The notes beneath the pieces are model-generated. The model did not search any database and was not told the origin of the DNA. It worked only from the letters and a program-made list of their open reading frames with translations. From NCBI RefSeq assembly GCF_032464895.1, contig NZ_JAWDIC010000002.1:62001-126000 (forward strand): DNA of 64,000 bases. Reading direction: 5' to 3'. A program made the translations under genes and the position numbers. Below are positions 1 to 64,000 of the stretch, piece by piece. How positions within the stretch are numbered: position 1 is the first letter of the stretch; each line of letters begins with the position of its first letter. Origin of the DNA: Phycicoccus sp. M110.8 (lineage in GTDB: Bacteria; Actinomycetota; Actinomycetes; Actinomycetales; Dermatophilaceae).

Positions 1-297
1 CGCGAGCCCGACGACGAGCACGCCGACCAGCTCGACACTGATGGCCGCGAGCGCCACGCGGCGGGACGTCCGGTCGCCGCGCGCGAGGGCGACGGTGGCG
101 ACGATGTAGATCACGGCCGCGACGGCCGACAGGACGTAGGCGAGCGGGGCGCGGGAGAAGTACTCGGTGATCTGCAGGACCGAGCGGCCGGTCGCGGCGA
201 GCGCCAGCAGGCCGTAGACCGACACGAGGATGATGCCGGGGCCCGAGCGGGTCGACCGCGGGGCGCCGGGCTGCTGCTGCGACGTCGACTCAGCCAC
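1..297 (-). CDS. membrane protein, C-terminal end cut by window
   Basis: A 99-residue N-terminal part of an integral membrane protein that runs off the left edge. It starts with GTG inside the end of the gene at 290-655, overlapping it by 8 bases, so the two are translationally coupled. A polar, Ser/Gln-rich cytosolic head of about 20 residues is followed by three hydrophobic stretches: GIILVSVYGLLALAA, then APLAYVLSAVAAVIYIVA, then ISVELVGVLVVGLA. No catalytic motif is visible. Small paired multi-pass proteins of this kind are common and uncharacterised in actinobacteria; the function is unknown. Confidence 0.75.
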   Translation of the reverse strand, partial: MAESTSQQQPGAPRSTRSGPGIILVSVYGLLALAATGRSVLQITEYFSRAPLAYVLSAVAAVIYIVATVALARGDRTSRRVALAAISVELVGVLVVGLA

Positions 298-655
298 CGA
301 GGCTCCAGATCTGCTGCAGGCGGGCCGTCATCACGGCCACCCCGAACGCGCCGACGGCGACGACCACCATCGCCCAGCGCGTCTTCTCCTTGAGTGCCGT
401 GAACAGTGCCACCGGCGGGACGAACGGCAGCGTGACGGCGTACGCGGCGAACGTGGCGCGCTCGGCTCCCCCGCCGGTCACCTGCCCCACGTGGACGAGC
501 GCGACCACGAGCTGCACGACCAGGCCGACCTCGAGGACGGCGCCCGCGAGGAGCAGCCGGTCGTCGAGCAGCCGGCCCCTCGCGGCATACCAACCGGACA
601 GCGCCAGCAGGGCGAGCGCCACCACGAAGACGGCGACGGTCAGCGGGAACAGCAC
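290..655 (-). CDS. small four-helix membrane protein
   Basis: A 121-residue protein starting at GTG. It has four hydrophobic segments: roughly residues 2-20, 34-56, 68-85 and 92-110. The second and third are separated by a short polar loop. It overlaps the next membrane gene downstream by 8 bases and the pair probably forms an operon. No known catalytic residues are seen. The start was chosen because the reading frame becomes hydrophobic directly from this GTG, while the open frame upstream is Arg/Pro-rich antisense noise. Function unknown. Confidence 0.7.
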   Translation of the reverse strand: MLFPLTVAVFVVALALLALSGWYAARGRLLDDRLLLAGAVLEVGLVVQLVVALVHVGQVTGGGAERATFAAYAVTLPFVPPVALFTALKEKTRWAMVVVAVGAFGVAVMTARLQQIWSLGG

Positions 656-746
656 GGCGCGAAGCCTACGGCAGCAGTGCTGCTCGGACGTGCGGCGGGC
701 CGCTCCCCCGCGGACGGGTGCAGCGCGGTCGCGGCGGCCACGGGTC

Positions 747-2363
747 CTACCCCGCTCGTCCCGGCGCACCGCCCGAGCCGCCGCCCGAGCCGCCGCCCGA
801 GCCGCCGCTCCCCTGACCGGTCGAGGGGACCGTCGACGGTGCCGCCGCGGGTTTGGAGGACGTCTTCGTGGGGGTGGTGGGCTTGGCGGGAGCCGTCGAG
901 GCCTGCCCGGAGGTCTTCGTCGCGCCCTTCCCCGGAGCGGTCGACTGGGGTGCCGGCGTCTTCGTCTTGCTCGTGCCGTTTCCGGGCGAGCTGGAGTGCG
1001 GGTCGGGCGTCCGGGTCGTGCCCTTGCCCGGCGAGGTGGAGTGCGGGTTCGGAGTCCTCGTCGTCCCCTTGCCCGGGGCCGTGGGGTGCGCCGTCGGGGC
1101 CGGGCCGGGCCCGACCTGCGACGTCGGATGGGTCGCGACGCCGGCGCAGTACCCCTGCACGCGGTCGGTGCCGCCGGCCCGGGAGGCGAGGTCACGGAAC
1201 GCCCTGGACCGGTCGCGGGGGGTGCCCGCCGCCTGGTCGGCCGACCACGCACGGCACAGCCCGGCCACGGCAGCGGCCGACGGCCCGGCCGACGGGGTCC
1301 GCGCGGTGCCGGTGGAACCGGTCGAGGACCCGCCGCGGGCGGGCGCGGCCGACGGGCCGGCAGTCGGCGCCGGGGCCCCGATGGCGTCGTGCATCGCCTG
1401 CTGGACCGGGGCCGGCAGGGCACCGACGTATGCCGCGGCGGTGAGGCCGCCCAGCGACATCACCGATGCCGAGAGGGCGGCGACGGCGAGAGCCGCGCCG
1501 CGAGAGCGACCCACGACGTTGCGTGCGCCGCGGGAGCGAGCGGACCCTCCGCGGGCGTGGCGCGCCGGGCCGACTGCGCCGGCGCGGTGGTTCTCCGCCG
1601 CGCTGGGCACGGCGACGGTGGCGATGACCCGGGAGCCGTGGTGTCTCGCGCCCGAAGGACCTTCGGGGCGACCACCTCCGGCGCGTCCTGCTCGGCCCGC
1701 GCCGCGGCGACCGGCCCGGGACCCACCGGTGAAGGCGCCCAGCACCACGCGTTCGTCGGCGAGCTCGGCGACGGAGCGCGGCGCGGTGAGCGACCACCGC
1801 AACAGGTCGGGGTCGACACCGAGGCGCTCGAGGCCACGCAGGGCGAGCCTTCCCACGGACACCTCGTCGACGCCGGTGACGCGGGCGGTGTCACGCACCG
1901 ACAGGCCGGCCCCGTACCGCAGGAGCAGCACCTCCCCCTGGCCCAGGGGCAGGCTGCGCAGAGCCGCGAGCGAGTCGGCGATGCCGCGGGTGCGCGGGTC
2001 GTCGATGGCGGCGCTCGTGAGCTCCTCCTCGACGTCGTCGGGCAGGGCGCCCCCGACGGGGAGACCCGTGCCGGGGACGACGCTCACCGACCCCCAGGCA
2101 CGCCGCAGCGACCCCTCTTGGGCGCGGGCCCGGGCGCAGGTGAGCAGCCACACGAGCCAGTCGCGTTCGTCACCGCTGAAGTCCGCGAGGCCGCGCACCA
2201 CCGTGATCCACGCCTCGCAGGCGCCGTCGTAGGGGTCGTCGTAACCCACCACCCGCAGGTAGCGCACGAGCAGCGGGTTCGCGTCACGCCACAACCGTGC
2301 GAACGCGACCTCGTCCCCCGACTGTGCCGCACGCACCGCACGGCTGAAGTCGGTGTCGAGCAC
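747..2363 (-). CDS. sigma-70-like factor fused to TM segment and Ser/Thr/Pro tail
   Basis: A 538-residue protein starting at GTG. Residues about 10-85 resemble ECF sigma region 2, and residues about 130-185 resemble region 4, with a helix-turn-helix around LSVRDTARVTGVDEVSVGRL. A basic Gly/Arg-rich linker leads to one probable membrane helix at about 289-312, after which the chain would lie outside the cell. The tail has repeated (S/T)(A/S)PGKG(T/A)T(R/K)T units and ends in Gly-Gly-Ser repeats. If the sigma part works, the protein would be a membrane-tethered sigma factor whose tail may act as a sensor or be released by proteolysis. No separate anti-sigma gene is next to it. The sigma assignment rests on motif resemblance only. 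Confidence 0.75.
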   Translation of the reverse strand: MLDTDFSRAVRAAQSGDEVAFARLWRDANPLLVRYLRVVGYDDPYDGACEAWITVVRGLADFSGDERDWLVWLLTCARARAQEGSLRRAWGSVSVVPGTGLPVGGALPDDVEEELTSAAIDDPRTRGIADSLAALRSLPLGQGEVLLLRYGAGLSVRDTARVTGVDEVSVGRLALRGLERLGVDPDLLRWSLTAPRSVAELADERVVLGAFTGGSRAGRRGAGRAGRAGGGRPEGPSGARHHGSRVIATVAVPSAAENHRAGAVGPARHARGGSARSRGARNVVGRSRGAALAVAALSASVMSLGGLTAAAYVGALPAPVQQAMHDAIGAPAPTAGPSAAPARGGSSTGSTGTARTPSAGPSAAAVAGLCRAWSADQAAGTPRDRSRAFRDLASRAGGTDRVQGYCAGVATHPTSQVGPGPAPTAHPTAPGKGTTRTPNPHSTSPGKGTTRTPDPHSSSPGNGTSKTKTPAPQSTAPGKGATKTSGQASTAPAKPTTPTKTSSKPAAAPSTVPSTGQGSGGSGGGSGGGSGGAPGRAG

Positions 2364-2855
2364 GGGACCAGTATCGGGCCAGCAGCCCCTCCCCCGGCCT
2401 CAGCCGTTCGGGTCGAGTCGCGCTCCACCACCGGGCGGACGCGGTGCCGCGGAGCCTGTGGCATGCCCGGCCGTTGGGGCGGCCTGCCCGTGGCGAGGCC
2501 CCGAGCCGATTCGCAAACCGCCCGGGGCCTCGTCGTCCGGGAGTGACGACCTCTCGGCATCCGGGAGGAGTGGAGCGGCCCGCCGCCCTCGTCGGAGGCG
2601 TTCACCGCGGCTCTCGCTGCGGTCACGGACCGGTTGTCCTTCCGGTTCGCCCTCGTTGCCTGGGGCGCACTTCCTTTGTCCCGCAACGCAGCACGACGCA
2701 ACAGGGACCTTGGTCCTGACTGTCGGGACCGGGTCGGCACCGACCTGCGCCAGTGCCACGAACTCAGCCAACCGCACGAAAACGCATCGTCCGAACGGTT
2801 GGGTGGGTCCCTGATGGTGACCGCGCGGCCCCACCCCGGCCTAGCGTCGCCACCC
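2364..2855. other. intergenic region, nothing recognised
   Basis: A stretch of 492 bases between the divergent sigma-like gene and the small cysteine protein gene. I see no RNA gene, strong hairpin or convincing reading frame. It must hold the promoters of both flanking genes, but I cannot place them. Confidence 0.5.
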
Positions 2856-3224
2856 ATGGACAGCCACCCGCGCACGCTGCCGACCCTGGTCCGTCTCTCC
2901 CAGCCCGCCGTGTGCGGCTGCGGTGAGGTCGTGGCCGGCGGGGAGCGCGTCGGCTACCTGTCCTCGGACGAGGGGATCCTCTGCCTCGGCTGCATGGCCG
3001 ACGTGCAGTCCGGCCGCCTCGATCTGGCGGCGCGGGCCGGCGGCACCAACCGCACCGACCTGGTCGCCGCCCGGCGCCGGCTCACGGCGGGCGAGCACCG
3101 CTCCGTGGTGGCCTCGCGGGCGGACGACCTCGTCCACCGGCTCGACGCGATCCGCGCCATGGGCAGCCTGCAGGGCCAGGGCCAGCCGGCACCGCGCGAC
3201 GTGTACGCCCCCGACGCCGGCTGA
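2856..3224 (+). CDS. small hypothetical protein with CxC and CxxC motifs
   Basis: A 122-residue protein starting with MDSHPRTLPTLVRL. A CGC pair near residue 20 and a CLGC pair near residue 43 could together bind a metal ion as a small zinc ribbon. A helical, charged C-terminal half follows, and there is no signal peptide. The third-position GC bias fits the host, which supports a real gene. It stands alone between the sigma-like gene and the glycosidase-like gene. I do not recognise the family and assign no function. Confidence 0.65.
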   Translation: MDSHPRTLPTLVRLSQPAVCGCGEVVAGGERVGYLSSDEGILCLGCMADVQSGRLDLAARAGGTNRTDLVAARRRLTAGEHRSVVASRADDLVHRLDAIRAMGSLQGQGQPAPRDVYAPDAG

Positions 3225-3481
3225 CGCACCCCCAGGCCCCGACCTGCCGGGCACCGCCTCCCGACCGCGCACGCACCCGGCTGCCCTGCGGGGCGCGGCG
3301 CGCGGCATACGCCCTGTTCTCCACGTTTCGGTGCACTGTGACGTGCGTTGCCCCGGTCTGGGGCCGGGTGTACGTTCCGACAGTCCGGACAAAGTCGTCC
3401 GAAACAGCCTCGGGCGCACTGTCCTGACCACCCAGGCGACGCCGCCCGGCGTCGCTCCCCTTCTGGGTCGGAGGACGCCCG

Positions 3482-6163
3482 ATGTCTCGATCACTCGTCG
3501 CAGCCGCCAGCGTGCTGGCGCTCGGAACGACCGTCCTGGCGGCGCAGCTGCCCGCCAGCGCAGCACCACCGGGAGCCGCCCTCGGTGGAGCCCCGGGAGC
3601 ATCGCCCGGAGCCATGAGCGGCACCGCACCGTCGGCCGCAGCCGGCACCGCAGCCGCCGCAGCCGGCGACGAGCTGTCCCTCACCACGCGGCTCGCCGAC
3701 CGGCGTGAGGTCTCCGCCGGCACTCGGGCCTACTCCATCGGCTTCGAGGACGGCCGGTTCTACGCGAACGGCTGGCACATCACCGGGGAGATGGGCGGCG
3801 TCTGGACCCCGCCGATGAAGATGGTCGACGGCGTCTGGTTCGGCCTCGACGACCAGTGGGTCGGTCCGGCCACGAAGTTCACCAGCGGCTGGGGCTACAC
3901 CCGCTACGACCTGCCCGACACTGCGGGGCTGAAGGTCGCGCGCACCGACTTCGTCCCCGACGGCGTCAGGGGAGCCCTGTTCGGGCTCACCGTCACCAAC
4001 CCCGGCGCGGCCCGCACGGCCAAGCTCTCGGTCGACGCGCACTCCGAGCTCATGGGCCAGTACCCGTGGGGCTTCTCCGGCGTCACGCCGAACGCCAGCG
4101 ACAACCTGCCCGACACAGGCACGTACGACGGCAGGGACCTCGTCTTCACCGACGACGGCGCCCTGCCCGGCGCGCCGACCCACCACTACGCCGCCCTCGT
4201 CGGCACCTCTGCGACCCCGACCTCCGGGGCGATCGGCGACCAGTACTACGGCCCCCAGCCCGGGCACCGCTGCACCGGCACCGAGCCCGGCGCGCCGGCC
4301 GACCCCAAGCCGTCGGCGTGCGACGACGGGCCGTTCGGCAAGGGCACCGGCGGCCGGCTGACCTACTCGCTCGACCTGCCCGCGGGCGGCTCGAAGACCA
4401 TCTGGCTCGCGGTCGCCGGCTCCGACCAGGGACTCACCTCCGCGCGGGGCGAGCTGGCCAAGGCCCTCGCCGACCCCGACGCCGCCCTGGCCGCCAAGAA
4501 GGCCGAGCGGCGGGCGCTCTCACAGATGACCCAGCTGTCGCTGCCGGGCGACCCGCTCGTGCAGCAGGCCGTCGAGTGGGGCAAGCAGAACATGGCCGAC
4601 CTGACCCAGACCGCGACGAACCTGCAGGTGCGCTGGACCAACCAGGGCAAGCAGTTCCCGCCGCCGTCGGGCACGGTCGACAAGGCCACGTGGATCGGCG
4701 CCGGCTACCCGGACTACCCGTGGATCTTCGGCACCGACGCGGAGTACACCGCGTTCGCGGCGGTCTCGGTCGGGCAGTTCGAGGCGATCAAGGGACACCT
4801 GCGCGCGCTCCAGCAGATCTCCGACATCCTCAACAACCGCTCCGGCGTCGTCACGCACGAGGTGGTGTCCGACGGCTCGATCTGGTTCGGCCACGACTCG
4901 CGCACGTAGAACGCGGACGGCACGACGTCATACGACTTCAACACCGACGAGACGGTGAAGTTCCCGAGCACCGTCGCACTGCTGTGGCGCTGGACCGGCG
5001 ACAACGCCTTCCGCGACGAGATGTACGACTTCTCGGTGCGCAACCTGCGCTACGTCACCTCCCAGCTCGACGCCGACCACGACGGCTGGCCCGAGGGCCT
5101 GGGCAACGTCGAGCGCGGCGGCATGGGCCAGGAGAAGCTCGACAACACCGTCTACTACATCCGTGGCCTGTACGACCTCGCCGACATGGCGAAGGCGAAG
5201 CACGACGGCCGCACCTTCGCGTGGGCGAACAACCTGGCGCGCAAGATCCGCGACCGGTTCGACTCCACGTGGTGGTACGCCGCGGCGTCACAGTATGCCG
5301 ACTCGCTCGTCGACCCCGGCAACGTCCAGTCCTTCCAGAAGCACTGGATCGGGCAGTCGCCGATGGAGGCCGAGCTGCAGGTCAACGGCCGCACCCAGGC
5401 CGGGCTCGCGCCGTACGCCCACGGCACCACGGCCCTCGCCGGCCGCGAGAACGACTGCTACAGCGGCACGCCGCCGTTCTCCACCGGGCTGTTCCACACC
5501 GGCTGCGGCGGCGGCGCCAACGGCCAGGGCGAGAAGGTCATCTTCGGCCTGACCACGTCGATCCAGTCGATCGGCGAGGGCAACTACGGCCGCCTCGGCG
5601 CCGGCCAGCAGCAGCGGTACACGCACGCCCTGGCCGACCCGATGTTCGCCGAGCCCGCGACCGGCGGCACCCCGGACGAGCAGCCCGGCGCCATGCCGGA
5701 GATCTTCCCGTCACCGGACCAGGGCGCGAACATCGACCGCTGCTGGACCTGCCGCTCGATGTTCATGCAGGCGTGGGGCAACTACGGCACCGCGTGGGCG
5801 GTCGTGCACCAGTGGCTCGGCGTGCAGCCCGACCTCGGCAACGGCCGGCTCGTCGTCGTGCCGCAGGTGCCGCAGGGCCAGCCGGCGGTCTCCGGCGACC
5901 GCATCCGCCTCGGCGGCGGGTATGCCGACGTGGCGGCGTCCGTGAGCGGCTCGCGGTACACGACGACGATCGACGTGCAGCGGGCCGTGGGTGCGGACAA
6001 GGTCTGGATCGGCCACACGCTGCCGCGCGGCAGCCGGGTCGCCCAGGTCCTGCTCGACGGCCACGTGGTCACCGACGCGACGACGCGGACGACCAACCGC
6101 GGCCTCGAGGTCACCGTCCCGACCAGAGCCGGCTCGCACACGCTGGTCGTGACGACGAGCTGA
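3482..6163 (+). pseudogene. secreted six-hairpin glycosidase-like gene with in-frame TAG
   Basis: The frame begins with an Ala-rich signal peptide (residues 1-28, ending near PASAAP) after a GGAGG ribosome site. It would encode about 893 residues but is stopped by TAG at 4907-4909, after residue 475. The same frame continues without another stop to 6163. The upstream part has a beta-rich N-terminal domain. The rest has the Trp/Tyr-rich helical pattern of (alpha/alpha)6-barrel glycosidases, with motifs such as YPDYPWIFGTDAEY and RCWTCRSMFMQAWGNYGTAW. The exact GH family and substrate are not assignable. The TAG replaces a sense codon between SRT and NADGT, so a single substitution, for instance from TGG, would explain it. 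A sequencing error or a recent nonsense mutation are both possible. Confidence 0.75.
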
Positions 6164-6175
6164 CCTGCACCACCG

Positions 6176-6205
6176 CGTCGGGAGGTCCTGCGGAACCTCC
6201 CGACG
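6176..6205 (+). terminator. hairpin after the glycosidase-like gene
   Basis: An inverted repeat with 11-bp arms (CGTCGGGAGGT and its complement) around an 8-base loop, starting 13 bases after the glycosidase stop. It probably terminates that transcript. Confidence 0.6.
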
Positions 6206-6237
6206 CACACGAGGTCCACGCGGCCCCGCGACAGCAG

Positions 6238-6271
6238 GAGGTCCCACCGGGCTCGAGCCCGGTGGGACCTC
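6238..6271. terminator. strong bidirectional hairpin
   Basis: A perfect 15-bp stem (GAGGTCCCACCGGGC) with a TCGA loop. It lies between the end of the glycosidase-like gene and the convergent gene ending at 6285, so it can serve both strands. Confidence 0.7.
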
Positions 6272-6284
6272 TCGCATCCGCCTG

Positions 6285-6590
6285 TCAGCCGGGCGGCGAC
6301 CTCTCACGCCCCGGGACGTGCCCGTGGGCCCCGGCAGCCGGCGGTCCCTGCACCGCCCAGCGGCGCCGGTGCCGCCTCGACCTCGGACGGTCCGCGCGGT
6401 CGGGGGCACAGGGCTGTGGGGGCATCCGCTGCTCCAGGTCGGCCGTCAGGGCCTCGAACTCCTCGTGGAGCCACTGCTCGTCCTCGAGCAGCAGGTCCAC
6501 CCGGGCCCACGCGGCATCGGTCCCCACGCCGGGGTCCAGCTCCAGCGCGCCCCACGCCTGTGCGGTCGTCGTCGCCCCGACCACGGTCAT
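6285..6590 (-). CDS. small hypothetical protein downstream of hsp20
   Basis: A 101-residue protein starting at MTVVGATTTAQAW. The first 55 residues form an acidic amphipathic helix-like region (LLLEDEQWLHEEFEALTADL). The last 40 are basic and Arg/Pro-rich and look disordered. It sits 37 bases after the Hsp20 stop on the same strand and is probably co-transcribed with it. That suggests a stress-linked accessory role, but this is inference from position only. I do not recognise a family. Confidence 0.5.
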   Translation of the reverse strand: MTVVGATTTAQAWGALELDPGVGTDAAWARVDLLLEDEQWLHEEFEALTADLEQRMPPQPCAPDRADRPRSRRHRRRWAVQGPPAAGAHGHVPGRERSPPG

Positions 6591-6627
6591 CGGCTCGACC
6601 ACCTCCTTCCCAGCAGTCGGCCGCCCG

Positions 6628-7059
6628 TCAGGCGGAGATGGCGTGCGGGGTGCGGTGCCCGGTGTTGATCTCGATCTTGCGGGGCTTGGCCGCCTCCGCG
6701 ACCGGCACGACCAGCCGCAGCACGCCGTCGCTGTAGGACGCCTCGATGCGCTCGAGGTCGAGGGTGTCCCCCAGGAAGAGCTGACGGCTGAACACCCCGC
6801 GCGGGCGCTCCGCCGCGATGGACTCGTGGTCGTCCTGGAGCCGCGGGCGCTCGGCCCGGACGGTGAGGACGTTGCGCTCGACGTCGAGGTCGACCGACGA
6901 GGGGTCCACGCCCGGCAGGTCGAACTCGACCACGAACCGGTCGCCCTCTCGCCAGGCATCCATCGGCATCACGGTGGGACGGGCCATCGTCCCCAGGACC
7001 TGCTGCGCCAGCTGGTCCAGCTCGCGGAACTGGTCAGTCCGCATGAGCATCTCAACCAC
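6628..7059 (-). CDS. Hsp20/alpha-crystallin small heat-shock protein
   Basis: A 143-residue ATP-independent holdase chaperone that binds unfolding proteins. The alpha-crystallin domain spans about residues 35-130: [20 protein letters not shown] opens it, [10 protein letters not shown] follows, and the family's conserved A-x-x-x-(N/D)-G-V-L-x-(L/V) is present as [13 protein letters not shown]. The C-terminus carries an I-x-I motif (IEI) used in oligomer assembly. Translation may start at one of the first three Met codons. It is transcribed away from a MerR-type regulator, an arrangement typical of heat-shock genes controlled by an adjacent repressor. A small acidic protein gene follows on the same strand. 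Confidence 0.93.
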
Positions 7060-7112
7060 CTCCAGTGTCTGCTGTCCCTGCGCCGCGACTGCTAGGATCT
7101 CAGTCGTGCGCT

Positions 7113-7145
7113 ACAGATTTTCTAACCACACGGCATACGATCTGT
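7113..7145. promoter_or_regulatory. candidate operator in hsp20-merR divergent region
   Basis: An interrupted inverted repeat, ACAGAT at 7113-7118 and ATCTGT at 7140-7145, in the space shared by hsp20 and the MerR-type regulator. Its position fits an autoregulated operator. It does not match the classic HAIR sequence bound by HspR, so the assignment is tentative. Confidence 0.35.
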
Positions 7146-7161
7146 CAAGGGTCTCCCGCGC

Positions 7162-7512
7162 ATGACGGAGCAGGCTCGCAGCCGCGCCCCCGAGGACGCC
7201 CGGCCGGTGTACTCCATCTCGGTGGCGGCCGAGCTGGCCGAGCTGGCGGTGCCCACCCTGCGGCTGTACGAGGAGCACGGCCTCGTGACACCGGCGCGCA
7301 CCGACGGCGGCACCCGCCGGTACAGCGCGGACGACGTCGAGCGCATCCGCCGGGTCTCAGGACTGGTCGAGGACGGCGTCACGCTCGCGGCCGTCCAGAT
7401 GGTCCTGGACCTGCAGGACCGCAACCGCAGCCTCACCGACGCCAACCGGGCGCTCCGGGACCGAAACGCAGCCCTCCGCAAGGACAACGCGTGTCTGCGC
7501 GCCGACGACTAG
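7162..7512 (+). CDS. MerR-family (HspR-like) transcriptional regulator
   Basis: A 116-residue regulator. A winged helix of the MerR type spans about residues 15-85, with YSISVAAELAELAVPTLRLY as the helix-turn-helix and EEHGLVTPARTDGGTRRYS as the wing. The C-terminal part is a coiled coil rich in Asn/Asp/Arg (DRNRSLTDANRALRDRNAAL) and would drive dimerisation. There is no metal-binding cysteine cluster, which argues against a metal sensor. Divergence from hsp20 suggests an HspR-like role in repressing that gene. Confidence 0.85.
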   Translation: MTEQARSRAPEDARPVYSISVAAELAELAVPTLRLYEEHGLVTPARTDGGTRRYSADDVERIRRVSGLVEDGVTLAAVQMVLDLQDRNRSLTDANRALRDRNAALRKDNACLRADD

Positions 7513-7663
7513 CGCCCCGACACGCCGCGCGTCTGCGGCGACACGCCGTCGACGCCTCGTCCGAACGGCCAATCCGCTCCCCGAAATGCGACACAGGGCC
7601 ACTCCGGGTGCCACCCTTCACAGTCGTCACACCCGTCACCACGTTCCCCCGACGACCCCCCGG

Positions 7664-9943
7664 ATGACTCCCGTGCGCCTTCTCCGTGCTGCCCTCGCCG
7701 CCGTCGCGATCACCCCCGTGTTCGTGGCCCTGCCCACCGTCTCCTTCGCCGCCCCGGTGTCCCCGCACCCGGTGGCCCCGCGGGTCCAGACCACCGGAGC
7801 GCGCGGGGTCGACCCGCTCGCCGCCGGCCGGCTCTGGGACCGCCGGGTCGTCCGCCCCGGCCACGCCCTGAGCACGCTGACCGCGCCGGAGACCCGTCCC
7901 CGGTTCACCGTCGCCGGCGTCTCGTGGTCGCGCTCGACGCCGCTGCGCAAGGCCGACATCACCATCTCGGTGCGCCTGCGTGAGGACGCCGGCTGGACCG
8001 GCTGGGAGGACCTCGGCGTCAGCGACGACGGCCCCCAGGCCGGGACCAGCGAGTCGGTCGGCGCCCGCGTCGGGTCCAACCCCATCGTCACCGACGGCGC
8101 GACCGCCATCCAGGTGCGCGTCGACACCACCGACGGCCAGCCCCTGCCCGACCTGCGCGTCACGACCATCGACCCGGGCTCCTCGGCCGCCGACCAGCAC
8201 CTCGCGCCGAGCACGCCGGCCGCGTCGGCCTCCGCCGCCGCCATCGCGCCGACCATCATCACGCGCAAGCAGTGGGGCGCTGACGAGTCCCTGCGCGGGC
8301 CCGCCACGTACAACTCGACGGTCAAGGCGATCGTCATCCACCACACGGCCAGCTCGAACGACTACACGACCGCGACGGCCGCCGCGCAGATCCGCGGCAT
8401 CTACGCCTACGACACGCGGGGACTGGGGTGGTCCGACATCGCCTACAACTTCCTCGTCGACAAGTTCGGCCGGGTCTACGAGGGCCGCGCCGGCTCGATC
8501 ACGACGGCCGTCCGCGGCGCCCACGCCATGGGCTTCAACACCGACACCATGGGCATCGCGGCGCTGGGCAACTACGAGACGACGGCCGCCCCCACGGTCA
8601 TGGTCGACTCCATCGCCAAGGTCGCCGGGTGGAAGCTGTCGCAGTACGGCGTCGACCCGCAGGGCACGACCCGGCTCACCTCCGCCGGCGGCACGGGCAC
8701 CAAGTACGCGGCCGGCGTGGTGGCGACCCTGCCGACGATCAACGCCCACCAGAACACGTCCTACACGCTGTGCCCGGGCAAGTACCTCTACCCGCAGATG
8801 GACACCATCCGCAGCAAGGCCGCGCTGTACGCCCGCTACTCCACGACGAGCGCCGCCGCTCCCGTCCCGACAGCAAGGCTCTGGACGGCATATGGACGGC
8901 TCACCCTGAGCACTGGGGCGACTGGAAATGCCGTGCGGGACCTGCAGTCCGAGCTCAACCGTCGCGGCTACTCGGTGGGGAGTGCGGACGGCGACTTCGG
9001 TCCCGCCACAGCGGGTGGAGTGAAGAAGTTCCAGGCCGCGGCACGTTTGGTCGTCACTGGCAAGGTCGCGAGCAACGACTGGCGCGCCCTGTCGGGGCTC
9101 GGATACGTCCACGTCGCACCACCGAAAAGGGTCGTCACGATGACGCCAAACCCGTCCGCATCCGCGCCGGTTCCCGGTTTGGACGCCGACGGGAGGGGCG
9201 ACGTGGTCGGCCGAACCGCGAATGGAGACCTGTATCTCTACCCTGCGCGACCGCTCGGCTTCAGCACACCGGTCAGGCTCGGCGGGGGGTGGAACATGTT
9301 CCGCCAGGTCGTCTCCCCCGGCGACCTCACGGGTGACGGGATCTCCGACGTCCTCGGCATCACCCCCACAGGGGACGTGTACCTCTATCGGGGTAGCGGA
9401 AAGGGACCCCTCGTCGGACGGACGCGCATCGCAACTGGCTGGGCGGCGTACACCGACGTCGTCACCCCGGGCGACTGGACCGGCGACGGCAAGCCCGACC
9501 TGTTGGCCCGCAAGGCCAACGGTGAGCTGTGGCTGCTGGCCGGCAACGGCAACAGCGGCTTCCTGGGGGGCTGGCGCAAGATCGGCACCGGCTGGCAGAT
9601 GTACAGCCAGATGATCACGCCGGGTGATGTGACCGGTGACGGCAAGGTGGACCTCCTCGGCCGAACTCCTGCCGGGAGGCTCTACCTCTACCGAGGGACA
9701 GGTGTCCGGACCGCGACGGCTACCGGCTACCAGCCCGGCGTGGCAATCTCGAGCGGGTGGCAGGTCTACAACACCGTCTTCTCGACCGGTGACCTCACGG
9801 GCGACGGCCGCGCGGACCTCGTCGTCCGCACGCCCGGCAACGTGAGCTACGTGTATGCCGGGAACGGCCGCGGTGGTTTCGCCGCACGCAAGCGGATCGC
9901 GGCGACGTGGGGTGCCACCACCCGCATCGTCGGGGTCCGCTGA
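7664..9943 (+). CDS. secreted N-acetylmuramoyl-L-alanine amidase with VCBS/FG-GAP repeats
   Basis: A 759-residue cell-wall hydrolase that cleaves the amide bond between MurNAc and L-Ala. It has a signal peptide (about residues 1-29) and a domain of about 150 residues of unknown role. A PGRP/amidase_2 domain spans about 200-390, with Zn-binding His in IVIHHTASS and in INAHQNTSYTLCPG. A PG_binding_1 domain lies at about 415-480, and four or so FG-GAP/VCBS blades with GDLTGDG-type calcium loops lie at about 500-759. The start is the Met of MTPVRLLRAALAAV. Codon use and GC drop around 8880-9450, where the binding domain begins, as if the C-terminal part was joined later. Confidence 0.92.
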   Translation: MTPVRLLRAALAAVAITPVFVALPTVSFAAPVSPHPVAPRVQTTGARGVDPLAAGRLWDRRVVRPGHALSTLTAPETRPRFTVAGVSWSRSTPLRKADITISVRLREDAGWTGWEDLGVSDDGPQAGTSESVGARVGSNPIVTDGATAIQVRVDTTDGQPLPDLRVTTIDPGSSAADQHLAPSTPAASASAAAIAPTIITRKQWGADESLRGPATYNSTVKAIVIHHTASSNDYTTATAAAQIRGIYAYDTRGLGWSDIAYNFLVDKFGRVYEGRAGSITTAVRGAHAMGFNTDTMGIAALGNYETTAAPTVMVDSIAKVAGWKLSQYGVDPQGTTRLTSAGGTGTKYAAGVVATLPTINAHQNTSYTLCPGKYLYPQMDTIRSKAALYARYSTTSAAAPVPTARLWTAYGRLTLSTGATGNAVRDLQSELNRRGYSVGSADGDFGPATAGGVKKFQAAARLVVTGKVASNDWRALSGLGYVHVAPPKRVVTMTPNPSASAPVPGLDADGRGDVVGRTANGDLYLYPARPLGFSTPVRLGGGWNMFRQVVSPGDLTGDGISDVLGITPTGDVYLYRGSGKGPLVGRTRIATGWAAYTDVVTPGDWTGDGKPDLLARKANGELWLLAGNGNSGFLGGWRKIGTGWQMYSQMITPGDVTGDGKVDLLGRTPAGRLYLYRGTGVRTATATGYQPGVAISSGWQVYNTVFSTGDLTGDGRADLVVRTPGNVSYVYAGNGRGGFAARKRIAATWGATTRIVGVR

Positions 9944-9947
9944 GCAA

Positions 9948-10030
9948 AGGCATCGACCGCACGGGTAACTGAGTCGGAGGCTGGGACCGCACGGGTGCCT
10001 GAGCCGCAGGCACCGACCGCAGGGGTGCGC
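9948..10030. repeat. 30-bp imperfect tandem repeat, 2.8 copies
   Basis: Units at 9948-9977, 9978-10007 and 10008-10030 share AGG(C)NNNGACCGCACGGGT. They fill the space between the end of the amidase gene and a terminator. They do not encode a recognisable product. Confidence 0.8.
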
Positions 10031-10047
10031 CGGACATGGCGCACCCC
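10022..10047. terminator. bidirectional terminator hairpin
   Basis: A perfect 10-bp stem (GGGGTGCGCC) with a 6-base loop between the convergent amidase and LysR genes. Its left arm lies in the last tandem-repeat unit. Confidence 0.7.
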
Positions 10048-10055
10048 TGCCGGCG

Positions 10056-10931
10056 TCAGCTGCCGGCGACGGGGGTGAGCGGGGCGCCGCTGGCGAGGAT
10101 CGCGGAGGTGAGCGCCTTCGCGGCCTCGGCCGGCGCCTGCTTGCGGGTGAGCAGGACGAGGTCGAGCTGCGGCAGCTTCGGCAGGCCGAAGGAGGCAGGC
10201 AGCTCGACGAGGTCCGAGGGCATGAGGGTGCGGGCCAGGACCGCGATGCCCAGGCCGGCACGGACGGCCGCCAGGACACCGTTGACGCCGCGGACGGTGC
10301 AGGTGATCCGGCTGCGGCGGTCGACCTTCTCCAGGGCCTGCACGCTCAGCGCACGGCTGAGGCTGGGCGCCTGGTAGACGACGAGCGGTACCGGCTGGTC
10401 GGGGTCGATGCGGGTCCCGTCGATGCCGCACCAGACGAGCTGGTCGCGGCGGACGAGCTGCCCGCGGATCGCCGGCTGCTGGCCGGGGCTGCGCTTGACG
10501 AACGCCACGTCGAGGTGGCCCGACTCGATCCGGCGGATGAGGCCGTCGTTCTGCAGCACGGTCAGCTCGAGGTCGATCCGCGGGTAGAGGTGCCGGAAGT
10601 CGCGCAGGATCCGCGGCAACGGCGTCAGGGCCAGGTCGTCGGTCACGCCGAAGCGCAGGCGCCCCTGCAGGTGCGACCCGGTGAAGTAGCCGACGGCGCG
10701 GTCCTGGACGGCGAGGATCTCGCGGGCGAAGCCGGCCATGGCCTCGCCGTCCGAGGTCAGGGCGACACTGCGGGTGTCACGGACCAGAAGCGGCCTCCCG
10801 GCCGCCTCCTCGAGCCGGCGCACGTGCTGGCTGACGGTGGGCTGGCTGAGGCCCAGCGACTCGGCTGCGCGGGTGAAGCTCAGTGACTGCACGACGGCGA
10901 GGAAGGTCCGCAGCAGCTCGGGGTCGTACAC
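10056..10931 (-). CDS. LysR-family transcriptional regulator
   Basis: A 291-residue regulator. A winged helix spans about residues 1-60 (ELLRTFLAVVQSLSFTRAAE, then LGLSQPTVSQHVRRLE), followed by a LysR substrate-binding domain to the C-terminus. The GTG start at VYDPELL fits the usual LysR beginning, so the longer upstream frame is rejected. It is divergent from an MFS transporter with a gap of about 100 bases, which suggests that it controls that transporter. The effector is unknown. Confidence 0.9.
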   Translation of the reverse strand: MYDPELLRTFLAVVQSLSFTRAAESLGLSQPTVSQHVRRLEEAAGRPLLVRDTRSVALTSDGEAMAGFAREILAVQDRAVGYFTGSHLQGRLRFGVTDDLALTPLPRILRDFRHLYPRIDLELTVLQNDGLIRRIESGHLDVAFVKRSPGQQPAIRGQLVRRDQLVWCGIDGTRIDPDQPVPLVVYQAPSLSRALSVQALEKVDRRSRITCTVRGVNGVLAAVRAGLGIAVLARTLMPSDLVELPASFGLPKLPQLDLVLLTRKQAPAEAAKALTSAILASGAPLTPVAGS

Positions 10932-11030
10932 GCTGGCTCCCTGTTCATCACGATACGCAATGACACTTATAGAACTGATTCCCCGAAACGATAGCGCTTC
11001 TCGTGCCGACGGGGAGGACACTGGACCCTG

Positions 11031-12431
11031 TTGCTGTCCACCGTACGACTACTCCACCCGACGCTACTCGCCCAGGACGACCCCTTGAGCTCCACCGACG
11101 CCGCCTCTGTCCGAATCGCCAGACCTCTTCTGCCGCAACATTTCTCGCGGACCTTCCCCTCCCTCGCCAACCGGAACTTCCGGCTCCTGCTGTCCGGGCT
11201 GCTCGTCTCGGGCACCGGCGGGTGGATCCAGCGCATCGCGCAGGACTGGCTCGTGCTGACCCTCACCAACAGCCCGACCGCGGTCGGGATCACCACCGCG
11301 TGCCAGTTCGTGCCGACGCTGGTCTTCGGCCTGCACGCCGGCCTGCTCGCCGACCGGCTGCCCAAGCGGCTGATCCTGCTCATCACCCAGCTGTCGATGG
11401 CGGCGACCGCCGCGATCCTCGCGGTGCTGGCCCTCAGCGGTCGCGTCCAGGTGCGGCACGTCTTCGTCCTCGCCGGGGTCCTCGGCGTCGTCGCGGCCGT
11501 CGACAACCCGACGCGGCAGTCGTTCGTCTCCGAGGTGGTCCCCGGCTCGCAGCTGCCCAACGCCATCAGCCTCGTGTCGTCCACCTTCCAGATCGGCGCG
11601 ATGGCCGGGCCGGTCATCGGCGGCGTGCTCATGGGCACCGTCGGCGCCGGGTGGGCGTTCGCCGTCAACGCGGCGACCTTCGTGGCGCCGATCACGGCCC
11701 TGCTGCTCATGCGCGGCACGCCGACGCGGGCCGACACCCGGGCGCGGCACGTCGCTGCCGCCGCCGAGGGCGCCGGTCGGCCGGGGGTGCGGGACGGCCT
11801 GCGGTATGCCGTGTCGACGCCGACGGTCCTGTGGCCGGTCGTCATGGTGGGCGCGTTCGGGTTCTTCACGATCAGCCTGCCGGTGACACTCGCGGCGTTC
11901 GCCAAGGACGAGTTCCACTCCGGGGCGTCCGGGCTCGGGCTGCTCAACGGTGTGGTGGCGCTGGGCGCGCTCGGCGGCGCGCTGACCACCGCCCGCCGGA
12001 CCCGGCCGCTGCGGCTGCGAACCGTCGGCAAGGCCGGGACCGCGCTGGCGACGGCGCTCCTCGTGGCAGCCCTGGCGCCGGGCCAGATGCTCTTCGCGGT
12101 CCTGCTCGTCGCCGTGGGTGCGGCCAACCTCGGCTTCCTCACCTCCGCCCAGTCGCTCGTGCAGCTGGCCGCGACCGACCACCTGCGCGGGAGGGTCGTC
12201 GGTGTCTACATGCTCGTGTTCATCGGCAGCGGGGCGGTCGGGGGCCCGGTCGTCGGGTGGCTGGCCGAGACGTACGGCCCCCGGGCAGCGCTGCTCGCGT
12301 CAGGTGCGGTTCCCGCGGTCGTGACGGTGCTGGTGTGCCGGCACCTGGCCAGGGCGGCGTCCCTGCGGCTCGGGCTCACGTCAGTGTCGGTGCGGCTCCC
12401 CCGCCCGTCGCTCATGCCCCGCAGCCACTGA
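11031..12431 (+). CDS. MFS efflux-type transporter
   Basis: A 466-residue major facilitator protein with about 12 membrane helices. It contains the MFS motif-A-like loop (GLLADRLPKR near residue 105) and lies in the cytoplasmic membrane. The family resembles the enterobactin exporter EntS/MFS_3 group, suggesting export of a small molecule; the substrate is unknown. The start is uncertain: TTG at 11031 or TTG at 11085. The first 40 residues are not membrane-like, so either is possible. The adjacent divergent LysR gene probably regulates it. Confidence 0.85.
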   Translation: MLSTVRLLHPTLLAQDDPLSSTDAASVRIARPLLPQHFSRTFPSLANRNFRLLLSGLLVSGTGGWIQRIAQDWLVLTLTNSPTAVGITTACQFVPTLVFGLHAGLLADRLPKRLILLITQLSMAATAAILAVLALSGRVQVRHVFVLAGVLGVVAAVDNPTRQSFVSEVVPGSQLPNAISLVSSTFQIGAMAGPVIGGVLMGTVGAGWAFAVNAATFVAPITALLLMRGTPTRADTRARHVAAAAEGAGRPGVRDGLRYAVSTPTVLWPVVMVGAFGFFTISLPVTLAAFAKDEFHSGASGLGLLNGVVALGALGGALTTARRTRPLRLRTVGKAGTALATALLVAALAPGQMLFAVLLVAVGAANLGFLTSAQSLVQLAATDHLRGRVVGVYMLVFIGSGAVGGPVVGWLAETYGPRAALLASGAVPAVVTVLVCRHLARAASLRLGLTSVSVRLPRPSLMPRSH

Positions 12432-12452
12432 TCAAGCCGGCGCTGCCGGCCG

Positions 12453-12878
12453 TCAGCCGGTCATGCCGTCGGCGAGGCGGCCGAGGGCGTCGACCCAGTG
12501 CTGCTGGTCCCCGCGCGGATCCCCCGCGATGCCGCGGCCCTCGTGGTAGAGGTCGACGCGGGTGCCGTCCCTGTCGGGGTGCAGCTGCACGTCGAGCATG
12601 CTGAGCGGGCCGTCCTCGTACGGGTGCCAGGAGACCCGGATCTGCTCCAGCGGGTGGTAGCTGCGGACCACCCCGCGGGTGCCGTCGGCGGCGTGCCACG
12701 GCTCCCCCTTGCTGCCGAGCCGGGCGCCGTCGCCGAGGAGCGCCTCGGTCCCGGCTGGGCTGATGAGGTGCTGCCACACCTGGGCGGGACCGGCGGCCAT
12801 CGTGGCGGTGGCGTGCACGCCCGCCTCCGGCTCGCCGGCCTCGGTGTCGTCGGGCAGCGCGTCGACCTCAGTGCTCAT
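12453..12878 (-). CDS. SRPBCC-family protein
   Basis: A 141-residue protein of the START/AHSA1-like ligand-binding fold, with the typical opening VHATATMAAGPAQVWQHLIS and the closing helix QQHWVDALGRLADGM. The start at MSTEVDALP follows a good GGAGGTACC ribosome site. Such proteins bind hydrophobic ligands, and the ligand here is unknown. It converges with the MFS gene and lies beyond the terminator of the aldo-keto reductase, so it is probably a single-gene unit. Confidence 0.8.
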   Translation of the reverse strand: MSTEVDALPDDTEAGEPEAGVHATATMAAGPAQVWQHLISPAGTEALLGDGARLGSKGEPWHAADGTRGVVRSYHPLEQIRVSWHPYEDGPLSMLDVQLHPDRDGTRVDLYHEGRGIAGDPRGDQQHWVDALGRLADGMTG

Positions 12879-13002
12879 GGGGTACCTCCGTGTGCAGCGG
12901 CACCGCCCCGGGTGGGCAGCACCCACCCCCACAGTCGACCGCGTCGGCGGGGTCCTTGGCAATGCCTCGGTCGGGGCAATCGCCCATCGGTCCGACAGCC
13001 GT

Positions 13003-13039
13003 GCGGGGCGGCCGGTTCGCGTGGAACCGGCCGCCCCGC
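13003..13039 (-). terminator. terminator of the aldo-keto reductase gene
   Basis: A perfect 16-bp stem (GCGGGGCGGCCGGTTC) with the loop GCGTG, 58 bases after the reductase stop. It is among the strongest hairpins in the window. Confidence 0.75.
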
Positions 13040-13096
13040 GGCATGCGAGCTCGTGCTCCGTGGGACGCCCGCGCAGGGGCGCCGTGCGGTGCAGCG

Positions 13097-14107
13097 TCAG
13101 GCGACGCGCGTCTGCGGCGCGGTCTCCTTGGTCTTGCCGGGGTCGCGCTCGACGATGTCGCCGAGGGCCTCATCGATCGCCTTCATCTGCGCGTCCTCGA
13201 GCTTCACGCCGGCGGCCTTGACGTTCTCGGCGACCTGCTCGGGCCGGGAGGCGCCGACGAGCGCGGCGGCGACGTTCTTGTTCTGCAGGACCCAGGCGAC
13301 GGCGAGCTGGGCCATGGTGAGGCCGGCCTCGTCCGCGATCGGCTTGAGCTTCTGCACGCGGGTGAGCACGTCGTCGTTCATGAACCGCTTGATCATGTCG
13401 GCGCCGCCCTTCTCGTCCGCGGCGCGCGAGCCCTCGGGCGCGGGCTGGCCCGGCTGGTACTTGCCGGTGAGCACACCTTGCGCGATGGGGCTCCACACGA
13501 TCTGGCTGATGCCGAGCTCCTCGCAGGTCGGGACGACCTCGCCCTCGATGACCCGCCACAGCATGGAGTACTGGGGCTGGCTCGAGATGAGCTGGATGTT
13601 GAGCTCCTGGGCCAGCTTGTGGCCCTCGCGGATCTGGTCGGCGGTCCATTCGCTGACGCCGATGTACAGCGCCTTGCCCTGGCGGACGACGTCGGCGAAG
13701 GCCGTCATCGTCTCCTCGAGCGGGGTCTCGGTGTCGTACCGGTGCGCCTGGTACAGGTCGACGTAGTCGGTCTGCAGCCGCTCCAGCGAGCCGTTGATCG
13801 ACTCCATGATGTGCTTGCGCGACAGGCCGGTGTCGTTCTTCCCGCCCGGCCCGGTCGGCCAGTACACCTTGGTGAAGATCTCGAGGCTCTCGCGCCGCTC
13901 GCCCTTGAGGGCCTCGCCGAGCACGGTCTCCGCCTTGGTGTTGGCGTAGACGTCGGCGGTGTCGAACGTGCTGATGCCCGCGTCGAGCGCCGCCTGCACG
14001 CACTTCGTGGCGACGTCGTTCTCGACCTGCGAGCCGTGGGTGAGCCAGTTGCCGTAGGTGATCTCGGAGATCTTGAGACCACTGTTGCCGAGGTATCGGA
14101 AGTTCAT
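13097..14107 (-). CDS. aldo/keto reductase, voltage-channel beta-subunit type
   Basis: A 336-residue NADPH-dependent carbonyl reductase of the AKR fold. The catalytic tetrad residues are in FDTADVYANT (Asp, Tyr), IFTKVYW (Lys) and DLYQAHRYD (His). The cofactor-binding end is ALVGASRPEQVAENV. The closest look is to the AKR6/YghZ group, which reduces small aldehydes; the physiological substrate is not clear. It starts at MNFRYLGNSGLKIS, close to the family standard length. Confidence 0.92.
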   Translation of the reverse strand: MNFRYLGNSGLKISEITYGNWLTHGSQVENDVATKCVQAALDAGISTFDTADVYANTKAETVLGEALKGERRESLEIFTKVYWPTGPGGKNDTGLSRKHIMESINGSLERLQTDYVDLYQAHRYDTETPLEETMTAFADVVRQGKALYIGVSEWTADQIREGHKLAQELNIQLISSQPQYSMLWRVIEGEVVPTCEELGISQIVWSPIAQGVLTGKYQPGQPAPEGSRAADEKGGADMIKRFMNDDVLTRVQKLKPIADEAGLTMAQLAVAWVLQNKNVAAALVGASRPEQVAENVKAAGVKLEDAQMKAIDEALGDIVERDPGKTKETAPQTRVA

Positions 14108-14276
14108 GGTTCAACCGTATGCCGGGTGCCGCCGGCGCGCTCTGCGGGGCCGGAGCGGTGGCGGTCCCTCGATGCGGTATGCCGTGCGTGTCCCGCAACG
14201 CCTCCCCCGCCGCCGGCGGGGACCTGGCCTGTGGACAACCGCGGCGAGGGGTGCTCGGCGATCCAGACTCGACCGC

Positions 14277-15806
14277 ATGGGGACGACGAGCAGGACGACG
14301 AACCAAGGGAAGACCGACCGGACGCCGGGAAGCGGGACCGTGACGGACCGGACGACGACGAGCCGGACAAAGACGAGCCGGACGACGAGCCGGACGACGA
14401 CGAGGCGGACGACGACGAGGCGGACGACGCGCGCCCGGACAGGCAGCGCGGCGGTGTTGGCCTCCCGCGGAGTCGCGGCGGCACGGCCGGGACGGCGCCG
14501 GGTGGGCGACCGAGGGGCGGCGGGCGGCGCCGTGCTCGCCGTGCTGGTCGCAGTCACCGGATGCACCCAGCCCACCGAGGCAGGGAGCTCGGCGGCGTCC
14601 TCCGCCTCGAGCGCACACGCGCAGCCGGCCGCCCCCGACTCGGCACCGTCGGCGGCGTCCGGCTCGGCATCGTCGCCTGGCACAGCCGCGACGGCGCCGG
14701 ACCAGCGCTTCGACACCGCCGACGCGCGCGTCGTGGCGACCCTCGGACAGCGCCAGGCGGACACCATGATAGGCGAGCCGGTCACCTCGGGCCTCGGCCC
14801 GATCGACCTCTGCGACGGTGTGTCGCCGTTCGTCCCGGCGAGCACGCGCGCCTGGTTCGCCACGTCGACGGTGCCGGACGACGAACAGCTGCACCTGCGC
14901 GACCGCGTCACGAAGCTGGTGACGGCGAGCAACGCCGCCATCGTGCTCGATGACTCGCCCTCGGCGGCATCGTCGATGGACGAGCGCCTGCGCCGGTGGG
15001 CCGCCTGCCGCTCGGACCATGACAACCGTTCGCCCGTGAGCCTGTCGGTGCCCGGCGTCGCCAGCCTGGCCGCCTGGCACACGACCGATGCCGACGCCGA
15101 CCGGGCGGGCCGTCACGAGGTGATGGGTGGGGCGCGCGTGGGCAACCTGCTCCTGTTGTGCGACATGGTGGGGCCGTCGGCCGGCCCGGTGTCGAAGGCC
15201 GTGCGCTCCTGCCTCTCCGACATGGCCGCCGGTGCGACCTTGGCGCACCGACCGGCTACCAGCGCGACCCCCTTGACCACCAAGGCCGTCGTGGCCGGGC
15301 TTGCCTCGACCACCTGGGACGTCACCCTCCGGTACGCCGTCAGCACTCCGTGCCCGAAGGACCGGCGCAGCTTCGTCGCAGCCGGTGCCGCCGCGGGAGA
15401 GGTCACTGTGGCGCGCAAGACGGGGGCGGACCGGTCGTCGGTTCCCGACACGGTCGGCATCGTCAACCTCGAGCGCGTCGCCAGCCCCAGCGCCGCGGCC
15501 ACCCGCCTCGCTGCGGAACGATGGCACCTGGCGGGCTGCTCCGGCACCTTCTCCAGCCAGGTCGGGGCGTACACGGCGAAGGGGAAGGTCGACCGGGTTT
15601 CGCCCGTCAGAGTGGGCGACGGTGGAACGGCGATCGCGTACCACCAGAGCTGGAACGGAGGACGGCCCGAGTACCAGTACGAGGTCGTGTTCGCTGTCGG
15701 TCCCTACATCGCCCACGTCATCGGGTTCGGCTCCCGCAGCCAGGTCTCCAGTCGGGCGCTGGCGCTGGCGAAGGCGCTCACCGATCGCATCCGGGCGTCA
15801 GGCTGA
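14277..15806 (+). CDS. lipoprotein-like secreted protein with low-complexity N-terminus
   Basis: A 509-residue frame from ATG 14277. The first 55 residues are a Thr/Arg run encoded by a GACGAC-rich microsatellite. Then come a hydrophobic segment and lipobox (VLAVLVAVTGC), a Ser/Ala-rich linker, and two similar domains of about 170 residues with paired cysteines (LCDGVSPF, RRWAACRSDH; AAERWHLAGCSG). An alternative start at GTG 14502 would give a conventional lipoprotein signal and skip the odd N-terminus; I find that start more natural. The body resembles actinobacterial PknH-like sensor lipoproteins only loosely. Function unknown. Confidence 0.65.
   Translation: MGTTSRTTNQGKTDRTPGSGTVTDRTTTSRTKTSRTTSRTTTRRTTTRRTTRARTGSAAVLASRGVAAARPGRRRVGDRGAAGGAVLAVLVAVTGCTQPTEAGSSAASSASSAHAQPAAPDSAPSAASGSASSPGTAATAPDQRFDTADARVVATLGQRQADTMIGEPVTSGLGPIDLCDGVSPFVPASTRAWFATSTVPDDEQLHLRDRVTKLVTASNAAIVLDDSPSAASSMDERLRRWAACRSDHDNRSPVSLSVPGVASLAAWHTTDADADRAGRHEVMGGARVGNLLLLCDMVGPSAGPVSKAVRSCLSDMAAGATLAHRPATSATPLTTKAVVAGLASTTWDVTLRYAVSTPCPKDRRSFVAAGAAAGEVTVARKTGADRSSVPDTVGIVNLERVASPSAAATRLAAERWHLAGCSGTFSSQVGAYTAKGKVDRVSPVRVGDGGTAIAYHQSWNGGRPEYQYEVVFAVGPYIAHVIGFGSRSQVSSRALALAKALTDRIRASG
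14342..14430. repeat. GACGAC/GAGCCG microsatellite-like tract
   Basis: About 90 bases built from GACGAC, GAGCCG and GAGGCG units. In one frame it encodes a basic Thr/Arg run and in another an acidic Asp/Glu run. It is prone to slippage and lies upstream of the more natural lipoprotein start. Confidence 0.7.
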
Positions 15807-15824
15807 CCGCCCGGGCCCGCCGCC

Positions 15825-15944
15825 TGCCGAACAGGGCTTTCGGCCGGGCTCTGGAACGTCCGGCTGCCTAGCAGGGCTCTCAGCCAGGGCTCTGGCCGGC
15901 TGGCTGCCGAGCCGGACTTTCATCCGGGGCTCTGGACCGAGTCG
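15825..15944. repeat. 40-bp imperfect tandem repeat, three copies
   Basis: Units start at 15825, 15865 and 15905, each opening TGCC(G/T)A and containing GGGCTCTGG near base 24-30. The last copy enters the 3' end of the small acidic protein gene. It is not a CRISPR: the units are contiguous without spacers. Confidence 0.8.
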
Positions 15945-16120
15945 TGCTGGGTCTGCTCCGGGTGTTCGGTGCGGTCCTCGGACTCCTCGAGGATCGCCTC
16001 GGCCTGGGCTTCCGGGTCGTCGCTGCCCGCCGCCTGCTCCTCGGGCAGCAGCTCCGCCCGGCGCTCGACGCGGCTGTCGAGGTGGTCCTGGTCCTGGTCG
16101 CGCTCGTCGAACTGGCTCAT
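15920..16120 (-). CDS. small acidic hypothetical protein
   Basis: A 66-residue very hydrophilic protein, MSQFDERDQDQDHLDSRVER onward, rich in Asp/Glu/Gln with no hydrophobic core. It looks intrinsically disordered. The start is the inner Met, because the 16 residues before it are not conserved-looking. The gene's last codons lie inside the third copy of a 40-bp tandem repeat, which may have altered the C-terminus. Function unknown. Confidence 0.55.
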   Translation of the reverse strand: MSQFDERDQDQDHLDSRVERRAELLPEEQAAGSDDPEAQAEAILEESEDRTEHPEQTQHDSVQSPG

Positions 16121-16291
16121 GCCTCGACCGTACGGATCTCCGCGCCGCATCGCATGGCAGCGCGGCATCCGAGTGCCGCGTCCACGGCAGGGCCCGTGCC
16201 GTGTCCGGTGTGCCGCGCGCCCGACAGTGCCGTGCCAACGGTTGTGGGCGCGCCACCACCACCGCCGAAGGCCGGCGGCCTCGGGGCGGGG

Positions 16292-17905
16292 TCATCGTCG
16301 GTGGGGTGACGAGTCGTCGCGAGGCGGTCCGCAGTCACTGCAGCCGTCATCACAGGGCGGATCACCGTCACTGCACACATCGTCGACGGCCTGATCGCCG
16401 TCGCTGAGCCCGTCGGGGCGCCACCGAGCACCGTCGCTGAGTGGCGGATCACCGCTGCCGAGGCCGTCGTCCCCACGCGGATCGCCGTCACCGGGCTCGT
16501 CGTCGCAGGACTCGATGGGCCGTGTCGGGAGGGTGCCGGCTCGTCGCATGGCCTCGACCTGGTCGTCGTACGCGCCCGGCACGAGATACCACTGCACACT
16601 CGGCCGCCCACGCTCGTCGGCGACCACGGCACCGGCATACCGCTCGCGGTGGACCACGGTGTGGTGTGCCCGGCACAGCAGCGCGGCGTTCGCGATGTCG
16701 GTCGGGCCGTGGTCCAACCAGTGCACGAGGTGGTGCGCGTCGGTCCAGGCCGGGGGCTTGCTGCACCCCGGGAACGTGCACCCGCCGTCGCGTAGCCACA
16801 GGTGCCGGACCTGCCCCGCGGTGAAGAGTCGTTCTGAACGCCCCTGCTCGAGGACCTCGCCCCGCGACCCCAGCACGGCCGGCACCACGCTCGCGTCGCA
16901 GGCGATCCGGCGGACGGTGTCAACGCTGAGGTCCTGCTGGTCATGGGTGGTCGTCACACCGACACCTCGTAGCCGTCCCTCTAGCACCTGCAGCGGGACG
17001 GTGACGACGAGCGTCGCCTTGGACGCCCGCGGCAGCTCGCCCGGTGCCTCGACAGCCCGACGCACGAGGTCCAGCAACGCGTCCGCGCGGCGGCAGGCGG
17101 GTGTGCGCGGGTCGCGCTCGCCCGTCTCGGGGTCGCGGTGCGGCTTCGCCAGCGCATCCACGGCTGCGTCGACCACGGCAGCGCCTTCGGCGTCGAGCAG
17201 CAAGGTGTACCGGGACAGGCCGACCGGTCCGGCGGTCTTCACCAGCGACCGGTGCGCCCGCGCCACGTCGGCGTCGTGCTCCACCAGGCGGTCGGGACGC
17301 AGCAGATTGCCGGTGCGACGCAGGGCTGCTGCAAGGACCTTCTCGTTCGCGCCGCGGGGGCCTCGCGCCTCCTCGAGCAGGGTCGCCGTGACGCCCTCGA
17401 GCTGGGTGGCGTCAGCGAGGCCTCGCACCGACCGGTGGAACCGCACGATCTGCGCCGCCTTGCCCACGGGCAGGTAGTCCGTCACGGGCTCACCCACAGC
17501 ACTGGCCCCAGCAGTCCGCGGTCCCTCGATGACGTCCGTCACCGCCTCGACCACGTCCGCCAGTCGCAGCTCACTCATGGCGCCTGCCACTGCATCGGCG
17601 TCGGACAGCACGCGGTCCGGGAGTTGCGGAGCCTGGGCGCGTGCCCAGTCCAACGTGCCCCAGCCGTCGCCGGCGCCGAGGCTGCGCTGCTTGGCCTCAC
17701 CCAGCAGCGTCACCAGCAACGCGTCGACGGTCGCCGACAGGCGCCCGACGAGGTGCAGCGCTTCGCCGACCTCGCCGTCAGCCAGGGCCCAGGTGCGCCC
17801 CGGCTCGGACTTCTCCAGGGAGCCGAGTGCTCTCGCGACTGCAGTCAGAACTGGCCGCCGCGGGGACTCTCCCGCGTCGAACCAGTCCTGCGGTGCGATC
17901 GCCAT
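16292..17905 (-). CDS. DUF222/HNH endonuclease-domain protein
   Basis: A 537-residue protein of the actinobacterial DUF222 family. The helical DUF222 region spans about residues 30-330 and the HNH nuclease about 375-430. The latter has CTFPGCSKPPAWTDAHHLVH and LLCRAHHTVVH, giving the Zn-binding cysteines and the catalytic His. The last 70 residues are an Asp/Gly/Pro-rich tail with repeated SDGDPP/CDDGCSD-like units, probably disordered. Such genes occur in many copies in this group and are sometimes linked to mobile DNA, but nothing mobile is next to this one. Function of the family is not established. Confidence 0.88.
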   Translation of the reverse strand: MAIAPQDWFDAGESPRRPVLTAVARALGSLEKSEPGRTWALADGEVGEALHLVGRLSATVDALLVTLLGEAKQRSLGAGDGWGTLDWARAQAPQLPDRVLSDADAVAGAMSELRLADVVEAVTDVIEGPRTAGASAVGEPVTDYLPVGKAAQIVRFHRSVRGLADATQLEGVTATLLEEARGPRGANEKVLAAALRRTGNLLRPDRLVEHDADVARAHRSLVKTAGPVGLSRYTLLLDAEGAAVVDAAVDALAKPHRDPETGERDPRTPACRRADALLDLVRRAVEAPGELPRASKATLVVTVPLQVLEGRLRGVGVTTTHDQQDLSVDTVRRIACDASVVPAVLGSRGEVLEQGRSERLFTAGQVRHLWLRDGGCTFPGCSKPPAWTDAHHLVHWLDHGPTDIANAALLCRAHHTVVHRERYAGAVVADERGRPSVQWYLVPGAYDDQVEAMRRAGTLPTRPIESCDDEPGDGDPRGDDGLGSGDPPLSDGARWRPDGLSDGDQAVDDVCSDGDPPCDDGCSDCGPPRDDSSPHRR

Positions 17906-18082
17906 GGAAAGACTCTACGACCGACCACTGACAACGGTCATGGTGACGAAATCCGTTGCGGTCCAGTGCCATTGACCTGGTCAGCTGTCAGTAATCGACT
18001 GCCAGCGCAGGGCCCGAGCGTGCAAGCAACGAGGCGGCATGACGAAACCCGCGAGGGGGCCACAGCCACGGATCAGAACGTC

Positions 18083-19000
18083 TCAGTGGGAGACCAGTCG
18101 AGCCTTGGCGGTCCTCACCTCGAGCGGCTCGGGAGTGCCCCGCACCACGACCTCCGCCGGGATGTCGACCCACGCGCCGCCGCCCACGCGGAACTGCCCG
18201 CCGTAGGTGATGTCGGCACGCACCTGGAGCCGCCCGGCCTTGTCGTAGGCGCGTGTGATGTCGCCCGTCGGGTACGGGCCGCCCAGCGACTGTGTCGGCC
18301 CACTCGTCGTGCCGTCGCCGTACACGTACGTCACCGATCGCAGCGTCGGGCGGATCTCGACCTGGAATCCGGCCATCCGCGCAGGACTCGGGTGGTCGAT
18401 TTCCCCCGGCTGGAACCCCGCTTCAGGCCAGGCCACCTGGAAGTACGTCGGCAGAGTCACCAGGGTGACGTTGCCCTTCGGCTGGATCGTCAGCTCCGGC
18501 CGGGCGAACGCCGTGTCGTGGAACGCGGCCAGCACCATCTGCATCGTCAGCGCAGGCCGAACGGGGTTGGGTGCCTCCTCCGGGAAGCAGGTGAACCCCA
18601 GGTCCTCCCACGCGCCCCGCGGTGTGCCATCGCCGCCCACCTCGCGGCGCCACATCCGCACGCTCGGGCCCAACCCCTCCTCAGGGGTGTTGCCCTGACA
18701 CGCCAGCGCGGCGGCGTCACAGAAGTCGTTGCGAGTCGTCGAGTCGGGACGGTTGCCGGGACAGTTGACGACAGAGGCGTACTCGAAGTGCACCGCCGCC
18801 TTGGCCGCCTTCGCCTTCGCGGCGGCCGCATCCGCCTTGATTTGCGCGAGTTCCTTGCGGTCCTTGAAGTTCATGCGAACTCCGCCGGTGGTCGCGTCGC
18901 CTCCCCAATCGGCAAAGGCGGGTGCGCAGAGTCCCATCGCCAGGACAGAGAGCGCCAGCGCGGCCCCGCCACGGGTCAGCCCATGTCGTACACCAACCAC
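18083..19000 (-). CDS. secreted protein with PKD-like segment, copy 1
   Basis: A 305-residue exported protein. It starts at GTG 19000, inside the end of the preceding lipoprotein gene (25-base overlap), and has a signal peptide ending near CAPAFADW. A helical Ala/Lys-rich stretch is followed by a cysteine-containing domain (CDAAALACQG) and a C-terminal beta domain with VYGDGTTSG, the usual start of a PKD-type strand. It ends in KARLVSH. A clear paralogue lies at 61677-62597 with the same order and the same ending (HARLVTH). It is translationally coupled to a DUF6318 lipoprotein, so the two probably act together at the cell surface. Function unknown. Confidence 0.8.
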   Translation of the reverse strand: MVGVRHGLTRGGAALALSVLAMGLCAPAFADWGGDATTGGVRMNFKDRKELAQIKADAAAAKAKAAKAAVHFEYASVVNCPGNRPDSTTRNDFCDAAALACQGNTPEEGLGPSVRMWRREVGGDGTPRGAWEDLGFTCFPEEAPNPVRPALTMQMVLAAFHDTAFARPELTIQPKGNVTLVTLPTYFQVAWPEAGFQPGEIDHPSPARMAGFQVEIRPTLRSVTYVYGDGTTSGPTQSLGGPYPTGDITRAYDKAGRLQVRADITYGGQFRVGGGAWVDIPAEVVVRGTPEPLEVRTAKARLVSH

Positions 19001-19566
19001 GTCTTCCCCCTCCAGACGGCGGAAGCCGTGAGGGCCACAGGCTTCTTCTGATCCGTCGACACGACCTTCCCCGAAGCGTCTACAACGTCGACGCGATTCT
19101 GGGTGCCAATAACGCGCACGTACTGCTGCCCGGCGGGACCACCAGGAAGGGCCGCCACCTTGCTCAGCGTCAAGGGTGCGCTTCGGTAACGCTGCTTCTT
19201 CGCCACCAGACCTGCCGCGGTCCTCTGGAGCGCCTGACACGACAGGCAACCCGAGTCACTCAACGGTGGCAGGAGCCCGGCGTCCGGTTCGGTCCATGCT
19301 TTGTTGCTCTGCTCGACGAAGTACCTCACGAACGCTGCCGCGCCCTCGGGGGTGCGCTTCCTCGCCTCCGGTGGCAGGTCCGCCGGGTCCACCGTCGCCG
19401 TCCCCGACGTGGGCGTCGACGAGGGCGCCGTCGTGGAACTGCTCGTCGACGAGCTCGACGGCGCAGTCGAGGACGTCTTCGCCGGCTCCTCCCCGTTCGC
19501 CGTGCACGCACTCACGGTGAGTGCGAGCACCGCGAACCCCACGGCATACCCACGTCGTGCATCCAC
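18976..19566 (-). CDS. DUF6318-type lipoprotein, copy 1
   Basis: A 196-residue lipoprotein. The signal peptide is VDARRGYAVGFAVLALTVSA with the lipobox Cys in VSAC. A Ser/Thr linker of about 30 residues is followed by a compact domain: LPPEARKRTPEGAAAFVRYF, then SDSGCLSCQAL with a CxxC pair. The fold resembles the NTF2-like DUF6318 group known in Micrococcales. It precedes and overlaps the secreted PKD-like gene. A paralogue with the same partner lies at 62594-63190. The role is unknown; the CxxC pair may form a disulfide. Confidence 0.82.
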   Translation of the reverse strand: MDARRGYAVGFAVLALTVSACTANGEEPAKTSSTAPSSSSTSSSTTAPSSTPTSGTATVDPADLPPEARKRTPEGAAAFVRYFVEQSNKAWTEPDAGLLPPLSDSGCLSCQALQRTAAGLVAKKQRYRSAPLTLSKVAALPGGPAGQQYVRVIGTQNRVDVVDASGKVVSTDQKKPVALTASAVWRGKTWLVYDMG

Positions 19567-19696
19567 CGGACGACTCCCCTCCTGGCGCCGAGCTCCGCAT
19601 CGAACCCACGCGAGTCTACGCAAATGCGCCCACAAGGCCACCGTTCGTCCACAGGCCTCCGGCACCGCTCCCCCGCCACGACGTGTCGCAGACGCG

Positions 19697-19729
19697 GGTA
19701 TGCCGCGGGGCCCGGCCCCGCGGCATACC
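19697..19729 (-). terminator. terminator hairpin built from an inverted GTATGCCG pair
   Basis: A perfect 15-bp stem (GGTATGCCGCGGGGC) with a 3-base loop, just after the MMPL gene on its strand. Both arms carry the over-represented 8-mer GTATGCCG. Confidence 0.75.
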
Positions 19730-19755
19730 TCACCACCCGTCGACGCACGCCCGGG

Positions 19756-21930
19756 TCAGCGGGCCGGCTGCGGCACCCCCTCCGGTGCCACAACGTCCGC
19801 GCCACCCGTCCCGGCCGACCCCTCGTCCGGCAGCGGAGCCGCGTCGAGCTCACGGTCACGCCGCGCGAGGTTGCTCGGCCACCACATCCGGCCGCGCAGG
19901 TCGAGGTTGAGCGCCGTCACCAGCACCGACCGCACCACCAGCGTGTCGAGCAGCACCCCGAGCGCCACCGCGATCCCGATCTCGGCGAACGTGACCACCG
20001 GCAGCGTCCCCAGCACCGCGAACGTGCCCGCCAGCACCAGACCGGCCGACGTGATCACACCACCCGTCGCCGCCAGCCCCACGAGCGCACCGCGGCGCGT
20101 GCCGATCTCCTTCGACTCCTCGTGGACGCGGGTCATGAGGAAGATGTTGTAGTCGATGCCGAGCGCGACGAGGAACACGAAGACGAACAGCGGCAGCGAC
20201 GAGTCCGCCCCAGCGAAGCCCAGCACGTGCCGGAAGATCAACGAGGACAGCCCCATTGCCGCGCCGTACGACAGCACCACCGTCCCGATCAGCACCAGTG
20301 GCGCCGTGACCGCGCGCAGCAGCAGCACGAGGATCAGCAGCACCACTCCGAGGATCAGCGGGATGATCCGCACGTTGTCGTCGGCCGCGGCCCGCAGCGT
20401 GTCGGCGCGGGTCGCAGTGTCACCACCGGCGATCGCGTCGGCCCCCGGCACCGCACCGATGGCCGCGCGCACCCGGTCGACGGTCTTCGTCGCCGCGTCC
20501 GAGTCCGGCGCGTCGGTGAGCGTCGCCTGGATCAGCGAGCGCCCGCCCTTGGTGACGGGATCGGTGACCGTAGAGACGCCCTGCACGCCCTCGAGTGTGG
20601 ACTTGACCGCCGCAGCCTCAGAAGCGTTGGCCAGCACCATGACCGGCGAACCTGAACCGGCCGGGAAGTGCCGCGCGAGCGTCTGCTCCCCCACCACCGA
20701 CTCGGGCTTGCCGTAGTAGGAGTCGGCGTTCTTGAGGCCGACCGCGTTGAGCTGCAGGACGCCGAGCGACGCGACCGCGAGCAGCACCGATGTCATCACC
20801 CAGGTGCGTCGCGGCGCACGGGCGATGCGACGCCCGACGCGGGCCCAGATGCCGTCGCGGGTGTGGTCGACCGACCCATACGTCGGCCGCACCGGCCAGA
20901 AGATCCACCGGCCGCACACCACCAGCAGCGCCGGCAGCAGGGTCAGCATGACGAGCAGCCCCACGCCGATCCCGATCGCCGCGACCGGGCCGAGACCCTT
21001 GGTCGAGTTCATCGTCGCGACGAGCAGGCACAGCATGCCGGCGATGACGGTCGCGCCCGAGGCGAGGATGGCCGGACCGGCGCGGTGCAGCGCGAACGCC
21101 ATGGCCTCGTGCCGGTCCTCGTGCCGTCGCAGCTCCTCGCGATATCGGGCGACGAGCAGCAGCGCGTAGTCGGTACCGGCACCGAACACGATGACGGTCA
21201 GGATGCCCGAGCTCTGCGCGTTGACCGTGAGCGTGTCGCCCTTGGCCAGGAAGTAGATGACGGCCTGCGCGACGAACAGCGCCGTGCCCGCGGACACGAC
21301 GGGGATGAGCCAGAGCACCGGGCTGCGGTACGTCAGCAGCAGGATGACGATGACGACCGCCATCGCCGAGTAGAGCAGCTTGCCGTCGATGCCGGAGAAC
21401 GCGGCGGACGAGTCCGCGGCATACCCGACCGGTCCGGTCACCTGCATCGACAGGCCGGCCGGGCGGTCCTTCGCGATCGCGCGCAGGTCGTCGACCGTCG
21501 CGCCGAGCGAGTCCCACCCGGCGTCACCGGCATCGACCGGCACGATCACCTGCAGCGCCTTGCCGTCCTTCGCGGGGATCGGCCCGACGCTGTCCTTCTT
21601 GACGGGCTCGAGCGCGTTGAACCGCTGCACCTGCGCGGCGACCGCCTGCAGGTCGGCCTGCGTGACACCGGCCGGGCGCTCGTAGACGATGACCGCCGGG
21701 AACTCGTTCTTGCTCTGGAACGCCTCGATCTGCTGGACGACCTGCGTCGACTGGGCGTCCTTGGGCAGCCACGCGACGGCCTCGTTGTTGAGGACGCCCT
21801 GCAGCTTGCCGGCGGGGCTGAACGCGGCCGCCAGCACCAGCAGCCAGAACCCCACGACGAACCACTTCGTCACCTTCGAGGACGGGAACCAGGCCAACCG
21901 CCCGACGTCGCCGATCCGTGTCTCACTCAT
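19756..21930 (-). CDS. MMPL-family RND transporter
   Basis: A 724-residue inner-membrane transporter with two similar halves, each with one helix, a large outer loop and five helices. The first half includes VKKDSVGPIPAKDG in its periplasmic loop and GAGTDYALLLVARYREEL at the end of its membrane block. The second half has the matching ALGIDYNIFLMTRVHEE. These GxxxDY motifs carry the proton-relay Asp-Tyr pair of MmpL proteins. The family exports lipids and hydrophobic compounds in actinobacteria. The inner Met of MSETRIGDVGRLAW is the likely start. No regulator is directly adjacent. Confidence 0.92.
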   Translation of the reverse strand: MSETRIGDVGRLAWFPSSKVTKWFVVGFWLLVLAAAFSPAGKLQGVLNNEAVAWLPKDAQSTQVVQQIEAFQSKNEFPAVIVYERPAGVTQADLQAVAAQVQRFNALEPVKKDSVGPIPAKDGKALQVIVPVDAGDAGWDSLGATVDDLRAIAKDRPAGLSMQVTGPVGYAADSSAAFSGIDGKLLYSAMAVVIVILLLTYRSPVLWLIPVVSAGTALFVAQAVIYFLAKGDTLTVNAQSSGILTVIVFGAGTDYALLLVARYREELRRHEDRHEAMAFALHRAGPAILASGATVIAGMLCLLVATMNSTKGLGPVAAIGIGVGLLVMLTLLPALLVVCGRWIFWPVRPTYGSVDHTRDGIWARVGRRIARAPRRTWVMTSVLLAVASLGVLQLNAVGLKNADSYYGKPESVVGEQTLARHFPAGSGSPVMVLANASEAAAVKSTLEGVQGVSTVTDPVTKGGRSLIQATLTDAPDSDAATKTVDRVRAAIGAVPGADAIAGGDTATRADTLRAAADDNVRIIPLILGVVLLILVLLLRAVTAPLVLIGTVVLSYGAAMGLSSLIFRHVLGFAGADSSLPLFVFVFLVALGIDYNIFLMTRVHEESKEIGTRRGALVGLAATGGVITSAGLVLAGTFAVLGTLPVVTFAEIGIAVALGVLLDTLVVRSVLVTALNLDLRGRMWWPSNLARRDRELDAAPLPDEGSAGTGGADVVAPEGVPQPAR

Positions 21931-22116
21931 GCTTGTTGCCTCCCACCGTGGACGGTTGCGCACCCTGCACGGCGCCCCTTCGCCATCGACGGTAGGGCGC
22001 GGGTGCGCCGACGGGACAGTGGTTTACGGCGTTGTCGGGGGCCGTTCAGGGGTCGTTCAGGGACGACCCTGACCGCTATGTCCGCGATGCCCCACGTAGT
22101 CCGGGAGCAGCGCTGC

Positions 22117-22197
22117 GTATGCCGGGTGCTCGCCCGAGCGGGCCGGCGTGGCCGCCGCCCCCGGCGCCTTGACGGCATACCCGACCCCGCGGCATAC
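22117..22197. repeat. cluster of three GTATGCCG motifs, inverted
   Basis: In the space between the MMPL start and the next gene, the 8-mer occurs at 22117 (plus) and at 22173 and 22190 (complement). The first can pair with either of the others. Confidence 0.6.
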
Positions 22198-22231
22198 CTG
22201 ACCCCACGGCACTCCATCGCTCGGGCAGAGG

Positions 22232-22513
22232 TCAGGACGGCAGTCGCGGGTAGCGGGTGTGGCCGCGGCGCATGTCGAGCAGGCGGCGGCCGAACCGCAC
22301 GACGGTCCAGCACCACCACACGTCGATCTCGCTGGTGACCTGCTCGGTCCGCCACTCCCAGTAGGCGCAGAGCTCGAGCAGCTCGGCCTCGTTGAGCGCC
22401 ATGCACTCGTCGACGAACGCGCCCTTGCGACCGCTCGTCGGGTCGACGAAGGGCGGCCCTTCCCAGGTCACCCAGGTCGTCCCCGCGTCGATGCGCTCCT
22501 GCGCCCCACCCAT
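22232..22513 (-). CDS. small hypothetical protein
   Basis: A 93-residue protein, rich in Trp and acidic residues (ELCAYWEWRTEQV, DVWWCWTVVRFG), with a basic C-terminus. Third-position GC matches the host. The start ATG lies at MGGAQERIDAGTTWV. There is no signal peptide or membrane helix. I do not recognise the family. It stands alone between the MMPL gene and the ECF41 operon. Confidence 0.6.
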   Translation of the reverse strand: MGGAQERIDAGTTWVTWEGPPFVDPTSGRKGAFVDECMALNEAELLELCAYWEWRTEQVTSEIDVWWCWTVVRFGRRLLDMRRGHTRYPRLPS

Positions 22514-22629
22514 GACGGAATGGTGGTCTCCGAGGGCTCAGGGCGCCTCCGTCACTCGATGGAAGCCTGATGCGCCGTATGCCGCAGACGCCGGCTCTCC
22601 GAGGTCCCCGAACCTTCGTCGGCGGGAGG

Positions 22630-22656
22630 TGTCACAGGACGCGGGGCTGTCTCGTC
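22630..22656 (+). promoter_or_regulatory. ECF41-type promoter
   Basis: TGTCACA at 22630-22636 and CGTC at 22653-22656, separated by exactly 16 bases. This is the known consensus for ECF41 sigma factors, and it lies 39 bases ahead of the epimerase-sigma operon. It implies autoregulation by the sigma factor encoded at 23654. Confidence 0.85.
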
Positions 22657-22694
22657 TGGGTGGGGTGTAGGACGGAAACGACGAAGGAGTGGAC

Positions 22695-23657
22695 ATGAGG
22701 GTGTTCGTGGCGGGAGCGACCGGGGCGATGGGGCGGCAGCTGGTGCCGCGGCTGGTGCAGGCCGGGCACGAGGTGCACGCGATGACCCGCAGCGAGGGCA
22801 AGCAGGGGATGCTGCGCGAGATGGGCGCTGTGCCCGTGGTGGCCGACGCGCTCTCCGCGGAGCAGGTGGCGGCCGCAGTGGCGACGGCGCAGCCGGAGGT
22901 GATCGTGCACCAGCTGACCGCGATCGGGCCGATGGACTTCCGGCACTTCGACCGCGGGTTCGCGCAGACCAACCGGCTGCGGACCGAGGGCACCGACCAC
23001 CTGCTGTCGGCCGGCCAGGCGGTCGGGGTGAAGCGGTTCGTGGCGCAGAGCTTCTTCGCCGGGTACGACCGGACGGGCTCGATGGTGAAGTCCGAGGACG
23101 ACTCGTTCGGCGCCACTCCCCCGCCCGGGATGTCGCAGACGGTTGGCGCCATCAAGCACGTCGAGTCGGCGGTCGCAGCGGCCACGTGGACCGAGGGAAT
23201 CGTGTTGCGGTACGGCGGTTTCTACGGCCCGCACACCTCGCTCGGCGTGGGTGGCGAGCAGACGACGGCCGTGCAGCAGCGCAAGATGCCGATGGTCGGC
23301 GAGGGTGCCGGCGTGTGGTCGTTCATCCACATCGCCGACGCAGCGGACGCCACCGTGGCAGCGGTCGAGCGCGGGGCGCCCGGCGTCTACAACGTCGTCG
23401 ACGACGAGCCGGCAGCGGTGGGGACCTGGCTGCCGTACCTGGCGGAGGTGCTCGGCGCGAAGAAGCCGATGCGCGTGCCGGTGTGGCTCGCGCGGCTGGT
23501 CGCGGGCGAGACTGGGGTCGTGATGATGACCGAGCTGCGTGGCGCCTCGAACGCGAAGGCGAAGTCCGAGCTCGGCTGGGCGCCGGCGCACGCGACGTGG
23601 CGCGAGGGCTTCCGCGAGCTGGTGGCGCGCGAGTCGGCCCGGGCGGGCGCCGCGTGA
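22695..23657 (+). CDS. NAD-dependent epimerase/dehydratase (extended SDR)
   Basis: A 320-residue Rossmann-fold protein. The nucleotide motif is VAGATGAMGRQLVPRL at the N-terminus. The active site appears atypical, as in many sugar epimerase-like or atypical SDRs. The start at ATG 22695 follows GAAGGAG with 5-base spacing. It is the first gene of an operon with an ECF41 sigma factor, overlapping it by GTGA, and it is preceded by the matching promoter. Epimerases are among the gene types recurrently paired with ECF41 factors, so it is probably the regulated target. Substrate unknown. Confidence 0.88.
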   Translation: MRVFVAGATGAMGRQLVPRLVQAGHEVHAMTRSEGKQGMLREMGAVPVVADALSAEQVAAAVATAQPEVIVHQLTAIGPMDFRHFDRGFAQTNRLRTEGTDHLLSAGQAVGVKRFVAQSFFAGYDRTGSMVKSEDDSFGATPPPGMSQTVGAIKHVESAVAAATWTEGIVLRYGGFYGPHTSLGVGGEQTTAVQQRKMPMVGEGAGVWSFIHIADAADATVAAVERGAPGVYNVVDDEPAAVGTWLPYLAEVLGAKKPMRVPVWLARLVAGETGVVMMTELRGASNAKAKSELGWAPAHATWREGFRELVARESARAGAA

Positions 23658-24598
23658 CCGAGTCGTATGCCGGTTACGAAGCGCTGCTCGGCGAGCTGCG
23701 GCCGGTGGCGTTCGGCATCGCCTACCGGATGCTCGGCAGCGTCACCGAGGCCGAGGACGTCGTGCAGGAGGCGCTGCTGCGGGTACACCGGTCGCTGGAG
23801 TCGGGTGAGCAGATCGCGTCTCCGCGGGCGTTCACGGCGACCGTGACGACGCGGCTGGCGATGGACGAGCTGCGGTCGGCTCGGGTGCGGCGCGAGCGGT
23901 ACGTCGGCGAATGGCTGCCCGAGCCGGTGATCACCGACGGCCGCGACGACCCGGCCGAGCAGGCGGTGACGGCCGACTCGCTGTCGCTGGCGCTGCTGGT
24001 CGTGCTCGAGAGCCTCTCCCCCGAGCAGCGTGCGGTGCTGCTCCTGCACGACGTGTTCGGCTACGGGTACGGCGAGATCACCGACATCGTCGGCAAGACC
24101 GAGGCGAACGTGCGCCAGCTCGCCGTCCGCGCCCGCCGCCACGTCGAGGAACGGCGTCCGCGATTCACGACGACCACCGAGCAGCGCGACGAGCTGGCCC
24201 AGCGCTTCTTCGCCGCCGCGCGCACCGGTGACCTGGCCGGGCTCGAGTCGCTGCTCGCCCACGACGTCGTGCTCGTCGGTGACGGTGGTGGCAAGGCGCC
24301 CTCGTTGGCGCGGTCGCAGCAGGGCCGGTCGCGGGTCGCCCGCACCCTCACGAACTGGCTGCGGGCGCTGGGTCGCCTGTCGGACATCGAGATCCGCCCG
24401 ACCGAGGTCAACGGTGACCCGGGTGCCCTGTTCCTCGTCGGCGGCCGTCTGTATGCCGTGTGGGCGCTCGAGGTGGTCGACGGCCAGGTCGCCGGGGTGC
24501 GGGCCGTCGTCAACCCCGACAAGCTCGCGCACCTCGGACCGGTCGGCGACGCCAACGCCCTGATCCGCCAGCTCGGCGGCGCCCGCCCCGGCGACTGA
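23654..24598 (+). CDS. ECF41-family RNA polymerase sigma factor (SigJ-like)
   Basis: A 314-residue sigma factor. Region 2 lies near residues 12-80 (MLGSVTEAEDVVQEALLRVH) and region 4 near 105-165 (LSPEQRAVLLLHDVFGYGYG). A SnoaL-like C-terminal domain follows. It carries the ECF41 signatures WLPEP between the regions, DGGGK, and NPDKL near the end, which in this family contact the core and modulate activity in place of an anti-sigma factor. The GTG start overlaps the epimerase stop. A consensus ECF41 promoter precedes the operon. Confidence 0.93.
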   Translation: MTESYAGYEALLGELRPVAFGIAYRMLGSVTEAEDVVQEALLRVHRSLESGEQIASPRAFTATVTTRLAMDELRSARVRRERYVGEWLPEPVITDGRDDPAEQAVTADSLSLALLVVLESLSPEQRAVLLLHDVFGYGYGEITDIVGKTEANVRQLAVRARRHVEERRPRFTTTTEQRDELAQRFFAAARTGDLAGLESLLAHDVVLVGDGGGKAPSLARSQQGRSRVARTLTNWLRALGRLSDIEIRPTEVNGDPGALFLVGGRLYAVWALEVVDGQVAGVRAVVNPDKLAHLGPVGDANALIRQLGGARPGD

Positions 24599-24675
24599 GC
24601 TGCGCGGTCGATCGCCAAGACGGGACGGGACCAAGGGCCCGTCCAGCGCCCCGGGGCGCTGCCTAGCGTCCGTCC

Positions 24676-25005
24676 ATGGACGTGCAGCAGCTGCTTTCAC
24701 GAGTCACGGATGACCTGACGCCCAAGCGGGTGTTCGGGGAGCCCATCTCCCAGGACGGGGTCATGCTCGTCCCGGTCGCGCGCGTACGCGGCGGTGCCGG
24801 CGCCGGGAGCGGCGGCCACGAGGGCGAGGAAGGCACGGGAGGCGGCGCCGGCATCGACGCCAAGGGCCTTGGCGTCTTCGTCGTTAAGGACGGCAAGGTC
24901 AGCTGGCAGCCGGCCGTCGACGTCACCAAGATCGCGATCGGCGGTCAGGTGTTCGCGCTGGTACTCGTGCTGGCCATCCGCTCGATCCTCCGTCGCCGCC
25001 GGTGA
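24676..25005 (+). CDS. GerW/YtfJ-family protein
   Basis: A 109-residue protein with the GerW (sporulation protein YtfJ) domain. It contains VFGEPISQDGVMLVPVARV, a Gly/Glu-rich loop, GVFVVKDGKVSWQPAVDVTK, and a hydrophobic C-terminal segment ending in RRRR. In actinobacteria these occur without sporulation, and the role is unknown. A terminator follows at 25062. It is the last host-like gene before the island. Confidence 0.85.
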   Translation: MDVQQLLSRVTDDLTPKRVFGEPISQDGVMLVPVARVRGGAGAGSGGHEGEEGTGGGAGIDAKGLGVFVVKDGKVSWQPAVDVTKIAIGGQVFALVLVLAIRSILRRRR

Positions 25006-25061
25006 GACGACTGGCGACCTCACCGGGCGCACGTACAAGCGAGCGTCCGAGGACGCGCGGC

Positions 25062-25090
25062 GGCTCCGGCCCCAACAGGGTGCCGGAGCC
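25062..25090 (+). terminator. terminator of the GerW-like gene
   Basis: A 9-bp stem (GGCTCCGGC) around an 11-base loop, 57 bases after the stop codon. It marks the left edge of the atypical DNA. Confidence 0.6.
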
Positions 25091-25152
25091 TCCAAGCGGA
25101 CTCGAGGCGAGGCACACGCCTCACCCTCGCCATAGTCCGGTCTCGGTGAACC

Positions 25153-25350
25153 TCAGCTGACGACGTCAGCCGCGTGGGTGGCCTGCCCCTTAGTGAACTT
25201 GTCGCCTGCAGAGGAGGACAGCTGCTGGATGAGCGCCGAGCGGGACATCGGCATCGTCTCGACGTAGGTCTTCGCTGTCGCGATGGCTCCCGTTCCAGTC
25301 GACTCCCAAGTGATTCGCGGCGCACGTCGCGTCAGGCTAGCCGCCACCAC
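25153..25350 (-). pseudogene. 3' remnant of an Ltp-family lipoprotein gene
   Basis: The minus-strand frame ends with AKTYVETMPMSRSALIQQL then SSSAGDKFTKGQATHAADVV. This matches the PF07553 (Ltp, host cell surface-exposed lipoprotein) repeat that normally closes such proteins. Upstream there is no signal peptide or continuous body. A nearby frame (25440-25560, minus) encodes a Lys/Ala/Pro-rich stretch that could be another degraded part. It lies at the left border of the low-GC region. Ltp proteins block phage DNA injection in other bacteria. The gene here is surely broken. Confidence 0.65.
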
Positions 25351-25708
25351 AGGAGATGAGCTCTACTGAATGAGGGCCACCTCGGCGATCGCAGTGCTGT
25401 CGACGTGCCTTTTTGGCGTTACGGACAGCCTTAGCCCGACCAGAGGTCAACATTCGCAAGCGCGACCGTGCGCGAGGGCTTGGGCGCTCCTGTCGAGCCC
25501 GTCTTGGGAGCTGCCGCCTTCTTCGTCGTCGAAACCAAACCCACAGTCGGGGTCTCACTTGAAGGGCCGCCGCCCACGAACGCTATGCACAGCAAGTCCG
25601 GTGGCCCGCGGCTTCACCCCCTCGAGTCGCCGGTCCCCTCGCACCCCGCGACTAGGGGACCTGCTCGATGTGTTGCAGCGAAGATGGCGCCCAGAGGCCC
25701 GCATTAGG
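25351..25708. other. atypical DNA without a recognised gene
   Basis: About 360 bases at the left edge of the island with lower GC and broken frames. It may hold decayed lipoprotein sequence on the minus strand. A TAGGAT at 25705-25710 could serve as a -10 element for the vsr gene that follows. Confidence 0.4.
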
Positions 25709-26155
25709 ATGGATGCTGTTATGAGAACACCTTCTTCCTGGGCCTCCACGCCCGGGCGGCGGCGGATCATGCAAGCGAACCGCTCGCGCGATACCAAGCC
25801 CGAGCTTGCGGTGCGCAAGGTCCTGCACGCCGCGGGGTTCCGGTACCGCGTGTCATACCCGCCTGTAGCGCAGTTGCGGCGCCGGGCAGACATCGTTTTC
25901 ACGCGGCAACGCGTCGCGGTCTTCATCGACGGCTGCTTCTGGCATGGCTGCCCCCAACACGGCCGGCGCCAATTCAGTGTGAACGGTGACTATTGGGTCC
26001 CAAAGATCGCGGCCAATCATGCAAGAGACCGAGACACGGATCAGCGACTTAGGACTGCGGGATGGCTGGTTCTGCGCTTCTGGGAGCACCAGGACCCATT
26101 CGCGGTGGCAGAAGAGATTGCTGATGCCGTAGCAGCGCGCCTGCGGTCAATATGA
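25709..26155 (+). CDS. vsr: Vsr-type very-short-patch-repair endonuclease
   Basis: A 148-residue PD-(D/E)XK-fold endonuclease. Family marks are NRSRDTKPELAVRKVLHAAG at about 24-43, RRADIVF with the catalytic Asp near residue 61, the Zn-linked FIDGCFWHGCPQH at about 72-84, and the closing GWLVLRFWEH. Vsr nicks beside T:G mismatches made when 5-methylcytosine deaminates. Here a cytosine-5 methyltransferase lies in the facing operon, so the repair role is natural. In defence loci a Vsr-like enzyme might instead be the cutting effector. ATG 25721 is an equally good start. It stands alone and is convergent with the 1842-aa gene. Confidence 0.9.
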   Translation: MDAVMRTPSSWASTPGRRRIMQANRSRDTKPELAVRKVLHAAGFRYRVSYPPVAQLRRRADIVFTRQRVAVFIDGCFWHGCPQHGRRQFSVNGDYWVPKIAANHARDRDTDQRLRTAGWLVLRFWEHQDPFAVAEEIADAVAARLRSI

Positions 26156-26165
26156 CCCCCCCCCC
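26156..26165. repeat. C10 homopolymer directly after the vsr stop
   Basis: Ten consecutive C residues follow the TGA at once. Such a tract can vary in length but, lying outside the frame, would not change the protein. Confidence 0.7.
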
Positions 26166-26342
26166 GCTCAGGGATCATGGTTGAGATGACAGTTACTCGA
26201 CCGACGCCATCCCTTGGACTCTTCCTGTGATGCAAGATGTCTCCAGCGCCTCTAGGGAGACCCCTATCCGTGTGGGAGGGGCCTGGAGTCGGGGCCAAAT
26301 ACTACCATTAACGTAACGTCCAAGAACCCAATTCATTTCGCC

Positions 26343-29300
26343 CTACTGATCGTTCACTTTCAACTCGAAGTAGGGGGTGCCGCGCATGAACCGGGCGTCC
26401 ATTCCCAGCGTCTTAATCAGGGCTTGATGAACAGCTAGATTTGGCACTTTTGCCGCGATCTCAGGGGTGGCGCCGGCAAAGCCGAAGGACTTGAGGTCTG
26501 CAACAGCTATGTTGGGCACCTTATGCACGACCTTAGTCAGCAGAGTCTCACCGTAGTTTGTTTTGCCCACTTTGAAGTGCGAAACGTACTGCGATGCAAG
26601 GATGACCCCAACACCAAACTCCCTGCCCTGCAGGAGAAGTTGGGTGAGTACAGGGAACTCATGTGCCATTATGTTGGTCGCCTCGTCAACCAGCACAAAC
26701 GAGTTGAGTCGGCGCAATTGATTGGGCGCATCGCCTTCGAATGGCCACTTTCTTAGTCTCAACATGTGTTCGTAGTACTTATTAAGGAAGAGAGTGATCA
26801 AGGCCGTTTTCAGGTTGTCGTCGGACCCCAGATCGCTAACAGCCACGACGAGCACCTTGTCATGGAGCATCTCCTCAATCGTGACGAGCTCGTCCTCGTT
26901 CTCCGAGAATACTTCGTTCAGTACGAACCCGTTGAGCACCGCCGCCACCGAGTCGAAGGCGTTCTCCTCGAGATAAGCTTCAAGCACCTCTCCGAGCGTC
27001 GGTGCCAAGCCGCCCTTCCTGGCGAACAAGTCCTTGATGATCATCAACACCTTGCTCTTCTGCACAGGACCGACACCACCATAGATCTTCGTGATGACGT
27101 CAACGAATGCACCGCCTGCCTGCACGGCTTTCTGCGGCGTATACTCGCCGTCAATGGCCAAGACGTTCAAGGGGATGTGGAAGGGTCGCTGAAGCTCACC
27201 GCCGACGCTAGCGAGGAACTCCGCATCATGGTAGTCGCGCTTGTAGTCGAAAATCAGCATCGAGAGGGGCGTCGGTTGCTGTTCACCAGCACACTTTCTG
27301 AGTTGATAGACCACCGACTTCAAGAATTGGGTCTTGCCCGTCCCCAAATCCCCCACAACACCGACATTCATTTGGTTGAGTGCCGTGTTGCTTGGCCAAA
27401 AGTCGACGCCGCGCGTAGTCACACCATCAATCGTCCTGCCGATTTCAAACCGGACACCGTATCCCTGAATGCTCGGGCTTGGTTCGGCAAGGGCCGCATC
27501 GTCTGACGGCGGCGCGGTCTGGGCATCTGAGGACTCTTCGACGACGCCCTCCTTCGCGTGGGCTGCAGCGGTGATTGGGAACGAATCCCTGCGGTACTTT
27601 TCGGAGTCCTCAGATTCCACGCTTACTCGGTTAGAAAGTCCCGGGTGCGCTGGGGACGCACCGGCGAGCTCCGCCTTTTCGTGGGTATCGCGAGCGAGAA
27701 CCCACTCAACGAGCCGCTGCCAGTCTGGTCCCAACGACTCAGAGTCTTGGTGCACGAATGCGAAGGCGGCCTGTGTATTGCACAAAAGGGCCCCGGCAAG
27801 CTCGTTCTCCTCATTTCCAAGGGCTTCGAGCCCGAGCTCGATGGCGTGAGTCGAGCCGTCCGCCGTGACTGCCTGATGCCCGAAATAGCAGAGCAGCGAA
27901 CGCCCAAGCCGAACTTCAACTTCACCCGACAGTAGTTCGGCCAGCGCCGCACGCAGCAGCTGCGACCCGCTGGTCGGAGCGGGCCGCAAGCGCATGGCGG
28001 CCTCCACCATTGTGGCAAAGCCGTGACGCCAAAGCGCGCCGTATTCCGGTTCCGAACCGGCCAGCTGTGCATAGGACTCCACTACCTGGCCTAGTAGCTC
28101 GGAGGTCGATTCAAGCTGACGCAAGGCCTCGATGACTGGGACCGCACTCTTCGAAAGGGTCTCCGAAGGATTGGCTGACTCGAGTCCGTAGCACTTAATC
28201 TCAACCGGCACGAGGGTTATCCCCATCGGCTGAACCGCGACCAGCAGCAAATCCGCACGCCGCAGCTGGTTCGTCGCGGCCGATTCGTTTGCCAGACCGC
28301 GTAGAAACTCATCGCATGCGTCGATCGGCAGCACCAGCAGCTGGCTGCCTTCCACAACCGCCTTCTCCAAGAGTTGCAGCGTCAGGTAGAAGCCAACGGC
28401 ACCAGCCGCATGTGTCCCTCCTTGCGCCATAAGCGATGAGAGGCCAATGCCTCTAGTGCCAAGGGTCGTCATCACCTCGTCGAGCTTGCTGTCAAGATTC
28501 TCAGTTGACCCCGACGCCTTCATCAAATGGGCCCTAATCTGATTCTTCACAGCTGCCGGCAACCTCACGACACTCACGAATGGCCGGGCGTCAAGCTGAG
28601 GTGTAGCTCGCTTCTCAAGAAAGGGCGGCCGCCAGTCCCACAGCATCTGGCCAGATCCGTCCGCAGCGAGCATGTCTGCGAGAGCGTTAGCGCCGACCAA
28701 GGACTCACCGGTTACAGTCCAATCCGCCGAGTCATTCACTAGTGCCGCTTGGAAGAGCTCTGCACTAATTTGAACGCCCTGATCCGCACGTTCCACTTTG
28801 GCAAGAGCACGGATGAACGCGCTACTGTCTGGATCCAATTCGACAACAGGGAACTCGCGAGCCACGTAGCCAACTCCGGCCTGAGCTGGCGTCGAGAAGC
28901 GACGCAGCGGGATTGTCGACACAAGTCCGGCCCCCGAGACGGCGGTCGGCGACACCTCAACCTTCACTCCAGCGTCCTGAAGAAATCGTAAGTTGGCCTG
29001 AGGCCCTCCAGTTGGCTGATGCTTGTATCGAGACCAACGAACTGGCCGTTCGGGGCTTACCCCTAGTTTCCGCTCGAGATCAGCAAGCGGCGCCTCTCCG
29101 AGGCGGTTCATCGAGTCAAAGACCCGGACGCCTCCGCGCAGGATTGAATTCCCAGCGGGAGCTGCGATGGCCTCGATAACCGCCTGATCAATTTCACCGA
29201 GCCGGGGAGTAGCGGTCGATGACGCTAAATCGATGGACAATGTAGATACTTGTGGGTTCATTCGGTGGAAGGTTCGCAGGGCCGAGCGAACCGCGTCCGC

Positions 29301-31871
29301 GTTCAGGCCTGTTACGGATGTTCCCGGTGCAGGCAGTGCGCCAATCTGAGCCGGACCCTCCAGCGCCTCGTGGCCCGCCACGCTAGCCGACACGAGCATC
29401 GACCAGCCGAGGAAAAGTTGACCCACGCCGGCGTCTGTCGGAACAGCGAGCAACCGCCCATTGTGACTGTCTGCCTGTGGCCCCACGGCCGGAAAGTTCC
29501 ACGCCTCGAGGACTCCGGCCAGTCTTTCGGCCGATTCAGTCCGGCGCAGCGCGTCCTCGGCCGCAGCCAGCCACGCCATCCGCAGCGGATGCAAAGGGCT
29601 GAGGAGCACAGCCCGAGCCTTCTTGGTTCCGTCAGTCTTGTACACGCTGACGGACCATGGGAAGGAGGCCCAAAACACATCCTGCGGAGAGCCTGATGCC
29701 GCTCTATCTATAAGGCAGGCATATGCATCTAGGTACTCATCCAGAGCACTCGATCCGTGCGCCCAGGACCAAGAAGTCCGTGAAGGCCAAACGAAGTCGA
29801 CGCGGTCCTCCTGGTCGCCGGACCGCCGGAGCCGTGTGCCAAGGTCAAGCTCGACGATCGCGTTCCGGAACCGGGCCGCTTGCTCAGACTCTCGCAAGTC
29901 AGCACTGACGTGATAGCCGATGTGAGAACTGACCAGTCCTTGGATTCCTTCCGGAACCAAGACTGCCCCTTCGGCGCCGGCCACCAGAGTGTCAGGGGTG
30001 TCGGCGTGATCCTCGAACATGACTATGTGCCCGAGCGCGTCGAGCGTCGCCTTCTCGTTGATGTGTCGCGCGAGATATGTCTCGACACGTCCGCGGAAGG
30101 AGCGTTGCACTTCAACATCGGGCTCTCCCGCTGAAACGACGCCATCGCGAGCGGCGGCTAGCAAGGGCGACAGGAACTCGTCAGTGCTCGCACCCGATTT
30201 CCAACGGACCAGCAGTCGACCGACCGTCAACTCGTCCTCACTGGTCGTCACAAGGTCGGGATCCGACAGGTGTACGACGACCTCCGCCTGATCCCGACGG
30301 AACTCCGAGACGGAGACTGCGGCCGATGGGACGTGGCCCCACGTCACTATTCGCACCACAGTGCCCACTGAACTCTCGACGGGTACAACGACGCCCGAGT
30401 CCTCGATCGCCGCTGGAATCGTTTCGTAGCCTCGGTACACCCCCGGTTTGAAGGCTTCGCCCCCCGAGTTCTTGCCCTCGAATGTCCAGACACCGACGGT
30501 CCCCGCAACCACTGGGTAGAGGGCGCTGCTCACAGCCGAACCGACGAACGCCGCCAGGGGGTCCGTCGCTGGCAGTGCGGTGGACAACGTGATCGGTCTC
30601 GCTGGCATCTTGGCCATTCCTGGGCGCGGGAGGACCACCGATCCCCTGCCAACGAGCTCGCCGCCTTCCACGGCTAAAGAGCCCCGCCATACCGCTTTCG
30701 CGGCGCCAGACCCACCCACGCTCAGGCTCAGCTGAGAACCAGCGACTGCCTCCGGTTGAGGGATGTGTGACGTAGGCAGCAGGATGCGGAGAGGCTCAGA
30801 AACCAGCTCGCTCGTGTTACCGTCCCATCGAAAGAGGACGATCTGCGGGGATCCTTCCCCAGCGATGCCCATCGAGATGTCACCATCCGCATAGACCCTT
30901 AGCGCAGAGTCCATTCCCTGTTGTGGCGCGAAGAACTCGCCTTCTGTTAACGAGCTGAAGGCCGACACCCAAATGCCTTCGTCGCCTTGCGGGGTGCCCC
31001 AAGCTAGAAGGACATTATCTTTAGCGGCCACGACCTGACCGAACTTCCCGAACGAGAGCTTCTCCAGCTCGTGCGGAAGGCCCTCTTCGCCGAGTGGGCG
31101 CGACGGGTGGTGACGGAGTCGCTTCAGCGTTAAAAGGATGGCCTCCGTCGTCGACCAGAATTCCATAAGGGCCTCGTCGACTTTCCGACCCACACCATAA
31201 GCATTCCCAGTAGTGGGCAGAGGGAGCCCAAACGACGCGTACGTCATCCGCGCCAACCGCGTGTCGGCATTTGCCGCGAGGTCGTTGTCGTCCCGAGTGA
31301 TGGCACGGGCGAGGACGTCAAGGCCGGACCCAAGGTGACGCAGCCAGAAGACGTTCCAAGCGTCGCCGCCTTGCGCGATGCGCTCATAGGCTTCAGCGAG
31401 AATACGGAACACATTTCCTAGTCGTTCACTGGCCGAGACTGCATCGACGAAATTGAGGTCGACGTTAGAGCGTTCCAGAATCACGTCAATCGCGTCTTCG
31501 GCAAGGATGGTGAGGTGTCTCGCGCGGACATCACCGACCTCGCCCGGGTAGTCGCTCTCGATCGCTGCCCCGAAGGAACTAGAAAACGACGCGGGGATCG
31601 AATGGGCGCCGCAAACGACAGCCAGTCGATCGTCCCGCCGATACTGAATAGACCGGCCCATCCCCACAATGGGACAATCCTTTGCGGAAAGTTCTTCCGT
31701 TAGATCGTCACTGACTAAAATCGCGAAGGGAACATCGCTCGGCCGCATGGAATTCGCATGGCGAACTATTTCGCGAGCAAGCTCAGGCACCTGATCGGGG
31801 AGATAGAGCGCCCGGAGCCCGTCCTCAGCGACTAGTTGCCGAGCCAGAGCGGCAGCAAGGGTTTTCAACAT
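26343..31871 (-). CDS. giant HerA/FtsK-like ATPase with PD-(D/E)XK-like motif (DptH-like)
   Basis: An 1842-residue protein starting at MLKTLAAALARQLVAEDGL behind AAAGGAG. The first 1100 residues match nothing I recognise. Around residues 1195-1230, ACDEFLRGL, RRADLLLVAV and VPVEIKCYG look like the D...ExK core of a PD-(D/E)XK nuclease. The C-terminal motor has Walker A GDLGTGKTQ near 1509, Walker B VLVDEATNI near 1724 and the sensor-like ILASQYVSHF, as in HerA/FtsK translocases. Length, position as last gene and architecture resemble DptH of phosphorothioate-dependent restriction. It starts 7 bases after the preceding gene. It is likely the motor or effector of the island's system. Low-GC codon use supports acquisition. 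Confidence 0.85.
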   Translation of the reverse strand: MLKTLAAALARQLVAEDGLRALYLPDQVPELAREIVRHANSMRPSDVPFAILVSDDLTEELSAKDCPIVGMGRSIQYRRDDRLAVVCGAHSIPASFSSSFGAAIESDYPGEVGDVRARHLTILAEDAIDVILERSNVDLNFVDAVSASERLGNVFRILAEAYERIAQGGDAWNVFWLRHLGSGLDVLARAITRDDNDLAANADTRLARMTYASFGLPLPTTGNAYGVGRKVDEALMEFWSTTEAILLTLKRLRHHPSRPLGEEGLPHELEKLSFGKFGQVVAAKDNVLLAWGTPQGDEGIWVSAFSSLTEGEFFAPQQGMDSALRVYADGDISMGIAGEGSPQIVLFRWDGNTSELVSEPLRILLPTSHIPQPEAVAGSQLSLSVGGSGAAKAVWRGSLAVEGGELVGRGSVVLPRPGMAKMPARPITLSTALPATDPLAAFVGSAVSSALYPVVAGTVGVWTFEGKNSGGEAFKPGVYRGYETIPAAIEDSGVVVPVESSVGTVVRIVTWGHVPSAAVSVSEFRRDQAEVVVHLSDPDLVTTSEDELTVGRLLVRWKSGASTDEFLSPLLAAARDGVVSAGEPDVEVQRSFRGRVETYLARHINEKATLDALGHIVMFEDHADTPDTLVAGAEGAVLVPEGIQGLVSSHIGYHVSADLRESEQAARFRNAIVELDLGTRLRRSGDQEDRVDFVWPSRTSWSWAHGSSALDEYLDAYACLIDRAASGSPQDVFWASFPWSVSVYKTDGTKKARAVLLSPLHPLRMAWLAAAEDALRRTESAERLAGVLEAWNFPAVGPQADSHNGRLLAVPTDAGVGQLFLGWSMLVSASVAGHEALEGPAQIGALPAPGTSVTGLNADAVRSALRTFHRMNPQVSTLSIDLASSTATPRLGEIDQAVIEAIAAPAGNSILRGGVRVFDSMNRLGEAPLADLERKLGVSPERPVRWSRYKHQPTGGPQANLRFLQDAGVKVEVSPTAVSGAGLVSTIPLRRFSTPAQAGVGYVAREFPVVELDPDSSAFIRALAKVERADQGVQISAELFQAALVNDSADWTVTGESLVGANALADMLAADGSGQMLWDWRPPFLEKRATPQLDARPFVSVVRLPAAVKNQIRAHLMKASGSTENLDSKLDEVMTTLGTRGIGLSSLMAQGGTHAAGAVGFYLTLQLLEKAVVEGSQLLVLPIDACDEFLRGLANESAATNQLRRADLLLVAVQPMGITLVPVEIKCYGLESANPSETLSKSAVPVIEALRQLESTSELLGQVVESYAQLAGSEPEYGALWRHGFATMVEAAMRLRPAPTSGSQLLRAALAELLSGEVEVRLGRSLLCYFGHQAVTADGSTHAIELGLEALGNEENELAGALLCNTQAAFAFVHQDSESLGPDWQRLVEWVLARDTHEKAELAGASPAHPGLSNRVSVESEDSEKYRRDSFPITAAAHAKEGVVEESSDAQTAPPSDDAALAEPSPSIQGYGVRFEIGRTIDGVTTRGVDFWPSNTALNQMNVGVVGDLGTGKTQFLKSVVYQLRKCAGEQQPTPLSMLIFDYKRDYHDAEFLASVGGELQRPFHIPLNVLAIDGEYTPQKAVQAGGAFVDVITKIYGGVGPVQKSKVLMIIKDLFARKGGLAPTLGEVLEAYLEENAFDSVAAVLNGFVLNEVFSENEDELVTIEEMLHDKVLVVAVSDLGSDDNLKTALITLFLNKYYEHMLRLRKWPFEGDAPNQLRRLNSFVLVDEATNIMAHEFPVLTQLLLQGREFGVGVILASQYVSHFKVGKTNYGETLLTKVVHKVPNIAVADLKSFGFAGATPEIAAKVPNLAVHQALIKTLGMDARFMRGTPYFELKVNDQ

Positions 31872-31878
31872 TTCTCCT

Positions 31879-33285
31879 TTAGAAGGCTGCCTCGATTGCG
31901 ACGGCCTGATCCGCATCCGCACTTCCACGTGCCACACCGGCTTGTTCGAGCCTCATGACCAGATCTCCCAGCTCCGGACGGAGACCAAGCTCACGCAGGT
32001 CCTTAACCAACTGGCCCACATCAGTTGAGGTACCAGGGCCAGAACAACTGAGGCTCGCCACGGCAGCAATCCACTCGACGCCGGGGTCAGGCACAGAGAA
32101 TCTTCTTCCATTCTTTCGAAGAAATCCGTAATGATCCGCATCCGGCCCAGTGCCCTCGCGCGTCAACAGCGCGTAGTTGATTGCTTCCCACAAGTTCTCA
32201 TTGCTTCCCGAAGGCGCCGACAGAGCATCCGTGAGCTCCGCTCGAAAGTGCTCATCGAGCCGCATTGCGGCTAGCTCCTCCCCTGCGTCAGCGAATGGTC
32301 CCTCCGCTTCTGCCCATTCGCGTATTCGATCGCGAACGTTGTTGCTTCGCAAAACTCGCCACTTGGTCGACGATGCAACGTCGCGCACGCTTATCCCAGA
32401 CGTTTGCTCTTTCCATGGGAGGAGGGGGCCTATCGACTTCAGCAACTCTCCCGGCCCCTCGGTGCCACCTCCAATCACGGATCTTGAGACGCGCTCGTAC
32501 CAAGCAACCTCCCATAAATAGCCCAAACCAAAAGCGAGGCGCAGGACTGTGTTGGCCCAATCTACCCAGACCCGGGCCGGGAGCGCCTCGACCCACGCAG
32601 GGCTGCAAAGCTTGATCCACACACGGTGAAACCAGGAGAAGGGAGTTCCGGCAATATGGTCATTCACCCCCATCGCCCATTCACCTAATTTTCTGTTGGG
32701 ACCAGCACGAAAGAACGTCGAGGACGCCGCGGTGTCCACCGCACGAATGACTCGATCAACAGCGCGTCTATGCTCAGCGGCGCGAACCCAGTGGTCGGCC
32801 GCGGTGAGCTGGCCCCCCGAAGAGAATGTGGATCCTACAAGGAAGAATCGCTCAAGGATCCCACCCAGATCCGGCGGGTTACGGGTTCCAGCTAGCCCGC
32901 GAGGATTTTGAGCAAGAGCGAGAGACGGCGTCATAGGAATGGCAGCACGAACCTTTCCATCCTTTGCACGAACCCCAGCAATTGCGCCTGCCACAGCTCG
33001 CGACAAGATGATTTGGTCGACATCCGACTCGAAACCTGCTGATGCTAGCTCTTCACCGAATCTGGCGAGACCTTCACCCTGTGGCCGCGTCTGATGGAAC
33101 ACCAGAGCAGGCGTTACCCGCTTGGATTCGGCACTGTTCGACTGGTATGCCACTGCCAGAACCTGCTTAGCTTCGTGAACCACTCCGTAGTCAACGTCGT
33201 AGGCACGCGCGGCAAGAGCTGTTATGAAACCTTCCGGAACGCTGACGTACTGAGGGCGCGGGAAGTCAAGGTGAACGGACTTCAT
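31879..33285 (-). CDS. defence-operon protein of unknown fold (DptG-like position)
   Basis: A 468-residue soluble protein whose ATG overlaps the preceding stop (TAATG). I recognise no catalytic motif. It has a Trp-rich central part (WFHRVWIKLCSPAWVEAL, WVDWANTVLRLAFGLGYLWE) and an acidic helical C-terminus. In size and in place between a P-loop ATPase and a giant HerA-like ATPase it corresponds to DptG, a scaffold-like subunit of unknown activity. The correspondence is by context; sequence homology cannot be judged here. Codon use is lower in GC than the host, as in its neighbours. Confidence 0.8.
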   Translation of the reverse strand: MKSVHLDFPRPQYVSVPEGFITALAARAYDVDYGVVHEAKQVLAVAYQSNSAESKRVTPALVFHQTRPQGEGLARFGEELASAGFESDVDQIILSRAVAGAIAGVRAKDGKVRAAIPMTPSLALAQNPRGLAGTRNPPDLGGILERFFLVGSTFSSGGQLTAADHWVRAAEHRRAVDRVIRAVDTAASSTFFRAGPNRKLGEWAMGVNDHIAGTPFSWFHRVWIKLCSPAWVEALPARVWVDWANTVLRLAFGLGYLWEVAWYERVSRSVIGGGTEGPGELLKSIGPLLPWKEQTSGISVRDVASSTKWRVLRSNNVRDRIREWAEAEGPFADAGEELAAMRLDEHFRAELTDALSAPSGSNENLWEAINYALLTREGTGPDADHYGFLRKNGRRFSVPDPGVEWIAAVASLSCSGPGTSTDVGQLVKDLRELGLRPELGDLVMRLEQAGVARGSADADQAVAIEAAF

Positions 33286-35210
33286 TACGAGGTCTCCACG
33301 TAGAGGTCGGTAAGGGCTTGACCAGTAATCACCCTGAACTCGCTGTTTTCGACTCGTTCGGGAATCAATCGCTTCGCTCGGAACCGCTCTACCCGAGGAC
33401 TGACACGAGCGGCCTGCTCCGTTACGCCAAGTCGCTGATTGGCGCACGACTGAACTGTGCGGATCAACGCGAAGTCAAGTTCAATCTCGCCCACAAGAAT
33501 CCCTAGCTCACGCATATTGACGGTAACAGAATCCCCCCGGAACACGAGTTCTAGTTGAACGTCATCTTCTCCCTGTAAAACCAATTGCGGTTCGGCAGAT
33601 GGCCCAGTCAGGGGCACGGTTCGGCTACTGAACAGCGGCAAGAGATAGCCAGACTGGGGATCATTCGGGTCACGGGACGGCCTGAGAAGGGTTTTGAGTT
33701 GAGTTTTCACCGCCGAGGGCAGCGAGGACCGGGTCTCGAGCCAAGCTGAGACCTCCTGCCGAAACGCAGACACTCCGTTGGCCACCGCGTACAGCCGACT
33801 GAGATAGTCGCCGTACCAGGCAACGATCTCGCGTCTCGTCTTGTCGTCGACACCCTCCGGCTGGGTCACTGCCACAAACGCGTCGTCAAGGGCCCGATCG
33901 AAGTCTGTGACGGCTTCGCGGAATGGGTCATGGTCGGGAATTGATTCGAGGATGGTTTTCAGGGGGGAGTACGCGGTGATGAGCCCGGAAAACGCGGCGA
34001 GCACCGGGGAGGCCCACCCGAAATGTGGGTCATCCACCGATCCCGGAACAGCATCGAGAACAGGGTCAACCAGTGCTGTGATCCGCAGCACCGGGTCGGT
34101 GGCACGGACCTCAGAAGGAAGATCCGCCCCGACGATGGCCTGACTTGCGCGTAGGCGTGCGCGATGGCGTAGCTCAGCGAAGCGCGCGGCGGGGTTTAGC
34201 TCTTCGTCAATGAGCGGGAACATAGTGGCTAATGCCTGTGGATCGGTCATCTGAGGTAGGTCTCCGGCCATTGCGCGCATGATGGCCCCCCAAACTTCGC
34301 GGAAGGTCATACGCGCTCCAGCAACCGCCTCGGCCGAGCGCAGCAGCGTCAGAAAACCTCGTTGCACCGCGACCGATTGGAAACTGGCGATATTTGCTGC
34401 GAGCGGGTCACCCGCTGGCGCAGGAGGTTCGTCCGCGTGGGAGAGGTGATGCGCAACGAGGCTCAGCAATGAGCCGGCAGGTGTAGAGAGCGTGTCAAGC
34501 GTGGCGCGTTGCTTGAGACGCTTAACTCTGTACGGCTGCGCGCACAACGCCTCGTCGACCTGTGGGCGCACCTCAAACAGCGAACAGTGATCGACGTACA
34601 CGGCTACAAACTCGATGTCGCGATCTCCAAGGTGCAGCTCAGCGCGTGAGACTAGCGGACCCTGCATTCTGCTCGTGAGCTGAAAACCCGTCGCAACGCC
34701 ATCAACGTCGGCTAGCCAACGAACGATGCTGGCCCCGACGGTCTCGGTTCCAAGGGCGTGCGCTTCTTCCACAAGGATGCCCCGGTTCACACATCCGAGG
34801 AAGTAGTCACGGGCGCCCACCGCCGAATCCACATCGTCAGCCAGAGGGTGGCGGTCATTCGCCCCGCGAATGGAAGCGTCGTTGACCACTACGAGGCGGG
34901 ACTGACCAGCCCGATAGACGTACTTCCGTTGCGCCAGTCCGGTGTCTTCGGCGTCATCTTCTTCGAGGTCCGCGGTCATGTGGGCAAGAGCGTGCGACTT
35001 ACCACCGCCCGGACCGCCAACGAGGAACACCAGCCTCTGGGGGCCTCCGCGATCGAGTCCTTCGCGGAGCCAGTCGCAGGCTTCGCGAACACCAGGGGCT
35101 GGCGCAACAGTGAATGCGTCAGCATCATTCATGTTGGGATCTACCGCAACCGAGCGACCACCGGTCGCCTTGCCCCAGATCGGGCCGAACGCGCCCTCCA
35201 GGTCGACCAT
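33285..35210 (-). CDS. P-loop ATPase of the defence operon (DptF-like)
   Basis: A 641-residue AAA-type NTPase. Walker A is GGPGGGKS at residues 65-72, after a hydrophobic strand (RLVFLV). Acidic strands RLVVVNDAS (105-113) and GILVEEAH (144-151) could supply Walker B or sensor residues. The C-terminal 200 residues are beta-rich and may bind DNA or a partner. The length and its place directly upstream of the G- and H-like genes recall DptF. It starts 121 bases after the methyltransferase stop and is coupled to the next gene by a TAATG overlap. It probably senses or powers restriction together with the 1842-aa protein. Confidence 0.85.
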   Translation of the reverse strand: MVDLEGAFGPIWGKATGGRSVAVDPNMNDADAFTVAPAPGVREACDWLREGLDRGGPQRLVFLVGGPGGGKSHALAHMTADLEEDDAEDTGLAQRKYVYRAGQSRLVVVNDASIRGANDRHPLADDVDSAVGARDYFLGCVNRGILVEEAHALGTETVGASIVRWLADVDGVATGFQLTSRMQGPLVSRAELHLGDRDIEFVAVYVDHCSLFEVRPQVDEALCAQPYRVKRLKQRATLDTLSTPAGSLLSLVAHHLSHADEPPAPAGDPLAANIASFQSVAVQRGFLTLLRSAEAVAGARMTFREVWGAIMRAMAGDLPQMTDPQALATMFPLIDEELNPAARFAELRHRARLRASQAIVGADLPSEVRATDPVLRITALVDPVLDAVPGSVDDPHFGWASPVLAAFSGLITAYSPLKTILESIPDHDPFREAVTDFDRALDDAFVAVTQPEGVDDKTRREIVAWYGDYLSRLYAVANGVSAFRQEVSAWLETRSSLPSAVKTQLKTLLRPSRDPNDPQSGYLLPLFSSRTVPLTGPSAEPQLVLQGEDDVQLELVFRGDSVTVNMRELGILVGEIELDFALIRTVQSCANQRLGVTEQAARVSPRVERFRAKRLIPERVENSEFRVITGQALTDLYVETS

Positions 35211-35331
35211 CAGCGCTCCGCTCCCTCATCCTCAGCCAGCGACGAGCACAGCGTGTGCCCACCCAATGACAGTTCTACCGGAGATTCGAAGGGAGGGCGG
35301 GCAAACCGGACCAAGTGGCTCGACAGGGTGT

Positions 35332-36594
35332 CTACAGGTCAAGGATTTCAATCAGGTGCTTCCCCACAGCCATGGCCAGCTCAACGGGAACGGCGTTGCC
35401 GATCTGGGTGTACTTCGGAAGTTCTCTCGCCCAATCACCTATTGACGGATCGCCTGCACGCCGCCTACCCCCAGTCGTCCTCTTGCCAGCGAATTGATAC
35501 CAATCCGGAAAGCCCTGCAGTCGGGCCATTTCTCGCACGGTCGGCGTGCGTGGCTGCTCGTAGTGGATGTAGTCGTCCGGAAGCGACGTCGCTGTGATTT
35601 TCGGACCATTAGGCCCCCACACCCTAGGGATCACCCTCTGATTGAACTTCTTCGTTCGAAGCTCCTCAGGCAGGTGCTCGTGACCGTGGTCGATTACGTG
35701 CTGGAAGCGTGCCATTACGTGATCGGCGTGACGTGAATACTGCTGCTCTCGGAGCACGGCACCGGCCCGAAGCACAGTCCCGTCGGACAGGGTCCTCATC
35801 CGTTCTTGGTACTCCGTTTCTGCATCCCGTAGGTACTCGGTGGTCTCCCAGCGCGATTTCCATTGAGGGTCGACTAGGTCACTGAGAATGTCTACGGGGT
35901 CAGGTGGCTTCACTCCAGTGGGACGCGGCAGGAATCCATCAGCGACCAAATCGTCACCAGTCGAGAGTGCGGGATTTAGGTCACTGCGAATCCCCACCAA
36001 AAGAACGCGAGGGCGGTTCTGGGGCACGCCGTAGTCCTGAGCAAAGACCAGAGCGGACCGAATCTCATAACCCACTACTCGACCGTTATGGATGAACGTG
36101 ATCGAACGGAATGCCTTCTGGACATCGCGCCAGATCTCGCCTTTCTCCCCTTCAGGAAGCCACTTTGCACTGAGTAACCCGCGAACATTTTCAAATACAA
36201 AAGCCCTCGGCCTGATAGCCTGGATGAAAGTGGCCATTTCACGGTAAAGATGATTGCTGGGGATCTCGGTCTTGGTGACTCCGAAAGTCCTTCGATGTCC
36301 GATCCCACTGAACCCTTGGCATGGGGGTCCGCCAGTTACAAGCGCGATCTCACCATGCTCGTCCCGAAGGCTATCCGCCAACGCTGAAAGCTGACCAGCG
36401 TTTCGAGTGACATCCAAGATATCGTTGGAGTGTCGATCTTTCCGGTCTATGAGCCGGCCACGGTGGTTTAGAAGGTAGGTGCTCAAAGCATCCGGGTGTA
36501 GCTCATTGACATAGACCGTCTCGAATCCGGCCTGCTCGAGCCCCCGACCAAAGCCGCCGCAGCCTGCGAACAGGTCGATAACTGCCCTACTCAC
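35332..36594 (-). CDS. DNA (cytosine-5-)-methyltransferase
   Basis: A 420-residue C5 methyltransferase that transfers methyl from SAM to a specific cytosine. The motifs in order are: I, DLFAGCGGF (7-15); IV, GGPPCQGFS (88-96, catalytic Cys92); VI, ENVRG (135-139); VIII, QNRPRVLLVG. A target-recognition region follows, then IX (REMARLQGFP) and X (YTQIGNAVPVELA). The start is GTG behind GAAAGGAAATC. It is the first gene of the minus-strand operon and would mark self DNA. The target site cannot be read from the sequence. The facing vsr gene fits 5-methylcytosine chemistry. Confidence 0.95.
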   Translation of the reverse strand: MSRAVIDLFAGCGGFGRGLEQAGFETVYVNELHPDALSTYLLNHRGRLIDRKDRHSNDILDVTRNAGQLSALADSLRDEHGEIALVTGGPPCQGFSGIGHRRTFGVTKTEIPSNHLYREMATFIQAIRPRAFVFENVRGLLSAKWLPEGEKGEIWRDVQKAFRSITFIHNGRVVGYEIRSALVFAQDYGVPQNRPRVLLVGIRSDLNPALSTGDDLVADGFLPRPTGVKPPDPVDILSDLVDPQWKSRWETTEYLRDAETEYQERMRTLSDGTVLRAGAVLREQQYSRHADHVMARFQHVIDHGHEHLPEELRTKKFNQRVIPRVWGPNGPKITATSLPDDYIHYEQPRTPTVREMARLQGFPDWYQFAGKRTTGGRRRAGDPSIGDWARELPKYTQIGNAVPVELAMAVGKHLIEILDL

Positions 36595-36770
36595 GATTTC
36601 CTTTCAGCGCGGATCCAGAGGCAAGAACGAGCTCGTGAACGTATGGCCGTCTATTGAACTGGATTTTGTCACTGAACAATGTCCCGACCACAATAAACAC
36701 CCATCGTAACGCGAAGGACGAAGGCGTTTTTGTAGAGCATCCATCCGCCCTCCCTTTCCGATGCGGCTGT

Positions 36771-36801
36771 TGGGCCCGGAGCGAAGATCGCTCCGGGCCC
36801 A
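36771..36801 (-). terminator. nrdJ terminator at right edge of the island
   Basis: A perfect stem of about 14 bp (GGGCCCGGAGCGA) with a 3-base loop, ending 18 bases after the nrdJ stop. It separates nrdJ from the island. Confidence 0.75.
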
Positions 36802-36818
36802 CCCTTTGACTGGCTAGG

Positions 36819-39746
36819 TCAGCTGCAGCCGCTGGTGCTGCCGCAGCCCTCGCAGACGTAGCAGGAGCCAGCCGGGCGCATCTTCGTGCCGCAGGTCATG
36901 CAGATCGGGGCATCGGCGGCCTTGCCCTGGAACTTCTCCAGGAGCTCGGCGGACGAGTGGACCTCGACCGAGACCTCGCGGGCCGAGGCAGCGCCGGCGC
37001 CGCTCTTCACCGCGTCGGCGGAGAGCGTCTTGCCCTCGACCTTGGCGTCGTGCTTCGGCTCGGCCTTGGTGACCGGCGTCGACTGCGACAGGGTCTCGAA
37101 CTCGGCCTCGGCCTCGTCCTCGTCGTCCGCGGCGGCCTCGAGCTCGTACGAGCCGGTCTCGAGCTGGTGCGCGCGCTCCTCGGCCGTGTGGATCCCCATG
37201 AACGAGCGGGTCTCGAAGTCGAGGTAGTCCAGTGCCAGCCGGCGGAACACGTAGTCCATGAGGCTCTGTGCCATCCGCACGTCCGGGTCGTCGGTCATGC
37301 CGGCCGGCTCGAACCGCAGGTTGGTGAACTTCTCGACGAAGGTCTCCAGCGGCACGCCGTACTGCAGGCCCACCGACACCGCGATCGAGAAGGCGTCCAT
37401 CACGCCGGCCAGGGTCGAGCCCTGCTTGCCGAACTTGAGGAACAGCTCACCGAGCTCGCCGTTCTCGTACGTCCCGGCGGTGAGGTAGCCCTCGGCCCCG
37501 CCGACCGCGAACGAGGTGGTCTGCGACTGGCGACGCTTGGGCAGCCGGCGCCGGACGGGCCGGTACTCGACGACCTTCTCCACGACCGGGGCGGCAGCCT
37601 CGGCGGCCTTGTCAGCGGCCTTGTCCTTGGCAGCCGAGCCACCGTCGGACAGCGGCTGGCCGACCTTGCAGTTGTCGCGGTAGACCGCGATCGCCTTGAG
37701 GCCGAGCTTCCAGCCCTGCAGGTGCACGTCCTCGATCTGCTCGACCGTGGCGTCCTCGGGCAGGTTGACCGTCTTGCTGATCGCGCCGGACAGGAACGGC
37801 TGGACCGCCGCCATCATTCGCACGTGGCCCATCGGGCTGATCGCGCGGGCGCCCATCGCGGTGTCGAACACCTCGTAGTGCTCCGGCTTGAGGCCGGGGG
37901 CGTCGATGACGTGACCCTTGTCGGCGATGTACTCGACGATCGCCTCGATGGTCTCCTCGGTGTACCCGAGCTTCTTCAGCGCGCGCGGGATGGTGAGGTT
38001 GACGATCTGCATCGACCCGCCACCGACGAGCTTCTTGAACTTCACCAGCGAGAAGTCGGGCTCGATGCCGGTGGTGTCGCAGTCCATCATGAAGCCGATG
38101 GTCCCGGTCGGGGCCAGCACCGACGCCTGGGCGTTGCGGTAGCCGTTCTTCTCACCGAGCTTGACGACGTCGTCCCACGCCTTGGTGGCGGCCTGGTGGA
38201 TGCCCTTGTCCATCACGTCGAGGGTGCGGATCGCGTCGTTGGCGGCCTGGTGCTTGCGCATCACGCGCTTGTGGGCGTCCGCGTTGCGGGCGTACCCGGC
38301 ATACGGACCCACCACGGCGGCGATCTCGGCGGAGCGCTTGTAGGCGGCACCGGTGAGCAGCGAGGTGATCGCGGCGGCGAGCGCACGGCCACCGTCGGAG
38401 TCGTACCCGTGGCCGGTCGCCATGAGCAGCGCGCCGAGGTTGGCGTAGCCGATGCCGAGCTGGCGGTAGTCGACCGTGGTCTTGCCGATCGCCTCGGTCG
38501 GGAAGTCGGCGAAGCAGATCGAGATGTCCATCGCGGTGATGACGAGCTCGGCGACCTTCTGGAAGGTCGCGGCGTCGAACGTGTCGTCGTCCTTGAGGAA
38601 CTTCAGCAGGTTCAGCGACGCCAGGTTGCACGAGCTGTTGTCGAGCGACATGTACTCCGAGCACGGGTTGGACGCGGTGATGCGGCCGGTCTCGGGGTTG
38701 GTGTGCCAGTCGTTGATCGTGTCGTCGTACTGCAGGCCCGGGTCGGCGCACTCCCACGCGGCCTTGGCGATCTTGGTGAACAGCTCGCGGGCGTCGACCT
38801 CCTCGATGACCTCACCGGTCTGGCGGGCGCGCAGCCCGAAGGTCGTGCCCTCCTCGACCGCGCGCATGAACTCGTCGCTGACGCGGACCGAGTTGTTGGC
38901 GTTCTGGTACTGGACGGAGGTGATGTCCTTGCCGCCGAGGTCCATGTCGAAGCCGGCGTCGCGCAGCGCGCGGATCTTGTCCTCCTCGCGCGCCTTGGTC
39001 TCGACGAACTCCTCGATGTCGGGGTGGTCGACGTCGAGCACGACCATCTTGGCCGCGCGACGGGTCGCGCCACCGGACTTGATCGTCCCCGCGGACGCGT
39101 CGGCGCCACGCATGAAGGAGACCGGGCCGGAGGCGGTGCCACCGGAGGAGAGCAGCTCCTTGGAGGAACGGATGCGGGAGAGGTTGAGGCCGGCGCCGGA
39201 GCCGCCCTGGAAGATCTTCCCCTCCTCCTTGTACCAGTTGAGGATCGAGTCCATCGAGTCGTCGACGGCGAGGATGAAGCAGGCACTGACCTGCTGGGGG
39301 CTCTTGGTGCCGACGTTGAACCAGACCGGGGAGTTGAAGCTGAACACCTGGTGCAGCAGGGCGTAGGTCAGCTCGTGCTCGAAGAGCTCCGCGTCGTCGG
39401 CGGTCGAGAAGTAGCCGTGGTCCTTGCCGGCCTTGACGTACGTGAGCACGACGCGGTCGATGAGCTGCTTGAGGCTCTGCTCACGCTGCGGGGTGCCGAC
39501 GGCGCCACGGAAGTACTTGGTGGTGACGATGGTGGAGGCGTTGACCGACCAGAAGTCGGGGAACTCGACACCGCGCTGCTCGAAGATGACCTCGCCGGTC
39601 TTCCAGTTCTGCTGGACGACGTCACGCTTCTCCCAGGTGACCTCGTCGTACGGGTGCACACCGGGGGTGGTGTAGATCCGCTCGACCTTCACTCCCCTGG
39701 AGGAGTTCTTGCGCGCACCTGCACGTGCGCCTGCCGTTTCGGTCAT
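36819..39746 (-). CDS. nrdJ: vitamin B12-dependent class II ribonucleotide reductase
   Basis: A 975-residue enzyme that reduces ribonucleotides with adenosylcobalamin as radical source, independent of oxygen. The ten-stranded barrel has the active-site cysteine segments FNSPVWFNVGTKSPQQVSAC, the loop GGSGAGLNLSRIRSS, NPCSEYMSLDNSSCNLASLN, and the tail motif APTGTIGFMMDCDTTGIEPD. The C-terminus ends in two CxxC pairs (CMTCGT, CEGCG), a zinc-ribbon-like tail that takes part in re-reduction. An acidic Ala/Glu-rich linker near residues 870-920 is variable. It follows nrdR by 101 bases and is likely controlled by the NrdR boxes upstream. Confidence 0.97.
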   Translation of the reverse strand: MTETAGARAGARKNSSRGVKVERIYTTPGVHPYDEVTWEKRDVVQQNWKTGEVIFEQRGVEFPDFWSVNASTIVTTKYFRGAVGTPQREQSLKQLIDRVVLTYVKAGKDHGYFSTADDAELFEHELTYALLHQVFSFNSPVWFNVGTKSPQQVSACFILAVDDSMDSILNWYKEEGKIFQGGSGAGLNLSRIRSSKELLSSGGTASGPVSFMRGADASAGTIKSGGATRRAAKMVVLDVDHPDIEEFVETKAREEDKIRALRDAGFDMDLGGKDITSVQYQNANNSVRVSDEFMRAVEEGTTFGLRARQTGEVIEEVDARELFTKIAKAAWECADPGLQYDDTINDWHTNPETGRITASNPCSEYMSLDNSSCNLASLNLLKFLKDDDTFDAATFQKVAELVITAMDISICFADFPTEAIGKTTVDYRQLGIGYANLGALLMATGHGYDSDGGRALAAAITSLLTGAAYKRSAEIAAVVGPYAGYARNADAHKRVMRKHQAANDAIRTLDVMDKGIHQAATKAWDDVVKLGEKNGYRNAQASVLAPTGTIGFMMDCDTTGIEPDFSLVKFKKLVGGGSMQIVNLTIPRALKKLGYTEETIEAIVEYIADKGHVIDAPGLKPEHYEVFDTAMGARAISPMGHVRMMAAVQPFLSGAISKTVNLPEDATVEQIEDVHLQGWKLGLKAIAVYRDNCKVGQPLSDGGSAAKDKAADKAAEAAAPVVEKVVEYRPVRRRLPKRRQSQTTSFAVGGAEGYLTAGTYENGELGELFLKFGKQGSTLAGVMDAFSIAVSVGLQYGVPLETFVEKFTNLRFEPAGMTDDPDVRMAQSLMDYVFRRLALDYLDFETRSFMGIHTAEERAHQLETGSYELEAAADDEDEAEAEFETLSQSTPVTKAEPKHDAKVEGKTLSADAVKSGAGAASAREVSVEVHSSAELLEKFQGKAADAPICMTCGTKMRPAGSCYVCEGCGSTSGCS

Positions 39747-39833
39747 GGTGTGGGCCTCCCTGGTCCCCTGGTGGTGCATTGGTTGCAATGGTTTCAACGA
39801 GCACCGACAGCCGGTGCGGGCGATGGTCAGGCG

Positions 39834-39865
39834 GGTATGCCGCGGGCCTAGCCCGGCGGCATACC
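39834..39865 (-). repeat. inverted GTATGCCG pair over the nrdR stop codon
   Basis: GGTATGCCGCGGGC pairs with GCCCGGCGGCATACC, with one bulge and a 3-base loop. The right arm encodes the last residues of NrdR and its stop. It may attenuate readthrough into nrdJ. Confidence 0.6.
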
Positions 39866-40360
39866 GGCCTTGCTCTGGTGGTCCGGAGCCGCCTGGGGCT
39901 CCTCGCCGGTCGCGTCGCGCTCGGCGCGAAGCAGGGTGATGGCGGCCTCGAAGTCCTCGAGGGTGTCGAAGGCCTGGTAGACGCTCGCGAAGCGCAGGTA
40001 GGCGACCTCGTCGAGCTCGCGCAGCGGCCCGAGGATCGCCAGGCCCACCTCGTGGGCCTCGATCTCGGCCTGCCCCTGCTGGCGGATGCACTCCTCGACG
40101 CGCTGGGCGAGGAGGGCGAGGTCGTCCTCGGTGACCGGGCGGCCCTGGCAGGCCTTGCGGACGCCGGCGAGGACCTTGGCGCGGCTGAACGGCTCGCTGA
40201 CGCCGGAGCGCTTGGTCACCGTGAGGCTCGCGGTCTCGATCGTCGTGAAGCGGCGACCGCACTCCGGGCACTGGCGGCGGCGGCGGATCGAGCTGCCGTC
40301 GTCGGTGGTGCGCGAGTCCATGACGCGGGAGTCGGTGTGCCGGCAGAACGGGCAGTGCAT
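39848..40360 (-). CDS. nrdR: transcriptional repressor NrdR
   Basis: A 170-residue regulator of ribonucleotide reductase genes. The zinc ribbon has two CxxC pairs ([17 protein letters not shown] and [11 protein letters not shown]), followed by an ATP-cone (about residues 49-139: [19 protein letters not shown]) that senses ATP/dATP. Length is close to the family norm of about 155, with a short Pro/Ala-rich tail. It is the first gene of the nrdR-nrdJ unit. Two NrdR boxes about three helical turns apart lie in its upstream region, so it probably represses its own operon. Confidence 0.97.
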
Positions 40361-40484
40361 ACCGGTCTCCTCCCCTGCTGATGTGCCCGTCCCGGGGTGT
40401 CGTGGCCGGTCGTGCGGGCCGGCGCCTGGGGACGGACGTGTGGACTACCTGTTGAGAGTCTGTGGGTAACCGGCTTCGCCCTGT

Positions 40485-40532
40485 GCACTACATGTGGATG
40501 AACTACAGCCGTGTAACCACTAGATGTAGGGA
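40485..40532 (-). promoter_or_regulatory. tandem NrdR boxes
   Basis: Two similar 16-bp sites, CACTACATGTGG (from 40486) and CACTAGATGTAG (from 40518), spaced 32 bases start to start. They resemble the NrdR box consensus and have its usual spacing, 125 bases upstream of nrdR. Confidence 0.75.
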
Positions 40533-40689
40533 TAGTCTGCATCGCTGGCGGCGGCGATGCAAGTCGTTCCGGGAAACTCCGCCGTTCGTCCGAGGCAGTC
40601 TGCATCGCCGCAGGTCAGGGGCCTGTGGAGGCCGCGCGCGACACGCCCGAAGTGGTGTCTGTGGGGCTGGTGTGACTATGGAGGCACCC

Positions 40690-40731
40690 CCAGATGTGGG
40701 TCGGGCCAGGTGGCCGCTCCCCCACATCTGG
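40690..40731. repeat. 11-bp inverted repeat upstream of the GNAT gene
   Basis: CCAGATGTGGG and its exact complement are separated by 20 bases, 42 bases ahead of the GNAT start. It could be an operator or a hairpin in the leader. Confidence 0.55.
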
Positions 40732-40772
40732 TGATGACGGCCGCTGTCGTGCAGGGGTGGTTTGCTGAGGGC

Positions 40773-41414
40773 ATGGGGAGCAGAGGGAGTGCGCGCGGGC
40801 ACACCACGCAGGTCAGGCAGGGCGAGGTCGTGTGGGAGACGCACCCGGTGACGCCGGACCGGTTCGAGGACTTCGCCGACGTGGTGAACCGCACCCGCCG
40901 GGCCACCCACTGCTGGTGCCTGTCGCACCGCCTCACCACGGCGGAGATCCGCGACCTCGGCGGCGACGGCCCGACCGCCCGCGAGCAGGCCATGCGATCC
41001 CTCTGCGAGCGCCCCAACCCACCGGGGGTGGTGACGTATGCCGACGGCGTGCCCGTGGGGTGGTGCAACATCGGCCCCCGCTCGGAGATCACCCGGCTCG
41101 CCCGGTCGAAGCTGATGCCGCCCGTCGACGACCGCCCCGTGTGGAGCATCGTCTGCGTGGTGGTGCGGTCCGGGCACCGCAGGCAGGGCGTCACCGGGCA
41201 CCTGCTCGAGGGTGCGGTGGCGTATGCCGCGAGCCGCGGTGCGCCCGCCGTCGAGGCCCACCCGGTGGACACCGAGGGCGGCCGGATGGACCTGACGATG
41301 GCGTTCGTGGAGACGCGGGCGATGTTCGAGCGGGTCGGTTTCGAGGTGGTGGGGACGACCGCCGCGACCGCCAGCGGCATGCCCCGCCTGGTCATGCGCC
41401 GCGAGCTCGCCTGA
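40773..41414 (+). CDS. GNAT-family N-acetyltransferase
   Basis: A 213-residue acetyl-CoA-dependent transferase. The core GNAT signature is VWSIVCVVVRSGHRRQGVTG (R/Q-x-x-G-x-G/A acetyl-CoA loop), followed by HLLEGAVAYAASRGAPAVEA. A cysteine-containing N-terminal part (THCWCLSHR) occurs in a subset annotated as YobI/FR47-like. The start is the ATG at 40773, because upstream there is only the nrdR control region. The substrate is unknown. Confidence 0.85.
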   Translation: MGSRGSARGHTTQVRQGEVVWETHPVTPDRFEDFADVVNRTRRATHCWCLSHRLTTAEIRDLGGDGPTAREQAMRSLCERPNPPGVVTYADGVPVGWCNIGPRSEITRLARSKLMPPVDDRPVWSIVCVVVRSGHRRQGVTGHLLEGAVAYAASRGAPAVEAHPVDTEGGRMDLTMAFVETRAMFERVGFEVVGTTAATASGMPRLVMRRELA

Positions 41415-41483
41415 CCGAGCCCGCCCGAACCCGACCGAGCCGGCGCGCTGCGACCCGGAGGTCTGCGGCACAGACGAGCGTGT

Positions 41484-41514
41484 CACTGCGCAGGGAGCAG
41501 ATCTCTGCGCAGTG
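41484..41514. terminator. hairpin after the GNAT gene
   Basis: A perfect 10-bp stem (CACTGCGCAG) with an 11-base loop, 70 bases after the stop and ahead of the peptidase gene. Confidence 0.6.
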
Positions 41515-41579
41515 GCACGCAGGTGTGTGCACAGACGAACGCGCCCCGCGCTGTCGAGGAGGTGGGTCATACTGCGGCC

Positions 41580-43859
41580 ATGCATCTGGGGGGAAGCATC
41601 CGGACCGCGGCGCTCACGCTCGTCGCGGCCACCGCGCTCGGGGCCGGGACGACCGTGCTCGCGCCGAGCGCTGCGCTGGCCAGCGGCGGCCTCGGCGAGA
41701 GCGGGACGACCCGCTACGTCGTCTGCGAGGACGGCTCACCGGTCAAGGTCACCCAGACCGTCACCGTCACCAACGAGCAGCCGTCCACAGCCACGCGGTA
41801 CTTCTACTGGACCGGCTACGGCGTGTGGCTGCCGAGTGCGGTGAAGTCGCTGAAGGGCACCTCGAACGGCTCGTCCATCCCCGTGAAGGTGGTCCGGCAG
41901 AAGGGCCAGTACTACGCCGACATCAGCTTCCCGAGCGACCTGCGCTACGGGCAGACCCGCACCGTCACGCTGACGTACACGATCCCGGGGTCGCCGGTCC
42001 GCTCGTCCCAGCCGGGTCGCGTCGGCAAAGGGTATGCCGCGTTCGACGTCTACTCCCCCGGTGACGCCGGGCGCGCGACCATCGAGGTCGTCTCCCCGCG
42101 CTGGATGACCCTCGACCTGGGCCTCGACTACACCGAGTCCGGCAGTGGCGACACCCGCGTCGCCACGATCCACGGCGGCGGACCGGACGGCCTCTACACA
42201 CAGCTGTCGCTGCGCGACCCGTCCCAGATCGTCAAGCGCGACGTAAAGGTCGGCCAGTACGCGTTCTCGCTCCAGGCCTTCCCCGGCGACACGCGGTGGT
42301 CGTCCTACATCGCCGGCCGGCTCCCGACCTCGGTCACGACCCTCGAGCGGCTCACCGGCCAGCCGTGGCCGAACCGCTCGACCACGATCACGGAGGACTT
42401 CAGCGGGCAGGTCTACGGCTGGGACGGCAGCTACGAGCGCGGCCGGATCGACGTGTCGGAGGCGCTCGACCCGGCTCTGCTCGCGCACGAGCTGTCGCAC
42501 GCCTGGGCCAACTTCGACCACCTCGACGACCGCTGGCTCACCGAGGGCCTGGCGCAGGAGCTCGCCACCGAGACCACCGCCGCGACCGGCCAGAAGGACA
42601 CCAGGCACCCCACGGTCTCCCCCACCCAGAAGTCCGCGTTCCCGCTGGCGGACTGGGAGGGGTCGAACCGGGCGGGCGCGGCCGAGGACTACGCCTACCC
42701 GGCGTCGTGGCGCGTGGTGCACGACCTCGTGGCCGGCAGCCGCGCGGTCGCCCGACCGCAGCTGATCAAGGCCCTCACGACCACGAAGACCGTCTACGAC
42801 GCCCCCGGCGAGCGCACCATCACGACGCACGCGACGACCTGGCGCCAGGCGTACGACCTCTTCGAGGTGCTCGGCGGCAACACCGGCACCAAGGCGCTCA
42901 TGAGCCGGTGGGTCCTGGACTCCCAGGGCAAGGCGCTCCTGCCGGCGCGTGCCTCCGCCCGGACCGCGTATGCCGCGCAGGACGCCGCCGACGGGACGTG
43001 GTCGCTGCCGCGCGGGGTCCGGACGGCGATGGCGGACTGGGACTTCACCCGGGCCGGGCGGGAGATGGCGCTGACCCGCGCACTCGGGCCGCAGGCGAAG
43101 GCCGCCCAGGCGGCTGCGACCGCGGCCGGTATCGACGTGGCGCCGCTGCGCGCGGCCTACCAGTCGGCCGACGAGACGAGCGAGTACCGCGAGGTGGGTG
43201 CGCGGCTGGGGACGTTCGTGCGGGAGGCCACCTCGTTCCGGTCGACGCGGTCCGACGTCGACTCGGCCGGCCCGCTCGCGCGGCTCGGCGACCTGGTCCT
43301 GCAGCCCGGAGCCGACCTCGACCGGGCGAAGGCCGCGATCGCCAAGGGCGACACCACCGCCGCCGATGCCGCGCTGGCTGACGCACGGACCGGTGCTGGG
43401 CGGGCCACGCTCGTCGGGGCGGGACTGCTGCTGGGAGCCGTGCTGGTGCTGCTCGCGCTCGTGCTCGCCCTGCGGTGGGTGGGACGCCGTCGCCGCCGCC
43501 GGGCCGCTCGTGGCGTGCCTGTGCCGGACGCCGGCCCTTCAATCGGTGAGCAGAATGTCCCCGCCCCTGACGGTGGTCCGTCAGCCGGCGAGCACGACGC
43601 CCCCGTCGCGGTCACTGCCGCGGCTGCTCCGTCGGCCGACTCCCGAGCCGTCGGCAACAGCACCGACCTCGCCGGCACCGGCACGCAGGACCGCCTCGTC
43701 GAGCAGGGCCAGGCTGGCGTCATCCAGCCCGAGGTCGGCGACGGCCCTGCGCCCCTCGCGCACGCAGTCGTCGAGGGTGCTGATGCCGGCGGCCGCGAGG
43801 GCGCGCCGGGCTCGGGCGTTGAGCCGGGGCAGGGCGGTCACGACCTCACCGCCCGGTAG
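41580..43859 (+). CDS. membrane-anchored gluzincin-type metallopeptidase
   Basis: A 759-residue exported protein with a signal peptide (about 1-34) and a beta domain like the N-terminal part of M1 enzymes. The peptidase core has HELSH near residues 303-307 and the third zinc ligand in WLTEGLAQELA near 321. A helical C-terminal domain leads to one membrane helix (about 610-637, VGAGLLLGAVLVLLALVLAL) with an Arg-rich stop-transfer. The cytosolic tail of about 115 residues is low-complexity, and the DNA of its last 93 residues also encodes a convincing helix-hairpin-helix protein on the other strand. The tail may therefore be the result of a lost stop. Substrate unknown. Confidence 0.85.
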   Translation: MHLGGSIRTAALTLVAATALGAGTTVLAPSAALASGGLGESGTTRYVVCEDGSPVKVTQTVTVTNEQPSTATRYFYWTGYGVWLPSAVKSLKGTSNGSSIPVKVVRQKGQYYADISFPSDLRYGQTRTVTLTYTIPGSPVRSSQPGRVGKGYAAFDVYSPGDAGRATIEVVSPRWMTLDLGLDYTESGSGDTRVATIHGGGPDGLYTQLSLRDPSQIVKRDVKVGQYAFSLQAFPGDTRWSSYIAGRLPTSVTTLERLTGQPWPNRSTTITEDFSGQVYGWDGSYERGRIDVSEALDPALLAHELSHAWANFDHLDDRWLTEGLAQELATETTAATGQKDTRHPTVSPTQKSAFPLADWEGSNRAGAAEDYAYPASWRVVHDLVAGSRAVARPQLIKALTTTKTVYDAPGERTITTHATTWRQAYDLFEVLGGNTGTKALMSRWVLDSQGKALLPARASARTAYAAQDAADGTWSLPRGVRTAMADWDFTRAGREMALTRALGPQAKAAQAAATAAGIDVAPLRAAYQSADETSEYREVGARLGTFVREATSFRSTRSDVDSAGPLARLGDLVLQPGADLDRAKAAIAKGDTTAADAALADARTGAGRATLVGAGLLLGAVLVLLALVLALRWVGRRRRRRAARGVPVPDAGPSIGEQNVPAPDGGPSAGEHDAPVAVTAAAAPSADSRAVGNSTDLAGTGTQDRLVEQGQAGVIQPEVGDGPAPLAHAVVEGADAGGREGAPGSGVEPGQGGHDLTAR
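43581..43841 (-). CDS. helix-hairpin-helix DNA-binding-like protein
   Basis: An 86-residue protein starting VTALPRLNARARRALAAAG, followed by ISTLDDCVREGRRAVADLGL. This is the pattern of the HhH domain found in RNA polymerase alpha-CTD-like proteins. The last 40 residues are low-complexity. Its GTG start overlaps the stop of a 20-residue frame (GTGA), and the whole gene is antisense to the tail of the peptidase gene. The N-terminal match is better than any feature of the peptidase tail, so I hold this gene as real. Confidence 0.55.
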   Translation of the reverse strand: MTALPRLNARARRALAAAGISTLDDCVREGRRAVADLGLDDASLALLDEAVLRAGAGEVGAVADGSGVGRRSSRGSDRDGGVVLAG

Positions 43860-43900
43860 CCGTCGACCGACGTGGTGGTGCCTGCCGTGACCGTCCCCAT
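43838..43900 (-). pseudogene. truncated start of a RibD/DHFR-family gene
   Basis: A perfect AAGGAG site, 7 bases upstream, leads to MGTVTAGTTTSVDGYRAVRS and a stop. The first 16 residues match the opening of the actinobacterial dihydrofolate reductase/RibD_C family (consensus MGKVxxxxTxSxDGY). The rest of the gene is missing. The stop overlaps the start of the HhH gene, which suggests that a deletion joined the two. The short frame may now serve as a translated leader. Confidence 0.6.
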
Positions 43901-43982
43901 GTCGAGCTCCTTCGCGCCGTCTGAGGTCCACTGCCTGTCAGGGAGGTGGACCCGCCGACCCGCGGGAACTCATCGCATGGCC

Positions 43983-44420
43983 TCAGGCCGCGGGGCGGGC
44001 TCCTCCCTCGCACCGCTCCTTGAGCCCGGCGGCCTCCATCGCGAGGTACCGATCGGTCAGGTTGCCGTAGAACCACTGCACGACCGACCCCAGCGGGCCG
44101 CCCTGCTCGATCGAAAGCCGCACCCGCGTGCCGCCGCCGGGCAGGGCCTCGACCGAGTGGCTCGCGGTGGTCCGCACTCCCGGCGACGTGCTCACCCAGG
44201 TGAAGTGGTCCACCGGCTCGATCTCCGTGACGGTCCAGTCGACGGTGGGCATCTTGGGCTGGCTGATCTTGGCCTGCGACCCGGTCCGCAGCGGCCCCTC
44301 GTCGACCCTGCGCACCCATCGCATCGTGGGCGTCCAGTCAGGCCAGTGCTCGACGTCGGTGACCACCTCCCACACCCGGCTCGGCGGGGCCGCGACGTCG
44401 ATGGTGGTGCTCTGCTCCAT
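43983..44420 (-). CDS. SRPBCC-family protein (polyketide cyclase/dehydrase-like)
   Basis: A 145-residue protein of the START-like fold. The opening TIDVAAPPSRVWEVVTDVEH and WPDWTPTMRWVRRVD are typical of the polyketide_cyc2 group. The long final helix is VVQWFYGNLTDRYLAMEAAG. It would bind a hydrophobic ligand in its cavity. It is divergent from the AlkZ-like gene, sharing a short promoter space of 47 bases. No enzymatic residues can be assigned. Confidence 0.82.
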   Translation of the reverse strand: MEQSTTIDVAAPPSRVWEVVTDVEHWPDWTPTMRWVRRVDEGPLRTGSQAKISQPKMPTVDWTVTEIEPVDHFTWVSTSPGVRTTASHSVEALPGGGTRVRLSIEQGGPLGSVVQWFYGNLTDRYLAMEAAGLKERCEGGARPAA

Positions 44421-44467
44421 TCCTCCATGGTCGCGCAGAAGGGCCCGAGTTCCTACAGGATGAGCCC

Positions 44468-45589
44468 ATGGTGACGGCGCTGGACCGCTCGCGCGTGCTC
44501 GCGCTGCGGCTGGCGACGCAACGGCTCTCCTCGGCGCCGCTGCCCACCGCGGCGGACGTCGTCGAGCTGCTCACCTGCGTGCAGGGCCAGGAGCGCGACC
44601 ACGCCTTCTACTCCCTGGCCATGCGCTCGCGCCGGTCGACGTATGCCGCCGTGCGCCGCGAGCACGACGCCGGAGCCTTCCTGCGCACCCACATCCTGCG
44701 GCCCACGTGGCACCTCGTCCGCCCGGAGGACCTGCGCTGGATCCTCGACCTCACCTCGCCCCGGGTGCTGGCGGGCATGGCCGGACGCCACCGCCAGCTG
44801 GGCCTCGACGAGGCCGGGGTCGTCGACGCGGGGGTCGAGCAGCTCGCCGACCTGTTGCGCGACAGGCGTTTCCGCACCCGAGCCGACCTCGGCGCAGAGC
44901 TGGTGCGCCTGGGCTCCCCCATCGGTCCCGGCGAGCGGCTCGGGCACCTGCTCCTCGTCGCCGAGCTGCGCGGGGTCATCTGCTCCGGCCCGATGCAGGG
45001 CGTCCACCACACCTACGCCCTCGTCGACGAGGTGGTTGCCCCCACCCCGGCGAAGGACCGCGACGAGGCGCTGGTGGAGCTGGTGAGGCGGTTCTTCACC
45101 GGGCACGGACCCGCGACGGTCAGGGACTTCACCCGCTGGTCCTCGCTCACCGTCGCCGACACCAGGGCCGCCCTGGCCGAGCTCGGCGACGACCTGGAGC
45201 AGGTCGAGGTCGACGGGCAGCCGCACTGGTACGACCCGGAGGCGGTGCCGCGGCGCAGCCCGGCCGCGCCGACGGCATACCTCTTCCCGACCTACGACGA
45301 GGTGGTGCTGACGTACCCGTCTGTCGGCTTCCCCGCCGCGCCCGACCACCCGTATGCCGAGCGCACCGACCCGTTCTGGGCGATGGTGCTGGCCGACGGC
45401 GAGAACGTCGGGCTGTGGAAGCGCACCGTCTCGGCGAGCACCGTGGACGTCGAGGTCCGGCTCGCCCCCAGCCTGTCGCGCGCGCGCCGGACGTCGGTGC
45501 GCCTGGCCGCCCAGCGGCTCGCCGGCTTCCTCGAGCGGGAGCTCGCGTACGCCGAGAACGAGGGCACGCCGCCCCTCTGGCGCGGCTGA
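44468..45589 (+). CDS. winged-helix AlkZ/YcaQ-like DNA glycosylase family protein
   Basis: A 373-residue protein of the HTH_42 (PF06224) family. The characteristic QxQ motif is in VQGQERDHAF (Gln39 and Gln41), the equivalent of the catalytic pair in AlkZ, which unhooks interstrand crosslinks and alkylated bases. HILRPTWHLVRPEDLRWILD is the family's most conserved segment. In actinobacteria this family is abundant and some members protect against self-made genotoxins; no such biosynthetic genes are near. Start at MVTALDRSRVLAL. Confidence 0.85.
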   Translation: MVTALDRSRVLALRLATQRLSSAPLPTAADVVELLTCVQGQERDHAFYSLAMRSRRSTYAAVRREHDAGAFLRTHILRPTWHLVRPEDLRWILDLTSPRVLAGMAGRHRQLGLDEAGVVDAGVEQLADLLRDRRFRTRADLGAELVRLGSPIGPGERLGHLLLVAELRGVICSGPMQGVHHTYALVDEVVAPTPAKDRDEALVELVRRFFTGHGPATVRDFTRWSSLTVADTRAALAELGDDLEQVEVDGQPHWYDPEAVPRRSPAAPTAYLFPTYDEVVLTYPSVGFPAAPDHPYAERTDPFWAMVLADGENVGLWKRTVSASTVDVEVRLAPSLSRARRTSVRLAAQRLAGFLERELAYAENEGTPPLWRG

Positions 45590-45604
45590 GCCGGATCCAC
45601 GGGC

Positions 45605-47368
45605 TCAGCGGCGGACGACCTCGCGGAGGGTGCCGTCGACGCGGCGCGTCCAGCCGCGCCCGTCGAGGTGCTCGAGCAGCGGGATGACCACCCGCCGGGT
45701 CGTGCCGAGCGCGCGCCGGGCGTCGCTCGCCGTGAACGGCTGAGGCAGCGCCGCCAGGAGCCGCATTGCCTGCGCCGGTCCCGACGGCAGCAGCACCACG
45801 TCGTCGGGCAGCCGCAGCACCCGGCCCAGGCGCTGCGCGGCCGCCAGCTGCCGGGGTCCGAGGCCGGCGGCCTCGAGCTCGGGCCGCTCGGGCGCCGCGA
45901 ACGGGTCCTCCTGCAGGCGCGCCTCGATGGCCCGCAGCCCCTCCTCCGCCTCCCCAAGCGAACCTGCCACACCGGGCAGCCACACCCGTCCGCTGCGCAC
46001 CTCGAGCCCGGCCGTCGCCGCCACCAGCGGCACCAGCGCCGCGTCGGGTATGCCGGCCTGCGCCCGGGCCGCCTCCACCGGCAGCGACGGGTCGAGCGCC
46101 TCCGCCTGCGCCCTGGCGCGGACCGCCTCGGCGAGCGCCGTGGCCCATCCGCTGAGGCCTGACCGGTCGAGCAGCCAGTCGCCCTCGACCACGACGTCAG
46201 GGTGGGTGGTGGCGGGATCCAGTCCGAGCGCTGCAGCGTGCGACCGGCGCATCGCACCGCGGCGCGTGACCTCCGTGGCAACGTCAGGGACGCTGGCGTG
46301 TGCTGCCAGGGCTTCGCCCCGGCGACGGCCGTCGCCCCTGCGGCGCAGGGCCGGAGGGTCCGCGTCGAGGACCAGCGCTCCGACGAGGAGGCGGTGGCCG
46401 CCGGGCTCGCGCAGGATCGCGCGGTCGCCCGCCACGAGGGCCAGGGGGTGCGGCAACGTCAACCGTGCCGTGTCGCCGGCGAGCGGGCGCAGCCGCGCCT
46501 CGACGGCGACCGTGCCGAGGTGCAGCGTGACCGTCCCCGGCAGCTCGGTGGGGTCGCTGCTCGTGCGCACGTCGAGCGTGGTCGTCGGGTGCCAGGCGCC
46601 GGGGGTCAGCACGGCAGTCCCGCGGGGGACGTCGTCCGGAGCCACGTCGCGCAGGTTCACGGCCACCCGGGCCACGGCGCCCACCGCGTCTCGTGGCCGT
46701 CCGAGGGACTGCAGCCCGCGGATCCGCAGCCGCCGGCCCCCCACCTCGACCTCGTCGCCGACCCGGAGGGTGCCCTGCTCGAGCGTTCCCGTGACCACCG
46801 TCCCTGCGCCCTTGATGCTGAAGGCCCGGTCGACCCACAACCGCACCCGTGCCGCAGGGTCCGGCGTCGGCAGGCGGCCGACCAGCGCGTCCAGCTGCTC
46901 ACGCAGGGCGTCCAGGCCCTCCCCGGTCCGCGCAGACACGGCGACGGCGGGGACGCGACCCAGGCTGGTGCGGGCCAGCCGCTCACCCGCGTCGGCCAGG
47001 GCCGGGCGAGGGTCCGCCAGGTCGCTGCGCGTGACGACGAGCAGTCCGTGCGACAGGCCGAGCGCGTCGACCGCGGCGAGGTGCTCGGCCGACTGGGTGC
47101 GCCAGCCCTCGTCGGCGGCGACCACGAAGACGACTGCGGGCGCCGGCCCGAGGCCGGCGAGCATGTTGCCGATGAACCTCTCGTGACCCGGCACGTCGAC
47201 GAAGGCGACCTCCTCACCCGAGGGCAGCGTCGTCCACGCGTAGCCCAGGTCGATCGTGAGGCCGCGACGGTGCTCCTCCGCCCACCGGTCCGGCTCGATG
47301 CCGGTGAGCGCACGGACCAGGGTCGACTTGCCGTGGTCGACGTGCCCGGCAGTGGCGAGGACGTGCAC
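45605..47368 (-). CDS. selB: selenocysteine-specific elongation factor SelB
   Basis: A 587-residue GTPase that brings Sec-tRNA(Sec) to UGA codons carrying a SECIS element. G motifs: GHVDHGKS (8-15), DVPGHERF (58-65) and TRSD. EF-Tu-like beta domains follow, then four C-terminal winged helices that bind the SECIS hairpin, ending at DGTLREVVRR. The GTG start at VHVLATAGHVDHGKST follows GGAGGAG. It lies 36 bases after tRNA-Sec on the same strand and is probably co-transcribed with it. The only visible client is fdhA about 8 kb away. Confidence 0.95.
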   Translation of the reverse strand: MHVLATAGHVDHGKSTLVRALTGIEPDRWAEEHRRGLTIDLGYAWTTLPSGEEVAFVDVPGHERFIGNMLAGLGPAPAVVFVVAADEGWRTQSAEHLAAVDALGLSHGLLVVTRSDLADPRPALADAGERLARTSLGRVPAVAVSARTGEGLDALREQLDALVGRLPTPDPAARVRLWVDRAFSIKGAGTVVTGTLEQGTLRVGDEVEVGGRRLRIRGLQSLGRPRDAVGAVARVAVNLRDVAPDDVPRGTAVLTPGAWHPTTTLDVRTSSDPTELPGTVTLHLGTVAVEARLRPLAGDTARLTLPHPLALVAGDRAILREPGGHRLLVGALVLDADPPALRRRGDGRRRGEALAAHASVPDVATEVTRRGAMRRSHAAALGLDPATTHPDVVVEGDWLLDRSGLSGWATALAEAVRARAQAEALDPSLPVEAARAQAGIPDAALVPLVAATAGLEVRSGRVWLPGVAGSLGEAEEGLRAIEARLQEDPFAAPERPELEAAGLGPRQLAAAQRLGRVLRLPDDVVLLPSGPAQAMRLLAALPQPFTASDARRALGTTRRVVIPLLEHLDGRGWTRRVDGTLREVVRR

Positions 47369-47403
47369 CTGCTCTCCTCCTCGCGCGCATGCCGGGACGA
47401 CTG

Positions 47404-47499
47404 TGGCGGAGGTGGACGGGAATCGAACCCGCCAGACCGAGATGCTCGGTCTCACCGGTTTTGAAGACCGGGGGGACCACCAGGAACCCTGACACCTCC
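47404..47499 (-). tRNA. selC: tRNA-Sec (anticodon TCA)
   Basis: A 96-base tRNA including an encoded G73-CCA. The acceptor begins GGAGGTGT and closes CCACCTCC. The anticodon arm is CCGGTCTTCAAAACCGG with TCA in the loop. A long variable arm (GAGACCGAGCATCTCGGTCT) and the T-arm GCGGGTTCGATTCCCGT follow, all features of tRNA-Sec. It is followed directly by selB. Confidence 0.96.
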
Positions 47500-47558
47500 G
47501 GGCCCCACCGTAGTCGGCGATCCTGGCCGCTGCTGCGCCGCCCGGCGTTCCCTGGGTC

Positions 47559-47614
47559 GTGCGAACTGCGAACCTGGGGTTCGCAGTTCCGAACCCCAGG
47601 TTCGCAGTTCGCAC
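47559..47614. repeat. perfect 25-bp inverted repeat between tRNA-Sec and selD
   Basis: Arms 47559-47583 and 47590-47614 are exact complements (starting GTGCGAACTGCGAACCTGGG) with the loop CAGTTC. It lies 60 bases upstream of tRNA-Sec and 108 upstream of selD, in a divergent space where a terminator is not expected. Confidence 0.85.
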
Positions 47615-47722
47615 ATGGACCTGGTTGCCGCAGCGGGGCGCGCTCCGCCCACCGGCCGCACGCGCCCAGCCGCAGGGACCGTCGGGCTGCTTGGTTGCAG
47701 AGCGCGACCTAGAGTCGAGGCC

Positions 47723-48712
47723 ATGACCACGGCCTCGGCGCTGCGCCTCACCCAGTTCGCCCACGGCGGCGGCTGCGCCTGCAAGATCCCCCCGGGCGAG
47801 CTCGAGGACATGGTCCGCGACCTCGTCGGGGAGGGCTCGGACGACCTGCTCGTCGGTCTCGACGCCGGCGACGACGCCGCGGCCGTCTGGATCGAGGGCG
47901 ACATCGCCGTCCTGGCGACCGCCGACTTCTTCACGCCTGTCGTGGACGACGCGTACGACTGGGGGCGCATCGCCGCGGCCAACGCCCTCTCGGACGTGTA
48001 TGCCATGGGCGGGCGCCCGGTCGTGGCCGTGAACCTCCTCGGGTGGCCCCGCGACACCCTGCCGGTCGAGCTCGCCCGCGAGGTGCTGCGCGGTGGCCTC
48101 GACGTCGGGCGCGAGGCGGGCTGCCCGGTGGCGGGCGGCCACAGCATCGACGACCCGGAGCCCAAGTACGGCATGGCCGTCACGGGCGTTGCCGACGCGA
48201 GGCGCCTGCTGCGCAACGACGCCGCGAGGGCCGGCCAGCCGATCTCGCTCACCAAGCCGCTCGGCGTGGGAGTGCTCAACAACCGGCACAAGGCGACCGG
48301 TGAGGTGTTCGAGCACGCGATCGCCTCGATGGCCGCCCTCAACGCAGCGGCGTCCCGGGCCGCCCTCGACGCGGGGATCGAGGCGGCGACCGACGTCACC
48401 GGGTTCGGCCTGCTCGGCCACCTCTACAAGATGGCTCGCGCCTCCGGCGTGACCGCTGTCGTCGACGCGGCCGCCGTCCCCTACCTCGAGGGCGCGCGCG
48501 AGTCCCTCGCCGCCGGCTTCGTCCCAGGCGGCAGCCGGCGCAACCTCGACTGGGTGCGCCCCAGCCTGTCGGCATCCGTCGACGACGACGAGCTCGTCCT
48601 GCTCGCCGACGCCCAGACCAGCGGCGGGCTGCTGCTGGCCGGCGAGGTGCAGGGGGCGCCGGTCATCGGCGAGTTCGTGCCCCGCGGCGACGCCGTGCTG
48701 GTGGTCCGGTGA
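47723..48712 (+). CDS. selD: selenide, water dikinase (selenophosphate synthase)
   Basis: A 329-residue enzyme that makes selenophosphate from selenide and ATP. The active-site Gly-rich loop is LTQFAHGGGCACKIPPGELE, with Cys (not Sec) at the catalytic position. ATADFFTPVVDDAYDWGRIA and AGGHSIDDPEPKYGMAVTG are the ATP-binding signatures of the AIR synthase-like fold. The start at MTTASALRLTQF lies in the selB divergent region. Its stop overlaps the GTG of a rhodanese gene. Confidence 0.96.
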   Translation: MTTASALRLTQFAHGGGCACKIPPGELEDMVRDLVGEGSDDLLVGLDAGDDAAAVWIEGDIAVLATADFFTPVVDDAYDWGRIAAANALSDVYAMGGRPVVAVNLLGWPRDTLPVELAREVLRGGLDVGREAGCPVAGGHSIDDPEPKYGMAVTGVADARRLLRNDAARAGQPISLTKPLGVGVLNNRHKATGEVFEHAIASMAALNAAASRAALDAGIEAATDVTGFGLLGHLYKMARASGVTAVVDAAAVPYLEGARESLAAGFVPGGSRRNLDWVRPSLSASVDDDELVLLADAQTSGGLLLAGEVQGAPVIGEFVPRGDAVLVVR

Positions 48713-49131
48713 CCGTCGAGGACCGGGTGGATGTCGCAGTCGGCGTCGACGCGATGCTGGCCCGGGCCCGGGCGGGGCTGCACCGGCTGACGCCGCACGC
48801 GGCATACGAGGCGGTGCAGGCCGGTGCGCTGCTCGTGGACACGCGCACCGCACCCCAGCGGGCCCGGCAGGGCGAGCTGCCCGGGGCGCTCGTCATCGAC
48901 CGCACGGTGCTGGAGTGGCGCCTGGACCCGGCGAGCCCGTGGCGCATCCCGGAGGCGGGCGACCCCGCTCGGCTGGTCGTGGTGCTGTGCCGGCAGGGTT
49001 ACAGCTCGAGCCTCGCCGCGGCGTCCCTGCGACAGCTCGGCCTCGACGCCACCGACGTCATCGGTGGCGTCGAAGCGTGGCTCCACGCGGGTCTGCCGAC
49101 CCACGACGGGCCGGCAGACGTCCGCGAGTAG
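48709..49131 (+). CDS. single-domain rhodanese-like protein
   Basis: A 140-residue protein of the rhodanese fold with the active-site loop VLCRQGYSSS, the Cys being the persulfide or perselenide carrier. The fold opens with HAAYEAVQAGALLVDTRTAP and closes with VIGGVEAWLHAGLP. The GTG start overlaps the selD stop (GTGA), so the two are translationally coupled. That placement suggests selenium delivery to SelD. A general sulfurtransferase role is the alternative. It lacks the P-loop domain of the tRNA 2-selenouridine synthase SelU. Confidence 0.88.
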   Translation: MTVEDRVDVAVGVDAMLARARAGLHRLTPHAAYEAVQAGALLVDTRTAPQRARQGELPGALVIDRTVLEWRLDPASPWRIPEAGDPARLVVVLCRQGYSSSLAAASLRQLGLDATDVIGGVEAWLHAGLPTHDGPADVRE

Positions 49132-49140
49132 TCCAACCCG

Positions 49141-50478
49141 TCAGCGGGTGGTGGCCGCTGCGCGCGCTCCGTCGTGGTGCGGCTTGCGGGTGATGAGCGG
49201 GATGACCATCGCGACGATCGTGATGATCCCGATGACGGTGAAGCCCTTGGTGTAGGACTTGGTGTCGCCGATGAGGCTCGCGATGAGCAGTGGCCCGATG
49301 ATGCCGCCGATGCTCCAGCCGACGAGCATGAGCCCGTAGATGGCGCCGACGTTGCGTACCCCGAAGAACCGCCCCGCGGTCGACGGCATGGTGCCGAACG
49401 CGCCGCCGTAGCAGGTGTAGATCAGTGCGGCGAGGATCGCGAAGAGTGCAGTGTTGCTGGCGTGCGGGATGAGCAGGAGGCAGACGGCCTGGATGCCGAG
49501 GATACCCAGGAACGCCGGCATCTTGCCGACGAGGTCGGACAGCCAGCCCCACAGGATGCGGCCACCGCCGTTGAAGACGGCGAGGATGCCGACAAGGCTC
49601 GCAGCCGCCGTCTTGGAGTACCCGGCGATGTCGGTGGCGCTGCCTGCCGCCACGGCGATCAGCGAGATCCCGGCGGTCACGCTCATGGTCAGGATGAGGG
49701 TGAGCAGGTACCACTGCGGTGTCCGCAGGGCCTCGTTGGTCTCGAAGTCCGGCTCACCGGACACGGGGTCGGCGGCGCTCGCCGCAGCCGGGGCGGCCGA
49801 GCGGTCGGCCGTCGCGGCTGCTGTCGCGCCCGTCGCGGCAGGAGGGTTGGCGAAGAACGTCGTCCCGATCAGCAGCGCGATGAGGTAGGCGATGCCGAGC
49901 CAGAGGAACGCCTTGGTCGGCTGCGACGGGGTGTTGTCGATGAGGGCCTGGCCGACCGGTGCGGTGATCACCGCGCCGAAGCCGAAGCCGGCGACGGCCA
50001 GCCCCGTGATGAGGCCGGGCTTGTCAGGGAACCACTTCTGCAGCATGGCGATCGGCACGATGTAGACCATGCCGAGGCCGAAGCCGCCGATGACGCCGTA
50101 GCCGAGCACCAGCAGCCAGAACATGTCCTTGTTCGTCGCGAACGACGCCAGGATCACGCCGACGCTGTAGATGATCCCGCCGGTCAGGGCGACCACGCGC
50201 GGGCCGCGACGGTCCTGCAGCCGGCCCCCGACGAAGCTGCCGATGAAGATCATGCCGAGCACGACGCTGAACGGCACCGCGGCCTTCGCCTTGGACCAGC
50301 CGAACGCGTCAGGCTCCTGCAGCGCCTTGGCGAACACGCTCCACGCGTACACGGAACCGATCGCGAGCTGGACGAGGATCGCGCAGACGAGGATGACCCA
50401 CCGGTTGTGGGTCCGGCCCGAGGTGGCGGGCGCGGCGGGGCCCGGGGACCCCACCGTGGTGCTGCGAGTGCTGTCGCT
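49141..50478 (-). CDS. MFS transporter of the oxalate/formate antiporter (OFA) family
   Basis: A 445-residue 12-helix transporter. The N-terminal GSVYAWSVFAKALQEP and the loop GGRLQDRRGPR are typical of the OFA (2.A.1.11) subfamily. A 30-residue Ala/Pro-rich cytosolic linker (near residue 230) joins the two halves. The TTG start at LSDSTRSTTVG follows GGGAG. It is the last gene of the formate dehydrogenase set on the same strand, 53 bases after the NrfD-like gene. Formate or a related carboxylate is a plausible substrate, by context and family. Confidence 0.85.
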   Translation of the reverse strand, partial: SDSTRSTTVGSPGPAAPATSGRTHNRWVILVCAILVQLAIGSVYAWSVFAKALQEPDAFGWSKAKAAVPFSVVLGMIFIGSFVGGRLQDRRGPRVVALTGGIIYSVGVILASFATNKDMFWLLVLGYGVIGGFGLGMVYIVPIAMLQKWFPDKPGLITGLAVAGFGFGAVITAPVGQALIDNTPSQPTKAFLWLGIAYLIALLIGTTFFANPPAATGATAAATADRSAAPAAASAADPVSGEPDFETNEALRTPQWYLLTLILTMSVTAGISLIAVAAGSATDIAGYSKTAAASLVGILAVFNGGGRILWGWLSDLVGKMPAFLGILGIQAVCLLLIPHASNTALFAILAALIYTCYGGAFGTMPSTAGRFFGVRNVGAIYGLMLVGWSIGGIIGPLLIASLIGDTKSYTKGFTVIGIITIVAMVIPLITRKPHHDGARAAATTR

Positions 50479-50530
50479 CAATGCGCTCTCCCTTCTCGCC
50501 CGGGTGCCGGGCCCCTGCACGAGCCGCCGG

Positions 50531-51613
50531 TCAGCGGCCCGTGGTGATCGAGTCCCGCGTCTCCCCCCGGCGGCGACGCTCCTCGAGCCGTTCCTTCTGC
50601 GGCGTCACGGTGTACTTCGGGTCCTTGGTGGACTCCATGCCCGCCTCGAAGATGCCGAACCGCGTGAGCACCGAGCCGGCGAGCAGGGCCATCCCGCTCA
50701 GCCCGGCCATCGTGCGGTTGCGCCCGAACAGCGCCGCACCGACCGCTCCCCCGGCCGTCAGCGCCTTGGCGGCCTTGAGCATCGCGCCCGCGCGCCCCTC
50801 GTGCAGCGGCTCGGCGACCAGCGGGTGCATCCGCCGCTCCATGAGCTCGGACGCCCCCAGCTCGACGGTCGCGCTGATCGCCGCCAGCCGTCGTGCCGGG
50901 CCGTTCTGCTCGGCCGGGGTCGCGACGAGGGCCATTCCCGCAGCCGCCGCGTTGGCGGAGCTGACGAAGACGAACGGCAGCTCACGGAACGACTCGCGCC
51001 ACGTGGGCGTCGTCGTGTCGGCCAGGAGCACGGCGGTGTATGCCGCGAGCGGCATGGAGAACGCGGTGGTGCCCGCGGTGGCCACGGGGTCGGCCATCCG
51101 GGCGAGCCGGGCCAGACGGGAGCGACGCGGCAGCACGGCCTCGGCGAGCTCCGTGGCTGCCGCGGCCCCCGCGAACGTGCCGAACGCCGTCAGGATCCAC
51201 GAGCCGACCGACATCGGCGAGGTGAGCTTGGCGACCCGCAGCATGTTGAGCGCACGCTCCGGCCGGCCCAGGTCCTTGGCCAGCGCCGCGCCGCCGAGGG
51301 CGACGGACGCGAGGGCCGCGACGCGGCCGGTGCGCCGCAGGGCGGGACGCCCGGTCAGGGCGCCCCCGGCCGCCACCAACCCGGAGCCGCCTGCGAGGCC
51401 GCCGAGGAACAGGTAGGCCGCGATCTCGTGGCCCCACGGGGCGGGCTTGACGACGTTGTGGCCGTAGTAGCTCGAGAACTGGGCGTCCGGGACCATGACC
51501 GACTCGTCGCGGCGACGCCGGCCGCCGCCGCCCTTGCCACCGGCGCCGTTCTGGTTGCGCCGGCTGCGGGGCAGCTCCGGGGGACGGTCTGCATCGAGCG
51601 GGTTGGTGGTCAT
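50531..51613 (-). CDS. NrfD-like membrane subunit of formate dehydrogenase
   Basis: A 360-residue membrane protein of the NrfD/PsrC type (polysulfide reductase family). The basic N-terminal 45 residues are cytosolic, followed by YYGHNVVKPAPWGHEIAAYL, the family's opening near its quinone site, and about eight membrane helices. The long C-terminal tail is hydrophilic. It overlaps the fdhB stop by ATGA. It would pass electrons from the iron-sulfur subunit to quinone. No cytochrome b (FdnI) gene is present, so it replaces that role. Confidence 0.9.
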   Translation of the reverse strand: MTTNPLDADRPPELPRSRRNQNGAGGKGGGGRRRRDESVMVPDAQFSSYYGHNVVKPAPWGHEIAAYLFLGGLAGGSGLVAAGGALTGRPALRRTGRVAALASVALGGAALAKDLGRPERALNMLRVAKLTSPMSVGSWILTAFGTFAGAAAATELAEAVLPRRSRLARLARMADPVATAGTTAFSMPLAAYTAVLLADTTTPTWRESFRELPFVFVSSANAAAAGMALVATPAEQNGPARRLAAISATVELGASELMERRMHPLVAEPLHEGRAGAMLKAAKALTAGGAVGAALFGRNRTMAGLSGMALLAGSVLTRFGIFEAGMESTKDPKYTVTPQKERLEERRRRGETRDSITTGR

Positions 51614-52689
51614 CGGCGCCTCCCAGCGAACGCAGCCACGGCCATGCCGAACATCGCCACCGCGGCGAAGCCCGCCTTGCGGAACATCTCGGGCAGGTCC
51701 GCCGTCGGGACGACGGGGTCCGGTGGCAGGCCGTAGACCTCCGGCTCGTCGAGCAGGAGGAAGACCGACCCGGTGCCGCCGACACCGTCGTGGGCGTTGG
51801 CGCCGTAGAGCCGGGCCTCGGTGAAGCCGTTCTCGTGCAGCACCTCGACGCGGTCGCGCGCGGTGTCGAGCATGTCCGACAGGGTGCCGAACTTGATCGA
51901 GGTCGTCGGGCACGCCTGGGCGCACGCCGGCGTCTGGTCGTGGCCGATCCGGTCGTAGCAGAGGGTGCACTTCTGGGCGATGCCGACGTTGGACACCACT
52001 CCGCCGTCGCGCTTGTCGGCCCGCTTGTCCTCGCGCCGCTCGATGACGCCGAACGGGCACGCGGCCACGCAGTAGCCGCAGCCGTTGCAGACGTCGGACT
52101 GGACGACGACCGTGCCGTGCTCGGTGCGGAACAGCGCACCCGTCGGGCAGACGTCGAGGCACCCGGCGTGGGTGCAGTGCTTGCAGACGTCCGACGCCAT
52201 GAGCCAGCGGAAGTCCGGCAGCGTGCCGGTCGCCTCGGCAGTCCGAGCGGCCGCCGCCATCGCGTCGAGCGAACCGTCGTCGCCGACGGCGGTCGGCACG
52301 ACGCCCTCCAGCGCTGCCGGCGCGGTGCCGGCAGCCTCCGACGTGCTGCGGTGAGGCGCGTCCGGGGGCCGCAGCGCCGGCATACCGAGGTCCACGAGCT
52401 TGCGCCCGGACTCCCTCGCCTCCTGCACGCGGTCCGTGGTCTGCTCGATGAACGCCACGTGGCGCCACGTGCTCGCGCCGAGGCCGCCGGTGTTGTCGTA
52501 GGAGTTGCCGGTGAGCGTCAGGCCGTCCTCGGGGATGGCGTTCCACTCCTTGCACGCCACCTCGCAGGCCTTGCAGCCGATGCAGATCGAGGTGTCGGTG
52601 AAGAAGCCCTTGCGGGGTTCGGGGTCCTCCCACGCCGCGTCGTGCGACGGGTCGGTCGGCCCTGCGAGCTGGTGCTGCCAGAAGCCCAT
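51610..52689 (-). CDS. fdhB: formate dehydrogenase iron-sulfur subunit
   Basis: A 359-residue ferredoxin-type electron-transfer subunit with four cysteine clusters for [4Fe-4S] centres: CIGCKACEVAC, CKHCTHAGCLDVC, CNGCGYCVAAC and CTLCYDRIGHDQTPACAQAC. A loop of about 70 residues separates the first cluster from the second and is longer than in E. coli FdnH. One hydrophobic segment at the C-terminus (AAVAMFGMAVAAFAG) may anchor it. Its ATG shares one base with the fdhA stop and its end overlaps the nrfD-like gene. Confidence 0.94.
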   Translation of the reverse strand: MGFWQHQLAGPTDPSHDAAWEDPEPRKGFFTDTSICIGCKACEVACKEWNAIPEDGLTLTGNSYDNTGGLGASTWRHVAFIEQTTDRVQEARESGRKLVDLGMPALRPPDAPHRSTSEAAGTAPAALEGVVPTAVGDDGSLDAMAAAARTAEATGTLPDFRWLMASDVCKHCTHAGCLDVCPTGALFRTEHGTVVVQSDVCNGCGYCVAACPFGVIERREDKRADKRDGGVVSNVGIAQKCTLCYDRIGHDQTPACAQACPTTSIKFGTLSDMLDTARDRVEVLHENGFTEARLYGANAHDGVGGTGSVFLLLDEPEVYGLPPDPVVPTADLPEMFRKAGFAAVAMFGMAVAAFAGRRR

Positions 52690-55600
52690 CAGGCGCCGGC
52701 CTCCTTCGTGTCGGTGGTCCGCAGCTGGTTGCTGGTCTCGACCGTGATGCCCGCCCGCGACCGGTACTCCTCGACCAGCCGCAGCAGCGCCTCACCGCGC
52801 GGGCGCCGGCCCGGGACGATGTCGCACGACCCGACCTTCGACTCCTGGATCTGGACGTTGGGGTCCAGGGCGATGCCGAGCAGGTCGTTGGCCGCGTCAC
52901 CGGAGACGATGGCGTCCCCGCCGACGCCCCAGTGGTACGGCAGGCCCACTTGGTGGATGGTGTGGCCGCCCACCTGCAGCGGCGTGATCCGCTCGGTGAC
53001 CAGCACCCTGGCCTCGATCGCCGACCGGGCGGACACGATCGTCGCCCAGCCGCCGTTGACCAGACCGCGCTCGGCCGCGAGCTCCGGGGAGACCTCGCAG
53101 AAGAACTCGGGCTGCAGCTCGGACAGGTACGGCAGCCAGCGGCTCATGCCACCGGCCGTGTGGTGCTCGGTCAGCCGGTACGTCGTGAAGACGAACGGGA
53201 AGACGTCGGACCCCGGCTGCGTCCCCGACGGGCTGAACAGGTTGTCCTTGCGCGGGAAGACCCGGCGGGCGGGGTTGCTCTGCTGCCCGTAGAGCGGGTT
53301 CTGGACCGGGGACTCCTGCGGCTCGTAGTGCGTCGGCATCGGTCCGTCGAGCATGCCCTTGGGCGTGAAGAGCCAGCCCTTGCCGTCGGCCATCATGACG
53401 AACGGGTCGTCGCCGGCGAGGCCGTCGGGTCCGCCGGTGCCGGGCTCCGGCCGGTACGACGGGGCCTTGGTCTTGACGAAGTCCGGCGTGTCGATGCCGG
53501 TCCAGGTCGAGTTCTCCTCGTCCCACCAGACGTACTTCTTGCGCTCGCTCCACGGCTTGCCCTCGGGGTCGGCCGAGGCGCGGTTGTAGAGGATGCGGCG
53601 GTTGTCGGGCCAGGCCCAGCCCCACTCCTGGGCGGTGGGGCCCTGCTCGCGCCCGGGCTTGCGGTTGGCCGCGCGGTTGACGCCCTTGGCGTAGACGCCG
53701 GAGTAGATCCAGCAGCCGCAGCTGGTGGAGCCGTCGGCCTTGAGGTCGGTGTACATGTCCGCCAGCTCGCCGGCCTTGTCACCGGACAGGTGCCGCCCGT
53801 TGATCTCCTGCAGCACCGCCTCGCCGCTGATCTCGCCGTCCTCGTCGAGGGGGTAGTCCCAGGTGAGGTCGAGCAGCGGGCGGTCGCGCGGGTCGTCGGA
53901 GTCGGCGAGCCGGGCACGGATCCGCTTGCCGAGCTCGTAGAAGAACTCCAGCTCGCTCTGGCACTCACCCGGCGGGTTGACCGCCTTGTGCCGCCACTGC
54001 AGCAGGCGCTGGGTCTGCGTGAAGGTGCCGGCCTTCTCGACGTGCGAGGCAGGCGGCAGGAAGAACACCTCGGTGCCGATCTTCTCGGTCTCGAGCTCAC
54101 CCGTGGCGATCTCGGGCGCGTCCTTCCAGAACGTCGCGGACTCGATCATCTGCAGGTCGCGGACGACCAGCCACTTCAGCTGGGCCAGGGCCAGACGCTG
54201 CATCTTGCCGTGCGCGGACCCCACCGCGGGGTTCTGCCCGAGCAGGAAGTAGCCCTCGACCTCGCCGTCCCGCATGGCCATGGTCGTCTGGTACGTCCCG
54301 TGGGCGCCGCTGAGCCGTGGCAGGTAGTCGTACGCCCAGTTGTTCTCCTTGGTCGCAGCGTCGCCCCACCACGCCTTGAGCAGGCTCACGGCATACGCGT
54401 CGGCGTTGGCCCAGAAGCCCTTCTGCTCCTTGTTGGCGATGGCGGCGACGTAGTCGTCCCAGGTGTCGTGGTTGCCCACCATTGGCATGGCGAGGTACCC
54501 CGGGAGGATGTTGTAGAGCGTGGGGATGTCGGTCGAGCCCTGGATGCTGGCGTGTCCGCGCAGCGCCATCACCCCGCCTCCGGGCCGCCCCATGTTGCCC
54601 AGCAGGAGCTGGACGATGGCGGCGGTGCGGATGAACTGGGCACCGAGCGAGTGGTGCGTCCAGCCCACGGCGTAGACGAACGCCGAGGTGCGGTCCCGGC
54701 CGCTGTTCTCCGTGAGGGCCTTGGCGACGTAGTGGAAGTCCTCGACGCTGATCCCGCAGACCTCGGCCACCATCTCGGGGGTGTACCGCGAGTAGTGGCG
54801 CTTGAGCAGCTGGAACACGGTGTGCGGGTCCTGCAGCGTCTCGTCGCGCTTGACCCGGGCGTGCTCCAGGGCCGGGCCGCCGGAGCCGTGCTCGTCACCG
54901 GCCGAGCGCTTCGAGGCGGAGTGGCCGTGCTCGTGCGTCGCCGCGGGGCCGCCGATGGTGCCGGGCGAGGCGTCCGGCGTCTCACCCTCGGTGGCGTACG
55001 CCCAGCTCGAGGAGTCGTAGTTGCCCAGCTCGTCGTCGTAGCCGGAGAACAGGCCGTCGAGGTCCTCGGTGTCCTTGAAGTCCTCGCTGACGATGGTTGC
55101 CGCGTTGGTGTACGCGACGACGTACTCCTTGAAGTACAGCTCGTTCGTGAGGATGTGGTTGATCAGGGCACCGAGGAAGGCCACGTCGCTGCCGGCACGG
55201 ATCGGCACGTGCTTGTCCGAGGTCGCCGACGTGCGGGTGAACCGCGGGTCGATGTGGATGACCTTGGCGCCGCGCAGGCGCGCCTCGCTCACCCACTGGT
55301 AACCCACCGGATGGCACTCGGCCATGTTGGAGCCCTGGATGACGATGCAGTCGGCGTTGGCCAGGTCCTGCAGGTACTGCGTCGCGCCACCGCGACCGAA
55401 CGAGGACCCCAGACTGGGGACCGTGGAGGAGTGTCAAATACGGGCCTGGTTCTCGATCTGGATCGCGCCCGCGGCGGTGAAGAGCTTCTTGATCAGGTAG
55501 TTCTCCTCATTGTCGAGGGTGGCTCCCCCGAGCGAGGCGATGCCCATGGTTCGGCGCAGCGGACGGCCGTGCTCGTCGGCGTCCTGCCACGTGCGGCGGC

Positions 55601-56003
55601 GGGTCTCGACGAACCGGTCGGCGATCATGTCGATCGCGGTGTCGCGGTCCATGCGCTCCCACTCGGTGCCGTTCGGGCGCCGGTAGAGCACGTGGGTCTG
55701 GCGGGCGGGGCTGTTGACGAGCTGCTCGCTGGCCGACCCCTTGGGGCACAGCCGCCCGCGCGAGATCGGGGAGTCCGGGTCGCCCTCGATCTGCACGACC
55801 TTCTCGTCCTTGACGAACACCTTCTGGCCGCAGCCGACGGCGCAGTAGGGGCAGACCGACTGCACGACCCGGTCCGCCGTCGACGTGCGCGGGGTCATGG
55901 ACCGGGTGCGCGCGGACGTGACGGCCGGGCCCCGGCCGAGCAGGTCACCACTGCGGACCTGTCGGAGCACAGGCCAATCCAGGAAGGTCTTCCTCGAGCT
56001 CAT
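52689..56003 (-). CDS. fdhA: selenocysteine-containing formate dehydrogenase, major subunit
   Basis: A 1104-residue molybdopterin enzyme that oxidises formate to CO2. The UGA at 55434-55436 is read as Sec190 in the context NQARI-Sec-HSSTVPSLG. The frame is open on both sides, so a simple gene caller would split it in two. The N-terminal [4Fe-4S] site is CPYCAVGCGQK. The MGD-binding parts include IVIQGSNMAECHPVGYQW and ILGQNPAVGS-like segments. It starts MSSRKTFLDWPVLRQ behind AAGGAGG and has no twin-arginine signal, which suggests a cytosolic face. A His-rich insert (HEHGHSASK) lies near residue 345. It is the first gene of fdhA-fdhB-nrfD-OFA. Confidence 0.95.
55399..55433 (-). promoter_or_regulatory. 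predicted bacterial SECIS element of fdhA
   Basis: Directly after the UGA, the RNA can fold through GGUCCCCAGUCUGGGGUCC, a stem with one U-U mismatch and a short GUC loop. Position and loop fit a bacterial SECIS bound by SelB. The exact fold was not calculated. Confidence 0.6.
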
Positions 56004-56215
56004 GTTCAGCCTCCTTGCGGCGACCATATCTCCGGGTCCGCGACGGCGCACTCCCGACGAAGCGGACGCGTCGTCACGACCCGGCAGCCGGCCATCAGAG
56101 GGTGTCGACACAGGTACAGCTGTGCGTGTCGACGCAGGTCAGCGGAGCGGCGTCCGGCCCCGACTGGCCCGCTACCAACCCTCTGCGCGGGCGTCCCCTC
56201 CCCCGGAGGCCGACC

Positions 56216-56614
56216 TCAGCGGACGGCGGGGATGAGCAGGATCTGACCCGCGTGGACCTGGTCGGAGGCGAGGTCGTTGGCGACCTGGATGCGGGCGACG
56301 GCGTCGGCCACCGGGAGACCGGGAAGCTGCGTCGCGGCGACCTCCGAGAGGGTCTGCCCCGAGCGCACGGTGGTGGAGTGGTCGATGGTCGTGGCCGACG
56401 CACCACCGGAGAAGGCGGCCACGGCGATGGCGACGAGCGCCACCAGCACGGTCAGGGTGATGGCGAGCCGTCCGGCGCGGGTCAGGCGCAGCGGTGCTGG
56501 CGCTGGGACGCGGACCTCGTCGCCGCACGGCACCGAGACCAGGTGCGGGCGTGCGGGTCGGCGCGGCTCGCGCACCGGCGCGGCGGTGACGTCCCAGGCG
56601 ACTGCTGCACTCAT
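56216..56614 (-). CDS. LysM-domain membrane protein divergent from lexA
   Basis: A 132-residue protein with one membrane helix (about residues 51-72) and a C-terminal LysM peptidoglycan-binding domain (TTVRSGQTLSEVAATQLPGL ... AGQILLIP). The start at MSAAVAW follows GGAGG. Proteins of this build next to lexA (Rv2719c/ChiZ in mycobacteria, DivS in corynebacteria, YneA in Bacillus) halt cell division during the SOS response. LexA-type sites in the shared region support that role here. It shares no operon with fdhA. Confidence 0.85.
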   Translation of the reverse strand: MSAAVAWDVTAAPVREPRRPARPHLVSVPCGDEVRVPAPAPLRLTRAGRLAITLTVLVALVAIAVAAFSGGASATTIDHSTTVRSGQTLSEVAATQLPGLPVADAVARIQVANDLASDQVHAGQILLIPAVR

Positions 56615-56690
56615 CGGGTCCTCCATCGTCATGGTCCTCGAACAGGTGTCCGAAGGCCGTAGGTTGCCAGTTCTAGCACGCATGTTCGAA

Positions 56691-56740
56691 TGCTTCAAGA
56701 CACGCGTCGAACACATGTTTGGAAACTGTGTTCGAACGCC
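56691..56740. promoter_or_regulatory. SOS (LexA) boxes in the LysM-lexA space
   Basis: TCGAACACATGTTTGG at 56707-56722 matches the actinobacterial SOS box with one deviation. Further half-sites TGTTCGAA lie at 56693-56700 and GTGTTCGAACG at 56728-56738. They sit between the two divergent genes and probably bind LexA. Confidence 0.75.
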
Positions 56741-56896
56741 ATACGCTGTGCCCACGTCGAGGAGCACACCAGAGGGCACTGACAACGCTCCGTCCCGGAG
56801 CGGCCCGAGCCGGCTTCGAGACGGCCCCGAGACGTCGGAGCACCCGGCGCACGCGGCCGGGCACACGGCACCTGACCTGCAGAAACGAGGAGCGGC

Positions 56897-57622
56897 ATGA
56901 GCGGCGACAACGTCAAGGAACTCCCCGACCGCGACCGCGGCGACGGCCTGACCGTCCGCCAGCGCAAGGTCCTGGAGGTCATCCGCAACTCGGTCGACCG
57001 ACGGGGCTACCCGCCGAGCCTGCGCGAGATCGGCGAGGCCGTCGGCCTGACGTCACCGAGCTCGGTCGCGCACCAGCTGGCCACCCTCGAGCGCAAGGGC
57101 TACCTGCGCCGCGACCCGAACCGGCCCCGGGCCATCGAGGTCGTCTCCCCCGACGCCGGCGCCGACGGCCGTGGCTACCGCGGCGGCGCGGCCCCGCAGG
57201 ACGAGGTCGCCGAGTTCGACGAGACCGGCATGGGCGACGCCCGCCCCGAGGCCTCCTACGTCCCGGTGCTGGGCCGGATCGCCGCCGGCGTGCCGATCAC
57301 CGCGGAGGAGTCGGTCGAGGAGGTCTTCCCCCTGCCGAAGCAGATCGTCGGCGAGGGCTCGCTGTTCCTGCTCAAGGTCGTCGGGGACTCGATGATCGAC
57401 GCGGCGATCTGCGACGGCGACTGGGTGGTCGTCCGCCAGCAGCCCACGGCCGACAACGGCGACATCGTCGCGGCAATGCTGGACAACGAGGCGACGGTCA
57501 AGACGTTCAAGCGCCGCGACGGCAAGGTCTGGCTGCTCCCCCACAACCCGGCGTTCGAGCCGATCGACGGCGACCACGCGACGATCCTCGGCAAGGTCAC
57601 AGCGGTCCTGCGCCGCGTCTGA
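56897..57622 (+). CDS. lexA: LexA repressor
   Basis: A 241-residue SOS repressor and self-cleaving protease. The winged helix lies at about residues 20-85 ([20 protein letters not shown]). The cleavage site is Ala130-Gly131 (GRIAAGVP) and the catalytic dyad is Ser165 in GDSM and Lys202 in ATVKTFK. The inner linker of about 40 residues is longer than in E. coli, as usual in actinobacteria. SOS boxes lie upstream. The last codons are duplicated in tandem just after the stop. Confidence 0.96.
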
Positions 57623-57667
57623 CCCGGGGCCTGCGCCGCGTCTGACCCGAGCCGTGCGCCGCGTGCC
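57608..57667. repeat. 23-bp tandem duplication of the lexA 3' end
   Basis: Units at 57608-57630 and 57631-57653 differ at two or three bases (CTGCGCCGCGTCTGACCCG), and a partial third follows. The first unit contains the last lexA codons and the stop, so the stop itself is duplicated. Confidence 0.8.
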
Positions 57668-57717
57668 GCGTCACCGACCACCGTGCGGATCAGTGACGTG
57701 GCACTCGGCTGACGCCC

Positions 57718-58137
57718 TCAGCTCTCGTCGCCCAGCGCGTCGAGGTAGTGCGTGAGGCGGGCGGTGAACTTCTCGCCGCCGTCGCCGTCGGCCCACAGCT
57801 CCCACAGCTCGTTGTCGTCCGAGCGCAGGGCCCGGTGCAGCGCCTGGGTGGCCAGCTCCTCGAGGCGCTCGTCGATGTCGAGCGGGTCCTCGTCGACCCA
57901 GCGAGGGACGTTGCGCTCCCCCACCACCGACTCGGGGTCGTCGCAGGCCGACACGATGACGGCCGCGGCGATCGCCTCCGACATCACCGGCGCCTCGATG
58001 TAGTCGCGGGCGCGGACGACCCGGCCCAGCGCCGACTCCACCCGCTCCCTGCGCCCCTCGGGGTCGGACTCCTCGAGGTCGTCGAGGAAGTCCAGTGCGT
58101 CGTCGTTCTCGAACGGTCCCGCACCCGTCGCACCCAT
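57718..58137 (-). CDS. DUF4259-family protein
   Basis: A 139-residue acidic protein with the DUF4259 pattern: the opening GPFENDDALDFLDDLEE, then SEAIAAAVIVSACDDPESVV and ATQALHRALRSDDNELWELW. The family is widespread and uncharacterised; it is mostly helical. The ATG start is at MGATGAGPFENDD. It stands between lexA and a GNAT gene with no evident operon. Confidence 0.85.
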   Translation of the reverse strand: MGATGAGPFENDDALDFLDDLEESDPEGRRERVESALGRVVRARDYIEAPVMSEAIAAAVIVSACDDPESVVGERNVPRWVDEDPLDIDERLEELATQALHRALRSDDNELWELWADGDGGEKFTARLTHYLDALGDES

Positions 58138-58219
58138 GGGTTCGCCTCCCACGTCTCGCACCAACCTGTTCGGCACGAGAGTGCCAAGACCGAGCCGTCT
58201 GCGCCAGCCCTCTCCTGGG

Positions 58220-58738
58220 TCAGGCGAGCCGTTGGTACCAGACGGTGTCGACCCAACGGCCGAACTTGTTCCCCACCTCCCGCAGGACCCCCACGCGCTC
58301 GAAGCCGAACGCCACGTGGAGCGCCTCGCTGGCCTCGTTCGGCTGGGCGATGACCGCGAGCTGCGTGTGCACGGACGGCTCGGCGTCCAGCCGGGCCAGC
58401 AGCGCGGCATACAGGCTCCGGGCGACGCCACGCCCTCGGGCGGAGGCGTCGACGTAGACCGACACCTCCTTGGTGCCCGCGTAGGCGGGACGCGGGCGGA
58501 AGGGCCCGGAGAACGCGTAGCCGACCACCTCCTCGTCGAGGCACGCGACGAGGACCACGTCGCCGGGGCCGGTCGCGGCCAGCTTCTCGCCGAGGTATGC
58601 CGCGCCGCGCTCCTGGGTGTCGAACGTCGCCACCGACGTGCGCACCTGCTCGTCGTAGATCGCGGCCATCGCTGGCAGGTCGGACGGCGTGGCGTCGCGG
58701 ACCGTGACAGGCCCGGGTGCGGTGGCGGGGGCGGACAT
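58220..58738 (-). CDS. GNAT acetyltransferase, phosphinothricin-type
   Basis: A 172-residue acetyltransferase like the Pat/YncA group. The opening is VTVRDATPSDLPAMAAIYDE, with the substrate segment TVATFDTQE-like (SVATFDTQE) and the acetyl-CoA loop VYVDASARGRGVARSLYAAL. It ends GRWVDTVWYQRL, typical of the group. Members acetylate phosphinothricin, methionine sulfoximine or related amines. It is divergent from a SAM methyltransferase gene with almost no spacer (18 bases). Confidence 0.9.
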   Translation of the reverse strand: MSAPATAPGPVTVRDATPSDLPAMAAIYDEQVRTSVATFDTQERGAAYLGEKLAATGPGDVVLVACLDEEVVGYAFSGPFRPRPAYAGTKEVSVYVDASARGRGVARSLYAALLARLDAEPSVHTQLAVIAQPNEASEALHVAFGFERVGVLREVGNKFGRWVDTVWYQRLA

Positions 58739-58756
58739 ATCGGCGATGCTAGGGGG

Positions 58757-59401
58757 ATGAGCGAGGAACGCGGCCACGAGCACCGACCGTCGGGCAGCGC
58801 GCCGGGCGGCAGCGGCGGCGAGCGCCGGAGGATGTGGGACGAGCGGTATGCCGCGACCGGCCGCGTCTGGAGCGCGGAGCCGAACGCCGAGGTGGAGCGC
58901 ATCATCGGCGACTGGGAGCCGGGACGGGCCCTCGACCTCGGGGCGGGCGAGGGGCGGCACGCGGTGTGGCTGGCTGCCAAGCGGTGGCGCGTCACCGCGG
59001 TCGACTTCTCGGCCGTTGGCCTGGCCAAGGGCGAGAAGGAGTCCGCCGCCCGCGGGCTGCGGGTCGACTGGGTGGTCGCGGACGTCCGGTCGTGGCAGCC
59101 GCCGGCATCCACGGCGTACGACCTCGTGCTGGTGGCCTACCTGCACCTGCCGGAGGACGTCCTCACCCGGGCCACGGCGTGGCTGGCGCCCGGCGGCGCC
59201 CTCGTCGTCGTGGGGCACGCACTGCGCAACCTGAGCGAGGGCGTCGGAGGACCGCAGGACCCCGCCCTGCTGCAGACGGTCGAGGGGCTGCGCGAGGTCG
59301 CGTCGGAGCTCGACATCGAGCGCTGCGAGGAGATCGTGCGGCACACCGACGCCGGCGACGCGATCGACGTCGTGCTGGTGGCCCGGCGCCCGACGTCCTG
59401 A
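58757..59401 (+). CDS. class I SAM-dependent methyltransferase
   Basis: A 214-residue methyltransferase similar to the TehB/thiopurine type. The SAM-binding motif is ALDLGAGEGRHAVWLAA, with AVDFSAVGLAKGEKE and the later YDLVLVAYLHLPED. The opening MWDERYAATGRVWSAEPN is characteristic of this family. The start is at MSEERGHEHRPSG, and the first 22 residues are probably disordered. Substrate unknown. It converges with the Sir2 gene across a short tandem-repeat spacer. Confidence 0.9.
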   Translation: MSEERGHEHRPSGSAPGGSGGERRRMWDERYAATGRVWSAEPNAEVERIIGDWEPGRALDLGAGEGRHAVWLAAKRWRVTAVDFSAVGLAKGEKESAARGLRVDWVVADVRSWQPPASTAYDLVLVAYLHLPEDVLTRATAWLAPGGALVVVGHALRNLSEGVGGPQDPALLQTVEGLREVASELDIERCEEIVRHTDAGDAIDVVLVARRPTS

Positions 59402-59406
59402 GTGTC

Positions 59407-59470
59407 GCGCCAGGCGGGCGCCGCGCCAGGCAGACGCCGCGTCAGGCAGACGCCGTGTCAGGCGCCGAGC
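59407..59470. repeat. 16-bp tandem repeat, about four copies
   Basis: Units GCGCCAGGCGGGCGCC, GCGCCAGGCAGACGCC, GCGTCAGGCAGACGCC and a partial fourth fill the gap between the methyltransferase stop and the sir2 stop. The last unit covers the sir2 stop codon. Confidence 0.8.
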
Positions 59471-60309
59471 CGGGCCACGAGGCGCGTCAGGGTCGGGCCC
59501 AGGGGGGCGTCGAGCTGGATGCTCGCCTCGCCGTCACCCCGTGTCCGGCCGCGGGTGATGATCGCGACCGGGATGCCCAGCGCGTGCGCGCGGCGGACGA
59601 ACCGGTAGCCGCTCATCACCTTCAGGCTCGAGCCGAGCACGAGCAGCGCACTGGCTGACTCGGTCAGGCGAAAGCACTTCTCCACCAACGGTTTGGGCAC
59701 CGACTCGCCGAAGAAGACGACGTCCGGCTTGAGAGTGTCGCGGCCGCACACCAGGCAGAGCGGGACGACGAACGCCTCGACGTCGAGGGCGTTGAGCGCG
59801 ATGTCGCCGTCGGGTCGGATCTCGTCGGACGTCACCGTGAACGAGGGGTTGGCCTCGCGCATCCGCTCGTCGAGGTCCCAGCGGCTGGAGCGGTCGCCGC
59901 AGGTGAGGCAGACGACCTTGGCCAGCGAGCCGTGCAGCTCGACGACGTCGGTGGCGCCGGCGTGCTGGTGCAGGCCGTCGACGTTCTGCGTGATGACCGA
60001 GCCGATCCGACCGGTCGCCTGCAGCCGGGCGACCGCGTCATGGCCGGCGTTCGGGCGGGCGAGGTTGAAGCGCTGCCACCCGACGTAGCTGCGGGCCCAG
60101 TACTTCTTGCGGGCCTCGCTCGAGGCGGTGAACTCCGAGTACTGCATCGGCGTGACGCGCCGCTGGCCGTCGGGTCCGCGGTAGTCGGGGATGCCGGACT
60201 CCGTCGAGATCCCGGCCCCGGTGAGGGCGACGACACCGCCCCGGTCGAGGAGGGCCGCGACGTGGTCGAGGTCGTCCTCGGTCGTCGTCGTGGTGGCGGG
60301 CCGGGTCAC
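59458..60309 (-). CDS. Sir2-family NAD-dependent protein deacetylase
   Basis: A 283-residue sirtuin that deacylates lysines using NAD. The NAD motif is TGAGISTESGIPDYRG (30-45), with QNVDGLHQ and the catalytic His in ELHG. The zinc pairs are CLTC and CLVC, about 50 residues apart. The C-terminal part has FFGESVPK and LGSSLKVMSG, both classical. GTG start at VTRPATTTTTEDD. It is a class III/bacterial-type sirtuin. No acetyltransferase partner is adjacent. Confidence 0.94.
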   Translation of the reverse strand: MTRPATTTTTEDDLDHVAALLDRGGVVALTGAGISTESGIPDYRGPDGQRRVTPMQYSEFTASSEARKKYWARSYVGWQRFNLARPNAGHDAVARLQATGRIGSVITQNVDGLHQHAGATDVVELHGSLAKVVCLTCGDRSSRWDLDERMREANPSFTVTSDEIRPDGDIALNALDVEAFVVPLCLVCGRDTLKPDVVFFGESVPKPLVEKCFRLTESASALLVLGSSLKVMSGYRFVRRAHALGIPVAIITRGRTRGDGEASIQLDAPLGPTLTRLVARLGA

Positions 60310-60331
60310 CGGACAAGCGTACGTGGGCGGC

Positions 60332-61609
60332 TCAGAACCGGCCGAGCAGCAGTCGCTTCGCCGAGTCGGCCAGGGCCCGCTCGGCCACGGCCGGGTCGGC
60401 GACGTCGTCGTGGGGAGGGTTCGGCGGGACGTCACGTGTGATGAGGTGCGGTGCGTGGGCGCGCACCTGCGCGTCGGCGATGAGGTAGCCGTGGCGCTCG
60501 AGGACGTGCTGCTCCTGCTCGGAGAAGGTGTCGAGGTCCGTCCGGACGGCGTTGATGAGCTCGGTCGTGCTGCGCGGGTAGCAGCCGTCCACCACCATGT
60601 CGAGCGCCCAGGACGTGCCGAGGATCGCCTGCCGTGCGTATGCCGCGTGCAGCCAGCGGGAGCGCACCGACTGGCCGCCGTTCGTGGCGATGCCGAGGAT
60701 CCGCAGCATGCGACCGGCGACGGTGCGCTCGGTGCGGGCACGGAAGACGCCGCCCCCGTCGCTGACGAGGACCGTGGCGTGGCGCTTCCAGACGGGCTCG
60801 AGGCCGAGGTTGTCGTAGACACCGCCGTCGGTGAGGCGGATGCGGTGGCGGATCGCCCGGCGGGCGTCGTCGGACTCCAGGCCCTTGTGGCCGCCGGTGA
60901 GGCCGAGGGCGTCGCCGTCCAGGACCATCGGCGCGAAGAAGGGCGGGAACGCGCAGGAGGCAGCCACGATGTCGGCGATGCGCACGGTGCCGGGCGGCGC
61001 GGCATACCCGAGGCGGTAGTCGCCCACGCGCCCGTGCGGCTGGTGGGCGGTCGGGTCCTCGAACACCCAGTTGACGCCGTAGCCGATCTCGGTGGCACCG
61101 GTGATGATGGCGGGCCCGGCGACGGCGTTGTCCCGCAACGGGGTCGACCACCACGCGACGGTCTCGGTGAGCTCGTCGGCGAGGGCGCGCACCGCGGCGT
61201 CGGAGGTCAGCCAGCGCCAGGGCAACAGCCGGCTCAGCAGGGCCGGCGTGCGGATGTTGCGGGAGGTGAGGCGGGCGAGCGGCGCCGCGACGTACTCCTC
61301 GAAGCCCTGCACCTCTCCCCCACCGGCAGGAAAGGTGAGCCGGGGGTCGGCCACGAGGTTGGCGACGATCGAGCCGCCGGAGACGCCGCTGACCGTCGTG
61401 AGCTGGGCGAGGACGCCGAGCTCGCTGAGGCGGCGCAGGGCGCCGAGGTGGAAGAGCGCGGCGCGGTAGCCGCCGCCGGACAGGCACAGGGCCGTGCCGC
61501 TGCGGCGGCGGCCGGTCTGCGGGGTGACGGCGTCGCCAAGGTCCGCGACGTCGGTGTCGGGGTCGACGTCGTCGAGGGCTCGGGTGGTGGCGCTCTGCTC
61601 GGGCTTCAT
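60332..61609 (-). CDS. patatin-like phospholipase
   Basis: A 425-residue serine lipid hydrolase. The oxyanion loop is LSGGGYRAALFHLG, the nucleophile Ser lies in GVSGGS, and the partner Asp in LTDGGVYDN. These form the Ser-Asp dyad of patatins. The start is the Met of MKPEQSATTRALDD, although no good ribosome site is seen; a start about 33 residues upstream is possible. There is no signal peptide. It may cut membrane or storage lipids. It is not in an operon. Confidence 0.9.
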   Translation of the reverse strand: MKPEQSATTRALDDVDPDTDVADLGDAVTPQTGRRRSGTALCLSGGGYRAALFHLGALRRLSELGVLAQLTTVSGVSGGSIVANLVADPRLTFPAGGGEVQGFEEYVAAPLARLTSRNIRTPALLSRLLPWRWLTSDAAVRALADELTETVAWWSTPLRDNAVAGPAIITGATEIGYGVNWVFEDPTAHQPHGRVGDYRLGYAAPPGTVRIADIVAASCAFPPFFAPMVLDGDALGLTGGHKGLESDDARRAIRHRIRLTDGGVYDNLGLEPVWKRHATVLVSDGGGVFRARTERTVAGRMLRILGIATNGGQSVRSRWLHAAYARQAILGTSWALDMVVDGCYPRSTTELINAVRTDLDTFSEQEQHVLERHGYLIADAQVRAHAPHLITRDVPPNPPHDDVADPAVAERALADSAKRLLLGRF

Positions 61610-61676
61610 CGTGCGGTCGATGAAAGCAGAGGGTCCGGACACCCGCCCGCCGTCGGTCGTGGCACCGGCCGCGGCG

Positions 61677-62597
61677 TCAGTGCGTGACGAGGCGCGCGTG
61701 CGCCTCACGGACCTGCAGGGTGGTCACCGGCTCGTCCTGCAGGTCTGCGACGGAGTCGATGTCCTGCCACGGGCCGCCGTTGGCGCGGTACTGGGCGGTG
61801 AGCTGGGCGTCGACGCTGACCCGGGCTGCAGGTGTCGGCTTGGTGTAGGTGTGCCGGATCGCGCCGTCGGGGTAGACGCCGCCGGGGTCGCTCGTGAGGC
61901 CGCTGCTGGTGCCGTCGCCGTAGTGGAAGTCGTACGAGCGTGCCGCGATCCTGAACTCCACCGACCAGGTCAGCAGCTGCACCGGCTTGCTCACCTCGCC
62001 GGGCTGCAGGCCGGCGTCGCCCGGCCACTCGGCGCGGAAGTAGGTGGGGAGGTTGACCAAGGTCTTGTTGCCCTCGGGCTCGATGCCGACGCTCGGCTTG
62101 GAGAAGGGCAGCTGGCGGAAGGCGTTCTCAATCTGCGCCAAGGTCGGGATGGCCGGTGGCATCACAGTCCCTGCCGGGAGCTCAGATGCCTTGCACGTCT
62201 GCCCCTTGAACTGCCAAGGCTCTTCGCTGGCAGCGCGTCGCGCCCACACATACAGAAGGGTGGCGTTGCTGCCACAGGCCGACATGGCCAAGGTGCAATC
62301 GGTAACGTCGACCGTTGCATCCGGACTCGACGTATCGCCGCATCCCAAGGAAGCGCGGAACTCCAGACTCTCCAGAGCGGTCACCCCGATGGCGATCGGC
62401 TTCTTCTTGTCGCCCTTCGTGTCGGTGGACCCGGAGGGAACCGTGAACGTGTCGGCGCTGACGGTCACCCCTTCGTTGGCGGTCGCCGTCGTGAGCGAGC
62501 CGTCCGGGTTGGCGGGGCCATCAGCGGATGCCGCCGATGCACATCCGAGCCCCGACACCGCCACCAGCGCCAAAGCCAGAAGCAGGCGCCGAATCAT
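61677..62597 (-). CDS. secreted protein with PKD-like segment, copy 2
   Basis: A 306-residue exported protein. The signal is MIRRLLLALALVAVSGLGC with a possible lipobox Cys at residue 19. A cysteine-containing domain (CGDTSSPDATVDVTDC) is followed by a beta domain with HYGDGTSSG and the ending REAHARLVTH. It parallels the gene at 18083-19000 in order, in the YGDGT motif and in the last residues. The start overlaps the upstream DUF6318 lipoprotein stop (ATGA), as in copy 1. Function unknown. Confidence 0.82.
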   Translation of the reverse strand: MIRRLLLALALVAVSGLGCASAASADGPANPDGSLTTATANEGVTVSADTFTVPSGSTDTKGDKKKPIAIGVTALESLEFRASLGCGDTSSPDATVDVTDCTLAMSACGSNATLLYVWARRAASEEPWQFKGQTCKASELPAGTVMPPAIPTLAQIENAFRQLPFSKPSVGIEPEGNKTLVNLPTYFRAEWPGDAGLQPGEVSKPVQLLTWSVEFRIAARSYDFHYGDGTSSGLTSDPGGVYPDGAIRHTYTKPTPAARVSVDAQLTAQYRANGGPWQDIDSVADLQDEPVTTLQVREAHARLVTH

Positions 62598-63190
62598 GAC
62601 TGCTTCACCACCGCGAAGTCCTGCATCACCCATTCCCTGCCAGTCCACCGAACAGTGGATCGCGTCCACGACGGTTCAGCTTTGGTCCGCCGCTTCTCTG
62701 CGCCCGCCGCGTCAACCATTGCGACTGACCTCTCGGTGCCGATCACGTCGATCACCCGCAGGTCGCCAGAGCTGCTTGGCTGCACGTTGGAGTCTCTGAA
62801 GACGAAGCGGGCCGTCGCCGGGTGCAACCCGTCTGCATATTCGTTGTCGGCAGCTCGGGCGATCGCCCCGCACCCGGTGCACGAACTCTCAGAGAGGGCA
62901 CGGACTGTCGATCCATCGCCCTCCACGAAGGCTTCGCTGGAGACCTGCAAGAAGTACTTCGCGAAGGCGACGGCGCCGGCTTCGGTGTGCTTCGTCGCCT
63001 CGGGTGGGAGGGCCACGGTCTTGGTGGCGCTGGGGCTCTGGGTGGTGGTCGACGATGTCGTCGAGCTGCTCGAGCTGCTGGTCGTCGACGACGTCGCAGA
63101 CGGTGGGCTCTCGCCCCCGCCGGTGCACGCCGCGAGCGCCAGTGACCCCGCGACGACGACTGCAGTGAACGCCCCTCTGCGGACCTGCAC
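62594..63190 (-). CDS. DUF6318-type lipoprotein, copy 2
   Basis: A 198-residue lipoprotein. The signal is VQVRRGAFTAVVVAGSLALA with the lipobox Cys in LAAC. A Ser/Thr linker leads to the DUF6318-like domain with LPPEATKHTEAGAVAFAKYF and SESSCTGCGAI (CxxC). The GTG start follows AAGGGGGGAGG. It is coupled to the secreted protein gene and is a paralogue of the pair at 18.1-19.6 kb. Its linker and domain have diverged strongly from copy 1. Confidence 0.84.
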   Translation of the reverse strand: MQVRRGAFTAVVVAGSLALAACTGGGESPPSATSSTTSSSSSSTTSSTTTQSPSATKTVALPPEATKHTEAGAVAFAKYFLQVSSEAFVEGDGSTVRALSESSCTGCGAIARAADNEYADGLHPATARFVFRDSNVQPSSSGDLRVIDVIGTERSVAMVDAAGAEKRRTKAEPSWTRSTVRWTGREWVMQDFAVVKQS

Positions 63191-63345
63191 GAACCTCCCC
63201 CTTCGCCGGCAGCCGCCTGCGGGCGGCCTGTCTGCGACAGCGATTCTACGGATTTGCCCGATTCCGTCGACCGTGCCGTCCACAGGGCCCGGACGCCGCT
63301 CCGCCTCGACGACCATCACCGTGCCGAAAGATCGGTGGGATTTCG

Positions 63346-63360
63346 ATAACGCTGAGTTAT
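63346..63360 (+). promoter_or_regulatory. LysR-type operator
   Basis: ATAAC-N5-GTTAT, a symmetric site with the T-N11-A pattern, ending 9 bases before the LysR start. It is probably the autoregulatory site. Confidence 0.65.
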
Positions 63361-63369
63361 GCTGAGGCC

Positions 63370-64000
63370 ATGATCGACGCTGCCGGCCTTCGCGTCATGA
63401 AGGCGATCGCCGACGAGGGGAGCTTCACCGGAGCAGCCCTCGCCCTCGGCTACTCCCAGCCCGCCATCTCGCAGATGGTGCGCCGCCTCGAGCAGCGCAC
63501 CGGCACCGTCCTGGTCGAGCGCGTCGGCCGCAACGTGCGCCTCACCGAGGCCGGCCAGGTGCTGGCGCGGCACGCCGTGTCCGTCCTCGCCGCCCTCGAC
63601 GCCGCCGAGGAGGAGGTCGCCGCCATCGCCGGGCTCCGGGCCGGGCGCGTCCGCCTCATGGCCTTCCCCTCCAGCTCGGCGACGCTCGTCCCCCGCGCGC
63701 TCGCGCTGGTCAAGCAGCGCTTTCCCGACGTGCAGGTCACCTTCACCGAGGCCGAGCCGCCCGAGTCCCTCGCGGCGCTCAAGGCGGGTGAGTGCGACCT
63801 GGCCGTCGCCTTCGCCTACGAGGGCACGGACGTCGGGCGCGGCGAGGAGGACATGGACCTCTTCGTGCAGCACAAGCTCCTCGACGACGAGGTCCGCCTC
63901 GCCCTCCCCCGCGACCACCCGCTGGCCACCGAGCCGGTCGCCGACCTCACCAAGCTCGCCGACGAGAACTGGATCGCCGGCTGCCCGCGGTGCCGCGGCC
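63370..64000 (+). CDS. LysR-family regulator, C-terminus cut by window
   Basis: The first 210 residues of a LysR protein that runs off the right edge. The winged helix is GLRVMKAIADEGSFTGAALA with LGYSQPAISQMVRRLEQRTG, followed by the first lobe of the co-inducer domain (VRLMAFPSSSATLVPRALAL). A symmetric ATAAC/GTTAT operator lies directly upstream. Nothing is known of its target. The facing lipoprotein pair is a possible neighbour but not an obvious regulon. Confidence 0.9.
   Translation, partial: MIDAAGLRVMKAIADEGSFTGAALALGYSQPAISQMVRRLEQRTGTVLVERVGRNVRLTEAGQVLARHAVSVLAALDAAEEEVAAIAGLRAGRVRLMAFPSSSATLVPRALALVKQRFPDVQVTFTEAEPPESLAALKAGECDLAVAFAYEGTDVGRGEEDMDLFVQHKLLDDEVRLALPRDHPLATEPVADLTKLADENWIAGCPRCRG

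What the first reader, a model, noticed from the sequence alone, without database searches (positions are those of the whole stretch)
25709..36594. Methyltransferase-based DptFGH-like locus with a facing Vsr nuclease
A lower-GC block carries, in transcription order, a cytosine-5 methyltransferase (420 aa), a P-loop ATPase (641 aa), an unknown (468 aa) and a HerA-like giant (1842 aa). The last two are tightly spaced or overlapping, and a Vsr endonuclease converges on them. The order and sizes of the last three resemble DptF-DptG-DptH, which restrict unmodified DNA in hosts with phosphorothioate DNA. No phosphorothioation genes (DndACDE, SspABCD) are in the window. The parsimonious reading is a restriction machine that uses 5-methylcytosine as the self mark. 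Homology to DptFGH is inferred from architecture only.
Basis: partly seen in the sequence, partly recalled or inferred. Interest (0 to 1): 0.87.

Follow-up and report, generated by a model that had tools for sequence, protein, structure and literature searches.

The report
Methylation-guarded bacterial DNA defence cluster
This low-GC block is a five-gene bacterial defence cassette, with matching gene sets in many unrelated bacteria, in which a cytosine-methylating enzyme very probably marks the cell's own DNA so that a large three-protein nuclease machine spares it; related machines are coupled to a sulfur mark or, apparently, to another kind of methylation.

Summary
In detail: 25709-36594 carries a C5-cytosine methyltransferase (M), a P-loop protein (F), an unknown (G), a 1842-aa REase-HerA protein (H) and a convergent Vsr, in a GC dip. 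Loci found through H alone gave 81 stretches (80 genomes, 1 viral contig); 71 hold F-G-H by our models, and 71 of 71 also hold a C5 MTase, 67 within 500 bp; 47 of 71 hold Vsr. Controls: 0 of 9 DptF-bearing loci have either. Against: L079 and L089, divergent relatives outside the 71, show no MTase in the fetched stretch. Of 48 hosts tested, DndC is missing in 47 and SspD in 47. F is a remote relative of SspF (E 5.5e-15) and DptF (4e-7), H of DptH and SspH; G is only suggestive. The nuclease motif is intact in 75 of 75 H. MTases have been exchanged while FGH stayed intact. Best reading: a 5mC-guarded branch of the DndFGH/SspFGH/Mad678 effector family. Methylation-linked FGH is already known (MADS), so this is a new variant of a known kind; the mechanism is inferred, not shown.

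The parts
35332..36594 (-). M: C5-cytosine DNA methyltransferase, 420 aa, proposed self-marking enzyme
   Evidence: PF00145 5.5e-54, TIGR00675 9e-49; GGPPCQGF and FENV motifs present
33285..35210 (-). F: DndF/SspF-like P-loop protein, 641 aa, Walker A GGPGGGKS, VNDAS, and CVNRG in the Walker B position
   Evidence: hhalign vs SspF prob 98.4 E 5.5e-15, vs DptF prob 92.8 E 4e-7; adenylate-kinase P-loops are the best PDB hits, E 0.002
31879..33285 (-). G: middle subunit, 468 aa, C-terminal winged-helix-like region; proposed DNA-contact subunit
   Evidence: no family hit; vs SspG prob 65 E 6e-5, yardstick DptG vs SspG prob 75 E 2.5e-5, vs DptG prob 2.7, negative control prob 0.1; AF2 model pLDDT 90.8 without a significant PDB fold match
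26343..31871 (-). H: 1842-aa effector with a region of methyltransferase-like fold (weak evidence), PD-(D/E)XK nuclease (D1206, E1223, K1225, numbered on the 1841-aa translation) and C-terminal HerA/FtsK translocase
   Evidence: DndH 6.6e-58; profile of four H proteins hits DptH structure 7es4 at 4e-66; hhalign vs DptH 1e-52, vs SspH 2.4e-31; motif alignment
25709..26155 (+). V: Vsr (very short patch repair) endonuclease, convergent on H; alternative ATG at 25721
   Evidence: TIGR00632 4.9e-39, PF03852 3.4e-21; only PF03852 match in the genome

Best explanation
A horizontally acquired restriction-modification-like defence system. M methylates cytosines at its (unknown) sites in the chromosome. 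F, G and H form a complex as DndFGH/SspFGH are thought to: F binds a nucleotide and gates the complex, G and the upstream part of H contact DNA, the HerA motor moves along DNA and the PD-(D/E)XK domain of H nicks or cuts DNA that lacks the 5mC mark. Vsr repairs the T:G mismatches that arise when 5mC deaminates, so that the cell can afford the mark. Shown here by sequence: gene linkage, homology of F and H, intact catalytic motifs, lack of DndC and SspD. Inferred: complex formation, the self/non-self logic, DNA cleavage, Vsr's role.
For: M in the fetched stretch in 71 of 71 loci with F-G-H, 67 within 500 bp, although loci were found through H only; 0 C5-MTase or Vsr hits in 18 control stretches, 367 kb, 9 of them DptF-bearing loci; DndC and SspD each missing in 47 of 48 host genomes tested, positive controls ring; homology of F and H; nuclease motif in 75 of 75 H, HerA Walker A in 74 of 75; F, G and H co-inherited (r 0.986-0.992); in L030 F, G and H lie in pieces while M and V stay whole, the asymmetry expected if FGH without M harms the cell. 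SspFGH, the experimentally studied relative, damages DNA lacking its mark and is toxic without the modification genes (PMC8092258, passages).
Against: No experiment; the methylated sequence is unknown. L079 and L089, FGH-like loci with HerA of the same clade, have no C5-MTase hit in 12.9 and 15.1 kb; their F and G are too divergent for our models, so they fall outside the 71. L040 has a full-length H with no F, G or M found. G is not securely tied to DndG/SspG and its model matches no PDB fold. M tracks F, G and H less closely (r about 0.73) than they track one another and is sometimes of another family with no matching change in FGH, which a strict sequence-matched R-M pair would not predict unless the MTases share a target. 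L018 has its MTase 7.9 kb away. L030's breaks could be sequencing errors.
Confidence: 0.78

Rival explanations
1. Modification-dependent (type IV-like) or sensing logic: FGH attacks DNA that carries foreign or wrong methylation, or is switched on by a phage signal; M has an accessory or counter-selection role.
For: Rakesh et al. propose that DndFGH is a standalone system sensing nucleotides and invader molecules (PMC10853773, abstract and sections 12, 19-22, 25 read); MTase families are exchanged without change in FGH; L079 and L089 show no MTase in the fetched stretch.
Against: A C5 MTase in 71 of 71 loci is hard to explain if the mark is not needed; SspFGH requires its modification genes for non-toxicity.
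Confidence: 0.13
2. Vsr is a second restriction effector (nickase working with FGH) rather than a repair enzyme. This is compatible with the best explanation for M and FGH.
For: Vsr stays with FGH when M is swapped (L028: V 72%, H 73%, M 34% identical to L051); V correlates with H (r 0.77) more than with M (0.68).
Against: No Vsr hit in 24 of 71 loci; truncated or altered in L033 and L042; repair is the usual role of Vsr beside a C5 MTase (recalled).
Confidence: 0.12
3. The MTase and Vsr are an ordinary orphan pair that happens to sit beside FGH.
For: C5 MTase plus Vsr neighbourhoods are common (recalled); M is downstream or on the other strand in 19 of 75 rows (corrected for the reversed L009).
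Against: 71 of 71 linkage against 0 of 18 control stretches; in L005 M ends 3 bp before F, and the F-G, G-H and H-Vsr frames overlap; where M has been exchanged (L054, L028, L080) the new gene is another C5 MTase.
Confidence: 0.04

Closest known systems
SspFGH (phosphorothioate-linked, Vibrio anguillarum; PMC8092258, abstract and passages seen)
   Same: Three-gene order F-G-H; F homologous over 494 columns (E 5.5e-15), H over 1024 columns (E 2.4e-31)
   Different: C5 MTase instead of sspBCD (SspD missing in 47 of 48 hosts); HerA domain in another clade; PADLOC SspF scores the window F only at 0.048 and SspG not at all
DndFGH / DptFGH
   Same: Order and sizes; DndH-type HerA (6.6e-58); F motif set (Walker A, DA[ST], N in the Walker B place)
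   Different: No dnd gene hits in the loci; curated DptF, DptG and DptH models do not match; 0 of 9 DptF-bearing loci carry C5 MTase or Vsr
MADS (methylation-associated defence system; Maestri et al. 2024, known to me from citations and mentions and from recall)
   Same: Methylation plus an FGH triad: in L139 the F gene carries mad6, with mad3 and mad5 upstream; the mad7 model matches DptG and mad8 the HerA part of H
   Different: mad5 specificity subunits, and in L136 a mad2-type MTase, instead of a C5 MTase (adenine methylation is inferred from the families); no Vsr hit in L136, L138 or L139; more genes
L137, an SspFGH-type locus with C5 MTase, Vsr and HNH
   Same: C5 MTase and Vsr beside FGH
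   Different: F, G and H match PADLOC SspF/SspG/SspH; HerA groups with Ssp loci (long branch flagged), so perhaps a second, independent coupling
Type II R-M with Vsr
   Same: C5 MTase and Vsr
   Different: No stand-alone restriction enzyme among the five genes; the proposed effector is FGH

Membership tests
DndFGH/DptFGH (PT-dependent) | dnd modification genes in the locus or genome | tested here: not met
   0 of 81 loci with dndC or dndD hits, single-sequence models; DndC TIGR03183 missing in 47 of 48 hosts tested, own included, one sub-cut-off match
DndFGH/DptFGH (PT-dependent) | Match to curated DptF, DptG, DptH models | tested here: not met
   No TIGR03238, TIGR03236 or TIGR03237 match at E up to 1; the Massilia proteins match them
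DndFGH/SspFGH effector superfamily | F: P-loop kinase with N in Walker B | tested here: met
   hhalign E 4e-7 and 5.5e-15; hNxGxL in 74 of 75, strict Walker A pattern in 68 of 75
DndFGH/SspFGH effector superfamily | G: triple winged helix | tested here: inconclusive
   Only the C-terminal region aligns with SspG (prob 65, E 6e-5); DptG prob 2.7; no significant PDB fold match for the model
DndFGH/SspFGH effector superfamily | H: REase followed by HerA/FtsK | tested here: met
   hhalign and motifs; DptH structure 7es4
DndFGH/SspFGH effector superfamily | H: upstream domains (inactive SWI2/SNF2, HTH, beta-sandwiches, TRD, inactive MTase) | tested here: inconclusive
   Residues 575-1475 give weak methyltransferase-fold matches (Foldseek prob 0.99, E 0.027); residues 1-574 were not modelled
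SspFGH (PT-dependent) | sspBCD partner | tested here: not met
   SspD missing in 47 of 48 hosts tested, own included; the host of L033 has one. SspB and SspC not searched
MADS | mad2 and mad5 modification genes and mad6 kinase | tested here: not met
   F and G have no mad hit and H only mad8; the list for M was cut at 25 of 61 families, none of those shown being mad2
Type II R-M | Cognate stand-alone restriction enzyme | tested here: not met
   None among the five genes
Any of these | Restriction of unmarked DNA | not testable with these tools
   needs the bench

The most novel reading that the evidence does not exclude
FGH is a plug-in effector that accepts chemically different self marks (PT, the MADS-type methyl mark, 5mC), and in this branch it is not tuned to one sequence: C5 MTases of different clusters, with different target-recognition regions, replace each other (L054 against L070: H 91%, M 34%, no local excess change in F, G or H beyond 0.07; L028 keeps a decayed remnant of an older MTase beside the new one), so the machine may read 5mC status as such, for example while translocating, rather than a fixed motif.
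Probability: 0.25. Interest if true: 0.82.

Novelty: new variant of a known kind. Interest (0 to 1): 0.68.

Why it matters
It adds 5-methylcytosine to the marks coupled to the FGH effector family, links DndFGH, SspFGH and the Mad6-8 part of MADS as one interchangeable machine, and makes the open question of how FGH tells self from non-self testable with an ordinary, mappable base mark in place of phosphorothioate. PADLOC clearly scored only M, Vsr and the HerA part of H among the window's five proteins, so such loci are probably under-annotated (inference).

Tried and rejected
Single-protein searches found few relatives: G in 394 genomes of the class (own only), F and G against plasmids (none), H in genome contigs (none). 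They worked only after plasmid hits gave an alignment. Repeating the class search with the G profile again gave only the own genome (1 of 296), so the system is rare near the window's host.

Druantia and DISARM were considered because DruM and DrmMII models match M; no other window gene matches either, and many C5-MTase models match M alike. HerA similarity alone was rejected as evidence: HerA-like proteins of conjugative Vibrio plasmids, one annotated as UvrD-helicase, match too. The 164-aa gene of L003, first seeded as Vsr, is the split-off N-terminus of H and was removed. My Vsr motif pattern was too strict (16 of 50) and is not used as evidence. Seeking a dip in F, G or H that follows MTase exchange gave nothing beyond -0.07. 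The repeat search showed nothing that looks like element ends (20 of 35 direct families and 25 of 49 inverted pairs listed).

Rows left out: the 10 incomplete loci of 81 (L019, L031, L036, L040, L062, L076, L078, L079, L084, L089) from the 71; L030, L035 and L049 also from alignments A4 and A5; L030 from the 75-row comparison; 28 H proteins were chosen by hand for A9. L018 (MTase 7.9 kb away) and L030 (F, G, H in pieces) were kept in the 71.
Full report
What is there. The window carries, on the minus strand, M (420 aa), F (641), G (468) and H (1842), and a convergent Vsr on the plus strand, inside a GC dip (0.551-0.632 in the eleven 1-kb windows from 26001 to 37000, 0.655-0.791 elsewhere). M is a C5-cytosine MTase and V a Vsr by curated models; the last 330-380 residues of H match DndH (6.6e-58); F has only a sub-threshold SspF match and weak P-loop matches, and G none. 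Six same-genus relatives share the nrdJ side from about 36771-36819 on, and the 15-kb stretches fetched from them lack the island; the repeat search listed nothing that looks like element ends.

Relatives. A tblastn of H against plasmids led to Rhizobium leguminosarum CP050082, with M-F-G-H-Vsr in that order (M ends 3 bp before F; F-G, G-H and H-Vsr overlap), to Shinella oryzae and Sinorhizobium fredii with the same set, and to Pseudoalteromonas with F-G-H-M, H split and no Vsr hit. A scan of genome contigs with an H alignment confirmed 82 of 238 candidate stretches, 80 kept, and viral contigs gave 1 of 113. I sorted ORFs of these 81 loci with models seeded from the window and four plasmid loci. 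71 of 81 have F, G and H (in L030 in pieces); all 71 have a C5 MTase in the fetched stretch, 67 of them within 500 bp of the core (others: L011, L018, L023, L044), and 47 have Vsr. None of the 81 has a dptF, dptG, dndC or dndD hit, with models from one or two sequences. M lies upstream on the same strand in 56 of 75 rows, downstream and reversed in 13, downstream same-strand in 5, upstream reversed in 1 (L009, a reversed locus, was counted as downstream by the script and is corrected here). Loci were chosen by H only, so the M and Vsr linkage is not built in. Control: 18 stretches (9 DptF-bearing loci, 7 of them with all three dpt genes; 3 Vibrio plasmid HerA loci; 6 relatives' nrdJ regions; 367 kb) have no C5-MTase or Vsr hit.

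The other 10 loci. L019 has H and M on a short contig, L031 G and H, L036 H and Vsr; L062, L076, L078 and L084 hold broken or cut H. L040 has a full-length H with no F, G or M found. L079 and L089 have an F weakly matched by the deep F model and a G-sized gene not matched, H, and no C5 MTase in 12.9 and 15.1 kb. L089's F is SspF-like and fused to DruA, its G touches SspG at 0.0029. They are results against a universal need for a linked MTase in the wider branch, with the caveat of short MAG contigs.

Phosphorothioation. Among 48 host genomes tested, including the window's own, the DndC model finds only one sub-cut-off match (host of L066), and the SspD model finds one (host of L033); the positive controls ring.

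Homology. Profile comparison: F against SspF prob 98.4, E 5.5e-15, 494 columns; against DptF prob 92.8, E 4e-7. The F family has a GGPGxGK loop (strict pattern in 68 of 75), a DA[ST] motif and an N where Walker B has D (CVNRG; hNxGxL in 74 of 75); this is the combination that Rakesh et al. describe for DndF (PMC10853773; abstract and sections 12, 19-22 and 25 read, other passages) and that the DptF alignment shows. H against DptH E 1e-52 (710 columns) and SspH E 2.4e-31 (1024 columns); DptH structure 7es4 at 4e-66 with a four-sequence profile. G is the weak point: its last 90 residues or so align with SspG at prob 65, E 6e-5, about as well as DptG does with SspG (prob 75, E 2.5e-5); against DptG itself prob is 2.7 and a negative control gives 0.1. 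Its confident model (pLDDT 90.8) finds no PDB fold at E 0.001. The model of H 575-1475 (pLDDT 80.3) finds methyltransferase folds weakly (best E 0.026; prob 0.99 for a 119-column match at E 0.027) and, weaker, DUF4297-HerA; residues 1-574 were not modelled. The REase pattern RxD...PxExK is in 75 of 75 H, HerA Walker A in 74 of 75.

Interchangeable marks. A SspG-model scan of 349 genomes of one phylum gave 7 genomes with a match, 5 of them weak. Their loci: L133 with SspB, SspC and SspD; L134 with SspC and SspA; L135 with an SspC-like gene; L136 with mad2- and mad5-type genes; L138 and L139 with mad3 and mad5, L139's F gene carrying mad6; L137 an SspFGH with C5 MTase, Vsr and HNH. Six of the 7 have no C5-MTase or Vsr hit. 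A HerA tree puts the H of the window's branch in one clade (100/99) with L079 and L089 nested in it, and L137 with L133 and L134 (100/99), though the program flags L137 and others as long branches whose place is unsure. So 5mC coupling may have arisen twice.

MTase exchange. F, G and H distances correlate at 0.986-0.992, M with them at about 0.73. L054 H is 91% identical to L070 H but M 34%, with no local dip in F, G or H beyond 0.07. The window's M clusters with those of L014, L020, L038 and L054, whose H are 22-34% identical to the window's. In L028 a 51-aa stretch 53-57% identical to the MTases of L051 and L034 lies, decayed, between a new MTase and F; no such remnant was found upstream of F in L054 or L080. 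Vsr stays with FGH in L028 and L080 but is not found in L054. L030 has F, G and H in pieces but M and V whole.

Mechanism. Shown: linkage, homology of F and H, intact motifs, lack of DndC and SspD. Inferred: M marks self; FGH damages unmarked DNA; Vsr limits the mutational cost. The model follows SspFGH, which damages DNA lacking its mark, is toxic without the modification genes and needs all three genes (PMC8092258, passages).

Print status. In the rows listed by searches (20 of 42; 20 of 293; 20 of 29; 9 of 9; 12 of 50,112; 8 of 21; 6 of 6; 10 of 12) I saw no title or abstract opening on a C5 MTase + FGH + Vsr system. The main text of PMC10853773 has no mention of Vsr, and the passages shown (12 of 17 places) tie cytosine methylases to CxC-DndE systems. 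Passages of PMC12839542, PMC12458937, PMC12707154, PMC10740426, PMC11980395, PMC12904381 and PMC12926258 were seen. Subscription papers and supplements were not seen; the MADS paper is known only by citation and recall.

Noticed in passing
window 47404-47499 (-): tRNA-SeC (anticodon TCA) about 10 kb from the island: the host may use selenocysteine.
   Followed up: no
L034 and L035: Solimonas variicoloris and Bordetella hinzii contigs carry nearly identical copies (H 99.3%, M 100%): recent transfer or contamination.
   Followed up: no
L028:2856-3008: Decayed remnant of an older MTase type lying between a different MTase and F.
   Followed up: partly
L030: Arenimonas locus with F, G and H in pieces but MTase and Vsr whole.
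   Followed up: partly
L137: SspFGH-type triad followed by C5 MTase, Vsr and an HNH gene: perhaps a second 5mC coupling.
   Followed up: partly
L136: SspF, mad7-like G, mad2-type MTase, mad5-type specificity subunit, then H: a MADS-like variant with the modification genes between G and H.
   Followed up: no
L079 and L089: Bryobacterales FGH-like loci with HerA of the window's clade and no C5 MTase in the fetched stretch; the F of L089 is SspF-like and fused to DruA, that of L079 is cut by the contig end.
   Followed up: partly
L004 and L009: Two records of the same Sinorhizobium fredii GR64 plasmid: one has integrase and IstB genes before a shortened H, the other an intact set.
   Followed up: no
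L106, L107: Vibrio plasmid HerA-like proteins of about 1000 aa (one annotated as UvrD-helicase) beside conjugation genes; their HerA groups with that of some DndH.
   Followed up: no
L090: An IMG/VR contig carries the full set; whether it is truly viral was not tested.
   Followed up: no
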